From NCBI GenBank assembly GCA_030690165.1, contig JAUYHF010000051.1:1-64000 (forward strand): a stretch of DNA of 64,000 nucleotides, read 5' to 3'. Made by a program: the position numbers and the translations under genes. This document shows positions 1 to 64,000 of the stretch, piece after piece. Positions within the stretch are counted from its first letter, which is position 1; the number at the start of each line of letters is the position of its first letter. The stretch comes from Deltaproteobacteria bacterium (GTDB taxonomy: Bacteria > Desulfobacterota > GWC2-55-46 > UBA9637). The notes under the pieces are model-generated. The model saw nothing but the letters and a program-made list of their open reading frames with translations. It was not told where the DNA came from and ran no database searches.

Positions 1-139
1 TGACCTCAAACATCATATGGCCAAAATCCGGTTCTGGTGTCGAAACAAACTTGTGGGGGAACAACAGGTCAGGGCCGAAGATATAAAGAAAGTGCACTTT
101 TAAAACTTAAGGCAGTGCACTTTTAAATTTTAGCTAACA
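1..139 (+). mobile_element. Right end of an insertion sequence (partial)
   Basis: The window opens inside a reading frame ending at 103. The 14-base sequence AGTGCACTTTTAAA occurs at 91-104 and again at 114-127, and a likely terminus ending in ACA lies at 137-139. The first copy encodes the last codons of the frame. A transposase whose final codons run into a repeated terminal binding site is typical of integrase-type insertion sequences; family assignment is inference. The other end and any target duplication lie outside the window. Confidence 0.45.
2..103 (+). CDS. C-terminal tail of a probable integrase-core transposase (partial)
   Basis: Only the last 33 codons are visible, entering from the left edge in frame 2 and stopping with TAA at 101-103. 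The tail is basic and ends in Lys-Lys-Val-His-Phe. This resembles C-terminal tails I associate with DDE integrase-core transposases, but no catalytic residue is visible, so this is a weak call supported mainly by the adjacent repeated terminal sequence. It could instead be an unrelated protein end. Confidence 0.35.
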   Translation, partial: DLKHHMAKIRFWCRNKLVGEQQVRAEDIKKVHF

Positions 140-239
140 GGATTTAAAACTAACCGGTAAAATCCATATTTGTTTTTAGATTGATTTTAGATTTTCGTTG
201 ACGCAATGCAAGGGTTTCTGATAACCTTAACACCAATTT

Positions 240-887
240 ATGGAATCTATAGCATCAACAATCCAGGAGATAGCCATACTTGCAGCGCCTATACTTATAG
301 CTGTAACGTTTCACGAGGTTGCGCATGGCTGGATAGCAGACAGACTCGGAGACCCTACTGCAAGGCTTTTGGGGAGGCTTACATTAAATCCTATTAAACA
401 TCTTGACCCGATTGGCACCCTTGTATTTTTCCTGACACGGATGATAGGATGGGCAAAACCGGTTCCGGTGAATCCTTTAAACTTCAGGGATCCTTTAAAG
501 GGGATGATGTGGGTTGCCATTGCAGGCCCTGTAACAAATCTGTTTCTCGCGGCAGTAAGCGCTGCTATCTTAAGGCTTCTAATAGCATCAGGCATCCTGT
601 TTGACGCATCCATCTCTTTTGTTATGGAACCTATACGCATGATGATATATATGAGCGTCATTATAAATGTCGGACTGGCTGTTTTTAATTTTATCCCAAT
701 CCCGCCGCTTGATGGAAGTAAGGTTCTAATGGGGCTTCTCTCCAGAGAACAGGCTGAGGTTTTTGCAAAGCTTGAGCCTTATGGGTTTATAATACTTATC
801 CTTTTCATTATGACAAATATTGACCGTATGATTCTCTCCCCCATTATAGGCTTCACAGTAAGTTTACTTCTCGGAGGCATATTTTGA
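240..887 (+). CDS. Site-2 protease family (M50) intramembrane metalloprotease
   Basis: A 215-residue membrane protein of the short M50 group that lacks a PDZ domain. The zinc motif HEVAH is at residues 25-29 inside the first hydrophobic segment. The second motif, with the third metal ligand, is NFIPIPPLDG at 150-159. Five or six hydrophobic segments cover most of the chain. Family members cut substrates within the membrane; the substrate here is unknown. No good Shine-Dalgarno sequence precedes the ATG at 240, but starting there puts HExxH at the usual distance from the N-terminus. The stop overlaps the trpS start, so the two are probably co-transcribed. Confidence 0.88.
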   Translation: MESIASTIQEIAILAAPILIAVTFHEVAHGWIADRLGDPTARLLGRLTLNPIKHLDPIGTLVFFLTRMIGWAKPVPVNPLNFRDPLKGMMWVAIAGPVTNLFLAAVSAAILRLLIASGILFDASISFVMEPIRMMIYMSVIINVGLAVFNFIPIPPLDGSKVLMGLLSREQAEVFAKLEPYGFIILILFIMTNIDRMILSPIIGFTVSLLLGGIF

Positions 888-1870
888 CGGCCCATAAACG
901 GGTTTTAAGCGGGATGAGGCCTTCGGGAAAACTCCACCTTGGCCATTTTCACGGTGTGCTTGAAAACTGGCTCAGGCTTCAGAAAGAACACGAATGCCTT
1001 TTCTTTGTCGCTGACTGGCATGCGCTGACAACCGAATACAATAATCCTTCTAATATTCAGGATAATATAAAAGAGATGGTGATTGACTGGCTGTCGTGTG
1101 GCATAGACCCCGACAAATCAACCATATTTCTTCAGTCTGCTGTTAAAGAACATGCAGAGCTGCATCTTTTACTCTCAATGATAACTCCGCTTTCATGGCT
1201 TGAGAGAAATCCAACATACAAGGAACAGCTTGAAGAGGTTAAGGACAAGGATTTGCACACCTATGGCTTCCTTGGCTATCCGGTCTTACAGACTGCTGAT
1301 ATTATCATTTATAAGGCAGATATGGTTCCAGTCGGCATTGATCAGGCGCCGCACCTTGAACTTTCCAGAGAGATTACCAGAAGGTTCAATTTCCTCTATG
1401 GAAAGATATTTCCTGAACCACAGACACTTTTAACTGAAACGCCGAAACTACTTGGCACCGACGGCAGAAAGATGAGCAAGAGTTATAATAACGCCATATT
1501 TTTATCTGATCCTCCTGATGTGATAGAAAAAAAGATTCTTCCAATGATGACAGACCCCGCAAGACAGAGACGCACAGACAAAGGCAATCCTGAGATATGC
1601 CCGGTATATTTTCTGCACAGGATTTATTCCACCACTGAAACAATCGCGTGGGTGGAAGATGGATGCAAAACTGCCGGCATCGGCTGCATAGAATGCAAAA
1701 AATCGCTCATCCCTTCCATTATAAAAGAACTTGCGCCTATTCAAGAAAAGCGGGCAGAGCTTGTAAAAAACCCGGATATTGTGAATCAGGTTTTGACCAA
1801 AGGAAATGTAAAGGCAAAAAGGATAGCAGAGGAAACGATGGCCGGAGTAAGGAAGGCTTTGCATGTATAA
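884..1870 (+). CDS. trpS: Tryptophan--tRNA ligase
   Basis: Cytoplasmic class I aminoacyl-tRNA synthetase that charges tRNA-Trp. The 328-residue length is normal. The HIGH-type ATP motif is HLGH at residues 18-21 and the KMSKS loop is intact at 196-200. The start is TTG at 884, overlapping the TGA of the upstream protease (885-887), because the conserved N-terminal strand with GMRPSGKLHLGH follows directly. The 3' end overlaps the scpA start by 8 bases. The order protease-trpS-scpA-scpB-rluB is a common bacterial arrangement. Confidence 0.96.
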   Translation: MTAHKRVLSGMRPSGKLHLGHFHGVLENWLRLQKEHECLFFVADWHALTTEYNNPSNIQDNIKEMVIDWLSCGIDPDKSTIFLQSAVKEHAELHLLLSMITPLSWLERNPTYKEQLEEVKDKDLHTYGFLGYPVLQTADIIIYKADMVPVGIDQAPHLELSREITRRFNFLYGKIFPEPQTLLTETPKLLGTDGRKMSKSYNNAIFLSDPPDVIEKKILPMMTDPARQRRTDKGNPEICPVYFLHRIYSTTETIAWVEDGCKTAGIGCIECKKSLIPSIIKELAPIQEKRAELVKNPDIVNQVLTKGNVKAKRIAEETMAGVRKALHV

Positions 1871-2624
1871 AGTCAAACTTGAAATATTCGAAGGCCCGCT
1901 TGACCTTCTCCTCCATCTCATAAAAAAAAATGAGGTGGATATCTATGATATCCCTATTGTTAAAATCACAGAACAGTATCTGGAATACATGGATATCATA
2001 AAGACCCTCAATCTGGAGGTTGCAGGGGAATTCCTGCTAATGGCAGCAACCCTTATCCACATAAAATCCAAGATGCTTCTGCCATTTTCAGAAGAAGAAT
2101 CTGATGAAGAGGAAGCAGGCGGAGACCCAAGACAGAAACTTGTCCGGAGGCTTCTTGAGTATCAGAAATATAAAGAGGCATCCGTCCAATTGGAGCAGAT
2201 GAGGATACTTGGCAGAGATACATTTACCAAAGGTCAGATGCCTACTGAGGGTTTGGAAGAAGGTGGATTGGTAAACTTATCTCTTTTTGATTTGCTGGAG
2301 GCATTGAAAGATGTTCTGGCAAAGGCGCCAAAAACTATCAGCTTTGATGTAACAATAGAACATATAACAATTGCAGACAGGATAAATTTTATCATGGAGC
2401 TTCTGGGCAAGGAAAAGAGCATAACATTTTTTTCCATTTTCCCATCAGGAAGCAGCAGGGCAATTATAGTTACAACATTTCTGGCAATGCTTGAATTGAC
2501 CAAGATGAAAATGATAAGGATATATCAGTCTGAACAGGATGGGGTAATCAGGCTTTATGCGCCGGAAATCAACGGTCAGGAGTCAATAGATACACAGGCG
2601 TTAGAAGTCGGGAGTCAGGAGTAA
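1863..2624 (+). CDS. scpA: Segregation and condensation protein A
   Basis: Kleisin subunit of the SMC-ScpAB condensin, which bridges the SMC heads and organises chromosomes. The 253-residue chain opens with the characteristic FEGPLDLLLHLI segment (residues 8-19), has an acidic middle and a winged-helix C-terminal part. The ATG lies inside the 3' end of trpS. The last codons (2604-2624) are built from three 7-base units related to GGAGTCA, which supply the stop codon and an SD-like GGAG just before scpB. smc is not in the window. Confidence 0.94.
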   Translation: MYKVKLEIFEGPLDLLLHLIKKNEVDIYDIPIVKITEQYLEYMDIIKTLNLEVAGEFLLMAATLIHIKSKMLLPFSEEESDEEEAGGDPRQKLVRRLLEYQKYKEASVQLEQMRILGRDTFTKGQMPTEGLEEGGLVNLSLFDLLEALKDVLAKAPKTISFDVTIEHITIADRINFIMELLGKEKSITFFSIFPSGSSRAIIVTTFLAMLELTKMKMIRIYQSEQDGVIRLYAPEINGQESIDTQALEVGSQE

Positions 2625-2628
2625 AACC

Positions 2629-3291
2629 ATGGACAAAGACAGCTTAAAACCGCTAATAGAAACCATAATCTTTGCCTCAGACCACTCCATCAGTTTTGAA
2701 AAGCTGATGAATGTTCTGGAGGGTGAGAGGCGGGATGAGGTGAGGAGTGCGCTGAATGAACTGATAGTTGATTATCAGCAGTCAGACAGGGGATTTTTGA
2801 TTGAAGAGGTGGCGGGCGGGTATCAGCTAAGGACACGGCCCGAGTTTGCGCCGTGGCTGAGGCGGCTTTTCAAGATAGGCTTTCAAAAACTGAGCAAGGC
2901 ATCCATGGAAACACTTGCAATGATTGCATATAAACAGCCTATTACAAGGATGGAGATAGAGGAACTCCGGGGTGTTGATTCCGGCGGTGTTTTGAAAACA
3001 CTTATGGATAGAAACCTCATAAAGATTATTGGCAGAAAAGAATTACCGGGCAGGCCGGTGGTCTATGGCAGTACAAAGGAATTTCTTGAGGTCTTTGATT
3101 TAAAAGACCTTGCATGTCTGCCTACATTAAAAGAGATTATTACAGCGCAGGAGGAAGAGATTGCAGGAGAGACTACAGAAGATAATAGCGCGAGCAGGGA
3201 TAGCGTCCAGGCGCAAGGCAGAGGAGATGATCATGGAGGGGCTGGTCACGGTCAACCGTCAGGTGGTGACGGAACTGGGGACCAAGGCTGA
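2629..3291 (+). CDS. scpB: Segregation and condensation protein B
   Basis: Paired winged-helix protein that dimerises on ScpA in the SMC condensin. Residues 1 to about 175 match ScpB, including the segment TLAMIAYKQPITRMEIEELR. The remaining roughly 45 residues are Gly/Asp/Gln-rich and lie in a region also read in another frame as the start of rluB (overlap 3161-3291). The tail is therefore probably a by-product of losing an earlier stop codon. The start ATG at 2629 follows a GGAG supplied by the repeat at the end of scpA. Confidence 0.92.
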   Translation: MDKDSLKPLIETIIFASDHSISFEKLMNVLEGERRDEVRSALNELIVDYQQSDRGFLIEEVAGGYQLRTRPEFAPWLRRLFKIGFQKLSKASMETLAMIAYKQPITRMEIEELRGVDSGGVLKTLMDRNLIKIIGRKELPGRPVVYGSTKEFLEVFDLKDLACLPTLKEIITAQEEEIAGETTEDNSASRDSVQAQGRGDDHGGAGHGQPSGGDGTGDQG

Positions 3292-3895
3292 CCCTGAAAA
3301 GGACAGGATTACTGTTGACGGAAGGCTACTCTCTCATGCGCAGGAAAAGAGCGAAAAGGTTTATATCCTGCTCAATAAGCCTAAGGGTTATATAAGCACG
3401 GTTTCAGACCCGCAGGGAAGGCCAACAGTAATTGACCTTGTGAAAAAGATAAAGACAAGGATGTTTCCTGTCGGCAGGCTGGACTATGACGCAGAAGGGG
3501 CGCTGCTCTTTACCAATGACGGCGAACTCGCCAATAAGTTAATCCATCCAAAATATCATATCCCAAAAAAATATCTGGTAAAGGTCAGCGATGCCCCTGA
3601 CCAAAAGGACATTGCAAAGCTTAAGAAAGGCATTTATCTTGAAGACGGAAGGACCCTGCCTGCTGAGGCTAAATTTATAAAGTCAACAAAGACAAATTCA
3701 TGGATAGAACTTACAGTTTATGAAGGAAAAAACAGGCTTGTAAAAAGGATGTGCTTTGCAATAGGCCATTCTGTGCTGAAATTACAGAGAACAGAATTTG
3801 CCGGCATAAAATTAGGCAGCCTGAAGCCTGGAGATTTCAGGACGCTTACCATGGATGAGGTTGAAAGGCTGAAGAAAATAGTGTCAGTTTCGTAG
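3161..3895 (+). CDS. rluB: Ribosomal large subunit pseudouridine synthase (RluB/RsuA family)
   Basis: Modifies uridine to pseudouridine in rRNA; family members act on helix 93 of 23S rRNA or on 16S rRNA. An N-terminal S4 RNA-binding domain (about residues 1-60, opening MQERLQKIIARAGIASRRKA) is followed by the catalytic domain with GRLDYDAEGALLFTNDGE, where Asp108 is the expected nucleophile. The start is TTG at 3161 with GGAGG at 3149-3153, well inside scpB. The S4 domain begins at once, so a later start would truncate it. The exact target (RluB versus RsuA) cannot be fixed from sequence alone. Confidence 0.92.
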   Translation: MQERLQKIIARAGIASRRKAEEMIMEGLVTVNRQVVTELGTKADPEKDRITVDGRLLSHAQEKSEKVYILLNKPKGYISTVSDPQGRPTVIDLVKKIKTRMFPVGRLDYDAEGALLFTNDGELANKLIHPKYHIPKKYLVKVSDAPDQKDIAKLKKGIYLEDGRTLPAEAKFIKSTKTNSWIELTVYEGKNRLVKRMCFAIGHSVLKLQRTEFAGIKLGSLKPGDFRTLTMDEVERLKKIVSVS

Positions 3896-3921
3896 GATGG
3901 GTGAAGCGAAGCGCACCCATC
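3896..3921 (+). repeat. REP-like inverted repeat
   Basis: An 8-base perfect inverted repeat, GATGGGTG (3896-3903) and CACCCATC (3914-3921), flanks AAGCGAAGCG. It starts directly after the rluB stop and precedes the glycosylase start at 3933. There is no T-run, so it is more likely a dispersed palindromic element than an intrinsic terminator. Confidence 0.55.
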
Positions 3922-3932
3922 TGTTGTAAGCT

Positions 3933-4577
3933 ATGAACAAGGGACTATCCAATATCCTTAAAAAAAATTACCGGAAACTCTTCTCTGCCTTCGGCCCCCA
4001 GCGCTGGTGGCCTGGAGATACGCAGTTTGAGATTATAGTCGGCGCAATACTCACCCAGAATACAGCGTGGACAAATGTTGAGAAGGCAATACATAACCTA
4101 AAAGTGGCAAGGGTCTTACAGCCCATGAAGATGCACGGATTAAGCGAGAAGGAACTTGCAAAACTTATAAGACCGGCAGGCTATTTCAATATAAAGGCAA
4201 AGAGGCTCAAGCATTTTCTGAATTATCTTTTTGATAATTACGGCGGCAGGCTTGACCGGATGTTCAGGAAGAGGACGGACGCCCTCCGCCGCGGGCTTCT
4301 ATCAGTAAATGGCATCGGCCCTGAAACAGCAGATTCAATACTTCTGTATGCAGGCAGCCACCCGGTATTTGTGGTGGATGCGTATACAAAAAGAATCCTC
4401 TCCCGCCACATGATTATAAAAGAGGATGCAGGCTATGATGAAATCCAGAGGCTTTTCATGCAAAACCTGCCGCATGATGTAAATATGTTCAATGAATATC
4501 ACGCGCTGTTTGTAAATATCGGAAAGGGGTTTTGCAGAAACAGGAAGCCCTTTTGCAGCAGGTGTCCATTGATGTAA
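3933..4577 (+). CDS. HhH-GPD DNA glycosylase, MagIII / endonuclease III-related (COG2231-like)
   Basis: Base-excision repair glycosylase of the endonuclease III superfamily. The helix-hairpin-helix VNGIGPETA is at residues 125-133 and the general-base Asp is D149 in VVDAYTKR. The Lys that gives E. coli Nth its lyase activity is Glu131 here, and the GxGxETADSILLYA pattern resembles 3-methyladenine glycosylase III more than Nth, so a monofunctional alkylbase glycosylase is likely. The C-terminus keeps three Cys (201, 208, 211) of the usual four-Cys iron-sulphur loop, and the protein stops three residues after the third, so a normal [4Fe-4S] cluster is doubtful. Substrate is inference. Confidence 0.82.
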   Translation: MNKGLSNILKKNYRKLFSAFGPQRWWPGDTQFEIIVGAILTQNTAWTNVEKAIHNLKVARVLQPMKMHGLSEKELAKLIRPAGYFNIKAKRLKHFLNYLFDNYGGRLDRMFRKRTDALRRGLLSVNGIGPETADSILLYAGSHPVFVVDAYTKRILSRHMIIKEDAGYDEIQRLFMQNLPHDVNMFNEYHALFVNIGKGFCRNRKPFCSRCPLM

Positions 4578-4596
4578 GACGAAGGAGTTGATTGGA

Positions 4597-7137
4597 ATGT
4601 TTAAAAATAGCATTCTGGCTAAAATACTTGGTGTAGTTATATCCATTACGGTCATTGGTTTCGGCGGACTCCTGTACATGGTTATTGAACAGGAGAAAAA
4701 GGGCCTTCTGAGCGACATGGAAAGGACCAGCAGGTTAACGGCAGAGCATGTATTGATTGCCATATACAAGGATATGCTGGAAGAAAGGGCAGATATAGCG
4801 CGTCATCTTGTGGAAAATATAAAGACCATAAAGGGCGCTGAAAGGGTGCAGATAATCAGGAACAACGGGGTGGAAGAGGCATTTCAGGATTTTAAAACCC
4901 TGAAGGCTGTGGAAAAGGAATATGGAGAACTAAAACCCGAGTGGGTTAAAGACCATAATGATAAAAAAGTTAATATTGCCGAGGGTATTGATAATATAGA
5001 GTTCAAAGAGGCTGTCAGGCTTTTTAATAAAGGCAAGAAAGATGGGATCTCTTATATTGAAGAATATAATGGAAAGCGTCTTTTTACATACCTTGCGCCG
5101 ATAGAGGCAAAAAATACGTGTAAAAGATGCCATACAGCAGTGGAACAGACAAGAGGTATCCTGATGGTATCCACCTCTATGGAAGATATGTATGCGGCCA
5201 TCTCGTCCAACATGGCGCACTGGATAACATACGGCTTTTTTACGATTGCCGGCATTTCCATATTGCTTACCTTTGTTGCAAGAAATATTATAAGGCCGCT
5301 AAAGACAATGACATCTACTGCAAAGGAGATTGCCGGCGGAAACTATAACGTCTCTATCCCTGTTTATACCAGCGATGAGGTCGGGTTTCTTTCCGAGACT
5401 TTCAATAAAATGACAGGTGCGATCAGGGACAGGGCCATGGAACTCAAAATACTTTCAGCGGCTATAGAGCAGAGCATAAATATTATATTTATTACAGACA
5501 ATAAAGGAAATATTCAGTATGTGAATCCAATGTTTGAAAAGGTAACAGGATATGCTCAAGATGAGGTAATAGGTCAGAACTCGCGGATACTCGCATCAGG
5601 ATTAACCACAAAGGCGCAGTATGCGGATTTATGGGGGACAATTACCGCAGAGAAGACCTGGCACGGGGTGTTTAGAAACAGGAAGAAAAACGGACAACAC
5701 TACTGGGCAGATGTTGTAATCATCCCTATTAAAAATGAAAAGGGGGAGATTGCCCAATTCCTTTCAGTTCAGGAGGATATTACTGAAAAGAAAAAATATG
5801 AAGAAAGGGTACAATACCTTGCCTATTATGATGAATTGACAGGCCTTGTCAACCGCTTGCGGTTTATAGATATTATAACCGGACAACTGTCTTATGCCAA
5901 AACCCCGGAGCAGGCCTGCATGCTCCTTTTGATTAACATAGATGAGTTCAAATATGTCAATGAAACATACGGACACAATATTGGAGACGAATTCCTGAAA
6001 GGCGTGGCCAGATTGTTAGAGAATATCTTCCGTGATATAGATGCCAAATATATAGAAAAAGCAGAGAGAAAGAGCATAGTAGGCCGTCTTGGCGGAGATG
6101 AGTTTGCGGTCTTTATGCCGTATGACGACGAAAAAGAGGCAATGGATGCGGCTCTACAAATACAGGAAAGGATGAAAGAACTTTATGATTTTATATCAAT
6201 GCCTGTTCATCTGACCGCAAGCATAGGGATCGTATTTTACCCAAAACATGGAACCACGACAAAAGAACTCTTTACAAAGGTGAATGCAGCCATGTTCCAT
6301 GCAAGAGAAACCGGGAGGGGCAAATGCCATGTCTATCGCCTTGAAGACAATAACCTTGAGAAAGTGCATACAGGCTTTGAGTGGATGGGGCGCATCCAGA
6401 GGGCTATTGAAGAAGACCGGTTTTTACCGTGGTTTCAGCCTATACTTGATTTGAAACACAATAAAATATCCCATTATGAGGCCCTTGCCAGGATGCGGGG
6501 CGAGGATGGAAATATCCTTCTGCCAGCGGCATTTATAGAAACAGCAGAAAGGTTCGGGCTTATCGGGGCAATTGACAGGATTATTATTGAGAAGACAATG
6601 CGGCTTCAGGCAGAGACCTGGCAGCAGGGAAGGCATCTGACCTTCGCCATGAACCTTTCCGGAAAGGATTTGGGAGATGAAGAAATTATGACCTTTCTGC
6701 GCTCTAAGATAGTTGAAACAGAGGCAAAGCCGGAGTATCTGATCTTTGAGATAACAGAAACTGCAGCGGTGCGGGACATAAATAAGGCTGTCAAATTTAT
6801 AAGAGACCTGAAATCCATAGGCTGCCATTTCTCCCTGGATGATTTTGGCGTTGGCTTTACATCTTTTATATATCTGAGAGAGATGGATGTTGACTATGTA
6901 AAGATAGACGGGGCATTTATAAAAAACCTGCATAAGGAATACCGTGACCAGCTTTTTGTTAAAGCCATATCAGATGTTGCAAGAGGGATGGGAATTAAAA
7001 CCACTGCCGAGTTTGTGGAAAACGAGGAGATAATAAAGTTTTTAAAAAGATTGGGCGTGGATTATGCCCAGGGTTATGCCATAGGCAAACCTGCGCCATG
7101 GGAGAAGATAGAAAGGGGGCATGCGCCTGATTCTTGA
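4597..7137 (+). CDS. Membrane sensor with haem-type CxxCH, HAMP, PAS, GGDEF and EAL domains
   Basis: An 846-residue c-di-GMP enzyme. In order: an N-terminal membrane helix (about 8-26); an extracytoplasmic domain of DUF3365 (Tll0287-like) type with CKRCH at 175-179, a c-type haem attachment motif; a second helix (about 206-230); HAMP (to about 285); PAS (about 295-400); GGDEF intact at 499-503; EAL intact at 628-630 with the DDFG motif at 748. Both catalytic signatures are present, so synthesis, hydrolysis or both are possible. No RxxD inhibitory site precedes GGDEF. ATG at 4597 is preferred over TTG at 4588 because GAAGGAG (4581-4587) sits nine bases before it. The 3' end overlaps pgi by 17 bases. 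Confidence 0.9.
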   Translation: MFKNSILAKILGVVISITVIGFGGLLYMVIEQEKKGLLSDMERTSRLTAEHVLIAIYKDMLEERADIARHLVENIKTIKGAERVQIIRNNGVEEAFQDFKTLKAVEKEYGELKPEWVKDHNDKKVNIAEGIDNIEFKEAVRLFNKGKKDGISYIEEYNGKRLFTYLAPIEAKNTCKRCHTAVEQTRGILMVSTSMEDMYAAISSNMAHWITYGFFTIAGISILLTFVARNIIRPLKTMTSTAKEIAGGNYNVSIPVYTSDEVGFLSETFNKMTGAIRDRAMELKILSAAIEQSINIIFITDNKGNIQYVNPMFEKVTGYAQDEVIGQNSRILASGLTTKAQYADLWGTITAEKTWHGVFRNRKKNGQHYWADVVIIPIKNEKGEIAQFLSVQEDITEKKKYEERVQYLAYYDELTGLVNRLRFIDIITGQLSYAKTPEQACMLLLINIDEFKYVNETYGHNIGDEFLKGVARLLENIFRDIDAKYIEKAERKSIVGRLGGDEFAVFMPYDDEKEAMDAALQIQERMKELYDFISMPVHLTASIGIVFYPKHGTTTKELFTKVNAAMFHARETGRGKCHVYRLEDNNLEKVHTGFEWMGRIQRAIEEDRFLPWFQPILDLKHNKISHYEALARMRGEDGNILLPAAFIETAERFGLIGAIDRIIIEKTMRLQAETWQQGRHLTFAMNLSGKDLGDEEIMTFLRSKIVETEAKPEYLIFEITETAAVRDINKAVKFIRDLKSIGCHFSLDDFGVGFTSFIYLREMDVDYVKIDGAFIKNLHKEYRDQLFVKAISDVARGMGIKTTAEFVENEEIIKFLKRLGVDYAQGYAIGKPAPWEKIERGHAPDS

Positions 7138-8524
7138 TTTCAATAATTGTATGATAAATAACATTGGCCGTGAGCATGGTCTTAAGTTAAGGGATATTGA
7201 TGCCTTGCAGGGCAGGGCAGTCGAGATTCATAAAAACCTTCAGGCCAGGAGAAAAACTGATATTGGTTTTTATAATCTCCCTTATGACCAAAAACTCTTT
7301 AAAGATGTCCTGCTTCTTTCAAAAGAATTGACGGATAGATTTGACGACCTTGTGGTTCTCGGCATAGGAGGCTCGTCTCTGGGAGGAAGGGCTGTGTTCA
7401 ACGCCCTGTGCCATCCGTATCACAACCTCCTGCCAAGAGATAAGAGAAAAGGTCTCAGGGTTTTCTTCTGCGATAATATAGACCCTGACAGCTTCAGCCC
7501 TCTTCTAAAAACCCTCAATCTCAAAAAAACAGTATTTAATGTCATTACAAAATCCGGCGGGACAGCAGAGACCATTGCGCAGTTCCTTGTTATAAATGAC
7601 CTGCTTAAAAAAGGGCTCGGCAGAAAATACAGAAATCATATTGTTATAACAACAGACCCTGTAAAGGGACCATTGAGGAAGATAGCGGCTGATGAGGGAT
7701 TTAAAAGCCTTCCTGTCCCTCCGAATGTCGGCGGCAGATATTCTGTTTTTTCAGCAGTCGGCCTTTTCCCGTCTGCAATGGCAGGTGTGGATATAAAAAA
7801 ACTCCTTGCAGGCGCCAGACAAATGGATGAGACGGTTGGCGCATCTGATATATGGAAAAATCCGGCGTATATGTCTGCAATACTTCAATATCTTGCATAT
7901 CAAAAAGGAAAAAATATATCTGTGATTATGCCATACTCCAATGCGCTCAGAGATTTTGCCGAGTGGTATATACAGCTCTGGGCAGAGAGCCTTGGCAAAA
8001 GGGTGAATTTAAAGAGCGCGGTTGTAAATGCCGGGACTACGCCGATTAAGGCCATCGGCACAACAGACCAGCACAGCCAGCTTCAGCTTTATACAGAGGG
8101 GCCTTACGACAAAATTATCACATTTATAGAGGTCAAGAGATTTGATAATAAAATACCGATACCGGAGATATATAAGGATGTGGATGGAGTTGGCTATCTC
8201 GGAGGCCATACAATGGATGAATTATTCAAGGCTGAGCAACTGGCAACCAAAATAGCCCTGACCAAAACAGGCAGAATGAACTATACCATCGCCCTTCCTG
8301 AAATAACCCCGTTTACAATCGGCCAGCTTCTCTTCTTTTTTGAAGTTCAGACAGCATTTGCAGGAGGCCTTTTTGAGGTCAATCCCTTTGACCAGCCTGG
8401 CGTTGAAGAGGGAAAAAACCTGACATACGGGATAATGGGGAAGAAAGGGTATGAGAAAATGACAGCAGAGATTAAAGACCAATTCAAACGCAGGGACAAG
8501 CAATATGTTAATTCCAACTCCTGA
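7121..8524 (+). CDS. pgi: Glucose-6-phosphate isomerase
   Basis: Interconverts glucose-6-phosphate and fructose-6-phosphate in glycolysis and gluconeogenesis. The 467-residue length fits the short bacterial class rather than the 550-residue E. coli type. Signatures include GIGGSSLGGRAVF (about residues 80-92), ITKSGGTAET (phosphate binding), VGGRYSVFSAVG, GTTDQHSQLQLYTEGP and the C-terminal NPFDQPGVEEGK with the catalytic Lys. The ATG at 7121 follows a GGGGG stretch and lies inside the end of the upstream GGDEF/EAL gene. The stop codon (8522-8524) falls inside a 7-base micro-repeat shared with the start of mutS. Confidence 0.95.
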   Translation: MRLILDFNNCMINNIGREHGLKLRDIDALQGRAVEIHKNLQARRKTDIGFYNLPYDQKLFKDVLLLSKELTDRFDDLVVLGIGGSSLGGRAVFNALCHPYHNLLPRDKRKGLRVFFCDNIDPDSFSPLLKTLNLKKTVFNVITKSGGTAETIAQFLVINDLLKKGLGRKYRNHIVITTDPVKGPLRKIAADEGFKSLPVPPNVGGRYSVFSAVGLFPSAMAGVDIKKLLAGARQMDETVGASDIWKNPAYMSAILQYLAYQKGKNISVIMPYSNALRDFAEWYIQLWAESLGKRVNLKSAVVNAGTTPIKAIGTTDQHSQLQLYTEGPYDKIITFIEVKRFDNKIPIPEIYKDVDGVGYLGGHTMDELFKAEQLATKIALTKTGRMNYTIALPEITPFTIGQLLFFFEVQTAFAGGLFEVNPFDQPGVEEGKNLTYGIMGKKGYEKMTAEIKDQFKRRDKQYVNSNS

Positions 8525-11147
8525 CTCCGAACTCCCAACTCAGAACTCCCTTACCCCTGCCATGAGGCAGTATATGGAGATTAAGGAAACCTGCAGGGAC
8601 GCCATCCTTTTTTTCAGGATGGGCGACTTTTATGAGATGTTCTTTGAAGACGCAAAACTTGCATCGCGTATTTTAAATATCGCCCTTACAACAAGAGACA
8701 GAAACAGGGAAAACGCAATTCCCATGTGCGGCATCCCGTATCACGCAGCAAATAGTTATATAGCAAAACTTGTCAAAGAAGGGCACAAAGTAGCTGTGTG
8801 CGAGCAGATGGAGGATCCAAAAGAGGCAAAGGGCATTATAAAAAGAGAGGTAACAAAGGTTATAACGCCAGGGGTTGTATTGGAAGAGGAACTTTTAGAT
8901 GCAAAAACCAATAATTTCATAGCATCAGTAACATGGAATGGAAATACAGGCGGGCTTTCTTATATGGATGTGACAACCGGAGAATTTAAGGTAACAGAAT
9001 TTTCTGAAAAAACCGCGCTCATGGATGAGATTAAGCGCATAGAACCAAAAGAGCTGCTTATCACAGAAGAATTGGCTAATAGTAATAATTTTTCAGAGAT
9101 TTCGAAGATCTTATCTAATACGAGGGTTACGTCTCTCCGCGGCTATAATTTCAGGTATGATGACGCAGTTCACGGCCTTACAGGGCATTTCCAGGTTTTG
9201 TCGCTCGATGGACTTGGATGCGATTCATTGAATGAGGGCGTAAAGGCTGTGTGGATTGTTCTTAAATATGTGAAGGAAACGCAAAAAGGGGAGCTGCCTC
9301 ACATAAACCGGCTGTCCGTCTACCACCCCCATCAGTATATGGTGATTGACTCCATGACAAAGAAAAATCTTGAGCTTACAGAGACAATAAGACACGGCGC
9401 TAAAAAAGGGACGCTTCTCGGTCTTCTTGATAAAACCAAGACCGCCATGGGCGGCAGAAGGCTTAAGCGTTGGCTGGAATATCCTTTAAAGGATGTTTCA
9501 GAGATAAATAGAAGACTTGACGCAGTTGAAGAATTGTCCGGAGAAAAACTTATCAGGGCGGAGGTTCAAACCTGTCTGGTAAGGGTTTATGATATGGAAA
9601 GACTCGCTGTCCGGGTTGCCCTTAATACGGCAAACCCCAGGGATTTGGTGAGCCTTAAAGATTCACTCCTGACCATACCAAAGATAAAAAACCTCCTGAA
9701 GCCTTTTAATTCAGCGCTTCTTAAAGGAATATATCATGGCCTGGATGATGTAAAAGAGGCCTCTCTCCTGATAGAGGCAGGCATTGTTGACCTGCCTCCG
9801 GTTGCAGCAAGGGAAGGGGGGTTTATAAGAGACGGGTTTAATGCCGAATTGGATGAATTAAGAAACGTAATGCGGGACGGCAGGAACTGGATTACAAGAT
9901 TTGAGGCAGGGGAGAAGAAAAGGTCTGGCATAAATTCCCTGAAGGTTAGATATAATAAAGTATTCGGCTATTATATAGAGATTACAAAAACAAACCTTTC
10001 ACAGGCGCCTCCTGATTATATAAGAAAGCAGACACTTATAAATGCCGAGAGATTTATAACACCTGAGTTAAAGGATTATGAGGCAAAGGTTTTGGGCGCA
10101 GAGGAGAGGATAACAGAACTTGAGCAAAGGCTTTTTAATGAGATAAGGGAAAGGGTTTCTCTTTACAGGGACAGGATTCAGGAGACCGCAAATCTTTTGG
10201 CAGGGCTTGATGTCTTCTGCGCCTTTGCCCAGCTTGCAGATGAGATGGGTTACGCAAGACCAAAGATAAATGACGGGGACGTTATAAATATTGTGGAAGG
10301 AAGGCATCCTGTTATAGAGGCAAATAAAGAAGAGAGATTTGTTTCAAATGACACAATGCTGGATAAAACAGACAATCAGATAATAATACTTACAGGCCCG
10401 AATATGGCAGGCAAATCCACATATATAAGGCAGGTTGCCCTTATTGTTATTATGGCCCAGATGGGCTGTTTTGTGCCGGCAAGCGAGGCCCTTATAGGCG
10501 CTGTTGACAGGGTCTTTACAAGGATAGGCGCATCAGATGATATTACAAGAGGGCATTCCACATTTATGGTGGAGATGAATGAGACCTCTAACATTCTTAA
10601 CAATGCCACTGAAAAAAGCCTTATAATACTTGACGAGATTGGCAGAGGCACCTCCACTTATGACGGTTTGAGCATAGCATGGGCTGTTGCGGAATATATC
10701 CATGACCAGCCGGCTGTAATGGCAAAGACGCTCTTTGCAACCCATTACCATGAACTCACAGAGCTTTCCTTAACAAAGGAGAGGGTCAGGAATTATAATA
10801 TGGCAGTTAAAGAATGGAATGACAAGGTTATATTCCTGAGAAAGGTTATTCCCGGCGGGAGCAGCAGGAGCTATGGCATTCAGGTGGCAAGGCTTGCAGG
10901 CATGCCTGAGCCTGTAATACAAAGGGCAAAGGAAATCCTGCGCAATCTTGAAAAGGGGGAATTGAATGAACTAGGCATGCCCCGACTGGCCTCATCAAAG
11001 AATACGGAGCCGCAAATCGGACAGATGAACCTCTTGGGAGAAAAGTATCCGGTAAAAGAAGAGCTGCGCAAGATAGATACAAACACCCTCACGCCGCTGG
11101 AGGCGCTGGTAAAATTAAGCCAATTAAAGGAAATGGCAGGAGAGTAA
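8505..11147 (+). CDS. mutS: DNA mismatch repair protein MutS
   Basis: Recognises mismatches and small loops and starts repair with MutL. The 880-residue chain is normal. The mismatch-wedge motif Phe-Tyr-Glu is at 42-44, the Walker A segment GPNMAGKST at about 631-639, and the Walker B region LIILDEIGRGTST at about 706. The conserved N-terminus (TPAMRQYM) is preceded by about 15 residues encoded by a tandem 7-base repeat (8516-8550), so the first 17 or so residues are probably repeat-derived. ATG 8505 has AGGGA at 8491-8495 and overlaps pgi by 20 bases. mutL is not in the window. Confidence 0.96.
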   Translation: MLIPTPDSELPTQNSLTPAMRQYMEIKETCRDAILFFRMGDFYEMFFEDAKLASRILNIALTTRDRNRENAIPMCGIPYHAANSYIAKLVKEGHKVAVCEQMEDPKEAKGIIKREVTKVITPGVVLEEELLDAKTNNFIASVTWNGNTGGLSYMDVTTGEFKVTEFSEKTALMDEIKRIEPKELLITEELANSNNFSEISKILSNTRVTSLRGYNFRYDDAVHGLTGHFQVLSLDGLGCDSLNEGVKAVWIVLKYVKETQKGELPHINRLSVYHPHQYMVIDSMTKKNLELTETIRHGAKKGTLLGLLDKTKTAMGGRRLKRWLEYPLKDVSEINRRLDAVEELSGEKLIRAEVQTCLVRVYDMERLAVRVALNTANPRDLVSLKDSLLTIPKIKNLLKPFNSALLKGIYHGLDDVKEASLLIEAGIVDLPPVAAREGGFIRDGFNAELDELRNVMRDGRNWITRFEAGEKKRSGINSLKVRYNKVFGYYIEITKTNLSQAPPDYIRKQTLINAERFITPELKDYEAKVLGAEERITELEQRLFNEIRERVSLYRDRIQETANLLAGLDVFCAFAQLADEMGYARPKINDGDVINIVEGRHPVIEANKEERFVSNDTMLDKTDNQIIILTGPNMAGKSTYIRQVALIVIMAQMGCFVPASEALIGAVDRVFTRIGASDDITRGHSTFMVEMNETSNILNNATEKSLIILDEIGRGTSTYDGLSIAWAVAEYIHDQPAVMAKTLFATHYHELTELSLTKERVRNYNMAVKEWNDKVIFLRKVIPGGSSRSYGIQVARLAGMPEPVIQRAKEILRNLEKGELNELGMPRLASSKNTEPQIGQMNLLGEKYPVKEELRKIDTNTLTPLEALVKLSQLKEMAGE
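8516..8550 (+). repeat. Heptamer micro-repeat at the pgi/mutS junction
   Basis: Five consecutive 7-base units related to AACTCCC (8516-8522, 8523-8529, 8530-8536, 8537-8543, 8544-8550). The repeat contains the pgi stop codon and encodes part of the MutS N-terminus. The same motif, reverse-complemented, closes scpA at 2604-2624. Confidence 0.75.
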
Positions 11148-11183
11148 TGTTGTAGGAAATACTATACATTAGGGAGGTTAAGA

Positions 11184-12035
11184 GTGAAAAATATAATTGC
11201 CGGCACGAGTTACAAAATTCAGGATATTATAGAAACTGCCCTTGCCGAGGACATTGGTTCAGGCGATGTTACAACAATGGCAATAGCGGATAAAAATGAT
11301 GAGGGCGCTGTAGAGATAATTGCAAAAGAAAATCTTGTTGTTGCAGGCATTCTGATTGCAGAGGCTGTATTTAAGACGATTGACAAAAAGATAGAGTTTA
11401 AACCATTTGTAACGGATGGGGGTACTGTCAGGAAGGGCAAGGTTATTGCCAAAGTCTCCGGGAAACTGTCAACATTGCTCGCAGGTGAAAGGGTTGCCCT
11501 CAATTTTTTACAAAGGCTTTCCGGAATCGCAACACTGACCCGCCTGTTTACGGATAAGATAAAAGGGTTTAATATCAAAATCCTTGATACAAGAAAGACC
11601 ACACCGGGTTTAAGGATCCTTGAAAAATATGCCGTTAGGATGGGCGGCGGGTGGAGTCACAGATTTGGCCTTTGCGACGGGGTTTTGATAAAGGATAATC
11701 ATATCGCGGCAGTGGGCAGTGTAGCTGAGGCTGTGCGGAGGGCAAGGGATAGTGCCCCGAAGAATATGCTGATAGAGGTTGAGACAAAAAATCTAAGCGA
11801 GGTAAAAGAGGCATTGCTTGCCGGCGCTGATGTAATAATGCTTGATAATATGAAACCTGCTGCTATGAGGCAGGCTGTAAAAATTATTGGGAAAACAGCA
11901 TTGGTTGAGGCATCGGGCGGGGTTAATCTGAAAAATGTCAGGGCCGTAGCAGAAACAGGGGTTGATTTTATTTCAGTCGGCGCATTGACACATTCTGCAC
12001 GGGCAGTGGATATAAGCATGGAGGTGGTAAGATAA
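11184..12035 (+). CDS. nadC: Nicotinate-nucleotide pyrophosphorylase (carboxylating)
   Basis: Converts quinolinate and phosphoribosyl pyrophosphate to nicotinate mononucleotide, the last step of de novo pyridine ring synthesis for NAD. The 283-residue length is typical. Recognisable segments are EDIGSGDVTT near the N-terminus, ERVALNFLQRLSGIAT, ILDTRKTTPGLR and the C-terminal VEASGGVNLKN. The start is GTG at 11184 with GGGAGG at 11172-11177. The stop TAA (12033-12035) lies within the recombination core of the last integron attC site, so foreign cassette DNA begins exactly where nadC ends. Confidence 0.95.
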   Translation: MKNIIAGTSYKIQDIIETALAEDIGSGDVTTMAIADKNDEGAVEIIAKENLVVAGILIAEAVFKTIDKKIEFKPFVTDGGTVRKGKVIAKVSGKLSTLLAGERVALNFLQRLSGIATLTRLFTDKIKGFNIKILDTRKTTPGLRILEKYAVRMGGGWSHRFGLCDGVLIKDNHIAAVGSVAEAVRRARDSAPKNMLIEVETKNLSEVKEALLAGADVIMLDNMKPAAMRQAVKIIGKTALVEASGGVNLKNVRAVAETGVDFISVGALTHSARAVDISMEVVR

Positions 12036-12088
12036 CGCAACAATCAGCGGCGGCGATTCATGCCGTCCGCTGGATTTAAGTGTTATAC
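12030..12088 (-). repeat. attC site 4 (array end, overlaps nadC stop)
   Basis: On the minus strand the left core is GTATAAC (12088-12082) and the right core GTTATCT (12036-12030). The inner stem pairs CAGCGGACGGC with GCCGCCGCTG around an ATGAATC loop, leaving one unpaired base as in typical attC hairpins. The right core contains the nadC stop codon. The left core lies in the last codons of the DUF2283 gene. Confidence 0.8.
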
Positions 12089-12309
12089 GAGGTTTTTAAT
12101 TTTAATATTCTTGCCTGTGTTGTTTCTAATATAGAATCACGAAGAAAAGAACTTGCCTCTAATATCTCTATACCGATTAATTCACCGCTTTCATTTAATT
12201 CTGCCGTAATATTCGGACTCAACTCAATGCTATCTGCTTCTTTCCCTTCAGAGATAACTATGTGCAAAATATCTTCATTTTTAAAATATGTCATTTTTGT
12301 TTTATCCAT
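12076..12309 (-). CDS. DUF2283 protein, putative antitoxin (integron cassette)
   Basis: A 77-residue protein beginning MDKTKMTYF with the DUF2283 pattern: a short beta-rich domain with DILHIVISEG, ITAELNESGELIGIEIL and a Leu-rich end. DUF2283 proteins are often encoded next to a DUF4258-type toxin, as here, so an antitoxin role is inferred. The ATG at 12309 has GGGAGGT just upstream and overlaps the end of the toxin gene by 8 bases, implying translational coupling. The last codons run into attC site 4. Confidence 0.75.
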   Translation of the reverse strand: MDKTKMTYFKNEDILHIVISEGKEADSIELSPNITAELNESGELIGIEILEASSFLRDSILETTQARILKLKTSYNT

Positions 12310-12589
12310 ATTTAAACCTCCCAGTTTTAAGTCTGAAATTAATTTGTTGGCGTGTAGTTGCATGAATTGTGACTGGCATTATTTTGTTTCCATGCTTCTC
12401 ATATGGGATCATGATCAGTCTGTCATCATGTTTGCCTATCGCAATTAAACGGTGAGTTGTGGTATCAAAGCACCTCTCTCCAGAATGCCGTAATACATTT
12501 TCAATCTTTGAAAGTTCAAACCCTCTTGATTTTACTCTATACTTCATATAATTGGTCCATTCAATTGAAAATTCTTCAGGGGCTTCCAC
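12302..12589 (-). CDS. DUF4258-like protein, putative toxin (integron cassette)
   Basis: A 95-residue basic protein with a pattern I recognise from DUF4258/RelE-like small toxins: MKYRVKSRGFELSKIENVL, then RLIAIGKHDDRLIMIPYE and a C-terminal VTIHATTRQQINFRLKTGRF. The start is GTG at 12589 behind GGAGGGG. Its partner DUF2283 gene follows with an 8-base overlap, the usual toxin-first order for this pair. It sits in an integron cassette between attC sites 3 and 4. The toxin target (RNase activity would be usual for the fold) is inference. Confidence 0.7.
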   Translation of the reverse strand: MEAPEEFSIEWTNYMKYRVKSRGFELSKIENVLRHSGERCFDTTTHRLIAIGKHDDRLIMIPYEKHGNKIMPVTIHATTRQQINFRLKTGRFKYG

Positions 12590-12625
12590 ATCCCCTCCAA
12601 TTCTTTAGTATATTTTTATTATACC

Positions 12626-12685
12626 GTATAACGCCCTGGCGCTCAGCGGCGGCTGTAAGCCGTCCGCTGGAGTGATTTGTTAGGC
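12626..12685 (-). repeat. attC site 3
   Basis: Minus-strand left core GCCTAAC (12685-12679) matches the RYYYAAC consensus exactly. The right core is GTTATAC (12632-12626). The inner stem pairs CAGCGGACGGCT with AGCCGCCGCTG with one unpaired base and a short loop. Total span is 60 bp, at the short end for attC sites. Confidence 0.85.
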
Positions 12686-12710
12686 GTTCTTATATTCATG
12701 TGTTCATGTG

Positions 12711-12800
12711 CTAATTTACCAATTTAAATAGAACCGTCCCCTTTATTTCTTTTAACAAAGAATTTGAATTATTGTAATTACTATAATTATTTTTACCCAT
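12711..12800 (-). CDS. 29-codon ORF in a near-empty cassette (doubtful)
   Basis: The cassette between attC sites 2 and 3 is only about 165 bp including its attC. The only frame of note opens with ATG inside the recombination core (12800-12798) and encodes 29 residues rich in Asn and Ser. There is no Shine-Dalgarno sequence in the cassette because the core precedes it, so any expression would be leaderless or depend on upstream translation. It may be non-coding; the cassette also holds one of two copies of TAGAACCGTCCC (12729-12740). Confidence 0.2.
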   Translation of the reverse strand: MGKNNYSNYNNSNSLLKEIKGTVLFKLVN

Positions 12801-12871
12801 AACGCTCCGCATAACCGGCTGGCAAAGAAGCGCAGCGGATTTGCCAGTCCGAGTTGATGCGGTTGTTCGCC
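12797..12871 (-). repeat. attC site 2
   Basis: Minus-strand cores GGCGAAC (12871-12865) and GTTATGG (12803-12797) bound a 75-bp site. The fold pairs CTGGCAAA with TTTGCCAG and, outside that, CCGCAT with ATGCGG, separated by unpaired bases. It is longer than the other three and its stem is unrelated, implying a cassette of different origin. Confidence 0.75.
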
Positions 12872-12878
12872 ACAAGCC

Positions 12879-13352
12879 TCACTTGGGGGGCAGAGCAACA
12901 CAGTTATTCCCTTGCCAGCGCCAATTTGTAATGATACCTCGGCTATCGGTTGTAAATGTAGTGCGGCATGACAGAGGAATATTATAGACCGGCGTCTGTT
13001 TCTGCACATAGGTTGTTGAAGTTCCAGAATAGCTGCCGTAGGCACTGCCACCGTATGGACTGTATGCGCTGGCGGTTCCGGAATGGTATGTTGTCTGCGG
13101 CTCTGTATAGGTGTACCCTCCCATTTGCAAAGTCCGCTGGTTATAGTACTCAAGAACCCAACCACCATTTGAGAGTTGGTGGGACGATTGCGGCGGCCCC
13201 CATGATGCCACAAGATTGTCGGCATGGGAGCCAACCCAGGATTGGAGAATTTTCTGGTAATTCGCGGTTGTCGCGCATCCAAAGATAAAGAACAAAGCAA
13301 AAACCAATAAGAATAAGCCCTTAATCCTCGTTGAGTCCTTCCGTTTTTCCAT
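12879..13352 (-). CDS. Cassette-encoded lipoprotein of unknown function
   Basis: A 157-residue protein with a basic N-terminus, a hydrophobic stretch and a lipobox ending in Cys26 (FIFGC), so it should be lipidated and exported. The mature part begins with a segment around WVGSHADNLVASWGPP and continues with a Tyr/Ser/Gly/Thr-rich middle; two Cys (in LSCRTT and GNNCVA) could form a disulphide. Small lipoproteins of this build are common in bacterial genomes, sometimes in cassettes; I do not know a function. AGGAGG (in a GAAAGGAGGATG context) precedes the start. It lies between attC sites 1 and 2. Confidence 0.8.
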   Translation of the reverse strand: MEKRKDSTRIKGLFLLVFALFFIFGCATTANYQKILQSWVGSHADNLVASWGPPQSSHQLSNGGWVLEYYNQRTLQMGGYTYTEPQTTYHSGTASAYSPYGGSAYGSYSGTSTTYVQKQTPVYNIPLSCRTTFTTDSRGIITNWRWQGNNCVALPPK

Positions 13353-13375
13353 TCTGCATCCTCCTTTCTTTCTCA

Positions 13376-13435
13376 GGCGAACGCTCCGGTTCAGCGGCGG
13401 CGCGCAGCGCCGTCCGCTGCAACCGGTTGTTATGC
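13376..13435 (-). repeat. attC site 1
   Basis: Minus-strand cores GCATAAC (13435-13429) and GTTCGCC (13382-13376). The hairpin pairs CCGGTT with AACCGG and CAGCGGACGGC with GCCGCCGCTG around a GC-rich loop, with one unpaired base. The left core overlaps the stop codon of the HEPN-motif gene. Confidence 0.82.
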
Positions 13436-13918
13436 CGCCTCATCGATCCACCGCCTCACGCCAGCATGGATTTCGTAGCAGCCATCAAGGGTCGTGAGGG
13501 CTGCGCGTAGGATGTTGCGGTCGCGCGCGATCTCACCGATCGGACCATCGGGGTACTTGCCACCATGGAATAGGTTGTTCCTCGAGGTCTTCAGTAGGCG
13601 GAGCGTGAACGCCTCGTCTGACTCGCCCTCCTGCCGCGCGACCGGATCCCAGCCAAGCTGGCCATCGCGCACCACCTGGCGCCGCGGAGAAAGACGCCTG
13701 AGTTCGTCCACCGCTTCCTTGAAGCCAGGAGCCGAAACCTGTGCGAACCGCCCTTGGACTTCGCGCCCGAAGCGATCCCAGTCGGGTTCTGCTGCGTTGT
13801 TTCGGCCGGCCCTCAGGAATCCCTCTCGCTTGAGTGCGCACTCGAAGACGGAGAACTTCCAGAAGAAGTCGAGAACGAGATCGCGGTCAAGTGCCTGGGG
13901 CGGAAGTCTGAATGTCAT
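13430..13918 (-). CDS. HEPN-motif protein, first integron cassette
   Basis: A 162-residue, mostly helical protein with an Arg-x4-His motif in SRNNLFHGGK (Arg113, His118), the active-site signature of HEPN RNases. The surrounding context (Leu-Leu-Lys-Thr before it, Arg-Asp-Arg-x2-Leu-Arg-Ala-Ala after it) fits HEPN helices. Function as an RNase toxin or defence factor is inference; no antitoxin is visible next to it. The gene is clearly more GC-rich than all its neighbours, a sign of recent origin elsewhere. It is the cassette next to the attI-type core and lies directly downstream of the strong outward promoter. Confidence 0.75.
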   Translation of the reverse strand: MTFRLPPQALDRDLVLDFFWKFSVFECALKREGFLRAGRNNAAEPDWDRFGREVQGRFAQVSAPGFKEAVDELRRLSPRRQVVRDGQLGWDPVARQEGESDEAFTLRLLKTSRNNLFHGGKYPDGPIGEIARDRNILRAALTTLDGCYEIHAGVRRWIDEAA

Positions 13919-13944
13919 CCTCTCTCCTTACCTCCACTCAGACG

Positions 13945-13951
13945 GCATAAC
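13945..13951 (-). other. attI/first-cassette recombination core
   Basis: Minus-strand GTTATGC, the same form as the cores of the downstream attC sites and oriented the same way. It sits between the outward promoter and the first cassette gene, where attI recombination joins the newest cassette. The rest of attI should occupy about 13952-14100, but its integrase-binding repeats are not obvious. Confidence 0.7.
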
Positions 13952-13984
13952 ATTGCTTTTTAAGTTTATTCAACATTATGCTGG

Positions 13985-14013
13985 ATTATAGAAATTGAAG
14001 GGGAGATAGTCAA
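13985..14013 (-). promoter_or_regulatory. Cassette promoter (Pc-like), sigma70 type
   Basis: Minus-strand -35 box TTGACT (14013-14008) and -10 box TATAAT (13990-13985) with a 17-base spacer, an almost perfect consensus. It points into the cassette array, starts about 25 bases before the attI-type core, and would drive the HEPN-motif gene first. Confidence 0.75.
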
Positions 14014-14033
14014 GAAAAAAAATTATAAAACCG

Positions 14034-14062
14034 TTGAAAATGGAGAGGAGATGCAATATAAT
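14034..14062 (+). promoter_or_regulatory. Integrase promoter, sigma70 type
   Basis: Plus-strand -35 box TTGAAA (14034-14039) and -10 box TATAAT (14057-14062) with a 17-base spacer, about 50 bases before the intI start. A perfect 9-base inverted repeat, CAATATAAT (14054-14062) and ATTATATTG (14078-14086), overlaps the -10 box and could be an operator. No LexA-type CTGT-N8-ACAG box was seen. Confidence 0.7.
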
Positions 14063-14112
14063 GATTTTGTATCAATTATTATATTGCTGAAATATAGTAT
14101 CGCATATTGGTT

Positions 14113-14401
14113 ATGTTAGAGTCTTTTAAACGATTTTTGTCATCAAAAGGTAAGGTAAACGAGAAATATCTTCCGTTTTATTTGAAGTGGGTTACAGAAG
14201 GTTATCGCTACCTTGATATTCCATTATCTCAACCAATTACAAATGAGCAAAAATCTCAATTTCTAAAATATTTATCTAAAAGCCACGAAGACTATCAGGT
14301 TCAGCAGGTTGGACAGGGTGCTCCGGCTATACGGATATTTTCTTTCCAGAACAAAGAAGAACGAAAATGGATTTGCAACTAAAAAAATATCCTTGGCGTA
14401 A
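14113..14401 (+). pseudogene. intI: Integron integrase remnant (N-terminal part, frameshifted)
   Basis: The first 60 codons from ATG 14113 encode the N-terminal SAM-like domain of a tyrosine recombinase of integron type: LESFKRFLSSKGKVNEKYL, FYLKWVTEGYRYL and QFLKYLSKSHEDYQVQQ. After QVQQ the frame leaves the family, but the +1 frame continues it with LDRVLRLYGYFLSR, so a single inserted G near 14310 explains the break. That frame stops at 14401. The whole catalytic domain (Arg-His-Arg-Tyr) is missing, so no active recombinase can be made. Its position, divergent from the cassettes, supports the identity. Confidence 0.8.
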
Positions 14402-14420
14402 GGAATCCGCTGGATAATCA

Positions 14421-15425
14421 ATGAAAGTCAACACAATATCCACAGAACAATCAATCCTCAGGCTGCTTAAAAAGAAAACCTTTTCTTATCTCTCTGGCCA
14501 GGCCTTGAGTAAAACCTTCGGCCTGTCAAGGACTGCAATCTGGAAGCATATAAATGCAATCAAGGAGATGGGCTATGATATAGAGGCAAGTCCTGCCAAG
14601 GGATACAGATTAAATATAGAGAATCTGCCTTTCAATAAAATTGAAATCTCCTCAAATCTTAAAACATCTTTTATCGGGAGGGCTCTTTCTTTTTATAAAG
14701 AGACAGGCTCAACCAATGATACTGCCAAAGAGTTTGCTGCAAAGGGCGTAGAGGAAGGCGCGGTTATAGCAGCCGATTGTCAGAAAAAAGGCAAAGGAAG
14801 GCTGGGGAGGAGATGGGAATCGCCTGCCGGCGTAAATATCTATACATCCATCATCCTGCGTCCGAACATACTGCCTGTATTTGCCCCCCAGCTTACACTG
14901 GTTTCCGCAGTTGCAGCGGCAGAGACTGTTTCAAAATTTTTAAACACCGGTTCAGGTTACAAACCTGAACCCACAGTTAAATGGCCCAATGACATCCTTA
15001 TAAATTCAAAAAAGGTTGCAGGCATCTTAACTGAGATGAACTCTGAGATGGACAGGATAAATTTTGTTGTTATCGGTATAGGCGTGAATGTGAATATGAC
15101 GAAAAAGATGTTCCCGGAAGAATTAAGACAGATTGCAACATCATTGAAAGAAGAAACAGGAAGAGACATTTCAAGGATAGATTTTATCCAAACACTTTAT
15201 ATGAATATGGAAAGATGGTATAAAGAATATCTCAAAAATGGTTTTGAGCCTGTCCGCAAGGCATGGACAGACTATTTTAATATGAGAGATAAAATGGTGA
15301 AGGTTCAACAGATGGACAGGGTGATTGAAGGCATCGCCATCGGCATTGACGGCAACGGGGCGCTGCTGTTGAGGGGAAAAGATGGAAAGGTTGCGAGAAT
15401 ACTGTCAGGGGATGTATCAGCATGA
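14421..15425 (+). CDS. birA: Bifunctional biotin ligase / biotin operon repressor
   Basis: Attaches biotin to carboxyl carrier proteins through biotinyl-5'-AMP, and the N-terminal winged helix (about residues 10-65, with SRTAIWKHINAI) binds DNA as a biotin-responsive repressor. The biotin/ATP loop is KGKGRLGRRW (about 122-131), followed by KWPNDI (about 186). The 334-residue length is normal for the bifunctional type. The 3' end overlaps dapF as ATGA. Upstream DNA is the integron boundary, so any native promoter may have been changed by that insertion. Confidence 0.94.
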   Translation: MKVNTISTEQSILRLLKKKTFSYLSGQALSKTFGLSRTAIWKHINAIKEMGYDIEASPAKGYRLNIENLPFNKIEISSNLKTSFIGRALSFYKETGSTNDTAKEFAAKGVEEGAVIAADCQKKGKGRLGRRWESPAGVNIYTSIILRPNILPVFAPQLTLVSAVAAAETVSKFLNTGSGYKPEPTVKWPNDILINSKKVAGILTEMNSEMDRINFVVIGIGVNVNMTKKMFPEELRQIATSLKEETGRDISRIDFIQTLYMNMERWYKEYLKNGFEPVRKAWTDYFNMRDKMVKVQQMDRVIEGIAIGIDGNGALLLRGKDGKVARILSGDVSA

Positions 15426-16243
15426 AAATCAATTTTACAAAGATGCACGGCATTGGAAATGATTTTATCGTCATTGACTGCCGCAAGAAAAAGATTGCAG
15501 GGCTTTCAAGGCTGATGAAAAAACTTTCTCACCGGCAGTTTGGCATCGGCTTTGACCAGGCGCTTTTTCTGCTGCCTTCAAAAAAAGCCGACTTCAGGAT
15601 GGACATCTATAATGCAGACGGCGGAAGGGTGGAGATGTGCGGCAACGGCATCAGATGTTTTGCGAAATATATCTGGGACAGAAACTTATCCAGAAAAGCA
15701 GTTCTGGAGATAGAAACCCTTGCAGGCATAATAAAACCAAAAAAGGCCGGCAGTCTTGTACAGGTTGATATGGGAGAGCCGATATTTGAAGGCAAAGATA
15801 TACCGGTAAACTTAAGCGGCAGAATAATAAAATATTCATTAAATATAGAAGGCATGGGGTTCAAAATAACCTGCGTCTCCATGGGCAACCCGCACTGCGT
15901 TATATTTACAGATGATGTTGATAATTTTCCTGTTGCCAAATACGGCCCGGCAATAGAAAATCATCCGCTCTTTCCCAAAAGGATAAATGTGGAGTTTGTA
16001 GAGATTGTAAATAAAAAAGAGATTGCTATGCGGGTCTGGGAAAGGGGAAGCGGCGAGACCCTTGCGTGCGGCACAGGCGCATGCGCAGCCCTTGTGGCTG
16101 CCAATCTGAACGGCCTTGCTGAAAGAAAGGTTGTTGTTCATCTTGCAGGCGGAGACCTTAAGATTGAATGGTCTTTGAAAGACAATCATGTATATATGAC
16201 TGGCCCTGCAACAGAGGTATTTGAAGGGGTGGCGGAAGTTTAG
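15422..16243 (+). CDS. dapF: Diaminopimelate epimerase
   Basis: Converts LL- to meso-diaminopimelate for lysine and peptidoglycan. The two catalytic Cys are present: Cys73 in MCGNGIRC and Cys216 in LACGTGACAA. The N-terminal HGIGNDFIVID signature is intact and the 273-residue length is typical. The start overlaps the birA stop by 4 bases, so the pair is translationally coupled. Confidence 0.96.
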   Translation: MKINFTKMHGIGNDFIVIDCRKKKIAGLSRLMKKLSHRQFGIGFDQALFLLPSKKADFRMDIYNADGGRVEMCGNGIRCFAKYIWDRNLSRKAVLEIETLAGIIKPKKAGSLVQVDMGEPIFEGKDIPVNLSGRIIKYSLNIEGMGFKITCVSMGNPHCVIFTDDVDNFPVAKYGPAIENHPLFPKRINVEFVEIVNKKEIAMRVWERGSGETLACGTGACAALVAANLNGLAERKVVVHLAGGDLKIEWSLKDNHVYMTGPATEVFEGVAEV

Positions 16244-16261
16244 TCTGAAAGGAGATTTTCC

Positions 16262-16576
16262 ATGTCCGAATTCAAAGATGTAACTGTAGTAAAAAAGGCC
16301 AATGTCTATTTTGACGGAAAGGTGACAAGCCGCACCGTTATCTTTGGCAACGGCGCTAAAAAGACGCTTGGAATCATGCAGCCCGGCGAGTATGAGTTCA
16401 ATACCGGCAAGGCCGAGATTATGGAGATAATGACGGGAGATTTGGATGTCCTGCTTCCCGGACAATTAAAGTGGAAAAAGATAAAAAGCGGCGAATCCTT
16501 CGATGTCTCCGCCAATTCAAAGTTTAAGATGAGAGTTAAAAGCCTGTCGGATTATTGCTGCTCGTTTGTTGATTAG
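16262..16576 (+). CDS. ppnP: Pyrimidine/purine nucleoside phosphorylase (PpnP family)
   Basis: A 104-residue single-cupin protein of the DUF1255 (YaiE) family, whose members split a wide range of nucleosides with phosphate. The family features seen are the opening [18 protein letters not shown], the [11 protein letters not shown] segment, the [17 protein letters not shown] core and the Phe-rich C-terminus. AAAGGAG lies upstream of ATG 16262. It follows dapF closely and may share its transcript. Confidence 0.9.
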
Positions 16577-16618
16577 CGATGTGGCAGGCTGCGCCTGTCC
16601 AAAATATGCGACAAAACC

Positions 16619-18463
16619 ATGCCAAAAAATAATTATCTGAAATTGGGCATACCCTTCCTTATTTTATTTCTACTCATATCCACGATTATTTTGAGAGCCT
16701 TTTTTGTTGATACCTTGTCTGCGCTTTCCATTGCAACCGTGCTTTCACTGTCGCTTGTCATCATCTATCTTTACTACATCATTACCGAAGAGATGGCAAT
16801 GAGAAAAAGGGTGGAAGGGCGGCTTTTATCTATTGAAAAAAGCGCCAGCCTTGGCAAGCTTTCAGATTCCAATCATGATGCCGACACCCCTGCAGCCTCC
16901 CTCTCCCTCCAACTCACGGAGGGGAACAGGGGTATGGCGTGGAGTGAAAAAGAGAAGGTCTATTTTGGTTCTGCATATGAGATAACTAATTCAATATCAG
17001 CACAATTGGCAATGCTGAAAAAAATACTCGGCTGCCACAATTGTATATTGTTTGACGCTGGTGGAAAAGGACTTATCTTTATCGCTAATTCATCTGCAAA
17101 TGAAGATATACATTACGAGCTTCCCAATGAGAGTAATGGAAGCCTTTTAAGCTGGGTAGCAGAACATAAGGTCCCTTTGCGTATTGCCCATGTCAGGGAT
17201 AAAAAAGGCATAAACTACTACATCAGGGATAAGGGCATAGAATCTTTTTTGGCTGTACCTGTATTTGACAAAAAAGATGAACTAAGGGCCATCCTCTGCG
17301 CAGATAGCCGGGGAAAAGATGCCTTCAACCCTGATGCAGAAAGGCTTTTAACCTTTGCCGGCAACAGTATCTCGGAGTTTATGGAAAATGTTACAAAACT
17401 TAGCAAGATGAAAATAGAGGCGTCAGAGTTTATGGCATTTTACAGATTGAGCAAAATGTTTGCCTCTACGCTTAAGCTTGACGAAATACTTGATATTGCA
17501 GTTACATTCAGTAAAGAGATTGTTGACTATGATATGGCCGTCTTCTCACTGAAAGAAGAACCTGAAACATTAAAGGTAGCCGCGGCAAAGGGTTTCAGAG
17601 CCGCTGATATGGTTAATAAAATATTTAAACCATATGAGAGCATAATAGGATGGGTCATTAAAAACAGCAAGCCTCTCTTCTTCTCAGATTTTCAGGGAGA
17701 TAAAAGAGATGCGCTGATATTTCCATGGATATCTCTGCCAATACGCTCTCTCATATGCCTTCCCTTATGCGTAAAAGACGATACCATCGGCGTATTTTTT
17801 ATAGCAAGCAAGAAAGAGAATTTTTTCTCAGCTTATGAAACAAAGATATTTGAGGTTATTGCCGCGCATACCGCCACCCAGATACAGAATGCCATGATGT
17901 ACCAGCAGATGGAAAAAATGGCTACAACAGACGGCCTTACCGGACTTTTTAATCACAGGCATTTTCAGGAAATGCTGTCAAGGGAATTGGAAAGGGCGGA
18001 ACGATACAATGAAAAGGTTTCCCTTCTCCTTGTTGATATAGACCATTTTAAAAAGGTTAATGACACATACGGCCATCCGGCAGGTGATAAAATATTAAAG
18101 GGGGTAGCAAAGATACTGACGTCATCCATAAGGGGTATTGATGCGGCGGCAAGATACGGAGGAGAGGAATTTGCCGTTATCCTTGTTAATACAGACGGCA
18201 AAGGGGCATTAGAGACAGCGGAGAGGATCCGCAGGGTAATGGAATACAGCAAGTTTAATATCGGCAGTACCTCCATAAAGATAACGAGCAGTCTGGGAAT
18301 TGCCGTATTTCCTGGCGACACAGGTGTAGATGACGGCGCTCAAAGACTCCTTATCTCCAGAGCAGACAACGCTTTATATCTGGCAAAAAAGGAGGGGAGA
18401 AATATGGCATATCTGTTTAAAGATGTATCAGATAGGATAACAAGTATAGCTAAGCAAGGATAA
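16619..18463 (+). CDS. Membrane-anchored GAF-GAF-GGDEF diguanylate cyclase
   Basis: A 614-residue c-di-GMP synthase. Two N-terminal membrane helices (about 6-28 and 32-52) are followed by a linker, two GAF-like sensor regions (about 120-260 and 275-425) and a GGDEF domain with GGEEF at 514-518. An inhibitory-site RxxD (505-508) lies five residues before it, so product feedback is likely. The linker contains about 16 residues (near 91-106) encoded by a GC-rich palindromic segment at 16889-16937 that looks inserted. The gene converges on the next one with 2 bases between them. Confidence 0.9.
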   Translation: MPKNNYLKLGIPFLILFLLISTIILRAFFVDTLSALSIATVLSLSLVIIYLYYIITEEMAMRKRVEGRLLSIEKSASLGKLSDSNHDADTPAASLSLQLTEGNRGMAWSEKEKVYFGSAYEITNSISAQLAMLKKILGCHNCILFDAGGKGLIFIANSSANEDIHYELPNESNGSLLSWVAEHKVPLRIAHVRDKKGINYYIRDKGIESFLAVPVFDKKDELRAILCADSRGKDAFNPDAERLLTFAGNSISEFMENVTKLSKMKIEASEFMAFYRLSKMFASTLKLDEILDIAVTFSKEIVDYDMAVFSLKEEPETLKVAAAKGFRAADMVNKIFKPYESIIGWVIKNSKPLFFSDFQGDKRDALIFPWISLPIRSLICLPLCVKDDTIGVFFIASKKENFFSAYETKIFEVIAAHTATQIQNAMMYQQMEKMATTDGLTGLFNHRHFQEMLSRELERAERYNEKVSLLLVDIDHFKKVNDTYGHPAGDKILKGVAKILTSSIRGIDAAARYGGEEFAVILVNTDGKGALETAERIRRVMEYSKFNIGSTSIKITSSLGIAVFPGDTGVDDGAQRLLISRADNALYLAKKEGRNMAYLFKDVSDRITSIAKQG

Positions 18464-18465
18464 TA

Positions 18466-19113
18466 CTATCTTCTCACAGCCTCTATCAAAAACCGTTTAG
18501 TCTTGCTATTTGATTTTGGACAAACAAATTCAAGCCTGTTAACTTTTAGCTCATTGTCTTGAAGAACAAAAAGCATTTCCTGTAATCTTGTCAGAGGGTA
18601 TATATAGCAGAGCCTTCCATTTTCAGCCACAAGGTATTTTGAAATTTTTATGAGGTCAGAAAATGAGCAGGTAATCTCCATCTTTGCGACTCTCTTTTCG
18701 CTGGATGGGCTTATTCTGCCGGATTTGTGTTTTGTATATGGAGGATTGCTGATAACAACAGAGAATGAACCTTTTTTGAAAAGGCTGCGATGAATAATAT
18801 CTCTCAAATCACCTTTGACTATCTTAATTCTTGACGAGAGATTATTGAATACAACATTTCTCTTTGCAATATCCGCCAAACCTTCTTGAATCTCCATCCC
18901 TACAATATTTTGAATCTGTGATTTTTGCGCAAGGATGAGAGGAATTACCCCGGAACCGGCGCCCAGGTCAATGACAGAATCATCAGGTTTTAAAGGCAGG
19001 ACAAAATTGGCAAGCTGAACAGAATCATCTGAAAATCTATAGCCGTTTTTCTTCTGGATTATCCTGAACTCCCCCAATTTGTCAAGGGTTTCCTCCGGAT
19101 TGATTAAAGGCAT
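18466..19113 (-). CDS. TrmN6-like tRNA1(Val) (adenine-N6)-methyltransferase
   Basis: An S-adenosylmethionine-dependent methyltransferase of 215 residues. It has the motif I region VIDLGAGSGVIPL and the amino-methyltransferase motif NPPY (about 122-125) used for exocyclic amines. The N-terminal GYRFSDDSVQLANFV is characteristic of the COG4123 group that includes E. coli TrmN6, which modifies A37 of tRNA-Val. The exact substrate is inferred from the family. It is the last gene of a long minus-strand run. Confidence 0.82.
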   Translation of the reverse strand: MPLINPEETLDKLGEFRIIQKKNGYRFSDDSVQLANFVLPLKPDDSVIDLGAGSGVIPLILAQKSQIQNIVGMEIQEGLADIAKRNVVFNNLSSRIKIVKGDLRDIIHRSLFKKGSFSVVISNPPYTKHKSGRISPSSEKRVAKMEITCSFSDLIKISKYLVAENGRLCYIYPLTRLQEMLFVLQDNELKVNRLEFVCPKSNSKTKRFLIEAVRR

Positions 19114-19125
19114 ATTTCCTAATTC

Positions 19126-20484
19126 CTAATCTTCTACCACCTCATCCCTGCCAATCGGATTTATCAACAGGCCTGATAAAAGTTTGGGGTAGAAATATGT
19201 AGACTTCTGCGGCATAACATGGCCTGCTGCCGCAACCGCCTTTACCTGTTCAATCTTTGTTGGATTCAGGAGAAATGCCATCTGCCTTCCACCCTTTCGC
19301 GCCTCTTCAATTGCCTCGTCCATCCCTTTAACATATACTATATTTTCCTGATTTTCCTGGGCCGTGCTGCTTATGCCTAATATATTATTCAGGATAAGGG
19401 CATGAAGCACTGTAACATCAAGGGATTTAAAAACCTCGGAGATAGAACTTCCAAACGCCTTATCCATTATGTCTTTTCCTTTTAATGTAAGGACAAAGTA
19501 TGAATCGATACCATTTATATAAAGGCCAAAACTGGGAAGCCCTGCCCCTTTTTCTTCCATTTTTCTATAAACTTCCTTTCTAACCTTTGGCTCAATCCTC
19601 AAATCCCATTTAATCTCTTCAATATTAAAAAATGGGGAGCAGTTTGCAAAAAATGTTTTTGAATCAAATTTCGAAACATTGTGTATGATGCGGTGGGTAG
19701 GCATGATTGTCATTCCCTCATCGTCCATGTTGGAAAAATACATCATCACATAGTTGAATGCCTCTTTTCCTGTGTAATCATCCGATTTTTCTCTCATCAT
19801 ATTCCTGTAGTTCAGGGCAGTTTCATATCTGTGGTGGCCGTCCGCTATAAAGAGCGGTTTTTGAGACATAATCTCTGCAATCTTTTTTATTATTTCAGGC
19901 CTGTCAACCCTCCAGACCTTACTCTCAACACCATCGTCATCCGAAACATCAATAATAGGCGAACCATTTACACAGCAGTCTTCCAAAAGCCTGTTTACTA
20001 TCTTTTGCGGCTCGGAATATATGGAAAATATGCAGCTGAAATTTGTATGACATGCCTCCATGAGTTTGAGTCTGTCGGCCTTTGGACCGGCAAGGGTCTT
20101 TTCATGAGGATGTATGCCGCCCTTGCCAAATTCCTCCAATTTTGCCAGCGCTATAAAACCCTTTCGTGTCCTTCGCTGCCCATCCTTCAATTTGTAGACC
20201 TGAACATAATAGTAGATGGCGGGTTTTACATCCCTGACAAGGGTCTTCTCATCCTGCCATTTCTTAAAATCAAGAGCAGCCCTTGAATATCTGTCATTGC
20301 CAGGGGTGTCGTCTGGAAATACCTTTCCAAGTATCAGCCTTATAATATTTTGCGGATGTCTCTCGTAAAGCCTGCCCTGAAATTCAGGAGAAATTACATC
20401 ATAGGGCGGCGCCATCACCTTGTTTAAATCCCCCGCCTTTTTAGGATTGTAGAGTATGCCTCTAAACGGCGCTATCTTTGCCAT
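19126..20484 (-). CDS. DUF1015 family protein of unknown function
   Basis: A 452-residue soluble protein recognisable as DUF1015 from its opening IAPFRGILYNP, the MAPPYDVIS segment, HPHEKTLAGPKADRLKLM and the IADGHHRYETALNYR motif. The conserved His, Asp and Arg residues suggest an enzyme, but I know of no established reaction and do not assign one. It lies between ptsI and the TrmN6-like gene, with short gaps on both sides. Confidence 0.85.
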   Translation of the reverse strand: MAKIAPFRGILYNPKKAGDLNKVMAPPYDVISPEFQGRLYERHPQNIIRLILGKVFPDDTPGNDRYSRAALDFKKWQDEKTLVRDVKPAIYYYVQVYKLKDGQRRTRKGFIALAKLEEFGKGGIHPHEKTLAGPKADRLKLMEACHTNFSCIFSIYSEPQKIVNRLLEDCCVNGSPIIDVSDDDGVESKVWRVDRPEIIKKIAEIMSQKPLFIADGHHRYETALNYRNMMREKSDDYTGKEAFNYVMMYFSNMDDEGMTIMPTHRIIHNVSKFDSKTFFANCSPFFNIEEIKWDLRIEPKVRKEVYRKMEEKGAGLPSFGLYINGIDSYFVLTLKGKDIMDKAFGSSISEVFKSLDVTVLHALILNNILGISSTAQENQENIVYVKGMDEAIEEARKGGRQMAFLLNPTKIEQVKAVAAAGHVMPQKSTYFYPKLLSGLLINPIGRDEVVED

Positions 20485-20532
20485 TCATATCTCCTTTTAA
20501 TAAATACAGGAACCTCAGCCTTAACCTGTCTG

Positions 20533-22302
20533 TTAACTATATTCATCCGGGAAGCGCTTCTTCATCTCATCCCTTATAAATCTTTCTATCTCGCCGGCAG
20601 TGGAAAACGCAAGGGCAGTCTCCGCTATCTCTTTTGCATCTGAATACTTAATAGACCTGATTATCTTTTTTACCTTCAGGATTGAAAGGGCGTTCATGCT
20701 CAACTGGTCTAATCCGAGGCCCAATAGAATCAGGGCGTGTTCCGGCTCACCTGCCATCTCTCCGCATACGCCAACGGCAATGTTGGCGTTATGCGCCGCA
20801 TCCACAATATGTTTTATAATACGGAGCGCCGCCGGGTGCAGGGGTTCATATAAATATGCCACATGCTCATTGACCCTGTCTATAGCAAGGGAATACTGAA
20901 GAAGATCGTTTGTGCCTATGGAAAAAAAATCCACCTCTCTTGCAAGGATATCTGCAATAATTGCAGCAGACGGAACCTCTATCATTGCGCCTACAAATAT
21001 CTTGGGATTAAATGGTTTTTGCTCTTTCCTCAATTCTTCTTTGGCCTCCTCCATAATGGCCTTTGCCTTTCTCAGTTCCTCCATCCCTGATATCATGGGA
21101 AACATTATTTTAATATTTCCATATACGCTGGCCCTAAGTACCCCTTTAAGCTGCGTCTTAAAGATATCCGGCTCCTTGAGACAAAAGCGGATAGCCCTCA
21201 GTCCCATAGCGGGATTCATCTCCGGAGCAAGCTCCATCTGAGAAAGAAATTTATCTCCGCCTATGTCAAGTGTGCGGATAATTGTCGGGTGAGGAGAAAC
21301 CCTTTCAACTACATCCTTATAAACCTTGAAGTGTTCATCCTCGGTAGGAAGATCTTTCCTGTTCAGATATAAAAACTCGGTCCTGTAAAGCCCGATACCT
21401 TCAGCCCCGTGGTCAATAAGGGATGGTATCTCTTCTACCATTTCTATATTCCCCATAAGCCTTACCCTTCTGCCGTCCAGCATCTCAGCCGGTAATTTTT
21501 TGTAGTGATGGAGTAATTTCTCGTAATCAGAGTACTGCCCCTTTTTCTTTTCATAGTCCCTGATAACCTTTTTAGACGGGTTTATGACCACCATGCCGCT
21601 TGTGCCGTCTATAATAAGCGTATCTCCTGCATTTACCTTCTGGGTTATGTTTTCCAGACCGACAACTGCTGGTATTTCAAGAGACCTGGCCACAATGGCT
21701 GTATGGGATGTCTTTCCGCCGATGTCTGTTAAAAATCCCAAAACCTTCCCCTTCACCATCTGGACGGTGTCAGTTGGCGCAAGGTCATGGGCAATCACGA
21801 TTACCTCTTCCTTTATCTCCGCAATGGTCTCATGTTTTTTCCCCATGAGATTTTTTAAAACCCGGTCGCAGATGTGGTCTATGTCCGAACCCCTCTCCCG
21901 TATATATTCGTCATCAACAGAGTCAAAGAAATCCCTTATCTCTTTCATGACCATCCGGATAGCCCATTCTACGTTGACCTTTTCCTTTTTAATGGTCTTT
22001 ATTGTATCGTCTATGAGCATCTTATCTTCCAGCATCAAAAGATGCGCATCAATGATGCGGATGTGCTCTTTGCCCTTCACATCATTTAAAAGTTTATTTC
22101 TTATCTTCAGGAGTTGATCCTTTGATTCCTGAACCGCTTTTTTAAACCGTTTTACCTCTAACGGGATATAAGCCAAGTCTAAATAACAGTAGGCAGGCGT
22201 CTCCAATCTTCCGCCCTCCACAAGAAACGCCCCGCCAATGCTTATGCCTGGTGAAACGCCTATGCCCTTTAATACAATGTCAGTTCTGCCGGGTTCAACC
22301 AT
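20533..22302 (-). CDS. ptsI: PTS enzyme I (phosphoenolpyruvate--protein phosphotransferase)
   Basis: Transfers phosphate from phosphoenolpyruvate to HPr, the first step of the phosphotransferase system. The 589-residue protein starts MVEPGRTDIVLKGIGVSPG at 22302. The phospho-accepting His is His200 in GGKTSHTAIVAR, and the phosphoenolpyruvate-binding C-terminal domain has GTNDLLQYSLAIDR and VCGEMAGE with the active Cys. The ATG shares one base with the ptsH stop (TAATG). A longer upstream frame exists, but it lies inside ptsH and is rejected. Confidence 0.95.
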   Translation of the reverse strand: MVEPGRTDIVLKGIGVSPGISIGGAFLVEGGRLETPAYCYLDLAYIPLEVKRFKKAVQESKDQLLKIRNKLLNDVKGKEHIRIIDAHLLMLEDKMLIDDTIKTIKKEKVNVEWAIRMVMKEIRDFFDSVDDEYIRERGSDIDHICDRVLKNLMGKKHETIAEIKEEVIVIAHDLAPTDTVQMVKGKVLGFLTDIGGKTSHTAIVARSLEIPAVVGLENITQKVNAGDTLIIDGTSGMVVINPSKKVIRDYEKKKGQYSDYEKLLHHYKKLPAEMLDGRRVRLMGNIEMVEEIPSLIDHGAEGIGLYRTEFLYLNRKDLPTEDEHFKVYKDVVERVSPHPTIIRTLDIGGDKFLSQMELAPEMNPAMGLRAIRFCLKEPDIFKTQLKGVLRASVYGNIKIMFPMISGMEELRKAKAIMEEAKEELRKEQKPFNPKIFVGAMIEVPSAAIIADILAREVDFFSIGTNDLLQYSLAIDRVNEHVAYLYEPLHPAALRIIKHIVDAAHNANIAVGVCGEMAGEPEHALILLGLGLDQLSMNALSILKVKKIIRSIKYSDAKEIAETALAFSTAGEIERFIRDEMKKRFPDEYS

Positions 22303-22589
22303 TATTCTTCTCCAAACTTCCCATCTATCAATGCCTGTAATACTGCAATTGCGTCTTTTGCATCCACCCCATTCGCCTTGATAATAATCTTGCTGCCGCA
22401 TCCGGCAGCAAGCATCATTACACCCATAATACTCTTTCCATTTACCTCCTGACCGTCTTTCTCAACAAAGATATCCGCGCCAAATTTGTTTGCTGCCTGC
22501 ACAAACTGCGCAGCCGCCCTTGCATGGAGACCAAGCTTGTTCACTATGGTAAATGTCTTTTTGATATAAGAATTTTCTTTAGCATTCAT
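22302..22589 (-). CDS. ptsH: PTS phosphocarrier protein HPr
   Basis: Small carrier that passes phosphate from enzyme I to enzyme IIA. His22 in GLHARAA is the enzyme I site, and Ser53 in NGKSIMG, exactly 31 residues later as in other HPr proteins, is the target of HPr kinase, whose gene lies a few genes upstream. ATG 22589 is preferred (AAGGG nine bases before it); TTG 22598 would add three residues. The gene sits between EIID and ptsI with almost no spacing. Confidence 0.93.
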   Translation of the reverse strand: MNAKENSYIKKTFTIVNKLGLHARAAAQFVQAANKFGADIFVEKDGQEVNGKSIMGVMMLAAGCGSKIIIKANGVDAKDAIAVLQALIDGKFGEE

Positions 22590-22590
22590 A

Positions 22591-23397
22591 TCAGCCAACC
22601 CTTTGGAGCATATTCATAACAATTAGAAATATAATTGCCGGTAAAAACAATAGATAAATCGCCAGAGAAACGGATATCCCTTTTCTTAAAAATATGGATA
22701 ATAATATCGTCGCAGTTGTTATAAAACCTGTTATCAAAAACAATTGATAAATCTGAACAGGCTGTATTCCAAACATCCCTGTCTTGAACAGCTTAAATAT
22801 CAAAGCTGCAACCATGATGCCAAGAAGGCCTGTAGCAATAATGCGAATCCTCAAAGCCTGCTCAGGCAATCCCAATGTTTTGATATATTCTACAACATCC
22901 TCGCCGAGTTTATATCCTTTATGCAAACCGAACCATCTCATCCAGATATGAAAAAGATTATATACCACAAGAAACACAATAGGCCCCCAGAGGCCCCCAG
23001 AGACCCCAGGTAAGATAAGCGCGGATAAAACTCCGAGGACAGAGGCAATGGGCCTTACAGATCCCCAGAAAAATGTATCTCCTATAGCGCCGTAAGGTCC
23101 TATAAGGCTTTCTTTAAAAGAAACAACTTCTTTTGCATCCAGTTTCCCATCTTTCACCTCTTCCTCCATTCTTATAACAGCGCCAAGAATGGGTGACGCC
23201 ATATATGGATGGGCATTATAAAAAACCATATGCCTTTTAAAGGCTGCAGAGGCCTGGTCTCTATCTTTGTAAATATCCTTTATCGCAGGGGCTATTGCAG
23301 ACGCAAATCCAAGACCTTGCATCTTTTCGAAACTCCATGCGGACTGAATGAAAAAGGAATTTAAAAAAACCTTAAATATGGTAAATCTGCCTATCAT
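22591..23397 (-). CDS. Mannose-family PTS EIID component
   Basis: Membrane partner of EIIC in the mannose-type sugar transporter. The 268-residue protein starts MIGRFTIFKVF at 23397, overlapping the EIIC stop as ATGA. Family features are SAWSFEKMQGLGF, the cytoplasmic segment with FNAHP-like YNAHPYMASPILGA, and GPYGAIGDTFFWGSVRP, followed by several membrane segments and a hydrophobic C-terminus. The sugar transported cannot be told from sequence. Confidence 0.9.
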   Translation of the reverse strand: MIGRFTIFKVFLNSFFIQSAWSFEKMQGLGFASAIAPAIKDIYKDRDQASAAFKRHMVFYNAHPYMASPILGAVIRMEEEVKDGKLDAKEVVSFKESLIGPYGAIGDTFFWGSVRPIASVLGVLSALILPGVSGGLWGPIVFLVVYNLFHIWMRWFGLHKGYKLGEDVVEYIKTLGLPEQALRIRIIATGLLGIMVAALIFKLFKTGMFGIQPVQIYQLFLITGFITTATILLSIFLRKGISVSLAIYLLFLPAIIFLIVMNMLQRVG

Positions 23398-24149
23398 CTT
23401 ATTACCGCCGCAAGGAGAGTAACAGCAAAAAATATTGTTACTAAGAATACAGTCAGAGACCTGCTGCCGTATACTGCGCTGTAGGCAGAAGAAAGACCTG
23501 TTACGCATGCGGCGCCAACGGCAAATGGCAAAGACATAACAACAACACGAGGCAAAAGTGGCAATAATATATACACGAGCAGCACGCCGCTAAACGTTAA
23601 AACAAATATCGTTAAAAGGTTTAAGGCAAAAAAAACACCAAGCCCTTTCAGATTATTTGTTCCAACGGCTTTAATAAGCCCTTTGTCCAATCCTGCAAGC
23701 ACAGTATTAAAAAGCCGTACATTAAAAACCCGCGCAGCGGCATCCGCTTTCCTGCAAATAATGTCCATAGGGATTACTATTAAAATTGCGAAACCCAGAA
23801 TAAAAAATATATCAGCGCTGCCAAATCCCCCCAAATACCAATTGGGAAAGACAGCAATATCCATTCCGCCTAACGTCTTTTGCCCTATAAGCGATACGGC
23901 TGTAATTACTACTGCCAGCATTGTCTCATGAGGCGGTATATAGCCTCCTATAGGAAGTCCGCCAATAAAAAGGAGTTCCAATACCCCGCCTATCAACAAA
24001 CCCGACATTGCATCACCCAATATATAACCAATGACAGGCGATGCAACAAGCGGCCTTGAAACCATTATCTGCAGGGCTGCAGTTCTATCAAGGGAAAGAA
24101 GCCCGCCCGCTGCAGACGCTAAAAAACACTGATAGACAACATCCTTCAA
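23394..24149 (-). CDS. Mannose-family PTS EIIC component
   Basis: A 251-residue polytopic membrane protein forming the translocation channel with EIID. The segment LDRTAALQIMVSRPLVASP followed by GYILGDAMSGLLIGGVLELLF and GGYIPPHETM is typical of EIIC of the mannose family. It overlaps both neighbours as ATGA, giving tight translational coupling of EIIB, EIIC and EIID. Substrate unknown. Confidence 0.9.
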   Translation of the reverse strand: MKDVVYQCFLASAAGGLLSLDRTAALQIMVSRPLVASPVIGYILGDAMSGLLIGGVLELLFIGGLPIGGYIPPHETMLAVVITAVSLIGQKTLGGMDIAVFPNWYLGGFGSADIFFILGFAILIVIPMDIICRKADAAARVFNVRLFNTVLAGLDKGLIKAVGTNNLKGLGVFFALNLLTIFVLTFSGVLLVYILLPLLPRVVVMSLPFAVGAACVTGLSSAYSAVYGSRSLTVFLVTIFFAVTLLAAVIR

Positions 24150-24637
24150 CTTCCCACTCCTGCCTTTAACATATCAACATGCCTATCCGAGGGCACAGCC
24201 CGTATATCCAACTCTATCCCCTGTTTTAAGAGATATTGCAATATATCCTCATCCTCTTTGTCAATGTATACAGACGGGGTAATCTCTCTCCCGTCTTGAC
24301 GGGCGTTATGATGATGGATATTCCCGATATTCACATTGGAAATTATGAATCCTTTATTATATGCCTGCAATAGCTCCTTCAGGGTAGAGAATATTATAAT
24401 TACCCTTTCTTTGTTCATATCCTCTGACATTACATCTATTAGCGCTTCTTCTATGCCTTCAACCTTTATCGCCAGGGCCGTTGAACTACATGACTCTATG
24501 GCAATCCTCTGTATGAGATTATTTCTAACCGCATCGCTTGCAACTATAACCCGCGTTGCCTTGCAAAAGGGCGCCCATGCCTCCACTATCTGGCCATGAA
24601 CCAATCTGTCATCAACTCTAATCAGCACTATGCTCAT
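24146..24637 (-). CDS. Mannose-family PTS EIIB component
   Basis: Cytoplasmic phosphotransfer protein between EIIA and the sugar. The active His is His14 in VDDRLVHGQI, and the rest of the 163-residue chain follows the EIIB-Man pattern (MSEDMNKERVIIIFSTLKE, NVNIGNIHH). ATG 24637 has AAGG seven bases upstream; the GTG at 24643 would add two residues and overlap the EIIA stop. Order in the operon: EIIA, EIIB, EIIC, EIID, HPr, enzyme I. Confidence 0.92.
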   Translation of the reverse strand: MSIVLIRVDDRLVHGQIVEAWAPFCKATRVIVASDAVRNNLIQRIAIESCSSTALAIKVEGIEEALIDVMSEDMNKERVIIIFSTLKELLQAYNKGFIISNVNIGNIHHHNARQDGREITPSVYIDKEDEDILQYLLKQGIELDIRAVPSDRHVDMLKAGVGS

Positions 24638-24639
24638 TT

Positions 24640-25044
24640 TCACACCTTTCCCTTAAGCATCTCACTCGCCAGCACAATGCTTTTCTGGCCATACTCCTTC
24701 AAAAGCATCGCCAGTTCAGGGAGGGTCTTATCAGTTCTATGGCCGGTAAACTTCAGAAGCATTGGCAGATTCACGCCTGTCAATATCTCTACTTTGCCTG
24801 GTTCAAGGAACGAAAGGCCTATGTTTGACGGCGTACCGCCGAACATATCAGTCAGGATTATGACGCCATCCTCTTTGTTTATAGTTTTAATAGTATTAGA
24901 AATTGTATCGCTGATGCATTTTGCGCTGTCACAGGGATCAATAGAGATACATCTTACATTCTTCAGCCTGCCTGCTATGGCCTCGGCTGTAGCAACAAGA
25001 ACCTCTGCCAGTTTTCCATGGGTTATTATTATTGCGCCAATCAT
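24640..25044 (-). CDS. Mannose-family PTS EIIA component
   Basis: A 134-residue EIIA-Man domain protein that takes phosphate from HPr on His9 (IIITHGKLAE) and passes it to EIIB. The LTDMFGGTPSNIG segment is diagnostic of the family. The start is ATG 25044; an open frame continues upstream but runs through a heptamer repeat. The 34 bases ending at this start codon are nearly identical to those ending at the porC start (61249-61282) and provide a GGAG about 12 bases before the ATG. Confidence 0.92.
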   Translation of the reverse strand: MIGAIIITHGKLAEVLVATAEAIAGRLKNVRCISIDPCDSAKCISDTISNTIKTINKEDGVIILTDMFGGTPSNIGLSFLEPGKVEILTGVNLPMLLKFTGHRTDKTLPELAMLLKEYGQKSIVLASEMLKGKV

Positions 25045-25075
25045 AAGTCGCTTCGCTCCATTGAAAAATGCAAAT
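25042..25075 (-). repeat. 34-base leader element, copy A (before EIIA)
   Basis: The segment runs from the EIIA start codon into the adjacent heptamer repeat. It differs at only three positions from 61249-61282, which abuts the porC start codon in the same way. On the coding strand it reads GGAGCGAAGCGACTT followed by ATG. Two unrelated operons sharing an identical leader up to the ATG suggests a mobile leader. Confidence 0.65.
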
Positions 25076-25157
25076 TGCAAACTGCAAATTGAAAGAAAAG
25101 ACGTCTTTCCTTTTTGCATTGTCCAATTTGCATTTTACAATTTACAATTTGCAATCT
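25070..25157 (-). repeat. Heptamer micro-repeat, two inverted arms, rapZ-EIIA gap
   Basis: Left arm 25070-25090 has three 7-base units of GCAAATT type. Right arm 25116-25157 has six units of CAATTTG type, so the arms are mutually inverted and can fold into a long AT-rich hairpin. It fills the whole gap between rapZ and the EIIA leader. It could act as an attenuator or RNA stabiliser, which is not shown. Confidence 0.7.
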
Positions 25158-25158
25158 T

Positions 25159-26022
25159 TTACTGTCTCTCTATATCTCTATGCCGCTTCTTGAGAATACA
25201 CCTTTCAAAGGAAATTTCATCTGCAAGAAAATCAACTATTGAAACAGATCTATGTCTGCCGCCGGTGCAGCCGAAGGCGATTGTAAGATATGTCTTCCCT
25301 TCCCTTAAGTAGCTTGGGATAAGAAAATTGAGGAGGTTTCCAAATCTGACAAGGAACTCCTTTGTCTCTTCTTTGTTTAAAACAAACTCCTTAGCCCTCG
25401 AGTCCCTGCCGTCCAAATCTTTAAGCCCCTCCACAAAATAGGGATTGGGCAGAAATCTTACATCCATTATCATATCCGCATCTGATGGGATGCCGTATCT
25501 GTAACTAAACGAAACCAGCTGCACAACCATCTTCTCCTGCGATAGCGGGCCTGAAAAATATCCTCTTATAATCTCTTTTAACTGGTGAACATTATATCCG
25601 GAGGTATCTATAATTTTAGTGGCTGCCGTTTTTACTGAAGCCAGCATATCCCTCTCCCGTTTTATCCCGTCCAGAGAGCTTTCCCCCTCTGAGAGCGGAT
25701 GCCTTCGCCGTGTCTCGCTAAAGCGTCTCAAAAGCGCATCATCAGATGCCTCCAGATATATAAGCTCTGCATTATAACCGCTGTCCGTCATCTCCTTTAA
25801 TACGATCGGAAACTCTTTAAGGAATTCCCTCTCCCTCACATCCACAACAATTGCCACCTTGCTTATTTCAGCAGATTGATTTGAAAGTTCCATAAATTTC
25901 GGCATAAGCACAACAGGGAGATTGTCAACACAGAAAAAATTTAAGTCCTCTAACACCTTGATAGCTGTGCTTTTACCGGCCCCGGAAGGGCCGCTTATTA
26001 TAATAAGGCTAACATTTTTCAC
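25159..26022 (-). CDS. rapZ: RNase adapter protein RapZ (YvcJ family nucleotide-binding protein)
   Basis: A P-loop protein of 287 residues that in enterics guides RNase E to the small RNA GlmZ and in others binds nucleotides with unknown output. Walker A is GPSGAGKS (11-18). The C-terminal domain has SFSYRYGIPSDADMIMDVRFLPNPYF and AFGCTGGRHRSVSI, the sugar-phosphate-binding part. The start is GTG 26022, overlapping the hprK stop (GTGA). Neighbourhood with hprK, ptsN and rpoN is the usual context. Confidence 0.93.
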   Translation of the reverse strand: MKNVSLIIISGPSGAGKSTAIKVLEDLNFFCVDNLPVVLMPKFMELSNQSAEISKVAIVVDVREREFLKEFPIVLKEMTDSGYNAELIYLEASDDALLRRFSETRRRHPLSEGESSLDGIKRERDMLASVKTAATKIIDTSGYNVHQLKEIIRGYFSGPLSQEKMVVQLVSFSYRYGIPSDADMIMDVRFLPNPYFVEGLKDLDGRDSRAKEFVLNKEETKEFLVRFGNLLNFLIPSYLREGKTYLTIAFGCTGGRHRSVSIVDFLADEISFERCILKKRHRDIERQ

Positions 26023-26993
26023 GGTCTGCCTTCACCTTTTTTATTCTGCATTACAGCCATATCCAGCCTTTTCTTAAACTCCAACGCTGAATGATAGCCC
26101 ATTATCTTCAACAGTTGATTTCTGGCCGCAATCTCCACTATTGTAGCAACACTCCTGCCCGGGCTGACAGGGATCCTGTGAAAAGGGAGTTTTACCCCAA
26201 GTATTTCATATACCCCTTCCTCAAAACCCAGCCTGTCATATTCCTCGTCATGACCCCATTGCGCCAATTCCACAACAACATCCATCTGTTTCTTTTCCCT
26301 TATGGCAGTGATGCCAAACAGGTCTTTCACATTTACAATGCCAAGCCCCCTTACCTCCATGTGGTATTTTATAATATCAGACGCTATGCCAAAAAGGGTA
26401 GTCGGAGATATCCTCTTTATTATAACTGCATCGTCTGCAATGAGCCTGTAGCCTTTTGTAATAAGGTCTAATGCGCACTCGCTCTTGCCGATGCCGCTCT
26501 TGCCCAGTATCAGCACACCCACACCCAGGACATCAACAAAAACGCCATGTATGGTTGTCGTTGGCGCCAGCCTTTCTTCCAGATATTTGGTAAATCGTTC
26601 AATAAACAGGGAGGTGGTAAGATGTGTGGTTAAAAGAGGAATGTTCTTCTCTTCTGCAAGACGGAATAAAAAAACAGGGAGGTTTTGCTTTTTTGTAATT
26701 ATAAAACAAGGGGTAGCTGCCTTCTTAAGCCTTTTAAGCGTTTCTTTGAGCCTGTCAGAAGTGAGGCCGTTTAAATATTCTATCTCAGCCTTTCCGAAAA
26801 TCTGTATCCTTTCCGGATGGAGCTGTTCTTTCAGGCCTGTTAATAACAATCCTGGTTTCTGGATTCGGGATGTGGTTACCTTGTTTAAAAGACCTTTTTT
26901 GCCGCCCGCAAGTCTAAATCCAAATCTTTCCGCGGTCTCTTTTAACAGTTCATCTACCGTGATATTTACAATATTCCTATCCGTCTTATTCAA
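26019..26993 (-). CDS. hprK: HPr kinase/phosphorylase
   Basis: Phosphorylates HPr on its regulatory serine and removes that phosphate, linking PTS state to metabolism. The 324-residue chain has an N-terminal domain and a C-terminal kinase domain with a P-loop GKSGIGKSECALDLI (about 160-170), then RLIADDAV, and the signature MEVRGLGIVNVKDLFG. The target Ser is present in the HPr of this window. The start is TTG 26993, overlapping the ptsN stop. Confidence 0.95.
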   Translation of the reverse strand: MNKTDRNIVNITVDELLKETAERFGFRLAGGKKGLLNKVTTSRIQKPGLLLTGLKEQLHPERIQIFGKAEIEYLNGLTSDRLKETLKRLKKAATPCFIITKKQNLPVFLFRLAEEKNIPLLTTHLTTSLFIERFTKYLEERLAPTTTIHGVFVDVLGVGVLILGKSGIGKSECALDLITKGYRLIADDAVIIKRISPTTLFGIASDIIKYHMEVRGLGIVNVKDLFGITAIREKKQMDVVVELAQWGHDEEYDRLGFEEGVYEILGVKLPFHRIPVSPGRSVATIVEIAARNQLLKIMGYHSALEFKKRLDMAVMQNKKGEGRP

Positions 26994-27454
26994 CTGAGTT
27001 TCCTGTCCTCTTCAACTATTATGTTATATATTTCTTCTTTGGTAGATGCCTCCATAAGCTGCTTTCTAAATCCGGCGTCTTTTAAAAGACTGGATATTCT
27101 GGCCAGTATCTTGAGATGCGCTGTATTAGAATCTTCCGGCGCCGCTATCAGAAAGAACAGATGGGCAGGCCTTTCATCCATAGCCTGAAATTCCACCCCT
27201 TTAATGCTTCTGCCAAAGAGGAGGACAATAGCATTCCCACCTTTAAGCCGCACATGAGGTATTGCAACGCCATAACCAATGCCGGTGCTGCCAAGCCTTT
27301 CCCTTTCAAGAATCGCCTCTAAGAGCTTATCCTTATTAATATCAGCAAACCTGAAGGCAAGTTCTGCCGCCATCTCTTCAAGCGCTTCACGCTTTTCATG
27401 CCCTTTAAGGTCGGGTATTATGCAGTCTTGGTTTAGAATGTCAGCAAGCTTCAT
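26990..27454 (-). CDS. ptsN: PTS EIIA-type nitrogen regulatory protein
   Basis: A 154-residue EIIA-Ntr/fructose-type domain. The phospho-accepting His is His67 in GVAIPHVR, preceded by RERLGSTGIGYG, both typical. Members regulate nitrogen and potassium functions and often lie, as here, downstream of rpoN and hpf. No EIIB or EIIC partner of fructose type is nearby. In this operon it could exchange phosphate with the mannose-type HPr and enzyme I. Confidence 0.94.
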   Translation of the reverse strand: MKLADILNQDCIIPDLKGHEKREALEEMAAELAFRFADINKDKLLEAILERERLGSTGIGYGVAIPHVRLKGGNAIVLLFGRSIKGVEFQAMDERPAHLFFLIAAPEDSNTAHLKILARISSLLKDAGFRKQLMEASTKEEIYNIIVEEDRKLS

Positions 27455-27462
27455 GATAAGTG

Positions 27463-28008
27463 TTATCGTTGTCCGGTGTCTATCAAACCGTAATTGCCGT
27501 CTTTTCTTCTGTACAGAACATTTATATTGTTAGAGGCCGAATCGGTAAACACCATAAAGTCATTACTTAGAAGGTTTATCTGCATAACAGCCTCATCAGC
27601 GGACATGGGTTTTATAAAAAAGTTTTCGGTCTTTATTACCTTCGGCCCGGATGCCTCATCAACTCCCTCATGGGAAAGAACATTAAGTTTAGCGGATAGC
27701 GGTCTGACAGAACTGCTTACTTTATGATTTTTTATCTTTTCTTTATATCTCCTCACCTGTTTTTCTATCTTATCCATAACCTTATCTATGGCGGAATAAA
27801 GGTCTTCTGTTTGTTCTTCGCCCTTTATTGTCACCCCATTTGCCACAATTGTAACATCGGCAATATGCCTGAATTTTTCCACTGATAATACCCAATGCGC
27901 CTCAATAGGCTCTATCAGATACTTCTTCACCCGCTCTATCTTGTCTGCTGCATAATTCCTCAGCGCATCAGATGAATCTATATGTCTGAACATAACTGTA
28001 ACATGCAT
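27463..28008 (-). CDS. hpf: Ribosome hibernation promoting factor, long form
   Basis: A 181-residue protein with an N-terminal S30AE domain (about 1-100) and a C-terminal dimerisation domain (about 125-180, with the segment FFIKPMSADEAVMQINLLSN). Long HPF alone can pair 70S ribosomes into 100S dimers in stationary phase. The gene lies 16 bases after rpoN in the conserved lptB-rpoN-hpf-ptsN order. Confidence 0.95.
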   Translation of the reverse strand: MHVTVMFRHIDSSDALRNYAADKIERVKKYLIEPIEAHWVLSVEKFRHIADVTIVANGVTIKGEEQTEDLYSAIDKVMDKIEKQVRRYKEKIKNHKVSSSVRPLSAKLNVLSHEGVDEASGPKVIKTENFFIKPMSADEAVMQINLLSNDFMVFTDSASNNINVLYRRKDGNYGLIDTGQR

Positions 28009-28024
28009 CTATAATATCCTCCTT

Positions 28025-29464
28025 TCAAAACAACCTCTTCCTCTTACAGGCCGAGAGAATACCCATAGCCTCTCTATATTTTGTTATTGTCCGCCTTGCA
28101 ATATCTATCCCTGAGTCTCTGAGTATTTCCAATATCTTCTGGTCGGAGAACGGTTTAGTTGCGTCCTCCGCGGCATAGATATTCTTAATCTTTTCCACAA
28201 CACTTTTAGCCGACATATTATCTGCTCTATCGGTTGTATTTATCTTAGGGCTGAAAAAATATTTCAACTCAAATATGCCGTGCGGCGTATGGGCATATTT
28301 ATTTGAAGTAACCCTGCTTATGGTAGACTCATGCATTCCAACATCTGCCGCCACATCCTTCAGGATAAGGGGCTTTACAAAACAGGGGCCGTTATCAAAA
28401 AACTCTCTCTGAAATTTTACGATGCTTTGCGCCACCTTATATATGGTGCGCTGCCTCTGGTGAATGCTTTGTATAAGCCATCTGGCTGAACGAAGTCTTT
28501 CCTGCACATACGTCTTTGTTGCGTCGGTTCCTCTCCCATTTTTAGCGAGTAGTGTCATGTAATAGGGGCTTATCTTCAATTTCGGAAGGCCGTTTTCATT
28601 AAGAAATATTACATAATCTCCGTCCATCTTCTGTATATATATGTCAGGAATTACCCAATTGGCTTCGGACTGACCGTATGTGCTGCCAGGACGGGGGCAA
28701 AACCCCATAATTACCTTTACTGCATCTATAACATCAGCCATCGGGATATTTAAGTCAACCGCTACTTTCTTATAATTCTTGTTTTTAAGATTATTAAGAT
28801 GATGGTTGATTATCTCTTCAACAATCCTGTTCCTGCAGCCAAGGAATTCAGCTTGTGTTAAAAGACACTCCTTCAAGGTTCTTGAACCCACGCCTATCGG
28901 GTCAAACTGCTGAATCTTCTTAATAGTACCCTCAACAATATCTTCGCTTACACCGGTTGCCGTTGCAATTTCCTGCGTTATAGACTTTAAGTAAGATGTT
29001 TCATCCCCATTATTTTCACCAATCCTTAAATAACCGTCTTCATCAATATTGCCTATTATAAATTCTCCAGCCAGCATCTCTTCTGAAGTTAAAGATGAGA
29101 GATGAAGCTGCCACATCAGGTGTTCCACAAGTGTCGGCTTTTTAGTAAGGGTGGCCTCAATGGGAGATTCCTCTGATTCCTCTGAAAAGTTGGCGCCCCT
29201 CATGGGCCTCTCATAACAATTTTCTAAATATGCCTCCCAATCTACCTCTCTTGCTTTTTGCGGGTTCAATTGAGCATCAGAAGTTGACTCTGCGGCATCC
29301 TGGACGCCATCTTCCTCTAACGTAGGATTGATCTCCATTTCTTCTCTCACCATTTCCACGAGCTCAAGTCTTGAAAGCTGTAGAAGCTTTATGGCCAATT
29401 GCAGCTGCGGCGACATCACCAACTGCTGCGACAATCTTATGTCTTGTCTTATTTCATGCGCCAT
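28025..29464 (-). CDS. rpoN: RNA polymerase sigma-54 factor
   Basis: A 479-residue alternative sigma factor needing AAA+ activators. The N-terminal Gln/Leu-rich activator-binding region (RLSQQLVMSPQLQLAIKLLQ) comes first, followed by the core-binding domain, the HTH (GMHESTISRVTSNKY) and the RpoN box ARRTITKYR at 456-464 that reads the -24 element. It lies between lptB and hpf, its usual place in Gram-negative bacteria, with 3 bases to lptB. Confidence 0.96.
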   Translation of the reverse strand: MAHEIRQDIRLSQQLVMSPQLQLAIKLLQLSRLELVEMVREEMEINPTLEEDGVQDAAESTSDAQLNPQKAREVDWEAYLENCYERPMRGANFSEESEESPIEATLTKKPTLVEHLMWQLHLSSLTSEEMLAGEFIIGNIDEDGYLRIGENNGDETSYLKSITQEIATATGVSEDIVEGTIKKIQQFDPIGVGSRTLKECLLTQAEFLGCRNRIVEEIINHHLNNLKNKNYKKVAVDLNIPMADVIDAVKVIMGFCPRPGSTYGQSEANWVIPDIYIQKMDGDYVIFLNENGLPKLKISPYYMTLLAKNGRGTDATKTYVQERLRSARWLIQSIHQRQRTIYKVAQSIVKFQREFFDNGPCFVKPLILKDVAADVGMHESTISRVTSNKYAHTPHGIFELKYFFSPKINTTDRADNMSAKSVVEKIKNIYAAEDATKPFSDQKILEILRDSGIDIARRTITKYREAMGILSACKRKRLF

Positions 29465-29467
29465 AGG

Positions 29468-30193
29468 TTATCTGACCCTCTCCCCCAGATACGACTCCCT
29501 TGCCTTCTTACTTTCCATTATCGTGTCAGGCGTCCCTTCCTCTATTATCTTTCCTCCATCTATGATATAGGCCCTGTCACATATCCCAAGTATCTCACGC
29601 CAATTATGGTCTGTCAGCAAAACACCGATGCCTTTATTCTTCAACTTGATTATTATATCCTGGATATCAGCCACTGCTATCGGGTCTATGCCCGCAAACG
29701 GCTCATCCAATAATATGAATAAAGGCGAATTAACCAGAGACCGCGCTATCTCAACCCTTCTCCTCTCGCCGCCTGAAAGGGCGTATGCCTTGCTGCCCTT
29801 TAGATGGGTTATGCCAAGCTCCTCAAGAAGACCCGCAAGCCGCGCCTCCTCTTCATCCTCCGATAGCTCAAGAAACTCAAGCACTGCCTTAATATTTTCT
29901 TCTACAGTAAGTTTTCTGAAAACAGACGGCTCCTGCGGAAGATAGCTTATGCCCTTCCTTGCCCTCTTATACATCGGAAGATGCGTAATATCCTCTTCGC
30001 CCAGAAACACCTCGCCGGATTCAGGACCGATAAGGCCCACTACCATATAAAATATAGTTGTCTTGCCTGCCCCGTTCGGCCCCAAAAGCCCTACTACCTC
30101 ACCCTGCCTGACTTCCATGCCCACCCCATCCACTACCCTTCTGCCTTTAAAGGATTTTATAAGATTATGGGTTGAAAGCTTAATTACTTGCAT
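29468..30193 (-). CDS. lptB: LPS export ABC transporter ATP-binding protein
   Basis: Cytoplasmic ATPase that powers lipopolysaccharide extraction by LptB2FG. The 241-residue chain has Walker [10 protein letters not shown] (38-46), the signature [15 protein letters not shown] and Walker [13 protein letters not shown]. The start overlaps the end of lptA by 10 bases. lptF and lptG are not in the window. Confidence 0.95.
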
Positions 30194-30780
30194 TTTACCT
30201 TGTTTTTTTCATCCTTTGGATGCACAACTGCCTTAACTCTATTATTTGCGCCACCTTCTACCAAACTTTTATCTTCATCCAGAAAGATGGTTATCTTATC
30301 GCCTTTAACAACATCGCAATCCTCTTTTACCTGCGGATTTCCTGTAAGAACAACTGTCCTGTTCTCTCTGGTGTAAACTGCCTTTGCTCCGGTTGCCACC
30401 TTATTCAACTGAACTATCCTTACATTCTCTATTGCTATCATTTCTTTTATCTCTTTACCGTCGGCATAATAGACATACAACTCTTTTGCATAAATCGTAT
30501 AATCCTTCTGCTCTGCCTTCACATCGCCTTTAAATATAACAAGATTCTCCTTCTTCCTCGCCTCCATATTGTTTGAGGTAATTGTTATGGGCTGGCTTTC
30601 CGGCGACGGTGAGGCAGAAGAGGGGGGGGCAGCAACTTTTTTTTCTCCGGCAAAACTATTAAGACAGGCAATAGACAATAGGCAATAGGCAATAGGTATA
30701 ATAATCCATAACCGATAACCTATAACCCCTGATAGAATCAATCGGGGGCTATCGCCTCTTTTAATTTTATAGCGCCGCAT
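30184..30780 (-). CDS. lptA: LPS periplasmic bridge protein LptA
   Basis: Periplasmic OstA-like beta-jellyroll protein that carries lipopolysaccharide from LptC to LptD. Residues about 65-190 hold the repeating strands typical of the domain ([28 protein letters not shown]-like [27 protein letters not shown]). ATG 30780 overlaps lptC by 14 bases. The hydrophobic core of the signal peptide, residues 18-38, is encoded entirely by nine tandem 7-base units at 30666-30728, so the export signal is repeat-derived. Confidence 0.88.
30666..30728 (-). repeat. Heptamer micro-repeat encoding the LptA signal peptide core
   Basis: Nine perfectly phased 7-base units. On the plus strand the first four are of AGGCAAT type, then one AGGTATA, then four of ATAACCN type. 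Read on the minus strand in the lptA frame they give a run of Ile, Leu, Tyr, Ala and Ser that is the membrane-spanning part of the signal. Confidence 0.8.
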
Positions 30781-31327
30781 CTTGCACCACTGTCCTGACA
30801 TTTGCAAGCACAGAAACCCTTTCTGTTATCATATCTGCCAGAAATCCGGTTCCTTCAATATGAATACCCGGACCTGTAAAAAACACCCTGTCTTTTGTGC
30901 TTATCTGTCTAACCCCTGCGATATACTGCAGCGAGTCGGTTTTAAGTTGATAGTTGTCAGTTGATGTAACCACCACATTTCCAACAATATCCATATCCTT
31001 GCTGTCATTCCTCAACCTGCCTTCCCTTCCTATTAATGTATAGTTCTCTCCATTTTTAGAATAAAATATAACCCGGACATTCTCAAAAACCGTCAGATTG
31101 TCATCTTTAAAATACTGGGCTGAGTCCGCCTCAAGCTCCCATTCCTTTCGGCCATCTCTGGTCTCCACATATCTGGCCTTCTCAATCCTTATGTCCGCCT
31201 TAGAGGATTTTACCAATGTGCCGCGGAGTCCTTTATGTATTTTGTTGTTTATGTAAAGGAATGTCCCGACAGCAAATACCGCTGCAACTAAAAATATAAC
31301 AAGGATAGGCTTAATCATGCGTTTCAT
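30767..31327 (-). CDS. lptC: LPS export component LptC
   Basis: A 186-residue bitopic inner-membrane protein: one N-terminal helix (about 7-26) and a periplasmic OstA-like domain with ADIRIEKARYVETRDGRKEW and the segment LTVFENVRVIFYSKNG. It hands lipopolysaccharide to LptA. It lies between kdsC and lptA, overlapping lptA, which is the standard order. ATG 31327 or the Met at residue 4 could be the start. Confidence 0.88.
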   Translation of the reverse strand: MKRMIKPILVIFLVAAVFAVGTFLYINNKIHKGLRGTLVKSSKADIRIEKARYVETRDGRKEWELEADSAQYFKDDNLTVFENVRVIFYSKNGENYTLIGREGRLRNDSKDMDIVGNVVVTSTDNYQLKTDSLQYIAGVRQISTKDRVFFTGPGIHIEGTGFLADMITERVSVLANVRTVVQDAAL

Positions 31328-31349
31328 AGCAAAAATTATACCACTTTCA

Positions 31350-31892
31350 TTAAATATGTAAAGATTTTTCCATCACCTCAGCCCATCTGCCCTGCGTATT
31401 GAGTATCAACTCGCATACCTCGCGGACTGCGCCGCAGCCTCCGTTTTTTACCGTCACATAATCAACATACTTTTTTACATCATCCACTGCATCTTTAACC
31501 GCAGCAGCAAAGCCGACCTTGCGTAAAAGCGGTATGTCAACCAGTTCATCTCCGATATACGCAACCTGTTCTGAAATTAACCCTTTCCTTTTCAATATAT
31601 CCTCCAGCGCTGCAACCTTATCCATAGCTTTCTGGTATACCAGCTCTATCCCGAGGTTTTTTGCCCTGTGAAGGACAACATTGGATTCTCTGGCAGTGAT
31701 TATCGCCACATCTATCCCTGCCCGCATCAGGAGCTTTATGCCGTGCCCGTCCTTCACATCAAACACCTTTGTCTCTTTCCCCTCATCGTCATAAATAATC
31801 CGACCGTCGGTCATAACGCCGTCAACATCAAGGGCAAGGAGTTTTACAGACTTTATCTTTTTTATAAGATTGGGAGATATTTTTTTGGCCAT
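31350..31892 (-). CDS. kdsC: 3-deoxy-D-manno-octulosonate-8-phosphatase
   Basis: HAD-family phosphatase releasing KDO from KDO-8-phosphate for lipopolysaccharide. The nucleophile motif DVDGVMTDG (from Asp22, acid/base Asp24) and the GHGIKLLMRAGIDVAIIT segment are typical of the 180-residue, cap-less KdsC type, as is the C-terminal GGCGAVREVCE. It opens the kdsC-lptC-lptA-lptB-rpoN run. Confidence 0.94.
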   Translation of the reverse strand: MAKKISPNLIKKIKSVKLLALDVDGVMTDGRIIYDDEGKETKVFDVKDGHGIKLLMRAGIDVAIITARESNVVLHRAKNLGIELVYQKAMDKVAALEDILKRKGLISEQVAYIGDELVDIPLLRKVGFAAAVKDAVDDVKKYVDYVTVKNGGCGAVREVCELILNTQGRWAEVMEKSLHI

Positions 31893-31903
31893 GACTGCTT
31901 CCT

Positions 31904-34033
31904 TTAAATTGATTCTATCTTAATTTTAAAACCTGTTTCAAATGTCTTATCAATAGAGATGTCCCAGAAAAATAAAAGACATGAGCCCTGGAATATCTTT
32001 TCAAACCCGGCCTCGGAAAGGGAAACCGTCTCTATTGGAAATCTCCAAAAGGACGTGTCTTTATCAAAGCTGAAAGACACCCTCATCTTTGTCCATTTAT
32101 CCACCATGCTTATCTGTCTGATACCGGCAATCTCTCCGGCGCTTCCAAGTCCTTTATTTCTTATATCTTTTCCTCTAACATCATAAAAACCGTCAGGCCC
32201 GTCACAGCACGGTAGGATAAGATTAAATTCTACGCCGAACTTTACATCAAAGATATTCTGCTCAAGATTTGTCGCAAGATATTTTATATCTATCTCATTA
32301 CCTTTTACAGACAGATCCTTTTCAACCCTTATGCGATGCCCCTCTCTGCTTAAAACAATATTGCAGCCTTTATCATGCTGACCCCTGACCCCTGACCCCT
32401 GACCCCTGCTCTCATACGGCCTATCAATAAAATCGCCAAGCTCTTCATACGCCGACATTCTAAAGGCATCTAACGTCTCTTCCTTTTTCAAAAAATGGTC
32501 GACCAGAGACACCCTCTGATATTTGTCAAAGAAGAGATATTTTTCCAGATCTTCTTCCTTTGACACGGTTAAATCATGGATGCTCTTAGCCTCGCCTTTA
32601 TTTGCCTCACTGCTTTTTACCTTGACCCTATGATGATAACCCTCTTCCCATCTTGAAAGCGTGTTGGAAAGATTTACACACTTTGGCCTGTAATCCATTT
32701 CTATAAGCGAACCGCCGTTATGAGGACTAAAAAAAAGATTGAGCTGCGGTGTCCTGATAAGAATCTCATTAAATGTATCCGCGTCAAAATCTCTCTCGTA
32801 AACTGTAAACTGTGAACTGTCAATTGTTTTACCCCTGACCCCTGACCCCTGTTCCCAGACCCCTGTTTCTGTAAGATTCTCCGCCTTAATCAGATGCTCA
32901 TAAACCGCCCTCCGGAGGTGCGGCAGATAAAGCCCGCCGAACACCCCATGCCAGTATGCGTCATTGCACTGCGCCATGTATAAATGAGAAGTAGTGGCGA
33001 TTCGCGAATCGCCGCTACTTCTGACTTCTTCGCTCACCATCAGCATCCTCTTGTGCAGCCAGTTTGCCTCAGGATATTTGGCAAAGAAATTTCTCCAAAA
33101 ACCTCCCTGCAAAAATCTCCTAATCCTTTCTCCATCCTGCCATGTCTTGACTTCGTTAATCAAATTAGTATATGTCTCAGCTGCCTCAGCAGGCAGCGCC
33201 CATTCACCCATCTCTATATAAGATGTTGTGGGGAGATAGACCCTTCCAAGCGGTTCGTTATCGTCTATATATTCAGAAAAGGTTACCGGCTTAACAAGCT
33301 CCTTATTTTCTACTACTGCTTCAAGAAATTTTTTAAGCCACTCCTCTTTATAGACCCATTGATGCGTGCCCGGCCATGTGCCAAATTTTTCGCCGTCATC
33401 AGCAAAGATTGCTGCAGGATTAGGACCAAGTGTCTCAACCCATCTGATATTTTCCAAAAATTTATCAACCGTTTCAAAAGGTATTATATATCTTAAGCGC
33501 TCGCTCCCCGGGAATACCTTCAAAGTCTTGCCCAAATCCTCTGTTACATAATAACCTGTCAACTGTTCTTTTCTCAGTCCGGCCTTCATAAAATGATAGT
33601 CGTCCACAACAATATACTCCATGCCGGCCTCTTTTAAATACAGGGGCAACTGCGGCTCCCATATCCTCTCTGCAAGCCACACCCCCCTTGGCCTTTTGCC
33701 GAAAACATTTTCCAGCTTATCCAACATCATCCGTATCTGGCCGACCCTGTCCTGCGGCGGTATAACCGCAAGGATTGGCTCATAATAGCCCCCGCCCATC
33801 ATCTCAACCTGTCCCTTATTTACCATCTCCCTGAGCAGCTCAATATACTCTATGTGATTTTCCAGAAGCCAGTCCAGAAGATAACCTGTGATGTGAAATG
33901 AAAGTTTTACGGACGGATATTTTAAAATGGCTTTGAGAAATGGAAGATAGGCATTTCTATAGCTGTCTTCAATGACATGCCCGAAATTGCCCACAGGCTG
34001 GTGGTTATGTATGCAGAAGATAAAATTTGGCAA
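31904..34033 (-). CDS. GH57 alpha-glucanotransferase/amylase-type enzyme
   Basis: A 709-residue glycoside hydrolase of family 57 with DUF1925/DUF1926-type C-terminal regions, similar to 4-alpha-glucanotransferases. Seen are IHNHQPVGNF at the N-terminus, GGGYYEPILAVIP, the nucleophile region WLAERIWEPQLP and the acid region IFADDGEKFGTWPG, so the catalytic pair looks intact. Three repeat-derived inserts interrupt linkers: a 28-bp palindrome (residues about 339-348), a 70-base heptamer run (about 389-412) and a 28-base heptamer run (about 542-551). The role is probably glycogen or maltodextrin turnover. Substrate is inference. Confidence 0.85.
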   Translation of the reverse strand: MPNFIFCIHNHQPVGNFGHVIEDSYRNAYLPFLKAILKYPSVKLSFHITGYLLDWLLENHIEYIELLREMVNKGQVEMMGGGYYEPILAVIPPQDRVGQIRMMLDKLENVFGKRPRGVWLAERIWEPQLPLYLKEAGMEYIVVDDYHFMKAGLRKEQLTGYYVTEDLGKTLKVFPGSERLRYIIPFETVDKFLENIRWVETLGPNPAAIFADDGEKFGTWPGTHQWVYKEEWLKKFLEAVVENKELVKPVTFSEYIDDNEPLGRVYLPTTSYIEMGEWALPAEAAETYTNLINEVKTWQDGERIRRFLQGGFWRNFFAKYPEANWLHKRMLMVSEEVRSSGDSRIATTSHLYMAQCNDAYWHGVFGGLYLPHLRRAVYEHLIKAENLTETGVWEQGSGVRGKTIDSSQFTVYERDFDADTFNEILIRTPQLNLFFSPHNGGSLIEMDYRPKCVNLSNTLSRWEEGYHHRVKVKSSEANKGEAKSIHDLTVSKEEDLEKYLFFDKYQRVSLVDHFLKKEETLDAFRMSAYEELGDFIDRPYESRGQGSGVRGQHDKGCNIVLSREGHRIRVEKDLSVKGNEIDIKYLATNLEQNIFDVKFGVEFNLILPCCDGPDGFYDVRGKDIRNKGLGSAGEIAGIRQISMVDKWTKMRVSFSFDKDTSFWRFPIETVSLSEAGFEKIFQGSCLLFFWDISIDKTFETGFKIKIESI
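32380..32407 (-). repeat. Heptamer micro-repeat inside the GH57 gene (copy 1)
   Basis: Four identical tandem units GACCCCT on the plus strand, read in frame on the minus strand as Gly, Gln, Ser, Val, Arg codons. The total of 28 bases is not a multiple of three, so flanking bases must have compensated. Confidence 0.75.
32798..32867 (-). repeat. Heptamer micro-repeat inside the GH57 gene (copy 2)
   Basis: Ten phased 7-base units: GTAAACT-type units (32798-32832) pass without loss of phase into CCCTGAC-type units (32833-32867). They encode about 24 in-frame residues between two conserved parts of the enzyme. Confidence 0.78.
32991..33018. repeat. 28-bp palindromic element, copy 1 (inside GH57 gene)
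   Basis: Left half GTAGTGGCGATTCG, right half CGAATCGCCGCTAC, one mismatched pair. The symmetry extends four bases further on each side (32987-33022). It shares length and outer GTRG/CTAC ends with 43377-43404 and 56128-56155. Confidence 0.75.
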
Positions 34034-34091
34034 GTATTATCCTTTTAGAGATATGCCTTTATAGTCATTCATATCTTTGTAGATTACTTTC

Positions 34092-36797
34092 TTACCACTC
34101 TTCTCCCGCCGGCGGTTCTTCGCCGAATGAGCGAAAGATTGTGTCTCTTATCTCTTTCAGCCTCTCTTTAAAATATATCTTCTGGCCGAAGATGTCCTTG
34201 ACATAGAATATGTCCGCTGCCGCATCGCCTTTTGTAGTTATCTTTGCAATGTGGATATAGAGGCCAAGTTTTGAAAGGGCGCTTGTTATTGTATAGAGTA
34301 AACCTATCCTGTCCTGCGTGTGGATGTCAATGACGGTAAAGGCGTCCGACACCTCATTGTCAACCTCTATCCTTGTATGCACGCGCGGTTTTGCCTTTTT
34401 GTCAAGTATAGAAGTGCCCCGTCTTGCCACAAGTCTTTCCACAAGGACATTCCCTGTGAGCACATCCGCCATATCCTTCTCCACATTCGCCCATTTATGC
34501 TCATCTGTAATTACATCGCCCATACTGCTGTTCGTCTGCAGTATATCCAGGACTATCCCGTTTCTCAATGTGTTTATCTGCGCGCCGAGGATATTTATAT
34601 TATTTGACGCCATAACGCCTGTAATCCTTGAAAAAAGCCCGTGCATATCAAGGGTGCATATAATGACCTCTGTATAGCGCCTTTCAAGATTCTGTTTGAT
34701 GCGCATAACATACGGTTTGCCGTGCAGTTCCTGAACAATCTTCAGATGTTCTGAGATGGCCTCTATTGAATTTGAAAGAAAATATCTGTGAGGAAGGAGC
34801 TGGAAATAGTCTTCAATTATCTCATACGCAATCTTACCTTCCAGAGATTTTGCAACTTCACCCATGATATTTGGAACCCTCTTTACAGTCTCTTCTACCT
34901 CAAATGTCCCCCTCTCCATTATTGTAAATGCCTTGAAATACAACTCCTGAAACAGCGCGCCCTTCCACTTGTTCCAAACCTCAGGCCCGACAGCCCTTAC
35001 ATCCGCAAATGTAATGAGATACAGGAGATTGAGCCTTTCAATATCTCCCGCCTTTTTCGCAAAATCTATTACGAGCCTTTCGTCATGAAGGTCTCTGTAC
35101 TGCGCAGTGTCGGCAAGGATAAGGTGGTTCTTTACCAGAAATTTTACAACCGCAGTATCGTCTTCAGAGAGGCCGAGCCTGCCGCATATCCCCGGAACAA
35201 GTTCAGCGCCCTTTTCCGCATGCCCTTTCCCCATGGACTTTCCTATATCATGAAGAAGCACGGCGAGCGTCAGGAGTTCCGGCCTTTTTACCTCTTCTAT
35301 GAGAGTTGCAAGGATGAAAAACTCCTTTTTGTATTCCGACGTCCTGAGTCTTTCCAGCTCCCTTACGGCAAAAAGCGAATGAACGTCCACTGTGTAGACA
35401 TGATACATATCATGCTGTACCCTGCAAGTAATGTCTCTGAACTCAGGGATGTATCTTTCAAGAAGCCTTAACTTACGCATCTCCTCAAGGGCAGAGAACG
35501 CCCTTCCGCTTTTTAAGATATTCAGAAAAGAGCCTGCGACATCTTTCGAATTTATAAAATCATTATCTACCCTGAAACAATTTTTAATAATCCGCTCCCT
35601 GGTAAAATTATCCGTCTTTATGCCGAACTCCTGGCAGTATTCAAATGTCTTCATTATGGCCGGAGGGGAATCCTCAAACACCCTTTCATTTAAGACAGCC
35701 AGTTCGCCTTGAGATATACCGAAATCCTTATCAACAACCTTTTCCATCCTGCGGCCTGACGCGGTTGATAAACCCGTGCCGTGTATACACCTGGAGATAA
35801 TAAGCGAAGAAAAATAGCTTAAATTGGATGCATGGCGGTAATACTCCTGCATGAACCTTTCCACTGTAATGGATTCTTTCGTGTCCTCGAAGCCGAATAG
35901 CTTTGCGATCCTTTCCTGATGGTCGAATGTCAATTGATCCGCCTTCTTCTTGCTCTCAAAGTGGAGATCGTTTCTGACCCTCCACAAAAAGTCTATAGAT
36001 CCGTTAATCTTTCCTGTGGAGTCCTTAAGCAAAAATCCTTGTTCTGCGAGCGTCTCTATGTTGTCTATCCCACGGCTTACCTTAGCTATCCACATGGCTG
36101 TATGGATGTCTCTCAGGCCGCCTTCACCCTCTTTCACATTAGGCTCAAGGATGTATACAGAGCCTCCGTATTTCACATGCCTGCTGTTGTTTTCATCCAG
36201 TTTGTCGTTTATAAACCGGTCTATATCCTTCTTTCTGAACACCTCTTTTTTTACCTTGTCGTTAAGCTCGTCAAATATGCCTCTATCGCCGGTTATAAAT
36301 CTTAAATCAAGCATAGCTGTCTTTGTCTTAAGATCGCTCTTTGCAAGCGATACGCACTCGTTTATAGACCTTATGCTGAACCCGATATCAAGCCCTGTAT
36401 CCCACAGGATATACAATATCCGCTGGGTAAGCTTTTCTATGTAAGGGGTAAGCTTATTTGGATGAAGAAGCATCAGGTCTATATCAGACCGGATGTTAAG
36501 CTCTCCCCTGCCGTATCCGCCCATCGCAACTACGGCTGTCCTGAAATCGCCCTTAAACCCTTCCCTGCAAAGAGACTCCATCCTCTCGAAAAGCGACTTG
36601 ATAAAGGAGTCTATCAGCGCTGTATATCCCTTCACTACACCAAAACCTGAAGCGCCTTGCCTGTGGCTTTCCCGCAATACATCAACGCCGTTTTTGAGAT
36701 ACTCTTTCACCCGCGATAAAACATCATCGCCGGATAAGTCTATGGGTTGAAGAACCGTCTCAGCCTGTTTTTTTTCAATAAGTTTTTGATGTGTCAT
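34092..36797 (-). CDS. glnD: Bifunctional uridylyltransferase/uridylyl-removing enzyme
   Basis: Nitrogen sensor that adds or removes UMP on PII proteins according to glutamine level. The 901-residue chain has a nucleotidyltransferase domain (GGYGRGELNIRSDIDL at 93-108, metal Asp105 and Asp107), a GlnD PII-uridylyltransferase helical region, an HD domain (LLHDIGKSMGKGHAEKG) and two C-terminal ACT domains. All active-site signatures look intact. The PII gene glnB is not in the window. It is followed by GH57 after 58 bases. Confidence 0.95.
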   Translation of the reverse strand: MTHQKLIEKKQAETVLQPIDLSGDDVLSRVKEYLKNGVDVLRESHRQGASGFGVVKGYTALIDSFIKSLFERMESLCREGFKGDFRTAVVAMGGYGRGELNIRSDIDLMLLHPNKLTPYIEKLTQRILYILWDTGLDIGFSIRSINECVSLAKSDLKTKTAMLDLRFITGDRGIFDELNDKVKKEVFRKKDIDRFINDKLDENNSRHVKYGGSVYILEPNVKEGEGGLRDIHTAMWIAKVSRGIDNIETLAEQGFLLKDSTGKINGSIDFLWRVRNDLHFESKKKADQLTFDHQERIAKLFGFEDTKESITVERFMQEYYRHASNLSYFSSLIISRCIHGTGLSTASGRRMEKVVDKDFGISQGELAVLNERVFEDSPPAIMKTFEYCQEFGIKTDNFTRERIIKNCFRVDNDFINSKDVAGSFLNILKSGRAFSALEEMRKLRLLERYIPEFRDITCRVQHDMYHVYTVDVHSLFAVRELERLRTSEYKKEFFILATLIEEVKRPELLTLAVLLHDIGKSMGKGHAEKGAELVPGICGRLGLSEDDTAVVKFLVKNHLILADTAQYRDLHDERLVIDFAKKAGDIERLNLLYLITFADVRAVGPEVWNKWKGALFQELYFKAFTIMERGTFEVEETVKRVPNIMGEVAKSLEGKIAYEIIEDYFQLLPHRYFLSNSIEAISEHLKIVQELHGKPYVMRIKQNLERRYTEVIICTLDMHGLFSRITGVMASNNINILGAQINTLRNGIVLDILQTNSSMGDVITDEHKWANVEKDMADVLTGNVLVERLVARRGTSILDKKAKPRVHTRIEVDNEVSDAFTVIDIHTQDRIGLLYTITSALSKLGLYIHIAKITTKGDAAADIFYVKDIFGQKIYFKERLKEIRDTIFRSFGEEPPAGEEW

Positions 36798-36824
36798 AAA
36801 TCAACTGTCCCGTTTTTTCATATC

Positions 36825-37259
36825 TTACTCACTTTTAAATATCCTTAAAAAATCGGAGGCGCTTAAAATCTTGACAGACCTGTATCTGCCGATATTCAGC
36901 AAATCCTTGTCTCCTGTGACAATAAAATCCGCTGATGCAGATACGGCACAGCCTATGAATTTATCATCATCGGCATCCCTGCATATTCCTTTGATTTTAT
37001 CAGAAACTTCAATTACTTCAAAGAAAGGCAGAACTTCTTCCTCAATAATCACCTTCATCTCCTGTGTTGTCAGAGAAAACTTCGGATATTCAAGAACGGT
37101 CTTAAACTCGTCAAAGGTATCTCTGGAGAGAACAGGGATAATCTTGCCCTTTTTCCAAAGGTCTGCGACTCTTGCAAGTTCGCCTTTAAACAGCAGAGAC
37201 GATATAAGAATATTGGTATCAAGGACTATCTTGACTGCCGCTTTTTCTTTCTTGCCCAT
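36825..37259 (-). CDS. PIN-domain toxin-like RNase (COG1569 type)
   Basis: A 144-residue PIN domain with the metal-binding acidic residues at the expected spacing: VLDTN near the N-terminus, an internal Glu in FDEFKTVLEYPKF, CRDADDDKF and VTGDKDLL. The PIN RNase fold plus an AbrB-type partner upstream argues for a type II toxin-antitoxin pair. It overlaps that partner by 34 bases; a GTG at 37235 is an alternative start just before VLDTN. Target RNA unknown. Confidence 0.82.
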   Translation of the reverse strand: MGKKEKAAVKIVLDTNILISSLLFKGELARVADLWKKGKIIPVLSRDTFDEFKTVLEYPKFSLTTQEMKVIIEEEVLPFFEVIEVSDKIKGICRDADDDKFIGCAVSASADFIVTGDKDLLNIGRYRSVKILSASDFLRIFKSE

Positions 37260-37474
37260 TTGACCGCCTCGTCAACAATGTCTTCGGTAACGCCAAGTTT
37301 TTCCAGTTTGTCCCTTATGCCTTCAAGCGCCGCATCAGCAGGGGTTATCCTGACCGGCATGAGAATTATCTTTCTGTCCTTTACCGAAACATCAAAGTAT
37401 TCGGCATCAGGGAACGACTTGACGACCTCCTTCGGCAGGGTTAGCTGATTTTTGGATGTCTTCTTTGCAAGCAT
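37226..37474 (-). CDS. AbrB/SpoVT-type antitoxin
   Basis: An 82-residue protein with an N-terminal swapped-hairpin AbrB fold (SKNQLTLPKEVVKSFPDAEYFDV) and a basic C-terminal tail, probably the toxin-binding part. AAGGAGG lies just before the ATG. A 13-base palindrome CCTTACTGTAAGG (37487-37499) lies directly upstream and is a candidate autoregulatory operator. It is paired with the PIN gene. Confidence 0.82.
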   Translation of the reverse strand: MLAKKTSKNQLTLPKEVVKSFPDAEYFDVSVKDRKIILMPVRITPADAALEGIRDKLEKLGVTEDIVDEAVKWARKKKRQSR

Positions 37475-37486
37475 ATTTCCTTACCT

Positions 37487-37499
37487 CCTTACTGTAAGG
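37487..37499. promoter_or_regulatory. Palindrome upstream of the antitoxin gene
   Basis: CCTTACTGTAAGG, with 6-base arms around a single T, lies within about 15 bases of the antitoxin start and includes part of the SD region. AbrB-type antitoxins usually repress their own operon, so operator function is plausible but not shown. Confidence 0.35.
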
Positions 37500-37694
37500 A
37501 TACATTATTTAGCCCAAATATTGCAACCATAAAATACAGCCCAAAAGGGCCGCATGGTTTTTAATGTCTGCCCCGTAGGTTTGACAGAATCGCATATAAA
37601 GAGAACAGTCCTGTTTATCGTGTATTCAGATAATCTACCTGTCCTTTTTTCTGTCTTGTCGCAGTAAAATGTCACAGCATGTCACAGTAAATTG

Positions 37695-38741
37695 TCACAC
37701 TAAGACATAGTGTCTTGTCGGATCTGTTTTGCTCTTAGCTACTGATTTAATGATACCTTTTTTCATCATATCTTCTAAATCTCTTTGAGCTGTGCGGCGT
37801 ATACAGAAAGCCACAGTCTGATATTCACCCACAGAGATCGCTCCTGTTCTTAATAGATATTTAATTGCCTTTTCCTGACGGACATTCAAGTCCAGTCTCT
37901 TAATCTTTTGTAGCGCATTATCTTGTTTTACTATTTGCTCTCCCTTCTCCCTGATTTCTTTCATCTGCAGCCGCAAGCCTGTTACGAAATATTCAAGCCA
38001 ACCGGACATGTCCATAGCATTGTTTCTGACTGATTGAATGGCTTTATAGTAACTCGGTCTATCTTTGTCGTAATACTCTGATATAGTGAACAGCCGTTTG
38101 AAGTCGTAGCCTGTTTTGTAAAGGATCAGCGTAGATAAAAGCCTTGCTGTTCTCCCATTGCCGTCTATAAACGGATGGATATGAACGAACTGAAATTGTG
38201 CGATTCCTGCGATAAGAACAGGTGATAGGTCTCCAGTCTTATTGATCCAATGCACAAACTCCCGCATGAGATGAGGCACTTCAAACGGTGCCGGTGGAGT
38301 ATAAATGACCTCGCGGGTCAGAGAATTGACCACATAGTTTTGAATCTTACGATAATTGCCGGGGTCTGCTTTATCCCCGCGCACACCTTTAACAGTAACC
38401 TTGTGAAGCTCCCTGACAATTCCTTCTGTAATCGGATCGTCCTTTCCAAGATATTTTGAAATAAAATCCATTGCCTTTTTGTAATTCAAAAGTTCTTTTT
38501 CATCATCACGATTAATGCCTTTGAGCCTGTTGCCTTCAAGAATGCTTTGCGCCTGTTCAAGGCTTAATGCCGTGCCTTCAATATGCGTTGAATGATGCGA
38601 CTCAAGGATAAGCGCCTTTTTCTGCATATCGGCAATCCAGTCGTCCTTGAGTTTGACAGCATCAAGAAACCCACGAACTCGCTCTATCTCAACAAGCGCC
38701 TTATTAATCTTTGGGGTTATGGTAAATTTAGGTTTAAACAT
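37695..38741 (-). CDS. Fic family AMP-transferase-like protein with N-terminal inhibitory motif
   Basis: A 348-residue Fic protein. The core motif HPFIDGNGRTAR (189-200) is complete, so nucleotide transfer is expected. The autoinhibitory motif S-x3-E-G is at residues 51-56 (STHIEG), N-terminal to the Fic core, which makes it a class II, self-inhibited Fic protein. A winged-helix region follows at the C-terminus (about 285-348). No separate antitoxin is needed for this class. The target is unknown. Three copies of TGTCACA (37670-37699) lie around its 3' end. Confidence 0.9.
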   Translation of the reverse strand: MFKPKFTITPKINKALVEIERVRGFLDAVKLKDDWIADMQKKALILESHHSTHIEGTALSLEQAQSILEGNRLKGINRDDEKELLNYKKAMDFISKYLGKDDPITEGIVRELHKVTVKGVRGDKADPGNYRKIQNYVVNSLTREVIYTPPAPFEVPHLMREFVHWINKTGDLSPVLIAGIAQFQFVHIHPFIDGNGRTARLLSTLILYKTGYDFKRLFTISEYYDKDRPSYYKAIQSVRNNAMDMSGWLEYFVTGLRLQMKEIREKGEQIVKQDNALQKIKRLDLNVRQEKAIKYLLRTGAISVGEYQTVAFCIRRTAQRDLEDMMKKGIIKSVAKSKTDPTRHYVLV

Positions 38742-38900
38742 TTTATACCCTCCACAATCGCAATCTCCTGCCAGATAATGCGCCTGTGGCTTTTCTCTCT
38801 TGCAAGACAGATAAAAGTGCCTGTTCTAATTAAAAGCGAATGCCAATGTAAACAACGAACATAAGCCATTCTCAAATAATTAGAACCGTCCCATTAAAGT

Positions 38901-38975
38901 CTACTTCCCCTCCCACACAAGTTCCGTCTTCCTCATGCTTAACGGGTGCGGATTATTTGGCCCATACTTATTCAT
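38901..38975 (-). pseudogene. N-terminal remnant of a gene coupled to SIR2 (methylase-like start)
   Basis: The ATG at 38975 overlaps the SIR2 stop as ATGA, but the frame closes with TAG after 24 codons. The peptide contains NNPHPLS and TELVWEGK, which I associate with the start of DNA methyltransferase-type proteins of defence loci (usually continuing YDEYG). This family link is from memory and uncertain. The break is followed by TAGAACCGTCCC (38881-38892), also seen in a cassette at 12729-12740. Confidence 0.4.
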
Positions 38976-39928
38976 ACCGACAAGTATCCTTCCAGTCCAT
39001 CGCTGTATTGCATGATTTTGTGTTTATTTGGCCATGCGCATAAACGATTAACCTTACTTTCAATATTTTCACAGGTGTCTTTGTTCACATCTACTATCTC
39101 AATAAAAAGCTCCTCAACATTATCTCTTCTGCCAAAGTGATACAAAGCAAACTGAAGGAATATATCCTCTTCCCGCAGGGAACACCCGATAATTGTCAAC
39201 TTATCTGCGTCCTTTAACACTTCAATCGCTTTTTTCCAAAGCTTCATGATGCCTTTATGATATATCTTTAAATAACTCATGACAAGCACATGCGCTCCTT
39301 TATCTAAAGACGTATTTGGGTCATTGCTTTCAGTATGGAAGCCCGAGAAAATTTTATTGGTCAGTTCTATATTAAAAAGTTCCGGGGTCCCTGCAGAATC
39401 TCTAAAATTACATGAACCATGAAGCTTCAAAAGCAAAATATTATCCAGTTTTTTATTTTCTTCTGCGCCTTCCTCTCCAGGAAATAGCGCCTTGACATAA
39501 TAGCCGTCACTGGGATCCCACCGCTTGCTTAAATACAATCCTTGATCTAACACACAGTCATAATTCAGCGTCAGAATAGTTGAATATACCGGAACACTAT
39601 CAATGAATGCCTTGAGAGTTTTAAATTTGTCCAGACTATCAATGAACAAAGAGTTAACATCAAACATACTGACAATCTGTTCGACTAAGTTATCTCTTAT
39701 CTCGTTGTGCCTCTTTGAGAGAGATTCATTTTTCTTGTCAAAACGTAAACACTTCAGATCAAGCTGTGTAATAAACTGCTCAATATCAGGAAATGTCTTC
39801 TCGTAATCCTCTATTATTTCGGGAAAGCCTGAAAGGTTTAGTTTAGGCATAATTTCATCAGTTAGAGGAGCCTTTGCCCCCATGACTGCTCTTGTGAACC
39901 CTGCGCCCAAAAGATAAATATGTTTCAA
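38972..39928 (-). CDS. SIR2-like domain protein, putative defence NADase
   Basis: A 318-residue SIR2-family protein. Typical pieces are the N-terminal GAGFTRA glycine loop (residues 8-14), LTLNYDCVLDQGL, LLKLHGSCNF and the late IIGCSLREEDIFL. Stand-alone SIR2 proteins of this kind often deplete NAD during phage infection, which is inference here. The start is TTG 39928 with AAGGAG upstream. Both neighbours, 38901-38975 and 39944-40021, are short open frames that look like broken genes. Confidence 0.78.
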   Translation of the reverse strand: MKHIYLLGAGFTRAVMGAKAPLTDEIMPKLNLSGFPEIIEDYEKTFPDIEQFITQLDLKCLRFDKKNESLSKRHNEIRDNLVEQIVSMFDVNSLFIDSLDKFKTLKAFIDSVPVYSTILTLNYDCVLDQGLYLSKRWDPSDGYYVKALFPGEEGAEENKKLDNILLLKLHGSCNFRDSAGTPELFNIELTNKIFSGFHTESNDPNTSLDKGAHVLVMSYLKIYHKGIMKLWKKAIEVLKDADKLTIIGCSLREEDIFLQFALYHFGRRDNVEELFIEIVDVNKDTCENIESKVNRLCAWPNKHKIMQYSDGLEGYLSV

Positions 39929-39943
39929 TTATAAGCTCCTTAT

Positions 39944-40021
39944 TCAAACAACATTTGAATGGAAATTATTTCCGCTGGCTTCGATTATCTCTTGAACTTT
40001 ATCTCTTGATTTCTCGTTCAT
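39944..40021 (-). pseudogene. N-terminal remnant of a gene upstream of SIR2 (nuclease-like start)
   Basis: A 25-codon frame from ATG 40021 ends with TGA just before the SIR2 ribosome-binding site. It contains KVQEIIEASGNNFH, a start I recognise from restriction-endonuclease-like proteins of defence islands, then stops. It is probably what is left after a deletion or frameshift. Recognition from memory only. Confidence 0.4.
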
Positions 40022-40306
40022 CGGCTTTGGCTTTACAGCATCATAAAATCAGGCACAGCGCTCATTATCCTGTCATCCTCATCACAAATTTATGCTCAAA
40101 ACATATTCCTGCTGATAAAGCCTGTCTGCCTGACAGGCAGGCAAAGCATCCCCCCGCTTCCAGCCGAGTTGCTGAATCTCCCCTCACCCTGACCCTCTCC
40201 CCCTTTGGGGCGAGGGAAGTAGTGGGCGTATCTGCGGCTTTGCTGATTCTTGGCATGTTGGCAACTTTCAGTTTCATCTTAAAAACCTATCTTTCTCCTT
40301 TTCGGC
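40022..40306. other. Gap with palindromic repeats, no convincing gene
   Basis: Between the nuclease-like remnant and the ORF6N remnant no frame looks like a gene. It holds GCCTGACAGGC (near 40129-40140) and a GC-rich palindromic element at 40179-40216 (CCCCTCACCC then GGGGCGAGGG) related to the one inside lipA. Open frames crossing it on either strand are low-complexity and appear accidental. Confidence 0.6.
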
Positions 40307-40612
40307 TCAGTTATGGAGAATGCTTGAAAGCATTGCCACACCCTGTTCGGTAAATGCATAAGGAAGATAGCGGCGTACGCCGCGGCCTTCTGTCTTTGAC
40401 ATTCCAATTTGGAATCTCAAAGAATCAGCCTCCTCCTTTGTAATCTTAAGCATAAAGTCTTCAGGGAAGCGGTCAATATTACGTTTGACAGCCTTATTAA
40501 GATTAGAAGTCTCTACTCCATAAAGCTCGGCAAGGTCACTATCAAGCATTACCTTCTGACCTCTAATCAGAAGTATTTTTCGTTCAATTACTTCCGTTGC
40601 CCAAACATTGTC
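40307..40612 (-). pseudogene. ORF6N-domain protein remnant
   Basis: The frame encodes [21 protein letters not shown] followed by [20 protein letters not shown] and [15 protein letters not shown], the ORF6N DNA-binding domain found in phage and mobile-element proteins. The in-frame 5' end (to 40612) has a stop codon and no start before the domain. The 3' end stops at LSSILHN, where family members continue for 100 or more residues. Both ends are therefore broken, and only a Met inside the domain (40549) could start translation. Confidence 0.7.
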
Positions 40613-40664
40613 TTACTTTAGATTCCAGCTTAAACACTGCGGGAATGACAAGTATTAAGAAAAC

Positions 40665-40871
40665 TTATATCTTTAGCTTTCCGGTTTCCATCCTATCCCT
40701 TATTTCCTTTGCTTTCTTGGGCATTGCATAATGGAAAAAACTCATCTGCGCCTCCAGCCACTTGATTTTTTGCAGGGCTGGCTTCTTTCTGTATGCTTCT
40801 ATCTGTTCCATAGTCCTGTGGTATAAAAGCGGCGGCTTTTCAGCCTTTAACCTTCCCCTACTCAACACCAC
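40665..40871 (-). CDS. Small basic protein of unknown function
   Basis: A 68-residue frame with a helical, Lys-rich C-terminal part: MEQIEAYRKKPALQKIKWLE, then AMPKKAKEIRDRMETGKL. The pattern resembles small proteins often found beside nucleotidyltransferase or toxin genes, but no partner is here. The start may be the first codon at 40871, which overlaps the amidase stop, or the Met at 40811. Coding is likely but not certain. Confidence 0.45.
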   Translation of the reverse strand: MVLSRGRLKAEKPPLLYHRTMEQIEAYRKKPALQKIKWLEAQMSFFHYAMPKKAKEIRDRMETGKLKI

Positions 40872-42069
40872 CCTCCATCTCCTTCACATACCTATTCACA
40901 CCGCTCGTTATGCCGGCAACAATCTCTTGTATATAGCCGTTATCAGCAAGCCTTTTCTCTTCCGTTGGATTACTTATAAATGAAACCTCCACCAATATGC
41001 TCGGCATATGCGTGCCGACAAGCACATAAAACGGAGCGCCCTTTACGCCATTGCCCTTTATGTCGCTGTATTTTGTCTTCAGGTTTGAGACCAGCGACCC
41101 CTGAACAGCAGCGGCAAGCCTGCTGGATTCATTTGTCTTGGCTGTTTTCATAAGGTCATTCAGTATATACTGCAGGTCGCTCATCTTTTTTGTTGAGACT
41201 GCATTCTCCCTTGCGGCAACCCTTATAGCCCTCGCATCATTGGTAAGATTTAAAAAGTATGTCTCAACACCACGCGCCTTTCTGTTAAAGCTTGCGTTAG
41301 CATGGACAGATATGAATATATCCGCCTCTTTTGTGTTTGCAATGGCAGTCCTTTCTTCTAATTCAATAAATCTGTCGTCATCCCTTGTCATAATTATCTC
41401 CACGCCAGTCTCCTTTGCAAGGCTCTCTTTTAAACCCTTTACTATCTTTAAAACCACATCCTTTTCCCTTAATCCGTTCTTGCCAATGGCGCCTGGGTCT
41501 TTTCCTCCATGGCCGGCATCTATAACAATTCTCTTTATCTTCAAACCGAGTTGCTGGGCAAGCGTTGGTTTGTATGACTCAGACGGGCTTTTGACACCCG
41601 GCTTCCCCATAATATCCACAACTATCCTGAACGGTTCCGCAAGCGAAAAAATCTTGTGATCTTCTATTGATTTTATATCAAGGACAACCCTGACAGTATC
41701 CTTTGTATACTGACCTGCCCTTGCCGTCTTCACAAACACATCGTCAATTGCAGTCGGCTGTTTTAAGGAGGGGCTCAGGCTTGCGTTCTTTATATCCACA
41801 TAAAACCGTCTCGGCTTGTTTATATTTGGGTCTTCTTTAAGCAGACGATGAGTAAAGACGGCCTCACCGCTTACATTTATGACCACCCTGGTGTAGTTCG
41901 GATTGGACCAGTACTTGATACCGGTAACCTTGACGGATGTCTTTTTTGAGGCATGGCCGGTTCTTGCCGCATCGCCGCCGGAGACGCAAAGGAAAATAAA
42001 AGACAGGATAAACGCCAAAATAAAATGCAGATATTTTTGCTTTGGCTTCTGACCTCTGTGTCCTTTCAC
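40858..42069 (-). CDS. N-acetylmuramoyl-L-alanine amidase (AmiC type)
   Basis: Periplasmic zinc amidase that cuts peptide stems from peptidoglycan at cell separation. The 403-residue protein has an N-terminal membrane/signal segment (about 13-30), an AMIN domain (about 45-155) for septal targeting, and Amidase_3 with VIDAGHGGKDPGA (zinc His187), a Glu in GLREKD, SVHAN and the late VEVSFISNPTEE. All zinc ligands appear present. It follows valS. Confidence 0.93.
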   Translation of the reverse strand: MKGHRGQKPKQKYLHFILAFILSFIFLCVSGGDAARTGHASKKTSVKVTGIKYWSNPNYTRVVINVSGEAVFTHRLLKEDPNINKPRRFYVDIKNASLSPSLKQPTAIDDVFVKTARAGQYTKDTVRVVLDIKSIEDHKIFSLAEPFRIVVDIMGKPGVKSPSESYKPTLAQQLGLKIKRIVIDAGHGGKDPGAIGKNGLREKDVVLKIVKGLKESLAKETGVEIIMTRDDDRFIELEERTAIANTKEADIFISVHANASFNRKARGVETYFLNLTNDARAIRVAARENAVSTKKMSDLQYILNDLMKTAKTNESSRLAAAVQGSLVSNLKTKYSDIKGNGVKGAPFYVLVGTHMPSILVEVSFISNPTEEKRLADNGYIQEIVAGITSGVNRYVKEMEGGVE

Positions 42070-42110
42070 TCTTCAACTCCCCTTATCAGGGCAGACACGC
42101 AGGTCTGCCC

Positions 42111-44894
42111 TTACATTAATAAACCCCTGCCCGTTTTTACCCTCTCCACTCCCTGCTCAAGTTTCATCTTTTTCTGCAAAAGCTCTTCAAGCCTTGCCTT
42201 ATCCTTTTCAACAACCTCTTTAGGCGCCTTTTCAATAAATTCTTTATTTGACATTTTTCTTTCTACGGCAAGAAGCTCCCTCTCAATCTTTTCTATATCC
42301 TTTTTAAGCCTCTTTTCCTCTTCTTCAAAGTTTATAAGCCCTTTGAGCGGAACAAATATCTCTATATTGCCTGCAACTGCTGTGGCGCAGTTTTCAGGCC
42401 TGCCTGCGGGTGCAGAAATCTTAAGACCGGAGACCTTTGCCAGAGTCTTGATGTGCCTCCCCTCTGTTTCCAGCAGTTTTATAACTGAATCATCGGAACT
42501 ATAGCACACAGCCTCAATCGTCAATGCAGGCGACACATTCATCTCGCTCCTGATATTTCTTATGGCCTTTATCACATCCATAATCAATATCATATCCCTT
42601 TCCGCATCAGGATAATCCACGCCTGTTTTTGGAAACGGCTGCTGCATTATGCTGCTGACCCATGCCCCCTGACCCTTGTCCCCTTCCTCATGTGGCAGCA
42701 CATCCCATACCTCTTCTGTGATAAATGGCATTATTGGGTGTAGGAGTTTGAGGGAATCCTTCAAAATTTTGAGAAGGACAGTTTGCGCTGTCTTTTTCCT
42801 TTCTTCGCCGTTTTCTCCGCGCAAATCGAATTTAATAAGCTCCACATACCAGTCGCAGAGTTCATGCCAGACAAACTGATAGGCGCTATTTGCCGCATCA
42901 TTGAATCTGTATGTCTCAAGGTCTTCTGTAACATCCCTGACAGTATGATTCAGACGGGTGAGGATCCATTTATCGGCGATAGACAGCTGATGGCTGATAG
43001 CTAATAGCTGATAGCTGTTCTCAAGATTCATCAATGTAAATCTTGCAAGGTTCCATATCTTGTTGCAGAAGTTCCTGTATCCTTCAATCCTCTCTTCCGC
43101 AAGTTTAATGTCGCGGCCCTGCGCAGCCATTGCGGCAAGTGTAAACCTGAATGCGTCTGTGCCGTATTTATCCATGATGACAAGCGGGTCAATGACATTG
43201 CCTTTACTCTTACTCATCTTCTGGCCTTCCGCATCCCGAACAAGGGCATGGATATACACATCTCTGAAAGGCACATCGCCCATAAATTTCAATCCCATCA
43301 TCATCATCCTTGCAACCCAGAAGAATATGATATCAAAGCCTGTAACAATCACGGATGTAGGATAATAGCGCTGAAGTGGAGACGCAAGATTTTGCGTCTC
43401 TACCTTTTCAGGCCAACCAAGGGTTGAAAAAGGCCAGAGAGCGGAGGAAAACCATGTATCAAGCACATCGTTATCCCTCACAATATCTTTGGACTTGCAT
43501 GCAGGACACTCCTTTGGCTCTGTCCTTGACACGATAGGCTTTGCCTTTGCAGAGAATCTTTTTTCTCCATGGACTTCATATATTTCATTTTTATTGCATT
43601 TCAGGCAGTACCATGCTGGTATCTGATGCCCCCACCATATCTGCCTGGATATACACCAGTCCTTAATATTCCTCATCCACTCAAAATAGGTATTCTCCCA
43701 TCCCTCGGGAATAATGCGCGTCTTGTCCTGTTCCACGGCCTTTATAGCCTCTTCAGCCAATAGTTTTACCTTTACATACCACTGCGGCGAAAGGTAGGGT
43801 TCAATAACAGTCCTGCACCTGTAGCACTTGCCAATAGCGTGCTTGTGGTCTTCTGTCTTTGTTAAAAATCCCCTCTCTTTTAATGTATGGATGACCTTCT
43901 CCCTTGCCTTGTGCGCGTGAAGGTCAGTTATCTCTTCCATTATTTCAGGATTGATATCTGGAATATTCTGTTTTATATGAGCGCGCTCGTTAAATATGTC
44001 TATACGTTTGAGGGAGTGCCGGAGTCCCGCCTCAAAGTCATTAAAATCATGGGCAGGCGTTATTTTTACTGCACCTGTGCCGAACTCAATATCAACCAAA
44101 ATTGAATCTCCGATCACAGGAATCCTGCGGCTTGTAAGAGGCAGCAAAACCTCTTTGCCGATAAATTTATTGTACCGCTCATCATCAGGATGCACGGCAA
44201 CAGCCGTATCGCCGAGCATGGTCTCAGGCCGCGTTGTGGCAATGGTTAAAAATTCTTTTGGATTATCTGCAAGGGGATAGCGAATATGATAAAGTTTGGC
44301 AGAGGTTTCCTCATGTTCAACCTCTATATCAGAAAGAGCAGTCAAACACCTATGACACCAATTAATGAGCCGTTCATCCCTGTAAATAAGCCCTTCTTCA
44401 TAAAGCCTTACAAATACCTCCCGAACCGCCTTGCTGAGTTCAGGGCTCATGGTAAACTGTTCCCGGGACCAGTCGCAGGATGCGCCAAGCCTTTTCAGTT
44501 GATTGATAATGGCTCCGCCTGATTCTTCCTTCCACTGCCAGACCCTCTCTATAAACCTTTCCCTGCCAAGATTATGTCTGTCAATGCCTTCATGGGCAAG
44601 TTTCTTCTCCACCACATTCTGCGTAGCAATGCCTGCGTGGTCGGTGCCGGGAAGCCATAATACATCAAAACCCTTCATCCTCTTGTAACGCGCTAAAATA
44701 TCCTGAAGCGTATTATTCAGGGCATGGCCCATGTGCAGTGAACCGGTAACATTCGGCGGCGGTATGGCCATAGAGAAGGCAGGCTTTGTTGAATTGACAT
44801 CTGCCCTGAAAAGTTCATTTCCAAGCCAGTATTTTGTCCACTTCTCTTCTATCGCCTTTGGCGAATAAACCTTGTCAAGTTTTGCCTCTGTCAT
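42111..44894 (-). CDS. valS: Valine--tRNA ligase
   Basis: A 927-residue class I synthetase charging tRNA-Val and editing threonine. HIGH-type motif HMGH at 54-57, KMSKS at about 556-560, the editing domain in between and a C-terminal coiled coil (ending in Lys-rich helices). Two in-frame inserts of repetitive DNA are visible: a 28-bp palindrome adding about 8 residues before RYYPTSVIVTGFDIIFFW (residues about 497-506), and five heptamer units encoding NSYQLLAISHQLSI (about 625-637). Both sit in surface linkers. Confidence 0.96.
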   Translation of the reverse strand: MTEAKLDKVYSPKAIEEKWTKYWLGNELFRADVNSTKPAFSMAIPPPNVTGSLHMGHALNNTLQDILARYKRMKGFDVLWLPGTDHAGIATQNVVEKKLAHEGIDRHNLGRERFIERVWQWKEESGGAIINQLKRLGASCDWSREQFTMSPELSKAVREVFVRLYEEGLIYRDERLINWCHRCLTALSDIEVEHEETSAKLYHIRYPLADNPKEFLTIATTRPETMLGDTAVAVHPDDERYNKFIGKEVLLPLTSRRIPVIGDSILVDIEFGTGAVKITPAHDFNDFEAGLRHSLKRIDIFNERAHIKQNIPDINPEIMEEITDLHAHKAREKVIHTLKERGFLTKTEDHKHAIGKCYRCRTVIEPYLSPQWYVKVKLLAEEAIKAVEQDKTRIIPEGWENTYFEWMRNIKDWCISRQIWWGHQIPAWYCLKCNKNEIYEVHGEKRFSAKAKPIVSRTEPKECPACKSKDIVRDNDVLDTWFSSALWPFSTLGWPEKVETQNLASPLQRYYPTSVIVTGFDIIFFWVARMMMMGLKFMGDVPFRDVYIHALVRDAEGQKMSKSKGNVIDPLVIMDKYGTDAFRFTLAAMAAQGRDIKLAEERIEGYRNFCNKIWNLARFTLMNLENSYQLLAISHQLSIADKWILTRLNHTVRDVTEDLETYRFNDAANSAYQFVWHELCDWYVELIKFDLRGENGEERKKTAQTVLLKILKDSLKLLHPIMPFITEEVWDVLPHEEGDKGQGAWVSSIMQQPFPKTGVDYPDAERDMILIMDVIKAIRNIRSEMNVSPALTIEAVCYSSDDSVIKLLETEGRHIKTLAKVSGLKISAPAGRPENCATAVAGNIEIFVPLKGLINFEEEEKRLKKDIEKIERELLAVERKMSNKEFIEKAPKEVVEKDKARLEELLQKKMKLEQGVERVKTGRGLLM
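42985..43019 (-). repeat. Heptamer micro-repeat inside valS
   Basis: Five phased 7-base units of AGCTGAT type, read in frame on the minus strand in place of a variable linker of ValS. The same unit family occurs at 56849-56876 between rpsU and mglA. Confidence 0.78.
43377..43404. repeat. 28-bp palindromic element, copy 2 (inside valS)
   Basis: Left half GTGGAGACGCAAGA, right half TTTTGCGTCTCTAC; 12 of 14 positions pair. In frame it adds residues around VETQNLASPL to ValS, upstream of a strongly conserved block. Confidence 0.72.
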
Positions 44895-44902
44895 ATATCC
44901 CC

Positions 44903-44945
44903 AAAAAAATAGTAGGCAGTATGCACTTACTGCCTACTGCCTACT
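44903..44945 (-). terminator. Intrinsic terminator formed by a heptamer repeat
   Basis: On the minus strand a perfect 10-base stem, AGTAGGCAGT and ACTGCCTACT, with an 8-base loop, is followed by A and seven T. It lies between the REC-protein gene and valS and would end the transcript of the former. The same bases are five phased 7-base units (44911-44945) of the GCCTACT type, so the terminator seems to have arisen from a micro-repeat. Confidence 0.7.
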
Positions 44946-45002
44946 AACATTTCATTCTTTACCAAGTTTTTAATCCGCCTCTGGCGGACTGAAGCCATAT
45001 TC

Positions 45003-46007
45003 CTACTTTGTTCTCGCTATCGCCTCTTTTATCTTTCTTATCTCTTCCTTTATCATCTCCTCTGCCATATCAGGGATTATCTCCCATGCAATCTCTTCTA
45101 TTACCTCTCTTGAAACCTTTCGTATAACCTCTTCCAATCTCTCCTTTGGAATAGCGCCAAGTTCAGGCATTTCTTCTACAGCTGCCTCTTTTATCTTTGC
45201 CTCAACCTTTTCAGGTATTCTACTTACAACCTCTTGTACAGGGGGTGGTGTTGGAATGGGAGGCGCTTTAGGAACCGGCGGTGGCTGCGGCGCGCGTAGT
45301 TTAATCTCTGGCGCTGCTTTGAATGTCTCTACCGGTTTAGGCGGAGGTGGTGGAGCGGGTTTGGCCGCTTCCGCAGGCTGTAACTCCTCTTCATTTAATT
45401 CCAGTTCTATGAACTCCTCTTCCACTTTGGGTTTCTGAGGCGCTTCCTTTGCTGGTTCCTCAAAAAAGTCACCTCCCCATATCTCTTTTTCAGCAGGCGC
45501 TGCTGCGCCCTTTGCAGGGGCATCTGCCTCTTCAACCCCCATAAAATCGCCAACCTCCCATATATCAGTCGGCAGAGGGGCCTTAGCCTCCATAGTTACA
45601 ATTTTTTCCGCCTCGGCTTCAACAGTAGCCGCTGCAGGGGGCATTGCAAGCAGATTTTTCACCTTTTCTATTAACTCCTGCGATTCAAAAGGTTTAACAA
45701 TGTGATTATCAGCTTTTACCCTTTTAGCTTCTTTTTCGTTGAGCGGTTCAAAGGTGCCTGATAAAAGCAGAACAGGGATATGTCTAAGCCCAGGCTCTTT
45801 TTTTATCAGCTCGCAAACCTCATACCCGTTCTTACCCGGCATTGCAACATCGGCTATGACAAGATCAGGTTTCACCTCTTTTATCTTGGCTACCGCTGTG
45901 TCACCATCGCCGACAATAATAAGGTCATAATCCTCACTGGCAAAGGTTATGGATATAACCTTCTGGATGGTAATACTATCGTCAGCCAGAAGAATCTTTT
46001 TAGACAT
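45003..46007 (-). CDS. Response regulator with REC domain, proline-rich linker and conserved helical tail
   Basis: A 334-residue protein. The REC domain (1-120) has acidic residues ADD near the start, the phospho-acceptor Asp53 in IADVAMPG and the Lys of HIVKPF. A long Ala/Pro/Glu linker (about 125-275) leads to a C-terminal helical motif with RLEEVIRKVSREVIEEIAWE and a following PDMAEEMIKEEIRKIKEA block, a tail I know from deltaproteobacterial REC proteins. There is no DNA-binding or enzymatic output domain, so it probably acts by protein contacts. No cognate kinase is nearby. Confidence 0.85.
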   Translation of the reverse strand: MSKKILLADDSITIQKVISITFASEDYDLIIVGDGDTAVAKIKEVKPDLVIADVAMPGKNGYEVCELIKKEPGLRHIPVLLLSGTFEPLNEKEAKRVKADNHIVKPFESQELIEKVKNLLAMPPAAATVEAEAEKIVTMEAKAPLPTDIWEVGDFMGVEEADAPAKGAAAPAEKEIWGGDFFEEPAKEAPQKPKVEEEFIELELNEEELQPAEAAKPAPPPPPKPVETFKAAPEIKLRAPQPPPVPKAPPIPTPPPVQEVVSRIPEKVEAKIKEAAVEEMPELGAIPKERLEEVIRKVSREVIEEIAWEIIPDMAEEMIKEEIRKIKEAIARTK

Positions 46008-46055
46008 CTAATCCCCCCCAAACATTTGAGAAAATACCTTTAATCATTGGAAAAG

Positions 46056-47372
46056 TCAAGGGGTTTTTGGATCTTCCTCAATCCTAAAATATACTGTCTT
46101 ATCCAGAACCACATCTAATTTGTCAATCTCATGCAACGCGGTCATGAGTTCTTTTTCTTTTGCATGGTGGGTCATTATGACGATAGGCACTGCGCCGCCC
46201 ACCTTTCTGTCCTTTTGCATGACGGATAGAATGCTGATATTGTGATTGCCCAGAACCCCTGAAATCCTTGACAATACCCCCGGTTTATCCAGCACGGAAA
46301 ACCTGAGGTAATATGGTATCTCAAGATTTTCTATATGCCTTATTTCTATATTTTTGACCGATTCTTCCGTGTATGATAACGGCGCAACCCGCTGCGACGC
46401 ACTTTTAATTATGTTTCTGCAAATATCCACCACATCCGCCGCTACTGCGCTGGCAGTGGGCATCATGCCTGCGCCCCTTCCATAAAACATGACAGAGCCG
46501 ACTGCATTGCCTTTGAGATGGATTGCATTGTAAACGCCATCCACTGTTGCCAGGAGATGGTCTGCTGGTATCATGGTGGCGTGAACTCTGGCCTCTATCT
46601 TTCCTCCCTCTTCTTTTGCAATGGCAAGGAGTTTTATCTTATAACCGAATTCTTTGGCGAATTTTATATCCAGCGGGGTAACTTTGCTTATACCTTCTGT
46701 ATAAATATCCTCCAGTCTTATGTATGTGCCGTAAGCAAGATTTATGAGAATAGCCAGCTTATGCGCTGTGTCAATCCCTTCCACATCATAGGTCGGGTCT
46801 GCCTCGGCATATCCCTTTTCCTGCGCCTTTTTCAGGACATCCTCAAACTTGCCCCCTTCATTGGTCATCTTGCTTAAGATATAATTTGCCGTTCCGTTTA
46901 TGATGCCGTAGATGGAGTTAATCTTATTTGCAACAAGCCCTTCTTTCAAAGCCTTGATAATCGGGATGCCGCCGCCAACGCTCGCCTCAAAACCGATATC
47001 CACATTGTTCTTTGCGGCGGTTTTAAAAATTTCTTCGCCGTGCTGCGAAAGGAGCGCCTTGTTGGCTGTAACCACATGCTTTTTGTTATTAAGCGCCTTG
47101 AGGATGAAGGTCTTTGCAGGCTCTATGCCGCCCACAAGCTCAATCACAATATTTATGGACGGGTCGTTGATGATGTCATTAGCATCGGTGGTAATTATAG
47201 ATTTATCAATCTCCACCCCTCTGTCACGGGTGATGTCCTTGTCTGCAATCTTCTTAAGAACAATCTCTGCACCGAGCCTCTCCTGAATGACCTTTGCATT
47301 CTCCTTTAGAACTTTAACCAAACCTGTTCCGACTGTGCCGAAACCTATGAGACCGATATTAATTTTTTGCAT
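46056..47372 (-). CDS. hom: Homoserine dehydrogenase with ACT domain
   Basis: Reduces aspartate semialdehyde to homoserine for threonine, methionine and isoleucine. The NAD(P) loop GLIGFGTVGTG is at the N-terminus, the catalytic region has ANKALLSQHGEEIF and the GIINGTANYILSKM signature, and a C-terminal ACT domain (about 360-435) suggests threonine feedback. ATG 47372 is chosen; GTG 47384 or TTG 47381 would add up to four residues. It lies 12 bases after alaC. Confidence 0.95.
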   Translation of the reverse strand: MQKINIGLIGFGTVGTGLVKVLKENAKVIQERLGAEIVLKKIADKDITRDRGVEIDKSIITTDANDIINDPSINIVIELVGGIEPAKTFILKALNNKKHVVTANKALLSQHGEEIFKTAAKNNVDIGFEASVGGGIPIIKALKEGLVANKINSIYGIINGTANYILSKMTNEGGKFEDVLKKAQEKGYAEADPTYDVEGIDTAHKLAILINLAYGTYIRLEDIYTEGISKVTPLDIKFAKEFGYKIKLLAIAKEEGGKIEARVHATMIPADHLLATVDGVYNAIHLKGNAVGSVMFYGRGAGMMPTASAVAADVVDICRNIIKSASQRVAPLSYTEESVKNIEIRHIENLEIPYYLRFSVLDKPGVLSRISGVLGNHNISILSVMQKDRKVGGAVPIVIMTHHAKEKELMTALHEIDKLDVVLDKTVYFRIEEDPKTP

Positions 47373-47384
47373 AATAATCAACAC

Positions 47385-48563
47385 TTACTCCTGCTTTTCA
47401 AACGCCTTCTTTATCCCCTTTGCAGCCTGCCTTGTCCTCTGCTCGTTTTCTATAAGGGCAATCCTTACATATTCATCGCCGTATTCGCCGAACCCTATTC
47501 CAGCGGATACAGCCACTTTAGCATCTTTCAAGAGAAACTTTGAAAATTCCAGGGAGCCCATCTTCCTGAACTCCTCAGGGATCCGCGCCCATACGAACAT
47601 GGTTGCCTTTGGCTTGTCTATCTGCCAGCCTGCCTTGGCAAAGCTGTCTATCAATACATCCCTTCTCTTTTTGTATGTCTCGCAGATTTCCTTAACGCAG
47701 TCCTGCTGGCCATTCAATGCAGTAATAGCCGCAATCTGTATCGGCTGGAACATGCCGTAGTCCATGTAGCTCTTAAGTCTTGCAAGCGCGGCTATCAGTC
47801 TTTTGTTCCCAACGGCAAAACCGACCCTCCAGCCGGGCATATTATAACTCTTGGATAATGTGAAAAACTCCACGCAGATATCCTTTGCCCCTGGAACCTG
47901 AAGTATACTGGGCGCGACATAGCCGTCAAACACAATATCGGCGTAGGCCAGATCATGGACAACAAGAATATTATGCTCCTTTGCAAAACCCACAACCTTT
48001 TTAAAAAATTCAACATCAACAACCTCTGTTGTGGGATTATGCGGAAAATTCAATATAAGGAGTTTGGGCTTTGGCCATGTCTGTTTGACTGCGTTCAACA
48101 ATTCTTCAAAGAAATCACGGCCCGGCAAAAGCGGAATACTTCGCACATCGCCGCCGGCTATAATCACAGAATAGGTATGGATGGAATATGTGGGATTCGG
48201 AACAAAGACCACATCTCCCGGGCCGATTATCGCCAGCGCCAGATGGGATAGCCCTTCCTTTGAGCCGATTGTTGCGATGGCCTCTGATTCAGGGTCAAGG
48301 TCTACATCATACCGCCTCTTATACCAGTCTGTTATTGCAAGCCTTAACTTGTAAATGCCTTTGGATGCGGAATACCGGTGATTACGCGGATTCTGCGCAG
48401 CCTCAACGAGTTTGTCAACGATATGCTGCGGCGTAGGCTGGTCAGGATTTCCCATGCCGAAATCAATAATATCCTCGCCCCGCCTGCGCGCATCCATCTT
48501 CAATTCTGTTGTTATGTTAAAGATGTAAGGCGGCAGTCTTTTTATTCTATGAAATTCTTCCAT
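47385..48563 (-). CDS. alaC: AlaC-type aminotransferase (alanine/glutamate-pyruvate class)
   Basis: A 392-residue fold type I aminotransferase using pyridoxal phosphate on the Lys of [12 protein letters not shown]. The opening [20 protein letters not shown] followed by [18 protein letters not shown] is characteristic of the AlaC group that makes alanine from pyruvate. A related role in diaminopimelate transamination cannot be excluded. It is directly followed by hom, so a shared amino-acid operon is likely. Confidence 0.85.
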
Positions 48564-48581
48564 GAATACACTCCAAAAATT

Positions 48582-49484
48582 TTATCCTGCAAATTTTTCC
48601 GCATTATACGAACTCCTCACAAACGGCCCTGAATACACATATTTAAGCCCAATCTCCCTGCCATATTCCTCATATTCCTTAAAAACATCAAGCGGGATGT
48701 ATTCCTGAACCTCAAGATTTTTTATGGACGGCCTTAAATATTGTCCTATGGTAACGACATCGCAGCCTGCATTCAAAAGGTCTTTCAGAGCAGATTTTAT
48801 CTCGCCATTTGTTTCACCAAGGCCGACCATAAGCCCTGACTTTGTGATAATGCCGGCAGTCATTTTTTTTGCCGTTTCAATTACCTTCAAAGACTGCCGA
48901 TAATCGGCCTGCGGCCTTACCTTTGCATAAAGAGACGGCACAGTTTCAATATTGTGGTTAAAAATGTCCGGTCTTTCATCAAGAACAATCTTCAAACCCT
49001 TATCCTCCCCTTTAAAATCAGGGGTTAAAACCTCTATGGAAATAGAAGGAATAATATCCCTCAATGCCTTGATTGTCAAGGCAAACTGCATAGCTCCGCT
49101 GTCGGCAAGATCGTCCCTTGTAACAGATGTTATGACAACATGCTTAAGTCCCAGCTCTTTTGCAGTGAGGGCTATATTTTCAGGCTCATCAAGGTCTACA
49201 GGCAATGTCTTACCCCTCACCCCGCCCTCTTCCTCAAGGGGAGAGAGAAAAGCTGTTTTTTCAACAGAACAAAAACCGCACTGTCTTGTGCAGACATCTC
49301 CCAGTATCATAAAGGTAGCAGTTGGTTTTGAAAAACATTCGCCGATATTAGGGCAGCGGGCAGACTCGCAGACCGTGTGCAAATTCCTGCTGCGAAGGAT
49401 ATTTTTCATGGCATGGAGCGCGCTTGGCTGCCCCATCTTCCTTGAAAGCCATGACGGGAGCCGCTTAATCCTCTGACTGTTCAT
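48582..49484 (-). CDS. lipA: Lipoyl synthase
   Basis: Radical SAM enzyme inserting two sulphurs into octanoyl-protein. The auxiliary cluster Cys39, 44 and 50 and the radical SAM motif CTRQCGFC (Cys65, 69, 72) are present, as is the C-terminal RSSYNAE serine ligand. Between SVEKT and TLPVDLDEPENIA, where LipA proteins normally run on directly, there are about 15 extra residues (78-92, with SPLEEEGGVRGK) encoded by a GC-rich palindromic element. The insertion is in frame and the rest is intact. ATG 49484 is chosen over GTG 49502. Confidence 0.95.
   Translation of the reverse strand: MNSQRIKRLPSWLSRKMGQPSALHAMKNILRSRNLHTVCESARCPNIGECFSKPTATFMILGDVCTRQCGFCSVEKTAFLSPLEEEGGVRGKTLPVDLDEPENIALTAKELGLKHVVITSVTRDDLADSGAMQFALTIKALRDIIPSISIEVLTPDFKGEDKGLKIVLDERPDIFNHNIETVPSLYAKVRPQADYRQSLKVIETAKKMTAGIITKSGLMVGLGETNGEIKSALKDLLNAGCDVVTIGQYLRPSIKNLEVQEYIPLDVFKEYEEYGREIGLKYVYSGPFVRSSYNAEKFAG
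49209..49253 (-). repeat. Palindromic element inserted in lipA
   Basis: A 45-base stretch (15 codons) with CCCCTCACCC (49213-49222) and an inverted CTTCCTCAAGGGGAGAG part. A related segment lies at 40179-40216 in a gene-free gap. It interrupts a conserved LipA region in frame, like protein-coding palindromic elements known from Rickettsia. Confidence 0.65.
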
Positions 49485-49541
49485 ATTTTTTAATACTAAC
49501 ACCTTGTAATTTCAAATACAAGGGATCCGTTGAAGGGTGTC

Positions 49542-49700
49542 ATGAGTTTGGATACTGGGAAGGCGATGTCTATCCAGGAAGAGTTTGGCGGCATTATACT
49601 ATCTTGCAAGGATGTTGTAGGCAGGCGAAGACCCGTTTTTTATAGCAAGGAGGATGGTGATATTTGCGTCAAGGGCAGGGCTTGCTTATCATACGAATAG
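49542..49700 (+). CDS. Possible 52-codon ORF between lipA and the CsgG-like gene
   Basis: The only plus-strand frame in this gap opens with ATG 49542 (GAAGGG four bases upstream) and runs 52 codons to TAG 49700. Amino-acid use looks ordinary (EEFGGIILSCKDVVGRRRP, then Lys, Asp and two more Cys), but I recognise nothing. It may be a decayed gene or chance. Confidence 0.25.
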   Translation: MSLDTGKAMSIQEEFGGIILSCKDVVGRRRPVFYSKEDGDICVKGRACLSYE

Positions 49701-49707
49701 AGCAAAT

Positions 49708-51252
49708 TTACTTAAGCCTCTCCATGAAAAATTGTACCTGTTTGTCATTAGATTTTAATGTCAGGGCATTTTTAAACGCTACTTTTGCTTTTTCCTTCTC
49801 GTCAATTTCATAATAACCCAAGCCAAGAGCCTTCCAGAGAGGAAAATCTTCTCCAAATCTTTTAACCCCATCTTCCAGACTTGTTATTGCCATCCTTTTA
49901 TTCTGCAAAAACTGATAACAAAGCGCCAAATAGTAGTAGGCAACAGGTGTGGGTGACGCCTGAATTGATTGCTCAAAAAGCTGTGCGGCATTCTGATAAT
50001 CATTCTTTTTAAATTTACCGTATGCCTGAGTCATCAAGTTTCCTGCCTTGCTGAAATCATGCTGCGGCTCCTGCTGCGGGGCTTCGCTTGCAACTGTTGG
50101 TGAAGATGGGGGTGTTTGAGTTATCTCTGTCCCGCTATCAGAACCCATTGCCTGTGACCTGGCATAAACATTTTCATTTATAGGAACGGCGAAGTAAATT
50201 TTAAGGAAGGTGTCTGCATTCAATGCCCCCCCAGGCAGATTATTCTTTGACTTAAAATCTGAGAAGGCCGCTTTTGTTTTTTCATCTACTTTTCCGTTTA
50301 TATCAATATCATAGCCGTGTAAGTACAGTTTTTCCTGCATCATACTGATTCTACTGGTATCATCCAACTTCGGGAATCCACGCATCCAGCTTTTAATTAC
50401 TATTTCATCAGCTACAGCGTCTTCGCCAAACACCCTCCAGTACGGAACAGCTGCGTATCTTCCCATAAGCTGTATCAAACCGGACTGAACAACTTGACGA
50501 ACAGCATCATGCCTTCCCTGAACTATTTTTCTGCTTCCTTTTGAACCAAAAGTCGGGCCGAAAAGCGTAATTCCAAATTCCTGTTTTCTCTGCCCCTTTT
50601 GTACTTCTATGGCATTCACAATATTCATGCCGGGGATGCCAGCAAGCGTCCTGAAATCTTTTAAATTGAAATCTACTGTAATACGGGCTTTTGTAGCCAT
50701 AGCAGAATCACTGTGTTCAATGCTTACAGTCTGTGATGGCAGGGCTTTGCTTACATGTGAGAATTGTACTTCAGCGCCTACATCCGTACCCTTGTCCCAT
50801 GATTCAAGCGCCCTGTCAAATTCAGTTATTGCGCCTGTTATAACAACATCAGGTATTAACTTATCGCTGAAATCTGAATAACCGGTCTGCTGCATAGCCT
50901 GAACGAATTCAGGGTCATATTCAATGAAAACAACATTTTCGCCCATAGAGTTGAGTGTACTCTTTACAATCTCTGTTATATTCTGCTGTATTTCGCTCCC
51001 GGTTGCGAAAGATGCGCCTGTTTTGTCAACAATATCCTTTACAACAACCTTTAACGGTTGTGCCCTGTGAATTTCCATCATCAATCCAAAAGTCTTTAAA
51101 TTATCTGTAAAAGTCGTGACCTTCTGTCCAGGGGCAGTAGTTTCTACCGGTACTTCCATATTTTTCGGGTCTATGGTGGCGCAGGACAGTAAAAATAATG
51201 GTAACGTCAAAGAGAGTAAAATATATGTAAATCTTCTTGCAACACCTTTCAT
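49708..51252 (-). CDS. CsgG-like secretion lipoprotein with peptidoglycan-binding and TPR domains
   Basis: A 514-residue lipoprotein (lipobox ending in Cys24, LLSC). The region of about 35-290 resembles CsgG/HfaB, the outer-membrane curli secretion pore: KVVVKDIVDKTG, VVITGAITEFDRALES and the C-terminal GRHDAVRQVVQSGLIQLMGR. It is followed by a PG_binding_1 domain (about 305-365, LHGYDIDINGKVDEKTKAAF), a Pro/Ser/Glu linker and TPR helices (about 405-514). The neighbours encode small secreted proteins, so export of these or of other surface polymers is likely. The substrate is inference. Confidence 0.75.
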   Translation of the reverse strand: MKGVARRFTYILLSLTLPLFLLSCATIDPKNMEVPVETTAPGQKVTTFTDNLKTFGLMMEIHRAQPLKVVVKDIVDKTGASFATGSEIQQNITEIVKSTLNSMGENVVFIEYDPEFVQAMQQTGYSDFSDKLIPDVVITGAITEFDRALESWDKGTDVGAEVQFSHVSKALPSQTVSIEHSDSAMATKARITVDFNLKDFRTLAGIPGMNIVNAIEVQKGQRKQEFGITLFGPTFGSKGSRKIVQGRHDAVRQVVQSGLIQLMGRYAAVPYWRVFGEDAVADEIVIKSWMRGFPKLDDTSRISMMQEKLYLHGYDIDINGKVDEKTKAAFSDFKSKNNLPGGALNADTFLKIYFAVPINENVYARSQAMGSDSGTEITQTPPSSPTVASEAPQQEPQHDFSKAGNLMTQAYGKFKKNDYQNAAQLFEQSIQASPTPVAYYYLALCYQFLQNKRMAITSLEDGVKRFGEDFPLWKALGLGYYEIDEKEKAKVAFKNALTLKSNDKQVQFFMERLK

Positions 51253-51381
51253 ATCTATCTCCCCTCTTGATAATGCCTGTTTAAATATATCTCAATGCCT
51301 TCTTATCGGCAGATCCTTTTCATATCTAATTATAAAAATCTGAAACATCATAATCCAAATAAATAAAAAGCGACCAACAAC

Positions 51382-51753
51382 CTATTTATCCACTATTTGA
51401 GTCTTTGAACCTTTGCTCTCGTCAATAATAATGATATCACCTTTTACGGTGCCGCCAGCCCCCATGACTACGCTGTTCATATTTCCAGATCCGCTCTTGT
51501 TCTTCTTGTCGGACCCGCCATCATTGTTTTTATCGTCCTTTTTTTGCCTTACCTTTGCCTTACTTTTTGCATCCAATTTCTTGAATTTTATATTTGGATT
51601 GAATTCCCCCATCTCGTGGTCAGACTGAATATCATCATCGGTATATTTCCCAATCTTATCGTCAAGATCACCTGCAATGGATGGAGTAGAGAGAGAGAAC
51701 ACTATAAATAAGATAAGTATGAATATTATTGCGCATGGATAAATTCTTCCCAT
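51382..51753 (-). CDS. Small secreted Lys/Asp/Gly-rich protein
   Basis: A 123-residue protein with a clear signal peptide (cleavage near SIAG, about residue 28). The mature part has a charged, low-complexity middle (Lys, Asp, Asn, Gly, Ser) and ends with NSVVMGAGGTVKGDIIIID followed by a basic tail. The VVMGAGGTVKG segment echoes the ANIAIGEGNKAKMGSV segment of the neighbouring repeat protein. Role unknown; it is placed between the repeat protein and the CsgG-like gene. Confidence 0.65.
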   Translation of the reverse strand: MGRIYPCAIIFILILFIVFSLSTPSIAGDLDDKIGKYTDDDIQSDHEMGEFNPNIKFKKLDAKSKAKVRQKKDDKNNDGGSDKKNKSGSGNMNSVVMGAGGTVKGDIIIIDESKGSKTQIVDK

Positions 51754-51769
51754 TTAAATTGCTCCATTG

Positions 51770-51815
51770 TTTTTTTTACAGGGATGGGACTATTTATCCC
51801 ACCCCCGTAAAAAAA
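51770..51815. repeat. Long hairpin between the two small secreted-protein genes
   Basis: A T-run with ACAGGGATGGGA (51770-51789) pairs with TCCCACCCCCGT and an A-run (51797-51815) around a 7-base loop, with two mismatches. The T and A tracts pair with each other, so no free T-run follows the stem. It could limit read-through or protect the upstream mRNA. Confidence 0.5.
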
Positions 51816-51826
51816 CATCAATCAAT

Positions 51827-52108
51827 TTATTTTATGTCTACTGACCCCATGTTGGCTTCATTGCCTTTGCCGATTGCAATGTTTGCTGATCCCTTTACAT
51901 CTGACTTATTGATAACTGCGCCTTGAACCTTTGAGCCCTCGATGCCTACTGACCCCATCTTGGCTTTATTGCCTTCGCCGATTGCAATGTTTGCTGAGCC
52001 CTTTACATCTGACTTATTGATAACTGCGCCTTTGATGTCTGAGCCGGCAAATGCCGTTGCAGCTGTCAGAAATACACTAATACCCAGAACTACGATTTTT
52101 TTAAACAT
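51827..52108 (-). CDS. Secreted tandem-repeat protein, putative amyloid or surface subunit
   Basis: A 93-residue protein: a signal peptide (to TAFAG, about residue 21), then two copies of a 36-residue repeat beginning GAVINKSDVKGSANIAIG and containing GN and MGSV. The DNA repeat is nearly identical over 108 bases. Alternating small, Asn and Ile/Val residues in tandem repeats resemble curli-type subunits, and a CsgG-like gene lies two genes downstream. Amyloid nature is inference. A strong promoter and an unusual leader of about 215 bases precede it. Confidence 0.7.
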   Translation of the reverse strand: MFKKIVVLGISVFLTAATAFAGSDIKGAVINKSDVKGSANIAIGEGNKAKMGSVGIEGSKVQGAVINKSDVKGSANIAIGKGNEANMGSVDIK

Positions 52109-52245
52109 TTTATCCTCCGTTTTTTAGTTTTTTTTAAATTGCGGCAATAAAGTTGCAGTTCATACGTTTCATTAAAGTTAAAAATCACTCGCCTCAAATT
52201 TAAGTCTCTTACCTCACCTCCTCTTCTACTTCTAAAAACTCTATT

Positions 52246-52286
52246 TTACGATAGAATATTTTTTTGCGCCTCCTTTCGTATCGTAA
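52246..52286 (-). promoter_or_regulatory. Structured leader with inverted repeat before the repeat-protein gene
   Basis: A perfect 8-base inverted repeat, TTACGATA (52246-52253) and TATCGTAA (52279-52286), encloses 25 bases with CGAAAGGAGGCGC on the minus strand. It lies in the 5' untranslated region about 140-180 bases before the start codon. I could not match it to a known riboswitch. Confidence 0.4.
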
Positions 52287-52295
52287 TTTTACTGA

Positions 52296-52321
52296 TATGT
52301 CTATAACTTATGTCTATAACT
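52296..52321 (-). promoter_or_regulatory. Exact tandem 13-mer just downstream of the promoter
   Basis: TATGTCTATAACT occurs twice back to back (52296-52308 and 52309-52321), directly downstream of the expected transcription start. It may be a regulator-binding site or a leader element. Confidence 0.4.
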
Positions 52322-52331
52322 AGTGATAAGC

Positions 52332-52361
52332 AGTATAACTATTACAAGATATAACTGTCAA
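52332..52361 (-). promoter_or_regulatory. Sigma70-type promoter for the secreted repeat-protein operon
   Basis: Minus-strand TTGACA (52361-52356) and TATACT (52337-52332) with an 18-base spacer. It points to the gene starting at 52108, giving a leader of roughly 215 bases. The ppdK stop at 52404 is just upstream. Confidence 0.6.
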
Positions 52362-52403
52362 GGGAATTGTGAAGCCTTGTTAATAAATAAATGTAGCCCC
52401 TTA

Positions 52404-55091
52404 TCAACGTGAACTCTTAAGCACCGCATGGGCAGCGGCAAGCCTTGCGATCGGCACTCTGAAAGGAGAGCAGGACACATAGTTAAATCCGTTCCTGTGG
52501 CAGAATTCCACTGTGGCAGGGTCGCCACCGTGTTCGCCGCAGATGCCTATCTTCAAATCTTTTCTTGTCTTTCTGCCTTTTTCAATGGCAATCTTTATGA
52601 GCATGCCAACGCCGTCCTGGTCAAGGGACTGGAACGGGTCGCTTTTTAGAATCCCTGCCTTTTTCTCATCAACATAATCGGGCAAAAATCTTCCTGCATC
52701 ATCCCTTGACATGCCAAGGGTCATCTGTGTAAGGTCATTTGTGCCGAATGAAAAAAATTCTGCAACATCTGCAATCCTATCGGCAAGAAGCGCCGCCCTC
52801 GGCACTTCAATCATGGTTCCTACAAGATATTTAACCTTAACGGCTTTTTCTTTTATAACTTTTTCAGCAACCTCTCTGGTCTTTGTTTCAAGTATTTTTA
52901 ATTCCTTGCCGTCTATCACAAGGGGGTGCATTATCTCGGGATGCACTTTGATGCCTTCTTTTGCGCATTCGCACGCAGCCTCAATTATCGCCCTCACCTG
53001 CATCTCAAGAATTTCCGGGTAGGTAATGCAGAGACGGCAGCCCCTGTGCCCAAGCATGGGGTTTGCCTCTTTAAGCCTTTCAACACGGCGCCTTACCTGC
53101 TCATACGGAACACCTATCTTCTCAGCCAAATGTCTCTGCTCACCTTCAGTATGAGGCACAAATTCATGTAATGGCGGGTCTATAAGTCTGATGGTGACCG
53201 GCTTCCCATTCATTGCCCTGAATATGCCTTTAAAATCTCCTCTCTGAAATGGAAGAAGTTTTGAAAGGGCAACTTTTCTTGTTTCGAGGTCATCTGCAAG
53301 TATCATCTCCTGTATTGCAAGCCGTCTTTCATCTGTATCAAAAAACATATGCTCTGTCCTGCAAAGGCCTATGCCTTCTGCGCCGAGCCTTATGGCATTT
53401 TCAGCGTCATACGGCGTATCCACATTTGTCCTTACATTCAGTTTCCTTACCTCATCAGCCCATTTCATAAGCGTATAATACGCATCCGGCAACTCTGGTT
53501 TTATAAGATTCATGCTGCCCTGAAATACCTCGCCTGCAGAACCATTGATAGTTATCTCGCTTCCTTCTCTCAGAACCTTGTTTCCTACAACAACGGTTTT
53601 GTGGATATAATCTATAACCAACTCCTCACACCCCACAATACAGCATTTGCCCCAGCCTCTTGCAACAACTGCCGCATGAGAGGTCTTACCGCCTGTTGCA
53701 GTAAGTATCCCCTGCGCGGCATGCATGCCGCCAACATCCTCCGGGCTTGTCTCTTTTCTCACAAGGATCACCTTCTCGCCTTTTTCTGCCCAATCCTCTG
53801 CATCCTTTGCAGTAAATACAACTTTGCCGCATGCAGCGCCAGGAACAGCGGCTATGCCTGTTGCAAAATGGTGCTTATTCAATTCATCTATTGTTATCTT
53901 TGGATCAATGACAGGATAGAAAAGACCTTCAATCTCTTTATCTGTAATCCTCAAGATTGCCTCTTTTTTTGTTATGAGCTTTTCTTTTACCATGTCAACT
54001 GCCATGCAAAACGCTGCTGTTGGAGACCGTTTACCGGAACGGCATTGAAGAATGTAAAGCTTACCCTCTTCAACAGTAAATTCTATATCCTGCATCTCCC
54101 TGTAATGCTTCTCAAGGCTTTTCCTTATATCGCAAAGCTGTTTGTATATCTTCGGCATCCTCTCATTCAGGTCGCTTAGATGAATGGGTGTGCGGATGCC
54201 TGCAACAACATCCTCGCCCTGCGCATTCATAAGTAAGTCGCCGTAAAAGATATTTTCACCTGTATTGGGATCTCTGGTAAAACAGACGCCTGTGCCGGAT
54301 GTTTCACCCTTATTTCCAAATACCATCTGGACTATATTTACCGCTGTGCCGAGAAACCCTGAAATCTTTTCAACGCGACGGTATGTGACAGCCTTTTCAG
54401 CCATCCATGAACCAAAGACAGCATTAATTGCGCCTTGGAGTTGTTCTGTCGGGTCTTGCGGAAAATCCTTGCCTGTATGTTTTTTATACACATCTTTTAA
54501 GCGGGAGATAAGTTCCCCAAGTTCATGCTCATTCACCTCGGTATCAAAGATCTTGTTATTCGTTTTATTCAGCCTTGGCCTTGTCTTCTCGTTTTTAATT
54601 TTTTCAAACTCATGCTCAAACTTCTCACGTGATATACCCTTGGCAATTGCGCCATACATCACAATAAACCTGCGGTAGGCATCCAGGACAAAACGTCTGT
54701 TATTGGTCTTTTTTGCAAGTCCCTCAATGGATTTATCGTTAAGCCCCAGATTTAGTATCGTTTCCATCATCCCTGGCATTGACCGCGCAGCGCCTGAACG
54801 GACTGAGACAAGAAGCGGGTCATTGGCGTCGCCTAATTTCTTGCCGATCAGTTTTTCAAGCCTTGATAGATTTTTGGCAACCTCTTTATCAAGACCCGGA
54901 GGGTGTTTTTTATTATTCTTGTAATAGAGATTACAGACCTCTGTGGTAATAGTAAATCCTGCCGGCACAGGCAGGCCAATATTTGTCATCTCAGCAAGCC
55001 CGGCGCCCTTGCCGCCGAGAAGCTCTTTCATGCTTCCCTTGCCTTCGGCCTTGCCTCCGCCAAAGAAATAAACAAATTTTTTAGATGCCAT
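52404..55091 (-). CDS. ppdK: Pyruvate, phosphate dikinase
   Basis: Interconverts pyruvate, ATP and phosphate with phosphoenolpyruvate, AMP and pyrophosphate. The 895-residue chain has the N-terminal nucleotide-binding domain (GGKGAGLAEMTNIGLPVPAG), the swivelling phospho-His domain (TGGKTSHAAVVARGWG, about residue 471) and the C-terminal phosphoenolpyruvate barrel with MIEVPRAALLAD and GICGEHGGDP. Together with the pyruvate synthase genes it allows gluconeogenic phosphoenolpyruvate formation, and phosphoenolpyruvate feeds the PTS encoded in the window. Confidence 0.96.
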   Translation of the reverse strand: MASKKFVYFFGGGKAEGKGSMKELLGGKGAGLAEMTNIGLPVPAGFTITTEVCNLYYKNNKKHPPGLDKEVAKNLSRLEKLIGKKLGDANDPLLVSVRSGAARSMPGMMETILNLGLNDKSIEGLAKKTNNRRFVLDAYRRFIVMYGAIAKGISREKFEHEFEKIKNEKTRPRLNKTNNKIFDTEVNEHELGELISRLKDVYKKHTGKDFPQDPTEQLQGAINAVFGSWMAEKAVTYRRVEKISGFLGTAVNIVQMVFGNKGETSGTGVCFTRDPNTGENIFYGDLLMNAQGEDVVAGIRTPIHLSDLNERMPKIYKQLCDIRKSLEKHYREMQDIEFTVEEGKLYILQCRSGKRSPTAAFCMAVDMVKEKLITKKEAILRITDKEIEGLFYPVIDPKITIDELNKHHFATGIAAVPGAACGKVVFTAKDAEDWAEKGEKVILVRKETSPEDVGGMHAAQGILTATGGKTSHAAVVARGWGKCCIVGCEELVIDYIHKTVVVGNKVLREGSEITINGSAGEVFQGSMNLIKPELPDAYYTLMKWADEVRKLNVRTNVDTPYDAENAIRLGAEGIGLCRTEHMFFDTDERRLAIQEMILADDLETRKVALSKLLPFQRGDFKGIFRAMNGKPVTIRLIDPPLHEFVPHTEGEQRHLAEKIGVPYEQVRRRVERLKEANPMLGHRGCRLCITYPEILEMQVRAIIEAACECAKEGIKVHPEIMHPLVIDGKELKILETKTREVAEKVIKEKAVKVKYLVGTMIEVPRAALLADRIADVAEFFSFGTNDLTQMTLGMSRDDAGRFLPDYVDEKKAGILKSDPFQSLDQDGVGMLIKIAIEKGRKTRKDLKIGICGEHGGDPATVEFCHRNGFNYVSCSPFRVPIARLAAAHAVLKSSR

Positions 55092-55160
55092 GCAAATTCC
55101 TCCAAGGAGGGGATTTTTTATTCCAGGGGTTAGGGGTGAGTTCTTCTATCCGCTTATCCG

Positions 55161-56114
55161 CTAATTTCTGCTGAACCTTCTAAAACCCGATGCGGCAACA
55201 ATCTCTACGCTTTTCTCAAGTATATCATCAAAAAGGAGATTCACTCCAAGGTTGTCGCTGCTCATATGGCCGGCAATAACCACATTAACATGATGCTTTT
55301 CTGCCTCTTTCTTATGGTCTTCGCCTATATGCATGCCAACAATGGTGCCGATACCGGCAATGGACAACTTTTCATAGATATCCTTACTGCCGCCGGTGCC
55401 GCCGGTCATATCTACAAAGATCTTTCCTGCTTTTCTTTTCTCTGAGCCAACAACTACCTTCGGCCCTGCCTTTTCATTCACGGCATCTTTATATTCCGGA
55501 ATATCTTTTAATATATCTATAATGTCAGAAATATAATCCGGCTTTTTTTCATCAAAAACCTTCTGCAGATAGTTTGCAACAGCATTATCCGCAGGGGTGT
55601 GAATACACATGAACGGCATATCAAGAAGCCGGGCGGCATCCACTGCCCTTGTATGATTAGCAGGCAGAAGTCTTCTTTCAACCTCTTTTATCCTGTCAGA
55701 CATTATGTCTTCAGCAATATTGATAGGAATGCCGTATTTCAGAAGAATGCCTGACTGCATATCCATAACCTCGTATAGGGCAGCCAATGCCCTCCCTTCC
55801 GGATGGTGGGAAATGACAAGGTCAATATATCTGCTTTTACTTTTAAGCCTGTCCGCAAGGAGAACCTCTCCAACCTCCATGTCAATGCCGACCAAAACGG
55901 CTTTTACATCCCTGTCAGGCTCGCCGTACAATATACGGGTATCTGCATAAGGATTTATAAGCCTTTCTTTATCAAAATCTTTTTTCTTGTCTTCTTTCAG
56001 CTCATCAAAATCCTTCTTTACCCTTTTAAGCTCTGCCTCAACCTGATCCTTACCCCTCGGGTCAAGCTCAATACCGCGGCGAACAGCCTTTGCATATATG
56101 TCTTTAATTTTCAT
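55161..56114 (-). CDS. NIF3/DUF34-like metal-binding protein
   Basis: A 317-residue protein I recognise as NGG1p-interacting-factor-3-like from ISHHPEGRALAALYEVMDMQ (metal-site HHP) and the late GMHIGEDHKKEAEKHHVNVV followed by AGHMSSDNLGVN. Family members bind metal ions; proposed roles range from cyclohydrolase to metal-dependent hydrolase, and none is assigned here. A 28-bp palindrome lies just after its start side, in the gap to yqeY. Confidence 0.72.
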   Translation of the reverse strand: MKIKDIYAKAVRRGIELDPRGKDQVEAELKRVKKDFDELKEDKKKDFDKERLINPYADTRILYGEPDRDVKAVLVGIDMEVGEVLLADRLKSKSRYIDLVISHHPEGRALAALYEVMDMQSGILLKYGIPINIAEDIMSDRIKEVERRLLPANHTRAVDAARLLDMPFMCIHTPADNAVANYLQKVFDEKKPDYISDIIDILKDIPEYKDAVNEKAGPKVVVGSEKRKAGKIFVDMTGGTGGSKDIYEKLSIAGIGTIVGMHIGEDHKKEAEKHHVNVVIAGHMSSDNLGVNLLFDDILEKSVEIVAASGFRRFSRN

Positions 56115-56127
56115 TGCGCCTCACAAT

Positions 56128-56155
56128 GTAGAGGCGACCCGCGGGTCGCCTCTAC
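56128..56155. repeat. 28-bp palindromic element, copy 3 (intergenic)
   Basis: A perfect palindrome with halves GTAGAGGCGACCCG and CGGGTCGCCTCTAC between yqeY and the NIF3-like gene. Same length and same GTAG/CTAC ends as copies 1 and 2. Confidence 0.8.
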
Positions 56156-56157
56156 GG

Positions 56158-56625
56158 TTAATTGCCCAGTACCTCTTTTACTACCTCATTTACCAACTTG
56201 CCATCTGCCTTACCTTGAACCTTAGGCATAACCTCTTTCATAACCCTGCCCATATCTTTAGACCCGGAGGCACAGAGCTTTTTTACTGCATCGCTTACGA
56301 TAACCTTTACCTCATCCATGGAAAGCTGTGGCGGAAGAAAAGATTGGAGGATTTTTAGTTCTGCCTCTGCCTGATCAAGCAAATCCTTTCTTCCGCCCTT
56401 TTTAAAAAATTCTATAGATTCAAGACTCTGTTTCACCATAAATGAGACAACAGCAATGACTTCCTCATCGCTCAAACCCTCAGCCCGCTTGATAAGCGCT
56501 ATCTCCTTATTTTTTACAGCAGCCAGAATATTACGCAACACTCCAAGGCTTTGCTTGCCTGCCTCATCTCTGGCAGCCCTGGCTGCCTCATTCATCCGCA
56601 TGACTAATCCTTCTCTAATAGACAT
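56158..56625 (-). CDS. GatB/YqeY domain protein
   Basis: A 155-residue all-helical protein of the YqeY family, which shares the tRNA-binding tail domain of GatB. Typical are RDEAGKQSLGVLRNILAAVK, LQSFLPPQLSMDEV and the C-terminal GKADGKLVNEVVKEVL. It directly follows rpsU with a one-base overlap, a common pairing. A role as a tRNA amidation helper is assumed from the family and not shown. Confidence 0.9.
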   Translation of the reverse strand: MSIREGLVMRMNEAARAARDEAGKQSLGVLRNILAAVKNKEIALIKRAEGLSDEEVIAVVSFMVKQSLESIEFFKKGGRKDLLDQAEAELKILQSFLPPQLSMDEVKVIVSDAVKKLCASGSKDMGRVMKEVMPKVQGKADGKLVNEVVKEVLGN

Positions 56626-56822
56626 TAAAACTCCCTTTTCTTCGTCCGTTTAACCGCCCTCTTCTTTGCTGCGATGGCCTTCTTTTTCTTCTTTACGCTC
56701 GGTTTATCATAATGCTCACGCTTTTTTATCTCACCCAATATCCCGGCCTTTTCGCACTGTTTCTTAAACCTTTTCAAGGCGCTCTCAAAGGATTCGCCTT
56801 CTTTTATCCTTATTCCAGGCAT
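56625..56822 (-). CDS. rpsU: 30S ribosomal protein S21
   Basis: A 65-residue, strongly basic small-subunit protein. The opening [20 protein letters not shown] and the basic tail with [18 protein letters not shown] are diagnostic. S21 helps 16S rRNA contact messenger leaders. It starts the rpsU-yqeY pair. Confidence 0.94.
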
Positions 56823-56848
56823 TAATTTTTCACCCCCCTCCAGTTATT

Positions 56849-56911
56849 AGTTGATAGCTCATAGCTGTTAGCTGATAGTAAAAACTATGAACTATGAGCT
56901 ATGAACTATTT
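56849..56911 (-). repeat. Heptamer micro-repeat, rpsU-mglA gap
   Basis: Nine phased 7-base units: four of AGCTGAT type (56849-56876), one bridge, then four of ACTATGA type (56884-56911), giving partly inverted arms. The last unit enters the mglA stop codon. Confidence 0.75.
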
Positions 56912-57497
56912 ACGTTCCTTTCTTCAGTTCAATCAGCACCAATTTCACTACAGCCTTCAGCGTCTCAAAAACTCCTACGCCGGCAGCGGCAACAGCCTCA
57001 AAATCAGGGGCGCCGTCAACATTCAGTACCTTTTTCAGCTCTGCTACAGGCGCCACACCCGGGAGGTCTCTTTTATTATACTGAATAACATATGGTATAC
57101 TGGCAAGGTCATAACTCTGCTCTTTTAAATTTATCTTCATATTCTCAAAACTCTCCATATTGGCATCCATCCTCTCTATCTGAGAATCTGCAACAAAGAC
57201 AATGCCGTCAACACCTTTTAAAATAAGCTTTCTTGACGCATCATAGAATATCTGGCCTGGAACTGTATAGAGGTGAAATCTGGTTTTAAAACCTTTTATG
57301 TCTCCAAGTGAAAGCGGGAGAAAATCAAAGAAAAGGGTCCTCTCTGTCTCAGTGGCAAGAGATATCATCTTGCCCCTGTGTTCGGGGTTGGTCTTTTTGA
57401 AAATAAATGACAGATTTGTAGTCTTACCGCAAAGTCCAGGGCCGTAATATACTATCTTACAGTTTATCTCTCTGGAAGAATAATTTATAAAAGACAT
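56910..57497 (-). CDS. mglA: MglA-type small Ras-like GTPase
   Basis: A 195-residue Ras-superfamily GTPase of bacterial MglA type. P-loop GPGLCGKTT (19-27), [16 protein letters not shown], the switch II segment [16 protein letters not shown] and the specificity motif NKRD. MglA controls cell polarity and gliding in Myxococcus; in other species the role is less clear. Its GTPase-activating partner mglB lies just upstream, and the gap between them is a folded repeat (57516-57587). Confidence 0.92.
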
Positions 57498-57515
57498 TCT
57501 CTAAAAACCTCTCGT

Positions 57516-57586
57516 GTCAGAGAGTCAAAGGGTCAGAGAGTCATAGTTGAAAACTTTGGCTCTCTGCTGTTGCTTTGACTCTGTTT
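57516..57586 (-). repeat. Short-period inverted repeat, mglA-mglB gap
   Basis: The left part repeats GTCAGAGA-like units with an 8-base period (57516-57547). The right part (57551-57583) contains the inverse CTTTGACTCTG. The arms can pair. Period 8 sets it apart from the 7-base family. Confidence 0.55.
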
Positions 57587-58072
57587 TTAATGGAACAATT
57601 TATCTATATCAGTGTCCGTAATTTCTGAGAGCAGGTTTTCCTGATCCGATGGCTTTTTTTCCACCCTCTGCAGAAGTTTTTGCAGTATCGTATTAAGTTC
57701 ATCGCTTGCCTTTTTCACCCTGAGCCTCACAAGGCCAAGGGACGACTTTTGGTCAAATATAACAACTAATATAACCCTCTGCGCAACAATGGAGATATGG
57801 AGATTATCCCTCTCCCCTTCATGGAAGAGTATGGAAAATTCTCTCTCACCTATAAGCTTTGCCAATCCTCCGGTGGCGGCAATATTACCCGCTGTCAATG
57901 ATGCAAGGGAGGTCGTATCTATATCTCCCGTATCACCGCTTGATGCAATCAACTGCCCATCTTTATCTACAAGGAATACTACCTTTGCATTAGCCTCTTT
58001 AAGCAGCCTGTCAATAACAGTGGTAATCTGTCTAAATTCTTCTTCAAACATTACTAATGAACTTGTCGACAT
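57587..58072 (-). CDS. mglB: MglB-type Roadblock/LC7 protein
   Basis: A 161-residue Roadblock/LC7-domain protein, the usual GTPase-activating partner of MglA. The chain opens MSTSSLVMFEEEFRQITTVI and has VVFLVDKDGQLIASSGD and a Leu/Thr-rich central helix. The start is ATG 58072; the longer frame runs through a repeat. It lies upstream of mglA and downstream of the por operon. Confidence 0.9.
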   Translation of the reverse strand: MSTSSLVMFEEEFRQITTVIDRLLKEANAKVVFLVDKDGQLIASSGDTGDIDTTSLASLTAGNIAATGGLAKLIGEREFSILFHEGERDNLHISIVAQRVILVVIFDQKSSLGLVRLRVKKASDELNTILQKLLQRVEKKPSDQENLLSEITDTDIDKLFH

Positions 58073-58096
58073 AGTTAAACCCCTATAAAAGAAAAT

Positions 58097-58184
58097 GCAA
58101 AATTCAAATATCAAAATGCAAATTTAAGGAAGATTTTTATTTTTGACTTAATTTTGCACTTTGCATTTTTCATTCTACAATTTA
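58097..58184 (-). repeat. Heptamer micro-repeat, two inverted arms, porB-mglB gap
   Basis: The left arm (58097-58124) has four units of GCAAAAT type. The right arm (58143-58184) has six units of CATTTTT/CACTTTG type, the inverse. Together they fill the whole gap between porB and mglB. Confidence 0.72.
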
Positions 58185-59117
58185 TTATATTACCTTCCCA
58201 TCCAGACTTAAAAGCCTCTCCCATTCCGCATCTATATTCTTTTGCACTTTATCCAGTAATTCTTTATTCTCAGGCTTTAAAAGGTGCTTGAATCTTGCCT
58301 GCATCTTAAGCCATTCTGCTATAGGCTTTTTCTCTTTTGGCTTATAATTAATCTTTAAAATCCCATTTTCAACCTCGTAAAGCGCCCAATAACATGTATC
58401 AACAGCAACCTTTGCAGCTTCTACAGACTCTTCTGGCTTTGAATACCAACCCAAGGGACATGGAGATATGACATTCAAAAAGCTCGGACCATCTACTTTA
58501 AGAGCCTTTTCAGCCTTTCTGGAAAGGTCTGCCCAGTTATGGGGCGAGGCCTGGGCAGCATAGGGTATATTATGGGCAACAACTATCCTTGTAAGGTCTT
58601 TCCTTGCCTCCTGCTTTCCCAGTATAACATCTCCTGCCGGCGAGGTTGTTGTGGCAGCGCCAAAAGGCGTTGCGCCTGAACGTTGGATGCCTGTATTCAT
58701 GTATGCGCCGTTATCGTAGCATACATAAAGAAAATTATGCCCCCTCTCAAGCGCGCCTGACAGCGCCTGCAAACCGATGTCGTATGTTCCTCCATCTCCG
58801 CCAAAGGCAATAAATTTTATATTTTTATCTGGAGGGATCTTGCCTCTTTTTTTAAATGCCCTGTAGGCTGTCTCTATACCGCTTATCGTAGCAGCGGCAT
58901 TCTCAAAGGCAGAGTGTATCCACGGTATTCTCCATGCTGTGTAAGGATATATTGTGGTGCCAACCTCAAGACATCCTGTGGCGGTAGTGGCAACCACAGG
59001 GCCGTTAGCTGCCCTTAATACCAGCCTTACTATCGGAGGTATGCCGCATCCTGAACAGAGTCTGTGACCGCCGGAGAAAAGCTCATCTCTTTTTGAAAGT
59101 TCTTTAAGTGTAGCCAT
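58185..59117 (-). CDS. porB: Pyruvate:ferredoxin oxidoreductase, beta subunit
   Basis: Thiamine-diphosphate and [4Fe-4S]-binding subunit of pyruvate synthase, in the cytoplasm. The 310-residue chain has Cys in HRLCSGCG, the thiamine motif FGGDGGTYDIGL, SGALERGHNFLYVCYDNGAYMNTG and a late Cys in ISPCPLGWYSKPEE. ATG 59117 gives the family start MATLKELSKRDELFSGGH. It is the last gene of porC-porD-porA-porB. Confidence 0.92.
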   Translation of the reverse strand: MATLKELSKRDELFSGGHRLCSGCGIPPIVRLVLRAANGPVVATTATGCLEVGTTIYPYTAWRIPWIHSAFENAAATISGIETAYRAFKKRGKIPPDKNIKFIAFGGDGGTYDIGLQALSGALERGHNFLYVCYDNGAYMNTGIQRSGATPFGAATTTSPAGDVILGKQEARKDLTRIVVAHNIPYAAQASPHNWADLSRKAEKALKVDGPSFLNVISPCPLGWYSKPEESVEAAKVAVDTCYWALYEVENGILKINYKPKEKKPIAEWLKMQARFKHLLKPENKELLDKVQKNIDAEWERLLSLDGKVI

Positions 59118-59140
59118 GATTTGCCCCTTTGATATTAAAT

Positions 59141-59161
59141 ACAAATCTCAAAATGCAAAAT
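59141..59161 (-). repeat. Short heptamer micro-repeat, porA-porB gap
   Basis: Three phased units of CAAAAT-type (59141-59147, 59148-59154, 59155-59161), the same sequence family as in the porB-mglB and recR-porC gaps. Confidence 0.5.
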
Positions 59162-59171
59162 GAGTTTTATG

Positions 59172-60362
59172 TCAAACCGTAATATATTTAATCAGCGTTT
59201 CAGTTTTGCCAGTCTCGGCAATTTTCAAGAGATCATCAAAAACCTCTATAGCATCTTTTACCTTATAGTCCCTCCCCCCGAGACCAAATATCCTGCTTAC
59301 AACCTTAGGACGCTTTTCCAGTTCATAGAGCGCGGAACGAACCTCGTTAAAAAGAGGACCTCCAAAACCATTCATTGAATCAGCACGGTCAAGCACAGCT
59401 ATAGCCTTTACATTTTTAAGCGCCTCGGCTATCTCTCTAAAGGGGAAAGGTCTGAAAAGTCTTGGTCGTAAAATACCAACCTTTTTGCCTGCCTTCCTTA
59501 ACTCATCAACTGCAACTTTGGCAGTGCCGGCAGCGGAGCTCAATATTACAATGGCTGCATCAGCATCATCCAGTCTGTATTTTTCCATAAGGCCGTATTC
59601 TCTGCCAAACTTCTTTCCAAATTCCCTTCCAATTTCAGAAACCACATCCTTTGCGCCGGTAATAGCCTCTGACTGCTGATGTTTAAATTCGATGTATGAA
59701 TCCGGCAATGTCATCGCTCCGTAAGTAACAGGATGGTCGGTATCTAACAAAGAATGTTTCGCCCGGTATTCTCCTATAAACTCCCTTACCTCTGCATCGT
59801 CAATTAGTGAAATATTTTCAATGGCATGGCTTGTTATAAAACCGTCAAGACAGACCATTACCGGCAGAAGCACCTTTTCATTTTCAGCTATCCTTACCGC
59901 CTGAAAGAGATTATCGTAGGCCTCCTGCACTGTCTCAGAATAAATCTGAATCCAGCCCGAATCTCTCGCACCCATGGAATCAGAATGGTCACAGTGTATG
60001 TTTATAGGGGCTGAAAGCGCCCGGTTTACATTTATAAGCACTATTGGCAGCCTCATGCCAGAAGCGATATAAAGCATCTCCCACATAAGCGCCAGCCCCT
60101 GCGAAGATGTTGCAGTCATAACCCTTGCGCCGGAGGCAGATGCGCCAATGCAGGCGCTCATTGCCGAATGTTCGCTCTCAACCGTTATAAACTCGGTGTC
60201 AACATCGCCGTCCGCAACATAGCTTGAAAACTCTTCCATGATTCCCGTAGAAGGGGTTATCGGGTAAGCCGCGTATACATCCGGATTTATCTGCTTCATG
60301 GCGTGGGCAATTGCGGAATTTCCTGTAAGCCCTGCCTGTCCCTTTGTCACTAAAATTGCCAT
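59172..60362 (-). CDS. porA: Pyruvate:ferredoxin oxidoreductase, alpha subunit
   Basis: A 396-residue alpha subunit that binds substrate and shapes the thiamine site. The N-terminal GLTGNSAIAHAMKQINPDVY, AYPITPSTGIMEEF, EHSAMSACIGASASGARVMT and SQGLALMWEMLYIASG segments are typical. The ATG at 60362 overlaps the porD stop (TGATG); TTG 60365 is an alternative. The enzyme makes acetyl-CoA, carbon dioxide and reduced ferredoxin from pyruvate, or the reverse. Confidence 0.93.
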   Translation of the reverse strand: MAILVTKGQAGLTGNSAIAHAMKQINPDVYAAYPITPSTGIMEEFSSYVADGDVDTEFITVESEHSAMSACIGASASGARVMTATSSQGLALMWEMLYIASGMRLPIVLINVNRALSAPINIHCDHSDSMGARDSGWIQIYSETVQEAYDNLFQAVRIAENEKVLLPVMVCLDGFITSHAIENISLIDDAEVREFIGEYRAKHSLLDTDHPVTYGAMTLPDSYIEFKHQQSEAITGAKDVVSEIGREFGKKFGREYGLMEKYRLDDADAAIVILSSAAGTAKVAVDELRKAGKKVGILRPRLFRPFPFREIAEALKNVKAIAVLDRADSMNGFGGPLFNEVRSALYELEKRPKVVSRIFGLGGRDYKVKDAIEVFDDLLKIAETGKTETLIKYITV

Positions 60363-60643
60363 CAATCTTTCTCCTCTTCCATCTTTATAGCCTTGACTTT
60401 ATCAGGGCATTCTTCGGCACATATACCGCAGCCTTTGCAGTGTTCCATGTCAAATCCTATCATCTTACCTTCCTCCACGATGATGGCGGAATCAGGACAC
60501 ATAACCCAACAGGTAAGGCAATTGGTGCATTTCCCTTTATCGAGCACCGGCCTTAGCTTTCTCCACCCACCTGTAACATATTCATGGGCTGTTCCACCCT
60601 CTGTTATAACACCGCCAATTGGAAGGCTCTTTTTCTCCTTCAT
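60362..60643 (-). CDS. porD: Pyruvate:ferredoxin oxidoreductase, delta (ferredoxin-like) subunit
   Basis: A 93-residue subunit with two [4Fe-4S] motifs, CTNCLTCWVMCP and CKGCGICAEECP, that moves electrons to ferredoxin. The N-terminal part (LPIGGVITEGGTAHEYVTGG) is typical of PorD. It overlaps porA and follows porC after 2 bases. Confidence 0.93.
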   Translation of the reverse strand: MKEKKSLPIGGVITEGGTAHEYVTGGWRKLRPVLDKGKCTNCLTCWVMCPDSAIIVEEGKMIGFDMEHCKGCGICAEECPDKVKAIKMEEEKD

Positions 60644-60645
60644 AT

Positions 60646-61251
60646 CTATTCCCCTTTTACCTCTTGGAAGCCCCTGTTCATAGCAGTAATATTTCCTTCT
60701 ATAACCTTGGGGCTGAACTTCTTTGAATAGTTATCCTTGAAATTATCTATAAGCGCATCAAACATAACAACATTCGTTACTTTTGCCAACGCGCCAAGCA
60801 TCGGGGTATTAGGCATATTCCTGCCAATTGTCTCAAGGGATATCTTTGAAGCATCCAGGGTATAGACCTTTGCTCCCTTACTTTTAAGGCCAAGTTCTTT
60901 ACGCATCTCGTCAGGCAACTTTGGCGTATTTACTATGAATACCGCATCGTCAGTGGCGCCATCCGTAACACCGCCGGAAGACTCCATACCTCCGGAGAGA
61001 GCCATGCCTATCAATGTAGAATCAGCTATAAGCACATACTTTGGCTCTGTTACACGGCAGTGCAGCCTTATAGGCTCATCCGACACCCTGTTGTATGCTG
61101 CTACAGGCGCGCCCATCCTTTCAGGGCCAAATTCAGGAAAGGCCTGAACATATTTGCCAGACCTTAAACAGGACTCCCCAACCATTTTGGCAGCAGTCAC
61201 AATCCCCTGCTGCGCCCTTCCATGCCACCTTATCTCAATGTAAGTAGCCAT
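60646..61251 (-). CDS. porC: Pyruvate:ferredoxin oxidoreductase, gamma subunit
   Basis: A 201-residue gamma subunit, first gene of the por operon. The start MATYIEIRWHGRAQQGIVTA is at 61251; the longer upstream frame runs through a repeat. FPEFGPERMGAPVAAYNR and the late NTPMLGALAKVT segment are family features. The 34 bases ending at this ATG nearly match those ending at the EIIA start (25042-25075) and carry the likely ribosome-binding GGAG. Confidence 0.92.
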   Translation of the reverse strand: MATYIEIRWHGRAQQGIVTAAKMVGESCLRSGKYVQAFPEFGPERMGAPVAAYNRVSDEPIRLHCRVTEPKYVLIADSTLIGMALSGGMESSGGVTDGATDDAVFIVNTPKLPDEMRKELGLKSKGAKVYTLDASKISLETIGRNMPNTPMLGALAKVTNVVMFDALIDNFKDNYSKKFSPKVIEGNITAMNRGFQEVKGE

Positions 61252-61282
61252 AAGTCGCTCCGCTCCATTGCAAAATGCAAAG
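61249..61282 (-). repeat. 34-base leader element, copy B (before porC)
   Basis: It differs from 25042-25075 at three positions only. As there, it ends exactly at a start codon and merges upstream into a GCAAAAT-type heptamer repeat. Confidence 0.65.
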
Positions 61283-61346
61283 TACAAATTTTAAATTGCA
61301 AAGTAAAAAACATTTTTCATTTTGCAATTTGCATTTTACAATTTAA
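61270..61346 (-). repeat. Heptamer micro-repeat, recR-porC gap (11 phased units)
   Basis: Eleven consecutive 7-base units with unbroken phase: five of GCAAAGT type, a bridge, then five of the inverse ATTTTGC type. The phase is kept through the strand switch, giving a long potential hairpin that fills the gap between recR and the porC leader. Confidence 0.78.
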
Positions 61347-61347
61347 T

Positions 61348-61947
61348 TTATAACTCCCGTCTCCCTTCAATCGCCCTTATAAGTGTTGCGCCGTCTATAT
61401 ATTCAATATCGCTACCAACAGGAACGCCTGTTGCAATCCTTGTAACCCTTACACCCATTGGTTTTAACAGCCTTGTTATATAAAGACTGGTGGCCTCTCC
61501 ATCCATATCTGAATTTACGGCAAGAATTATTTCTTTTATCACACCCTGCCTTGCCCTGTCTATAAGTCCATTTATTTTTATATCATCCGGTCCTATGCCC
61601 TTAAGCGGAGAAAGTGCGCCGTGAAGGACATGATACCTCCCCTTAAAACCGCCCATCTTCTCAATAGCCACCATATCTTTTACATCCTCTACCACACAGA
61701 TCACATCATCTCTTCTTGAACTATCGCTGCATATCAAACATGGATCTTTATCAGCGAGACTAAAACAGGAGGAGCAGAGCCTTATCTTTTCCTTTACATC
61801 AATAAGGCATCTTGCAAGGCCTTCAGCATATTCCTTGTTGGTATTAAGCACATAAAAGGCAAAACGGGCAGCGGTTTTTTCTCCTACCCCCGGAAGCCTT
61901 GAAAGTTCTCTTATCAAGCAGGTTATCGGTTCGGCATAATATGTCAT
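61348..61947 (-). CDS. recR: Recombination protein RecR
   Basis: A 199-residue ring-forming repair protein working with RecF and RecO. In order: a helix-hairpin-helix (LSRLPGVGEKTAARFAFY), a four-Cys zinc finger (CSSCFSLADKDPCLIC), a Toprim domain (ICVVEDVKDMVAIE, AVNSDMDGEAT) and a Walker-like end. ATG 61947 is preferred (AAGGAC seven bases upstream) over the ATG two codons earlier. It closes the conserved dnaX-ybaB-recR cluster. Confidence 0.95.
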   Translation of the reverse strand: MTYYAEPITCLIRELSRLPGVGEKTAARFAFYVLNTNKEYAEGLARCLIDVKEKIRLCSSCFSLADKDPCLICSDSSRRDDVICVVEDVKDMVAIEKMGGFKGRYHVLHGALSPLKGIGPDDIKINGLIDRARQGVIKEIILAVNSDMDGEATSLYITRLLKPMGVRVTRIATGVPVGSDIEYIDGATLIRAIEGRREL

Positions 61948-61967
61948 TAGCATTGTCCTTAAAGATA

Positions 61968-62282
61968 CTAAAAAAGTCCGGGGATATTCAGGCCTGCTGT
62001 AACCTTCTCCATCTCTTCGCTCATCATCTCCTGAGACCTTTTTATTGCGCCATTTACTGCCGCTGCAATCAGGTCCTGAAGCATATCCACATCGTTAGGA
62101 TTTATCACAGACGGGTCTATCCTGATAGAAACTATCTCCTGTCTTCCATTTATTGTAACATTAACCATACCGCCGCCTGACGCGAATTCTATGGTCTTAT
62201 TTGCAAGCTCCTTCTGGATATCCGCCATCTTCTCCTGCATCACCTTGGCCTGCTTTAAGATATTCCCCATGCCTTTATACAT
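61968..62282 (-). CDS. ybaB: YbaB/EbfC family nucleoid-associated protein
   Basis: A 104-residue DNA-binding dimer with a Met/Gln/Lys-rich N-terminal helix (MGNILKQAKVMQEKMADIQ), the central GGGMVNVTINGRQEIVSIRI strands and a C-terminal helix. It lies between dnaX (8-base overlap) and recR, its standard place. ATG 62282 has GGAGGG just upstream; the Met at residue 5 is an alternative. Confidence 0.94.
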   Translation of the reverse strand: MYKGMGNILKQAKVMQEKMADIQKELANKTIEFASGGGMVNVTINGRQEIVSIRIDPSVINPNDVDMLQDLIAAAVNGAIKRSQEMMSEEMEKVTAGLNIPGLF

Positions 62283-63837
62283 TTGCCCTCCTGCGGTCTT
62301 CTGCTATCCTGCCTCCCAAAACCTTAACAGCCTCCTTTATAATCTTATCTCCTTCCTTTGGTTTTAAAGAAACGGCAGCATTCTCATCTGCCTTTATGTC
62401 TATCATTACTTCTTTGCCAAAAAATTCATTACAGAGTTCTTCTAATATTTTTTTATTTTCAGAGAGATATATAAAATACGGCCCTGTCTTTACACTCATA
62501 TAAATAGCGCCTTCATCCATGGAAATAAGATTTGCAAGCTCAAGGTGTGAAGCCAGCGGAGGTTTTTTCTTTTTTATAAAATCCAGAAGGACAGGCCACT
62601 GACTGCCTGAAAAATTCTGTGTCCTGTGTCCCATATCCTGCGTCTTGTCTCCTGCGCCATGCTCGGCTGTCTTATTATTACTAATTACTGGGTCCCCGCA
62701 TGCCTTCAACTCCTCCAGCCTGTTAAGCATGGCGCCTATTGATTGAAGATTTTCAAGATGGATCATCTTAAGAAGGGCCATCTCTAATGCGTATCTTGGG
62801 GACTGAGACCTTGAGATATCCTCATATCCCTTGCTCAAAAATGTAAACATCCTTTGAAGGTCTAAAACACCAACCCTGCCAGCCAATCTTTTTAAATCCA
62901 CTATCTCCACATCAGGAAGATCCAGAACATCCTCGGGTTTTTCAACTGTCTTTACAATAACCATATCCCTTATATGCTCCAGAAAATTCTGACAGAATTT
63001 TTTTACATCATAACCAAAATCATATACCTTTTCAATAAGTTTTAAACAGTCCCTGCCGTTTTTATCAATTACAGCCTCAGATAATTGGAAAAGAAGCGCC
63101 CTGTCCATGAGTCCGAGGGCATCCACAACATCCATTTCCTTTATGTCGTTACCTGCGAATGCTATTACCTGGTCAAGCAGGCTGTGGGCGTCTCTCAAGC
63201 TGCCGTCTACTTCCCTTGCTATAAGATAAATACTTTTATCGGCAAGTTTTACGCCCTCTGTCTCTGCAACAAGCTTAATATGATTCTGAATCTCCTTCAA
63301 AGATATGCGCTTAAAATCAAACCGCTGACACCGCGAAAGTATAGTGGCCGGTATTTTATGGGATTCTGTTGTTGCAAAGATAAAGATGGCGTGAGCAGGA
63401 GGCTCCTCTAGTGTTTTTAGCAAGGCATTAAATGCCTGAACAGAGAGCATGTGAACTTCATCTATTATATAAACCCTGTATCTGCCGTGCGATGGAAGAT
63501 ATTTGATATTTTCTCTAATCTCTCTTACATTATCAACACCGGTATTAGACGCCCCGTCTATCTCAATCACATCCACTGAAATGTTATTGGCAATCTCTTT
63601 GCAGGACATGCACTCATTGCAGGGTGACGGTGTTGGACCGTTTGCGCAATTCAGCGCCTTTGCCAGAATCCTGGCTATCGTTGTCTTGCCTACGCCCCTG
63701 GGCCCTGAAAAAAGATAGGCATGGGCAATCCTTTTTGCAATAATAGCATTCTTGAGCGTTGTGGTAACATGAGCTTGACCCACCACATTCTCAAAAACGG
63801 CAGGCCGCCACTTCCTTGCTAAAACTAAATATGACAT
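62275..63837 (-). CDS. dnaX: DNA polymerase III subunits gamma/tau
   Basis: Clamp-loader ATPase of 520 residues. Walker A GPRGVGKTT (45-53), a zinc-binding set (CANGPTPSPCNECMSC), Walker B YIIDEVHMLS, and clamp-loader domain III to about residue 365. Codons 393-407 are made of a heptamer repeat. Directly after, ATA-AAA-AAG at residues 421-423 forms an in-frame A_AAA_AAG slippery site. A -1 shift there would end nine codons later (TGA 62542-62540), giving a 432-residue gamma-like product. Confidence 0.95.
   Translation of the reverse strand: MSYLVLARKWRPAVFENVVGQAHVTTTLKNAIIAKRIAHAYLFSGPRGVGKTTIARILAKALNCANGPTPSPCNECMSCKEIANNISVDVIEIDGASNTGVDNVREIRENIKYLPSHGRYRVYIIDEVHMLSVQAFNALLKTLEEPPAHAIFIFATTESHKIPATILSRCQRFDFKRISLKEIQNHIKLVAETEGVKLADKSIYLIAREVDGSLRDAHSLLDQVIAFAGNDIKEMDVVDALGLMDRALLFQLSEAVIDKNGRDCLKLIEKVYDFGYDVKKFCQNFLEHIRDMVIVKTVEKPEDVLDLPDVEIVDLKRLAGRVGVLDLQRMFTFLSKGYEDISRSQSPRYALEMALLKMIHLENLQSIGAMLNRLEELKACGDPVISNNKTAEHGAGDKTQDMGHRTQNFSGSQWPVLLDFIKKKKPPLASHLELANLISMDEGAIYMSVKTGPYFIYLSENKKILEELCNEFFGKEVMIDIKADENAAVSLKPKEGDKIIKEAVKVLGGRIAEDRRRANV
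62569..62575 (-). promoter_or_regulatory. Candidate -1 frameshift (slippery) site in dnaX
   Basis: Minus-strand A_AAA_AAG in the zero frame, the same heptanucleotide as E. coli dnaX. The -1 frame then reads Glu, Lys, Thr, Ser, Ala, Gly, Phe, Thr, Pro and stop. No clear upstream SD-like stimulator or strong downstream stem was seen. Confidence 0.55.
62617..62658 (-). repeat. Heptamer micro-repeat inside dnaX
   Basis: Six phased 7-base units related to CTGTGTC. They are read in frame on the minus strand as a hydrophilic linker with KTQDMGHRTQ between domain III and the tau-specific part. Confidence 0.75.
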
Positions 63838-63852
63838 ATTTTTATAGTTTAA

Positions 63853-63873
63853 TTTGAAATTTGAGATTCAAAA
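63853..63873 (-). repeat. Short heptamer micro-repeat upstream of dnaX
   Basis: Three phased 7-base units (TTTGAAA, TTTGAGA, TTCAAAA) between the SRP RNA gene and the dnaX start; AT-rich, partly inverted. Confidence 0.45.
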
Positions 63874-63891
63874 TCTTTTATAGCCACTACT

Positions 63892-63993
63892 GATAGCTAG
63901 GCGCCCCTGCGGCACATAGAATATGTTACTACCGTTGCTTCCTTCCGGATCTGGCGGGGTTTGTAACCTTCTATTGCGCAAGACCCAGCTATC
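63892..63993 (-). ncRNA. ffs: Signal recognition particle RNA, small bacterial (4.5S) type
   Basis: The minus strand carries the conserved SRP apical loop AGATCCGGAAGGAAGCAAC, close to the E. coli 4.5S sequence. The ends pair over about ten bases (GATAGCTGGG with CCTAGCTATC), giving a 102-base hairpin without an Alu domain. It binds Ffh and directs membrane protein insertion. The gene lies just upstream of dnaX, a common arrangement. End positions are judged from base pairing and may shift by a few bases; the promoter is outside the window. Confidence 0.92.
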
Positions 63994-64000
63994 AATACTA

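Follow-up and report, generated by a model that had tools for sequence, protein, structure and literature searches.

A three-gene locus on the minus strand of the window, the whole 64,000-nucleotide stretch of DNA that was analyzed, occupies positions 49708–52361 and encodes a secreted repeat protein (gene 1), a small secreted protein (gene 2) and a CsgG-like lipoprotein (gene 3), which probably build a surface fiber in a way akin to, yet distinct from, that of curli. We lean, somewhat beyond an even balance, towards a system for CsgG-type export of a fiber subunit other than curlin, in which the pore carries its own wall-binding domain. The reading frames, the two-repeat protein with its signal peptide, the second small secreted protein and the lipoprotein were all recovered where the initial annotation had placed them. 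The features of the locus and its two neighbors, the latter named from reading of their translations, are:

ends at 52404: neighboring gene, pyruvate phosphate dikinase
52332..52361, minus strand: putative sigma-70 promoter (TTGACA, 18 nt, TATACT), 11/12 consensus
51827..52108, minus strand: gene 1, secreted repeat protein of 93 aa with a signal peptide and two 36-aa repeats, putative fiber subunit (ORF and homologs)
51938..52045, minus strand: repeat unit 1 (GSDIKGAVINKSDVKGSANIAIGEGNKAKMGSVGIE), closest to unit 1 of locus L034 (100/108 nt)
51830..51937, minus strand: repeat unit 2 (GSKVQGAVINKSDVKGSANIAIGKGNEANMGSVDIK), closest to unit 2 of L034 (101/108 nt)
51382..51753, minus strand: gene 2, small secreted protein of 123 aa, putative pore-coupled nucleator or anchor (ORF and family alignment)
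49708..51252, minus strand: gene 3, CsgG-like outer-membrane lipoprotein of 514 aa with an LLSC lipobox
50377..51165, minus strand: CsgG-like domain, residues 30–292 of gene 3 (hhalign against CsgG orthologs)
50233..50352, minus strand: PG_binding_1-like domain, residues 301–340 of gene 3 (E 1.1e-3, below cut-off)
49711..50052, minus strand: TPR domain, about residues 401–514 of gene 3 (TPR_2 above the Pfam cut-off, E 2.2e-8)
starts at 49502: neighboring gene, lipoyl-synthase-like

The initial annotation had proposed one promoter followed by a long leader. TTGACA and the ~18 bases after it are also present upstream of gene 1 in the relative loci L033 and L034. The putative promoter is supported by conservation only, because promoter-like sites are no commoner in the region (seven found) than in shuffles (8.3 expected). 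The length of the leader is not conserved, as the leaders of L033 and L034 are about 100 nt shorter. An Rfam search of the locus returned no RNA family at a credible score, and PADLOC found nothing in it.

By remote homology, gene 3 is a member of the CsgG superfamily. The profile of its family (37 members, 33 of which were used) was aligned by hhalign over 201 columns to CsgG orthologs from the same phylum with a probability of 94.9 and an E-value of 4.4e-8, and six shuffled controls and one reversed control reached a probability of at most 0.3. The profile also aligns to E. coli CsgG, and the lipobox cysteine, residue 24 of gene 3, is nearly invariant across the family. The Pfam CsgG family (PF03783) is matched weakly by 18 of the 37 members (best 4.5e-4) but not by the protein from the window, so that its description as a CsgG-like lipoprotein stands on the remote homology and the conserved lipobox. 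A PDB sequence search with gene 3 returned mainly TPR matches, and by profile it reached CsgG only at E 0.49. The AlphaFold model of the whole protein, calculated from only four near-identical sequences, has a pLDDT of 42 and is uninformative on the fold. Peaks of alternating hydropathy at residues 155–166 and 222–243 are located roughly at the two membrane hairpins of CsgG, which is a suggestive but weak correspondence.

The TPR domain reported previously in gene 3 is borne out by the TPR_2 match, and the region was modeled as helices with high confidence; TPRs were detected in five of the 37 family members, and other members have other C-termini. The peptidoglycan-binding domain is sub-threshold in the protein from the window (PG_binding_1, 19.5 bits against a cut-off of 23), but 22 of the 37 members match it at E ≤ 0.1 (best 3.7e-6). 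Matches to DUF4384 are present in eight of the 37 CsgG-like proteins.

The CsgG superfamily includes periplasmic proteins without a pore. Gene 3 might form such a poreless ring, like FlgT, LpoB or PelC, and serve as an envelope scaffold, with the proteins of genes 1 and 2 located in the periplasm or brought to the surface by another route. The peptidoglycan-binding and TPR domains fit this role, the membrane hairpins of gene 3 are putative, and a PF03783 protein encoded in the related locus L035 also matches LpoB and FlgT. However, the alignment to E. coli CsgG covers the hairpin regions, and genes for secreted repeat proteins accompany the CsgG-like family; we regard a periplasmic scaffold as unlikely.

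The substrate of the preferred export system would be the repeat protein. Its two units are identical to each other at 95 of 108 nucleotides. The window has two repeats versus four in close relatives; homologs upstream of the CsgG-like gene contain 4 to 12, and further paralogs up to 41. The repeats are 35–37 residues long, and among 150 sampled units G5, N9, N18, A20, G22 and A27 are kept in 93–100%. Giant secreted repeat proteins, 965–1508 aa long with 26–41 units, adjoin the module at L144, L116 and L108. Pfam and NCBIfam matches of the repeat proteins to LBP_C, Hirudin, CsgE and others were scattered over unrelated families and were judged compositional. As a counterpoint to the fiber reading, two repeats make a short fiber subunit. 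They would fit a short anchor in a complex resembling HfaABD, the holdfast anchor of Caulobacter, in which the CsgG-like protein would not make long fibers but position adhesive proteins to bind the cell to a layer of polysaccharide or other material. The holdfast is anchored jointly by HfaB, which is CsgG-like, and HfaA, which is curlin-like and assembles into resistant multimers (PMC6707917). The module likewise combines a CsgG-like lipoprotein with small secreted partners, but gene 3 scores 11.6 bits on the HfaB model (NF037935), for which the cut-off is 300, the small genes of the module matched no named family in the searches made, and the arrays of up to 41 repeats in relatives argue against a short anchor. 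An HfaABD-like complex is, in our estimate, distinctly improbable.

The initial annotation had proposed that the structure of the repeats be predicted. The model of the four-repeat homolog from L034 is confident, with a pLDDT of 92.9, and β-rich, each repeat comprising four strands, although one model of the five had a score of 35. On this basis, the repeat fold of gene 1 is predicted to be β-rich, and each 36-residue repeat may form one layer of 36 residues or two of 18. The best Foldseek match of the four-repeat model in the PDB is the FapC amyloid (E 3e-4, probability 0.41, TM 0.18), a weak match that may serve as a lead rather than as a superposition; FapC gave no sequence match to the repeat protein among PDB chains. 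The weaker structural matches include many solenoids of other functions, and the repeat proteins could be non-polymerizing β-solenoids, adhesin-like or ice-binding-like, that are displayed by the CsgG-like pore, but FapC alone matches in the PDB at E below 0.001, and open-ended, variable-number repeats with near-invariant Asn and Gly resemble functional amyloids, which makes this reading very unlikely.

Asn-rich β-repeats, predicted in the module, also occur in the Fap system, which differs from the module in export and in repeat length. Fap is exported by the trimeric barrel FapF (PMC12822426), whereas the module has a CsgG-type protein, and the repeat layers of FapC, which span residues 45–96 and so on (PMC12392863), are longer than the 36-residue repeats of the module. 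We put forward only tentatively, and would sooner doubt than assert, that the module represents a third class of functional amyloid, with CsgG-type export of FapC-like 36-residue solenoids, one small protein in place of CsgF and CsgB, and a self-anchoring pore, widespread in one phylum and reaching the Alphaproteobacteria.

The family alignment of gene 2 (n=27) contains a conserved mature N-terminus, DLDDgI.kyTDDgI...NIKF...AKSKA, and a conserved C-terminus, NMNSVV.GAG..V.GDI.IID.SKG.KT, and the family matched none in Pfam. The motif that had been suggested to be common to genes 1 and 2 could not be upheld, as the similarity is very weak and not significant (profile–profile probability 3.8%). 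The dN/dS ratios of gene 2 (0.22–0.29) and gene 3 (0.14–0.18), which together span 0.14–0.29, show purifying selection on both coding sequences. In L034, IS30-like transposase ORFs (3540–4470), named from their translation, separate gene 2 from the CsgG-like gene and interrupt the operon.

The statement that no csgE, csgF or csgB homolog is apparent agrees with our searches, in which CsgE, CsgF and curlin were not found in the window genome (controls positive). True CsgG was not found there at 1e-10; in the sample of 395 genomes from the phylum, nine have it. Among 36 module-bearing genomes, CsgF and the curlin repeat (PF07012) were found in none and CsgE in one, each search having a positive E. 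coli control; the lone CsgE match, L148 (G007:C14:14505-14768), contains an internal stop. The profiles of genes 1 and 2 gave no alignment to CsgA (partial), CsgB, CsgE or CsgF. The module resembles curli, or type VIII secretion, in that an outer-membrane lipoprotein of the CsgG superfamily is encoded with secreted Asn/Gly-rich β-repeats of variable number. Unlike curli, it is without CsgF or curlin and, but for the interrupted match, CsgE; some systems accepted as curli lack CsgE as well (PMC3521004). Its repeats of 35–37 residues differ from those of curlin, which have 23 ± 5 (PMC10192328), and the gene 3 family adds a peptidoglycan-binding part and TPRs, DUF4384 or further C-terminal regions. 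No description of the module family was found in the open-licence PMC papers searched.

The CsgG-like domain was detected in 8 of 395 genomes of the phylum sample and, in four classes, in 4 of 46, 43 of 258, 16 of 297 and 1 of 85 genomes. A relative is located on a plasmid of Azospirillum lipoferum, and none of the viral contigs searched with the family profile matched. Within 3 kb upstream of 54 CsgG-like genes, profiles identified a same-strand small gene in 31 cases and the repeat gene in 23; many of the remaining loci have diverged repeat genes or small secreted ORFs that are plainly repetitive or analogous. In the class with 258 genomes, the CsgG-like gene is present in 43 and the small gene in 33, with both in 32, the small gene alone in one and neither in 214. 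The Fisher p of 2.4e-30 for this co-occurrence overstates its strength, because the genomes are related to one another and most of the loci behind the small-gene profile (A6) had been chosen for their CsgG-like neighbor, many of them coming from this class; the search itself extended beyond the chosen loci. Eleven genomes with the CsgG-like gene have no detectable small gene, and most of these carry divergent members. The best small-gene match adjoins the CsgG-like gene in most genomes and is located elsewhere in few (e.g. G668, G672). The initial annotation had named an absence of the small genes beside the CsgG-like gene in relatives as an outcome that would speak against its proposal; they adjoin it, and the surveyed genomes show that the content, order and linkage of the three genes are conserved across many distant relatives.

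The proposal of a curli-like or new fiber system draws on the CsgG homology, the linkage and order of the genes, the absence of CsgF and curlin, and the β-rich repeat model. It cannot be called minimal, as it had been, since the family is widespread, and in many relatives the number of repeats is far higher, reaching 41, and additional genes are present. We infer the pore, the export, the fiber and its amyloid character, the anchoring to the wall and the function of gene 2 as follows. The gene 3 lipoproteins would form a CsgG-type ring in the outer membrane, which the C-terminal peptidoglycan-binding domain would fix to the wall. The ring would export the Sec-secreted repeat protein, which would stack its 36-residue, four-strand repeats into a β-solenoid, and the solenoids would join end to end into a surface fiber or adhesive. 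In curli, the mature N-terminus of CsgF sits at the CsgG pore. The protein of gene 2 would also be exported, its conserved mature N-terminus may similarly sit at the pore, and its C-terminal β-segment may start or hold the fiber, so that gene 2 alone would replace CsgF and CsgB. If this mechanism is true, CsgG-type export is not bound to curlin, CsgE or CsgF, the module offers a new repeat scaffold for work on functional amyloids, and hypothetical proteins in many little-studied bacteria are explained.

Some modules have additional neighbors. At L046:2525-6031, these include genes for DUF2807 and trypsin/PDZ proteins and for two secreted proteins that matched nothing in Pfam. At L035:1566-4821, the module adjoins genes for the PF03783 protein (E 2.9e-41), for a TPR-like protein and for another secreted protein, and relatives of the latter two are encoded elsewhere in the window genome, on a different contig (L053).
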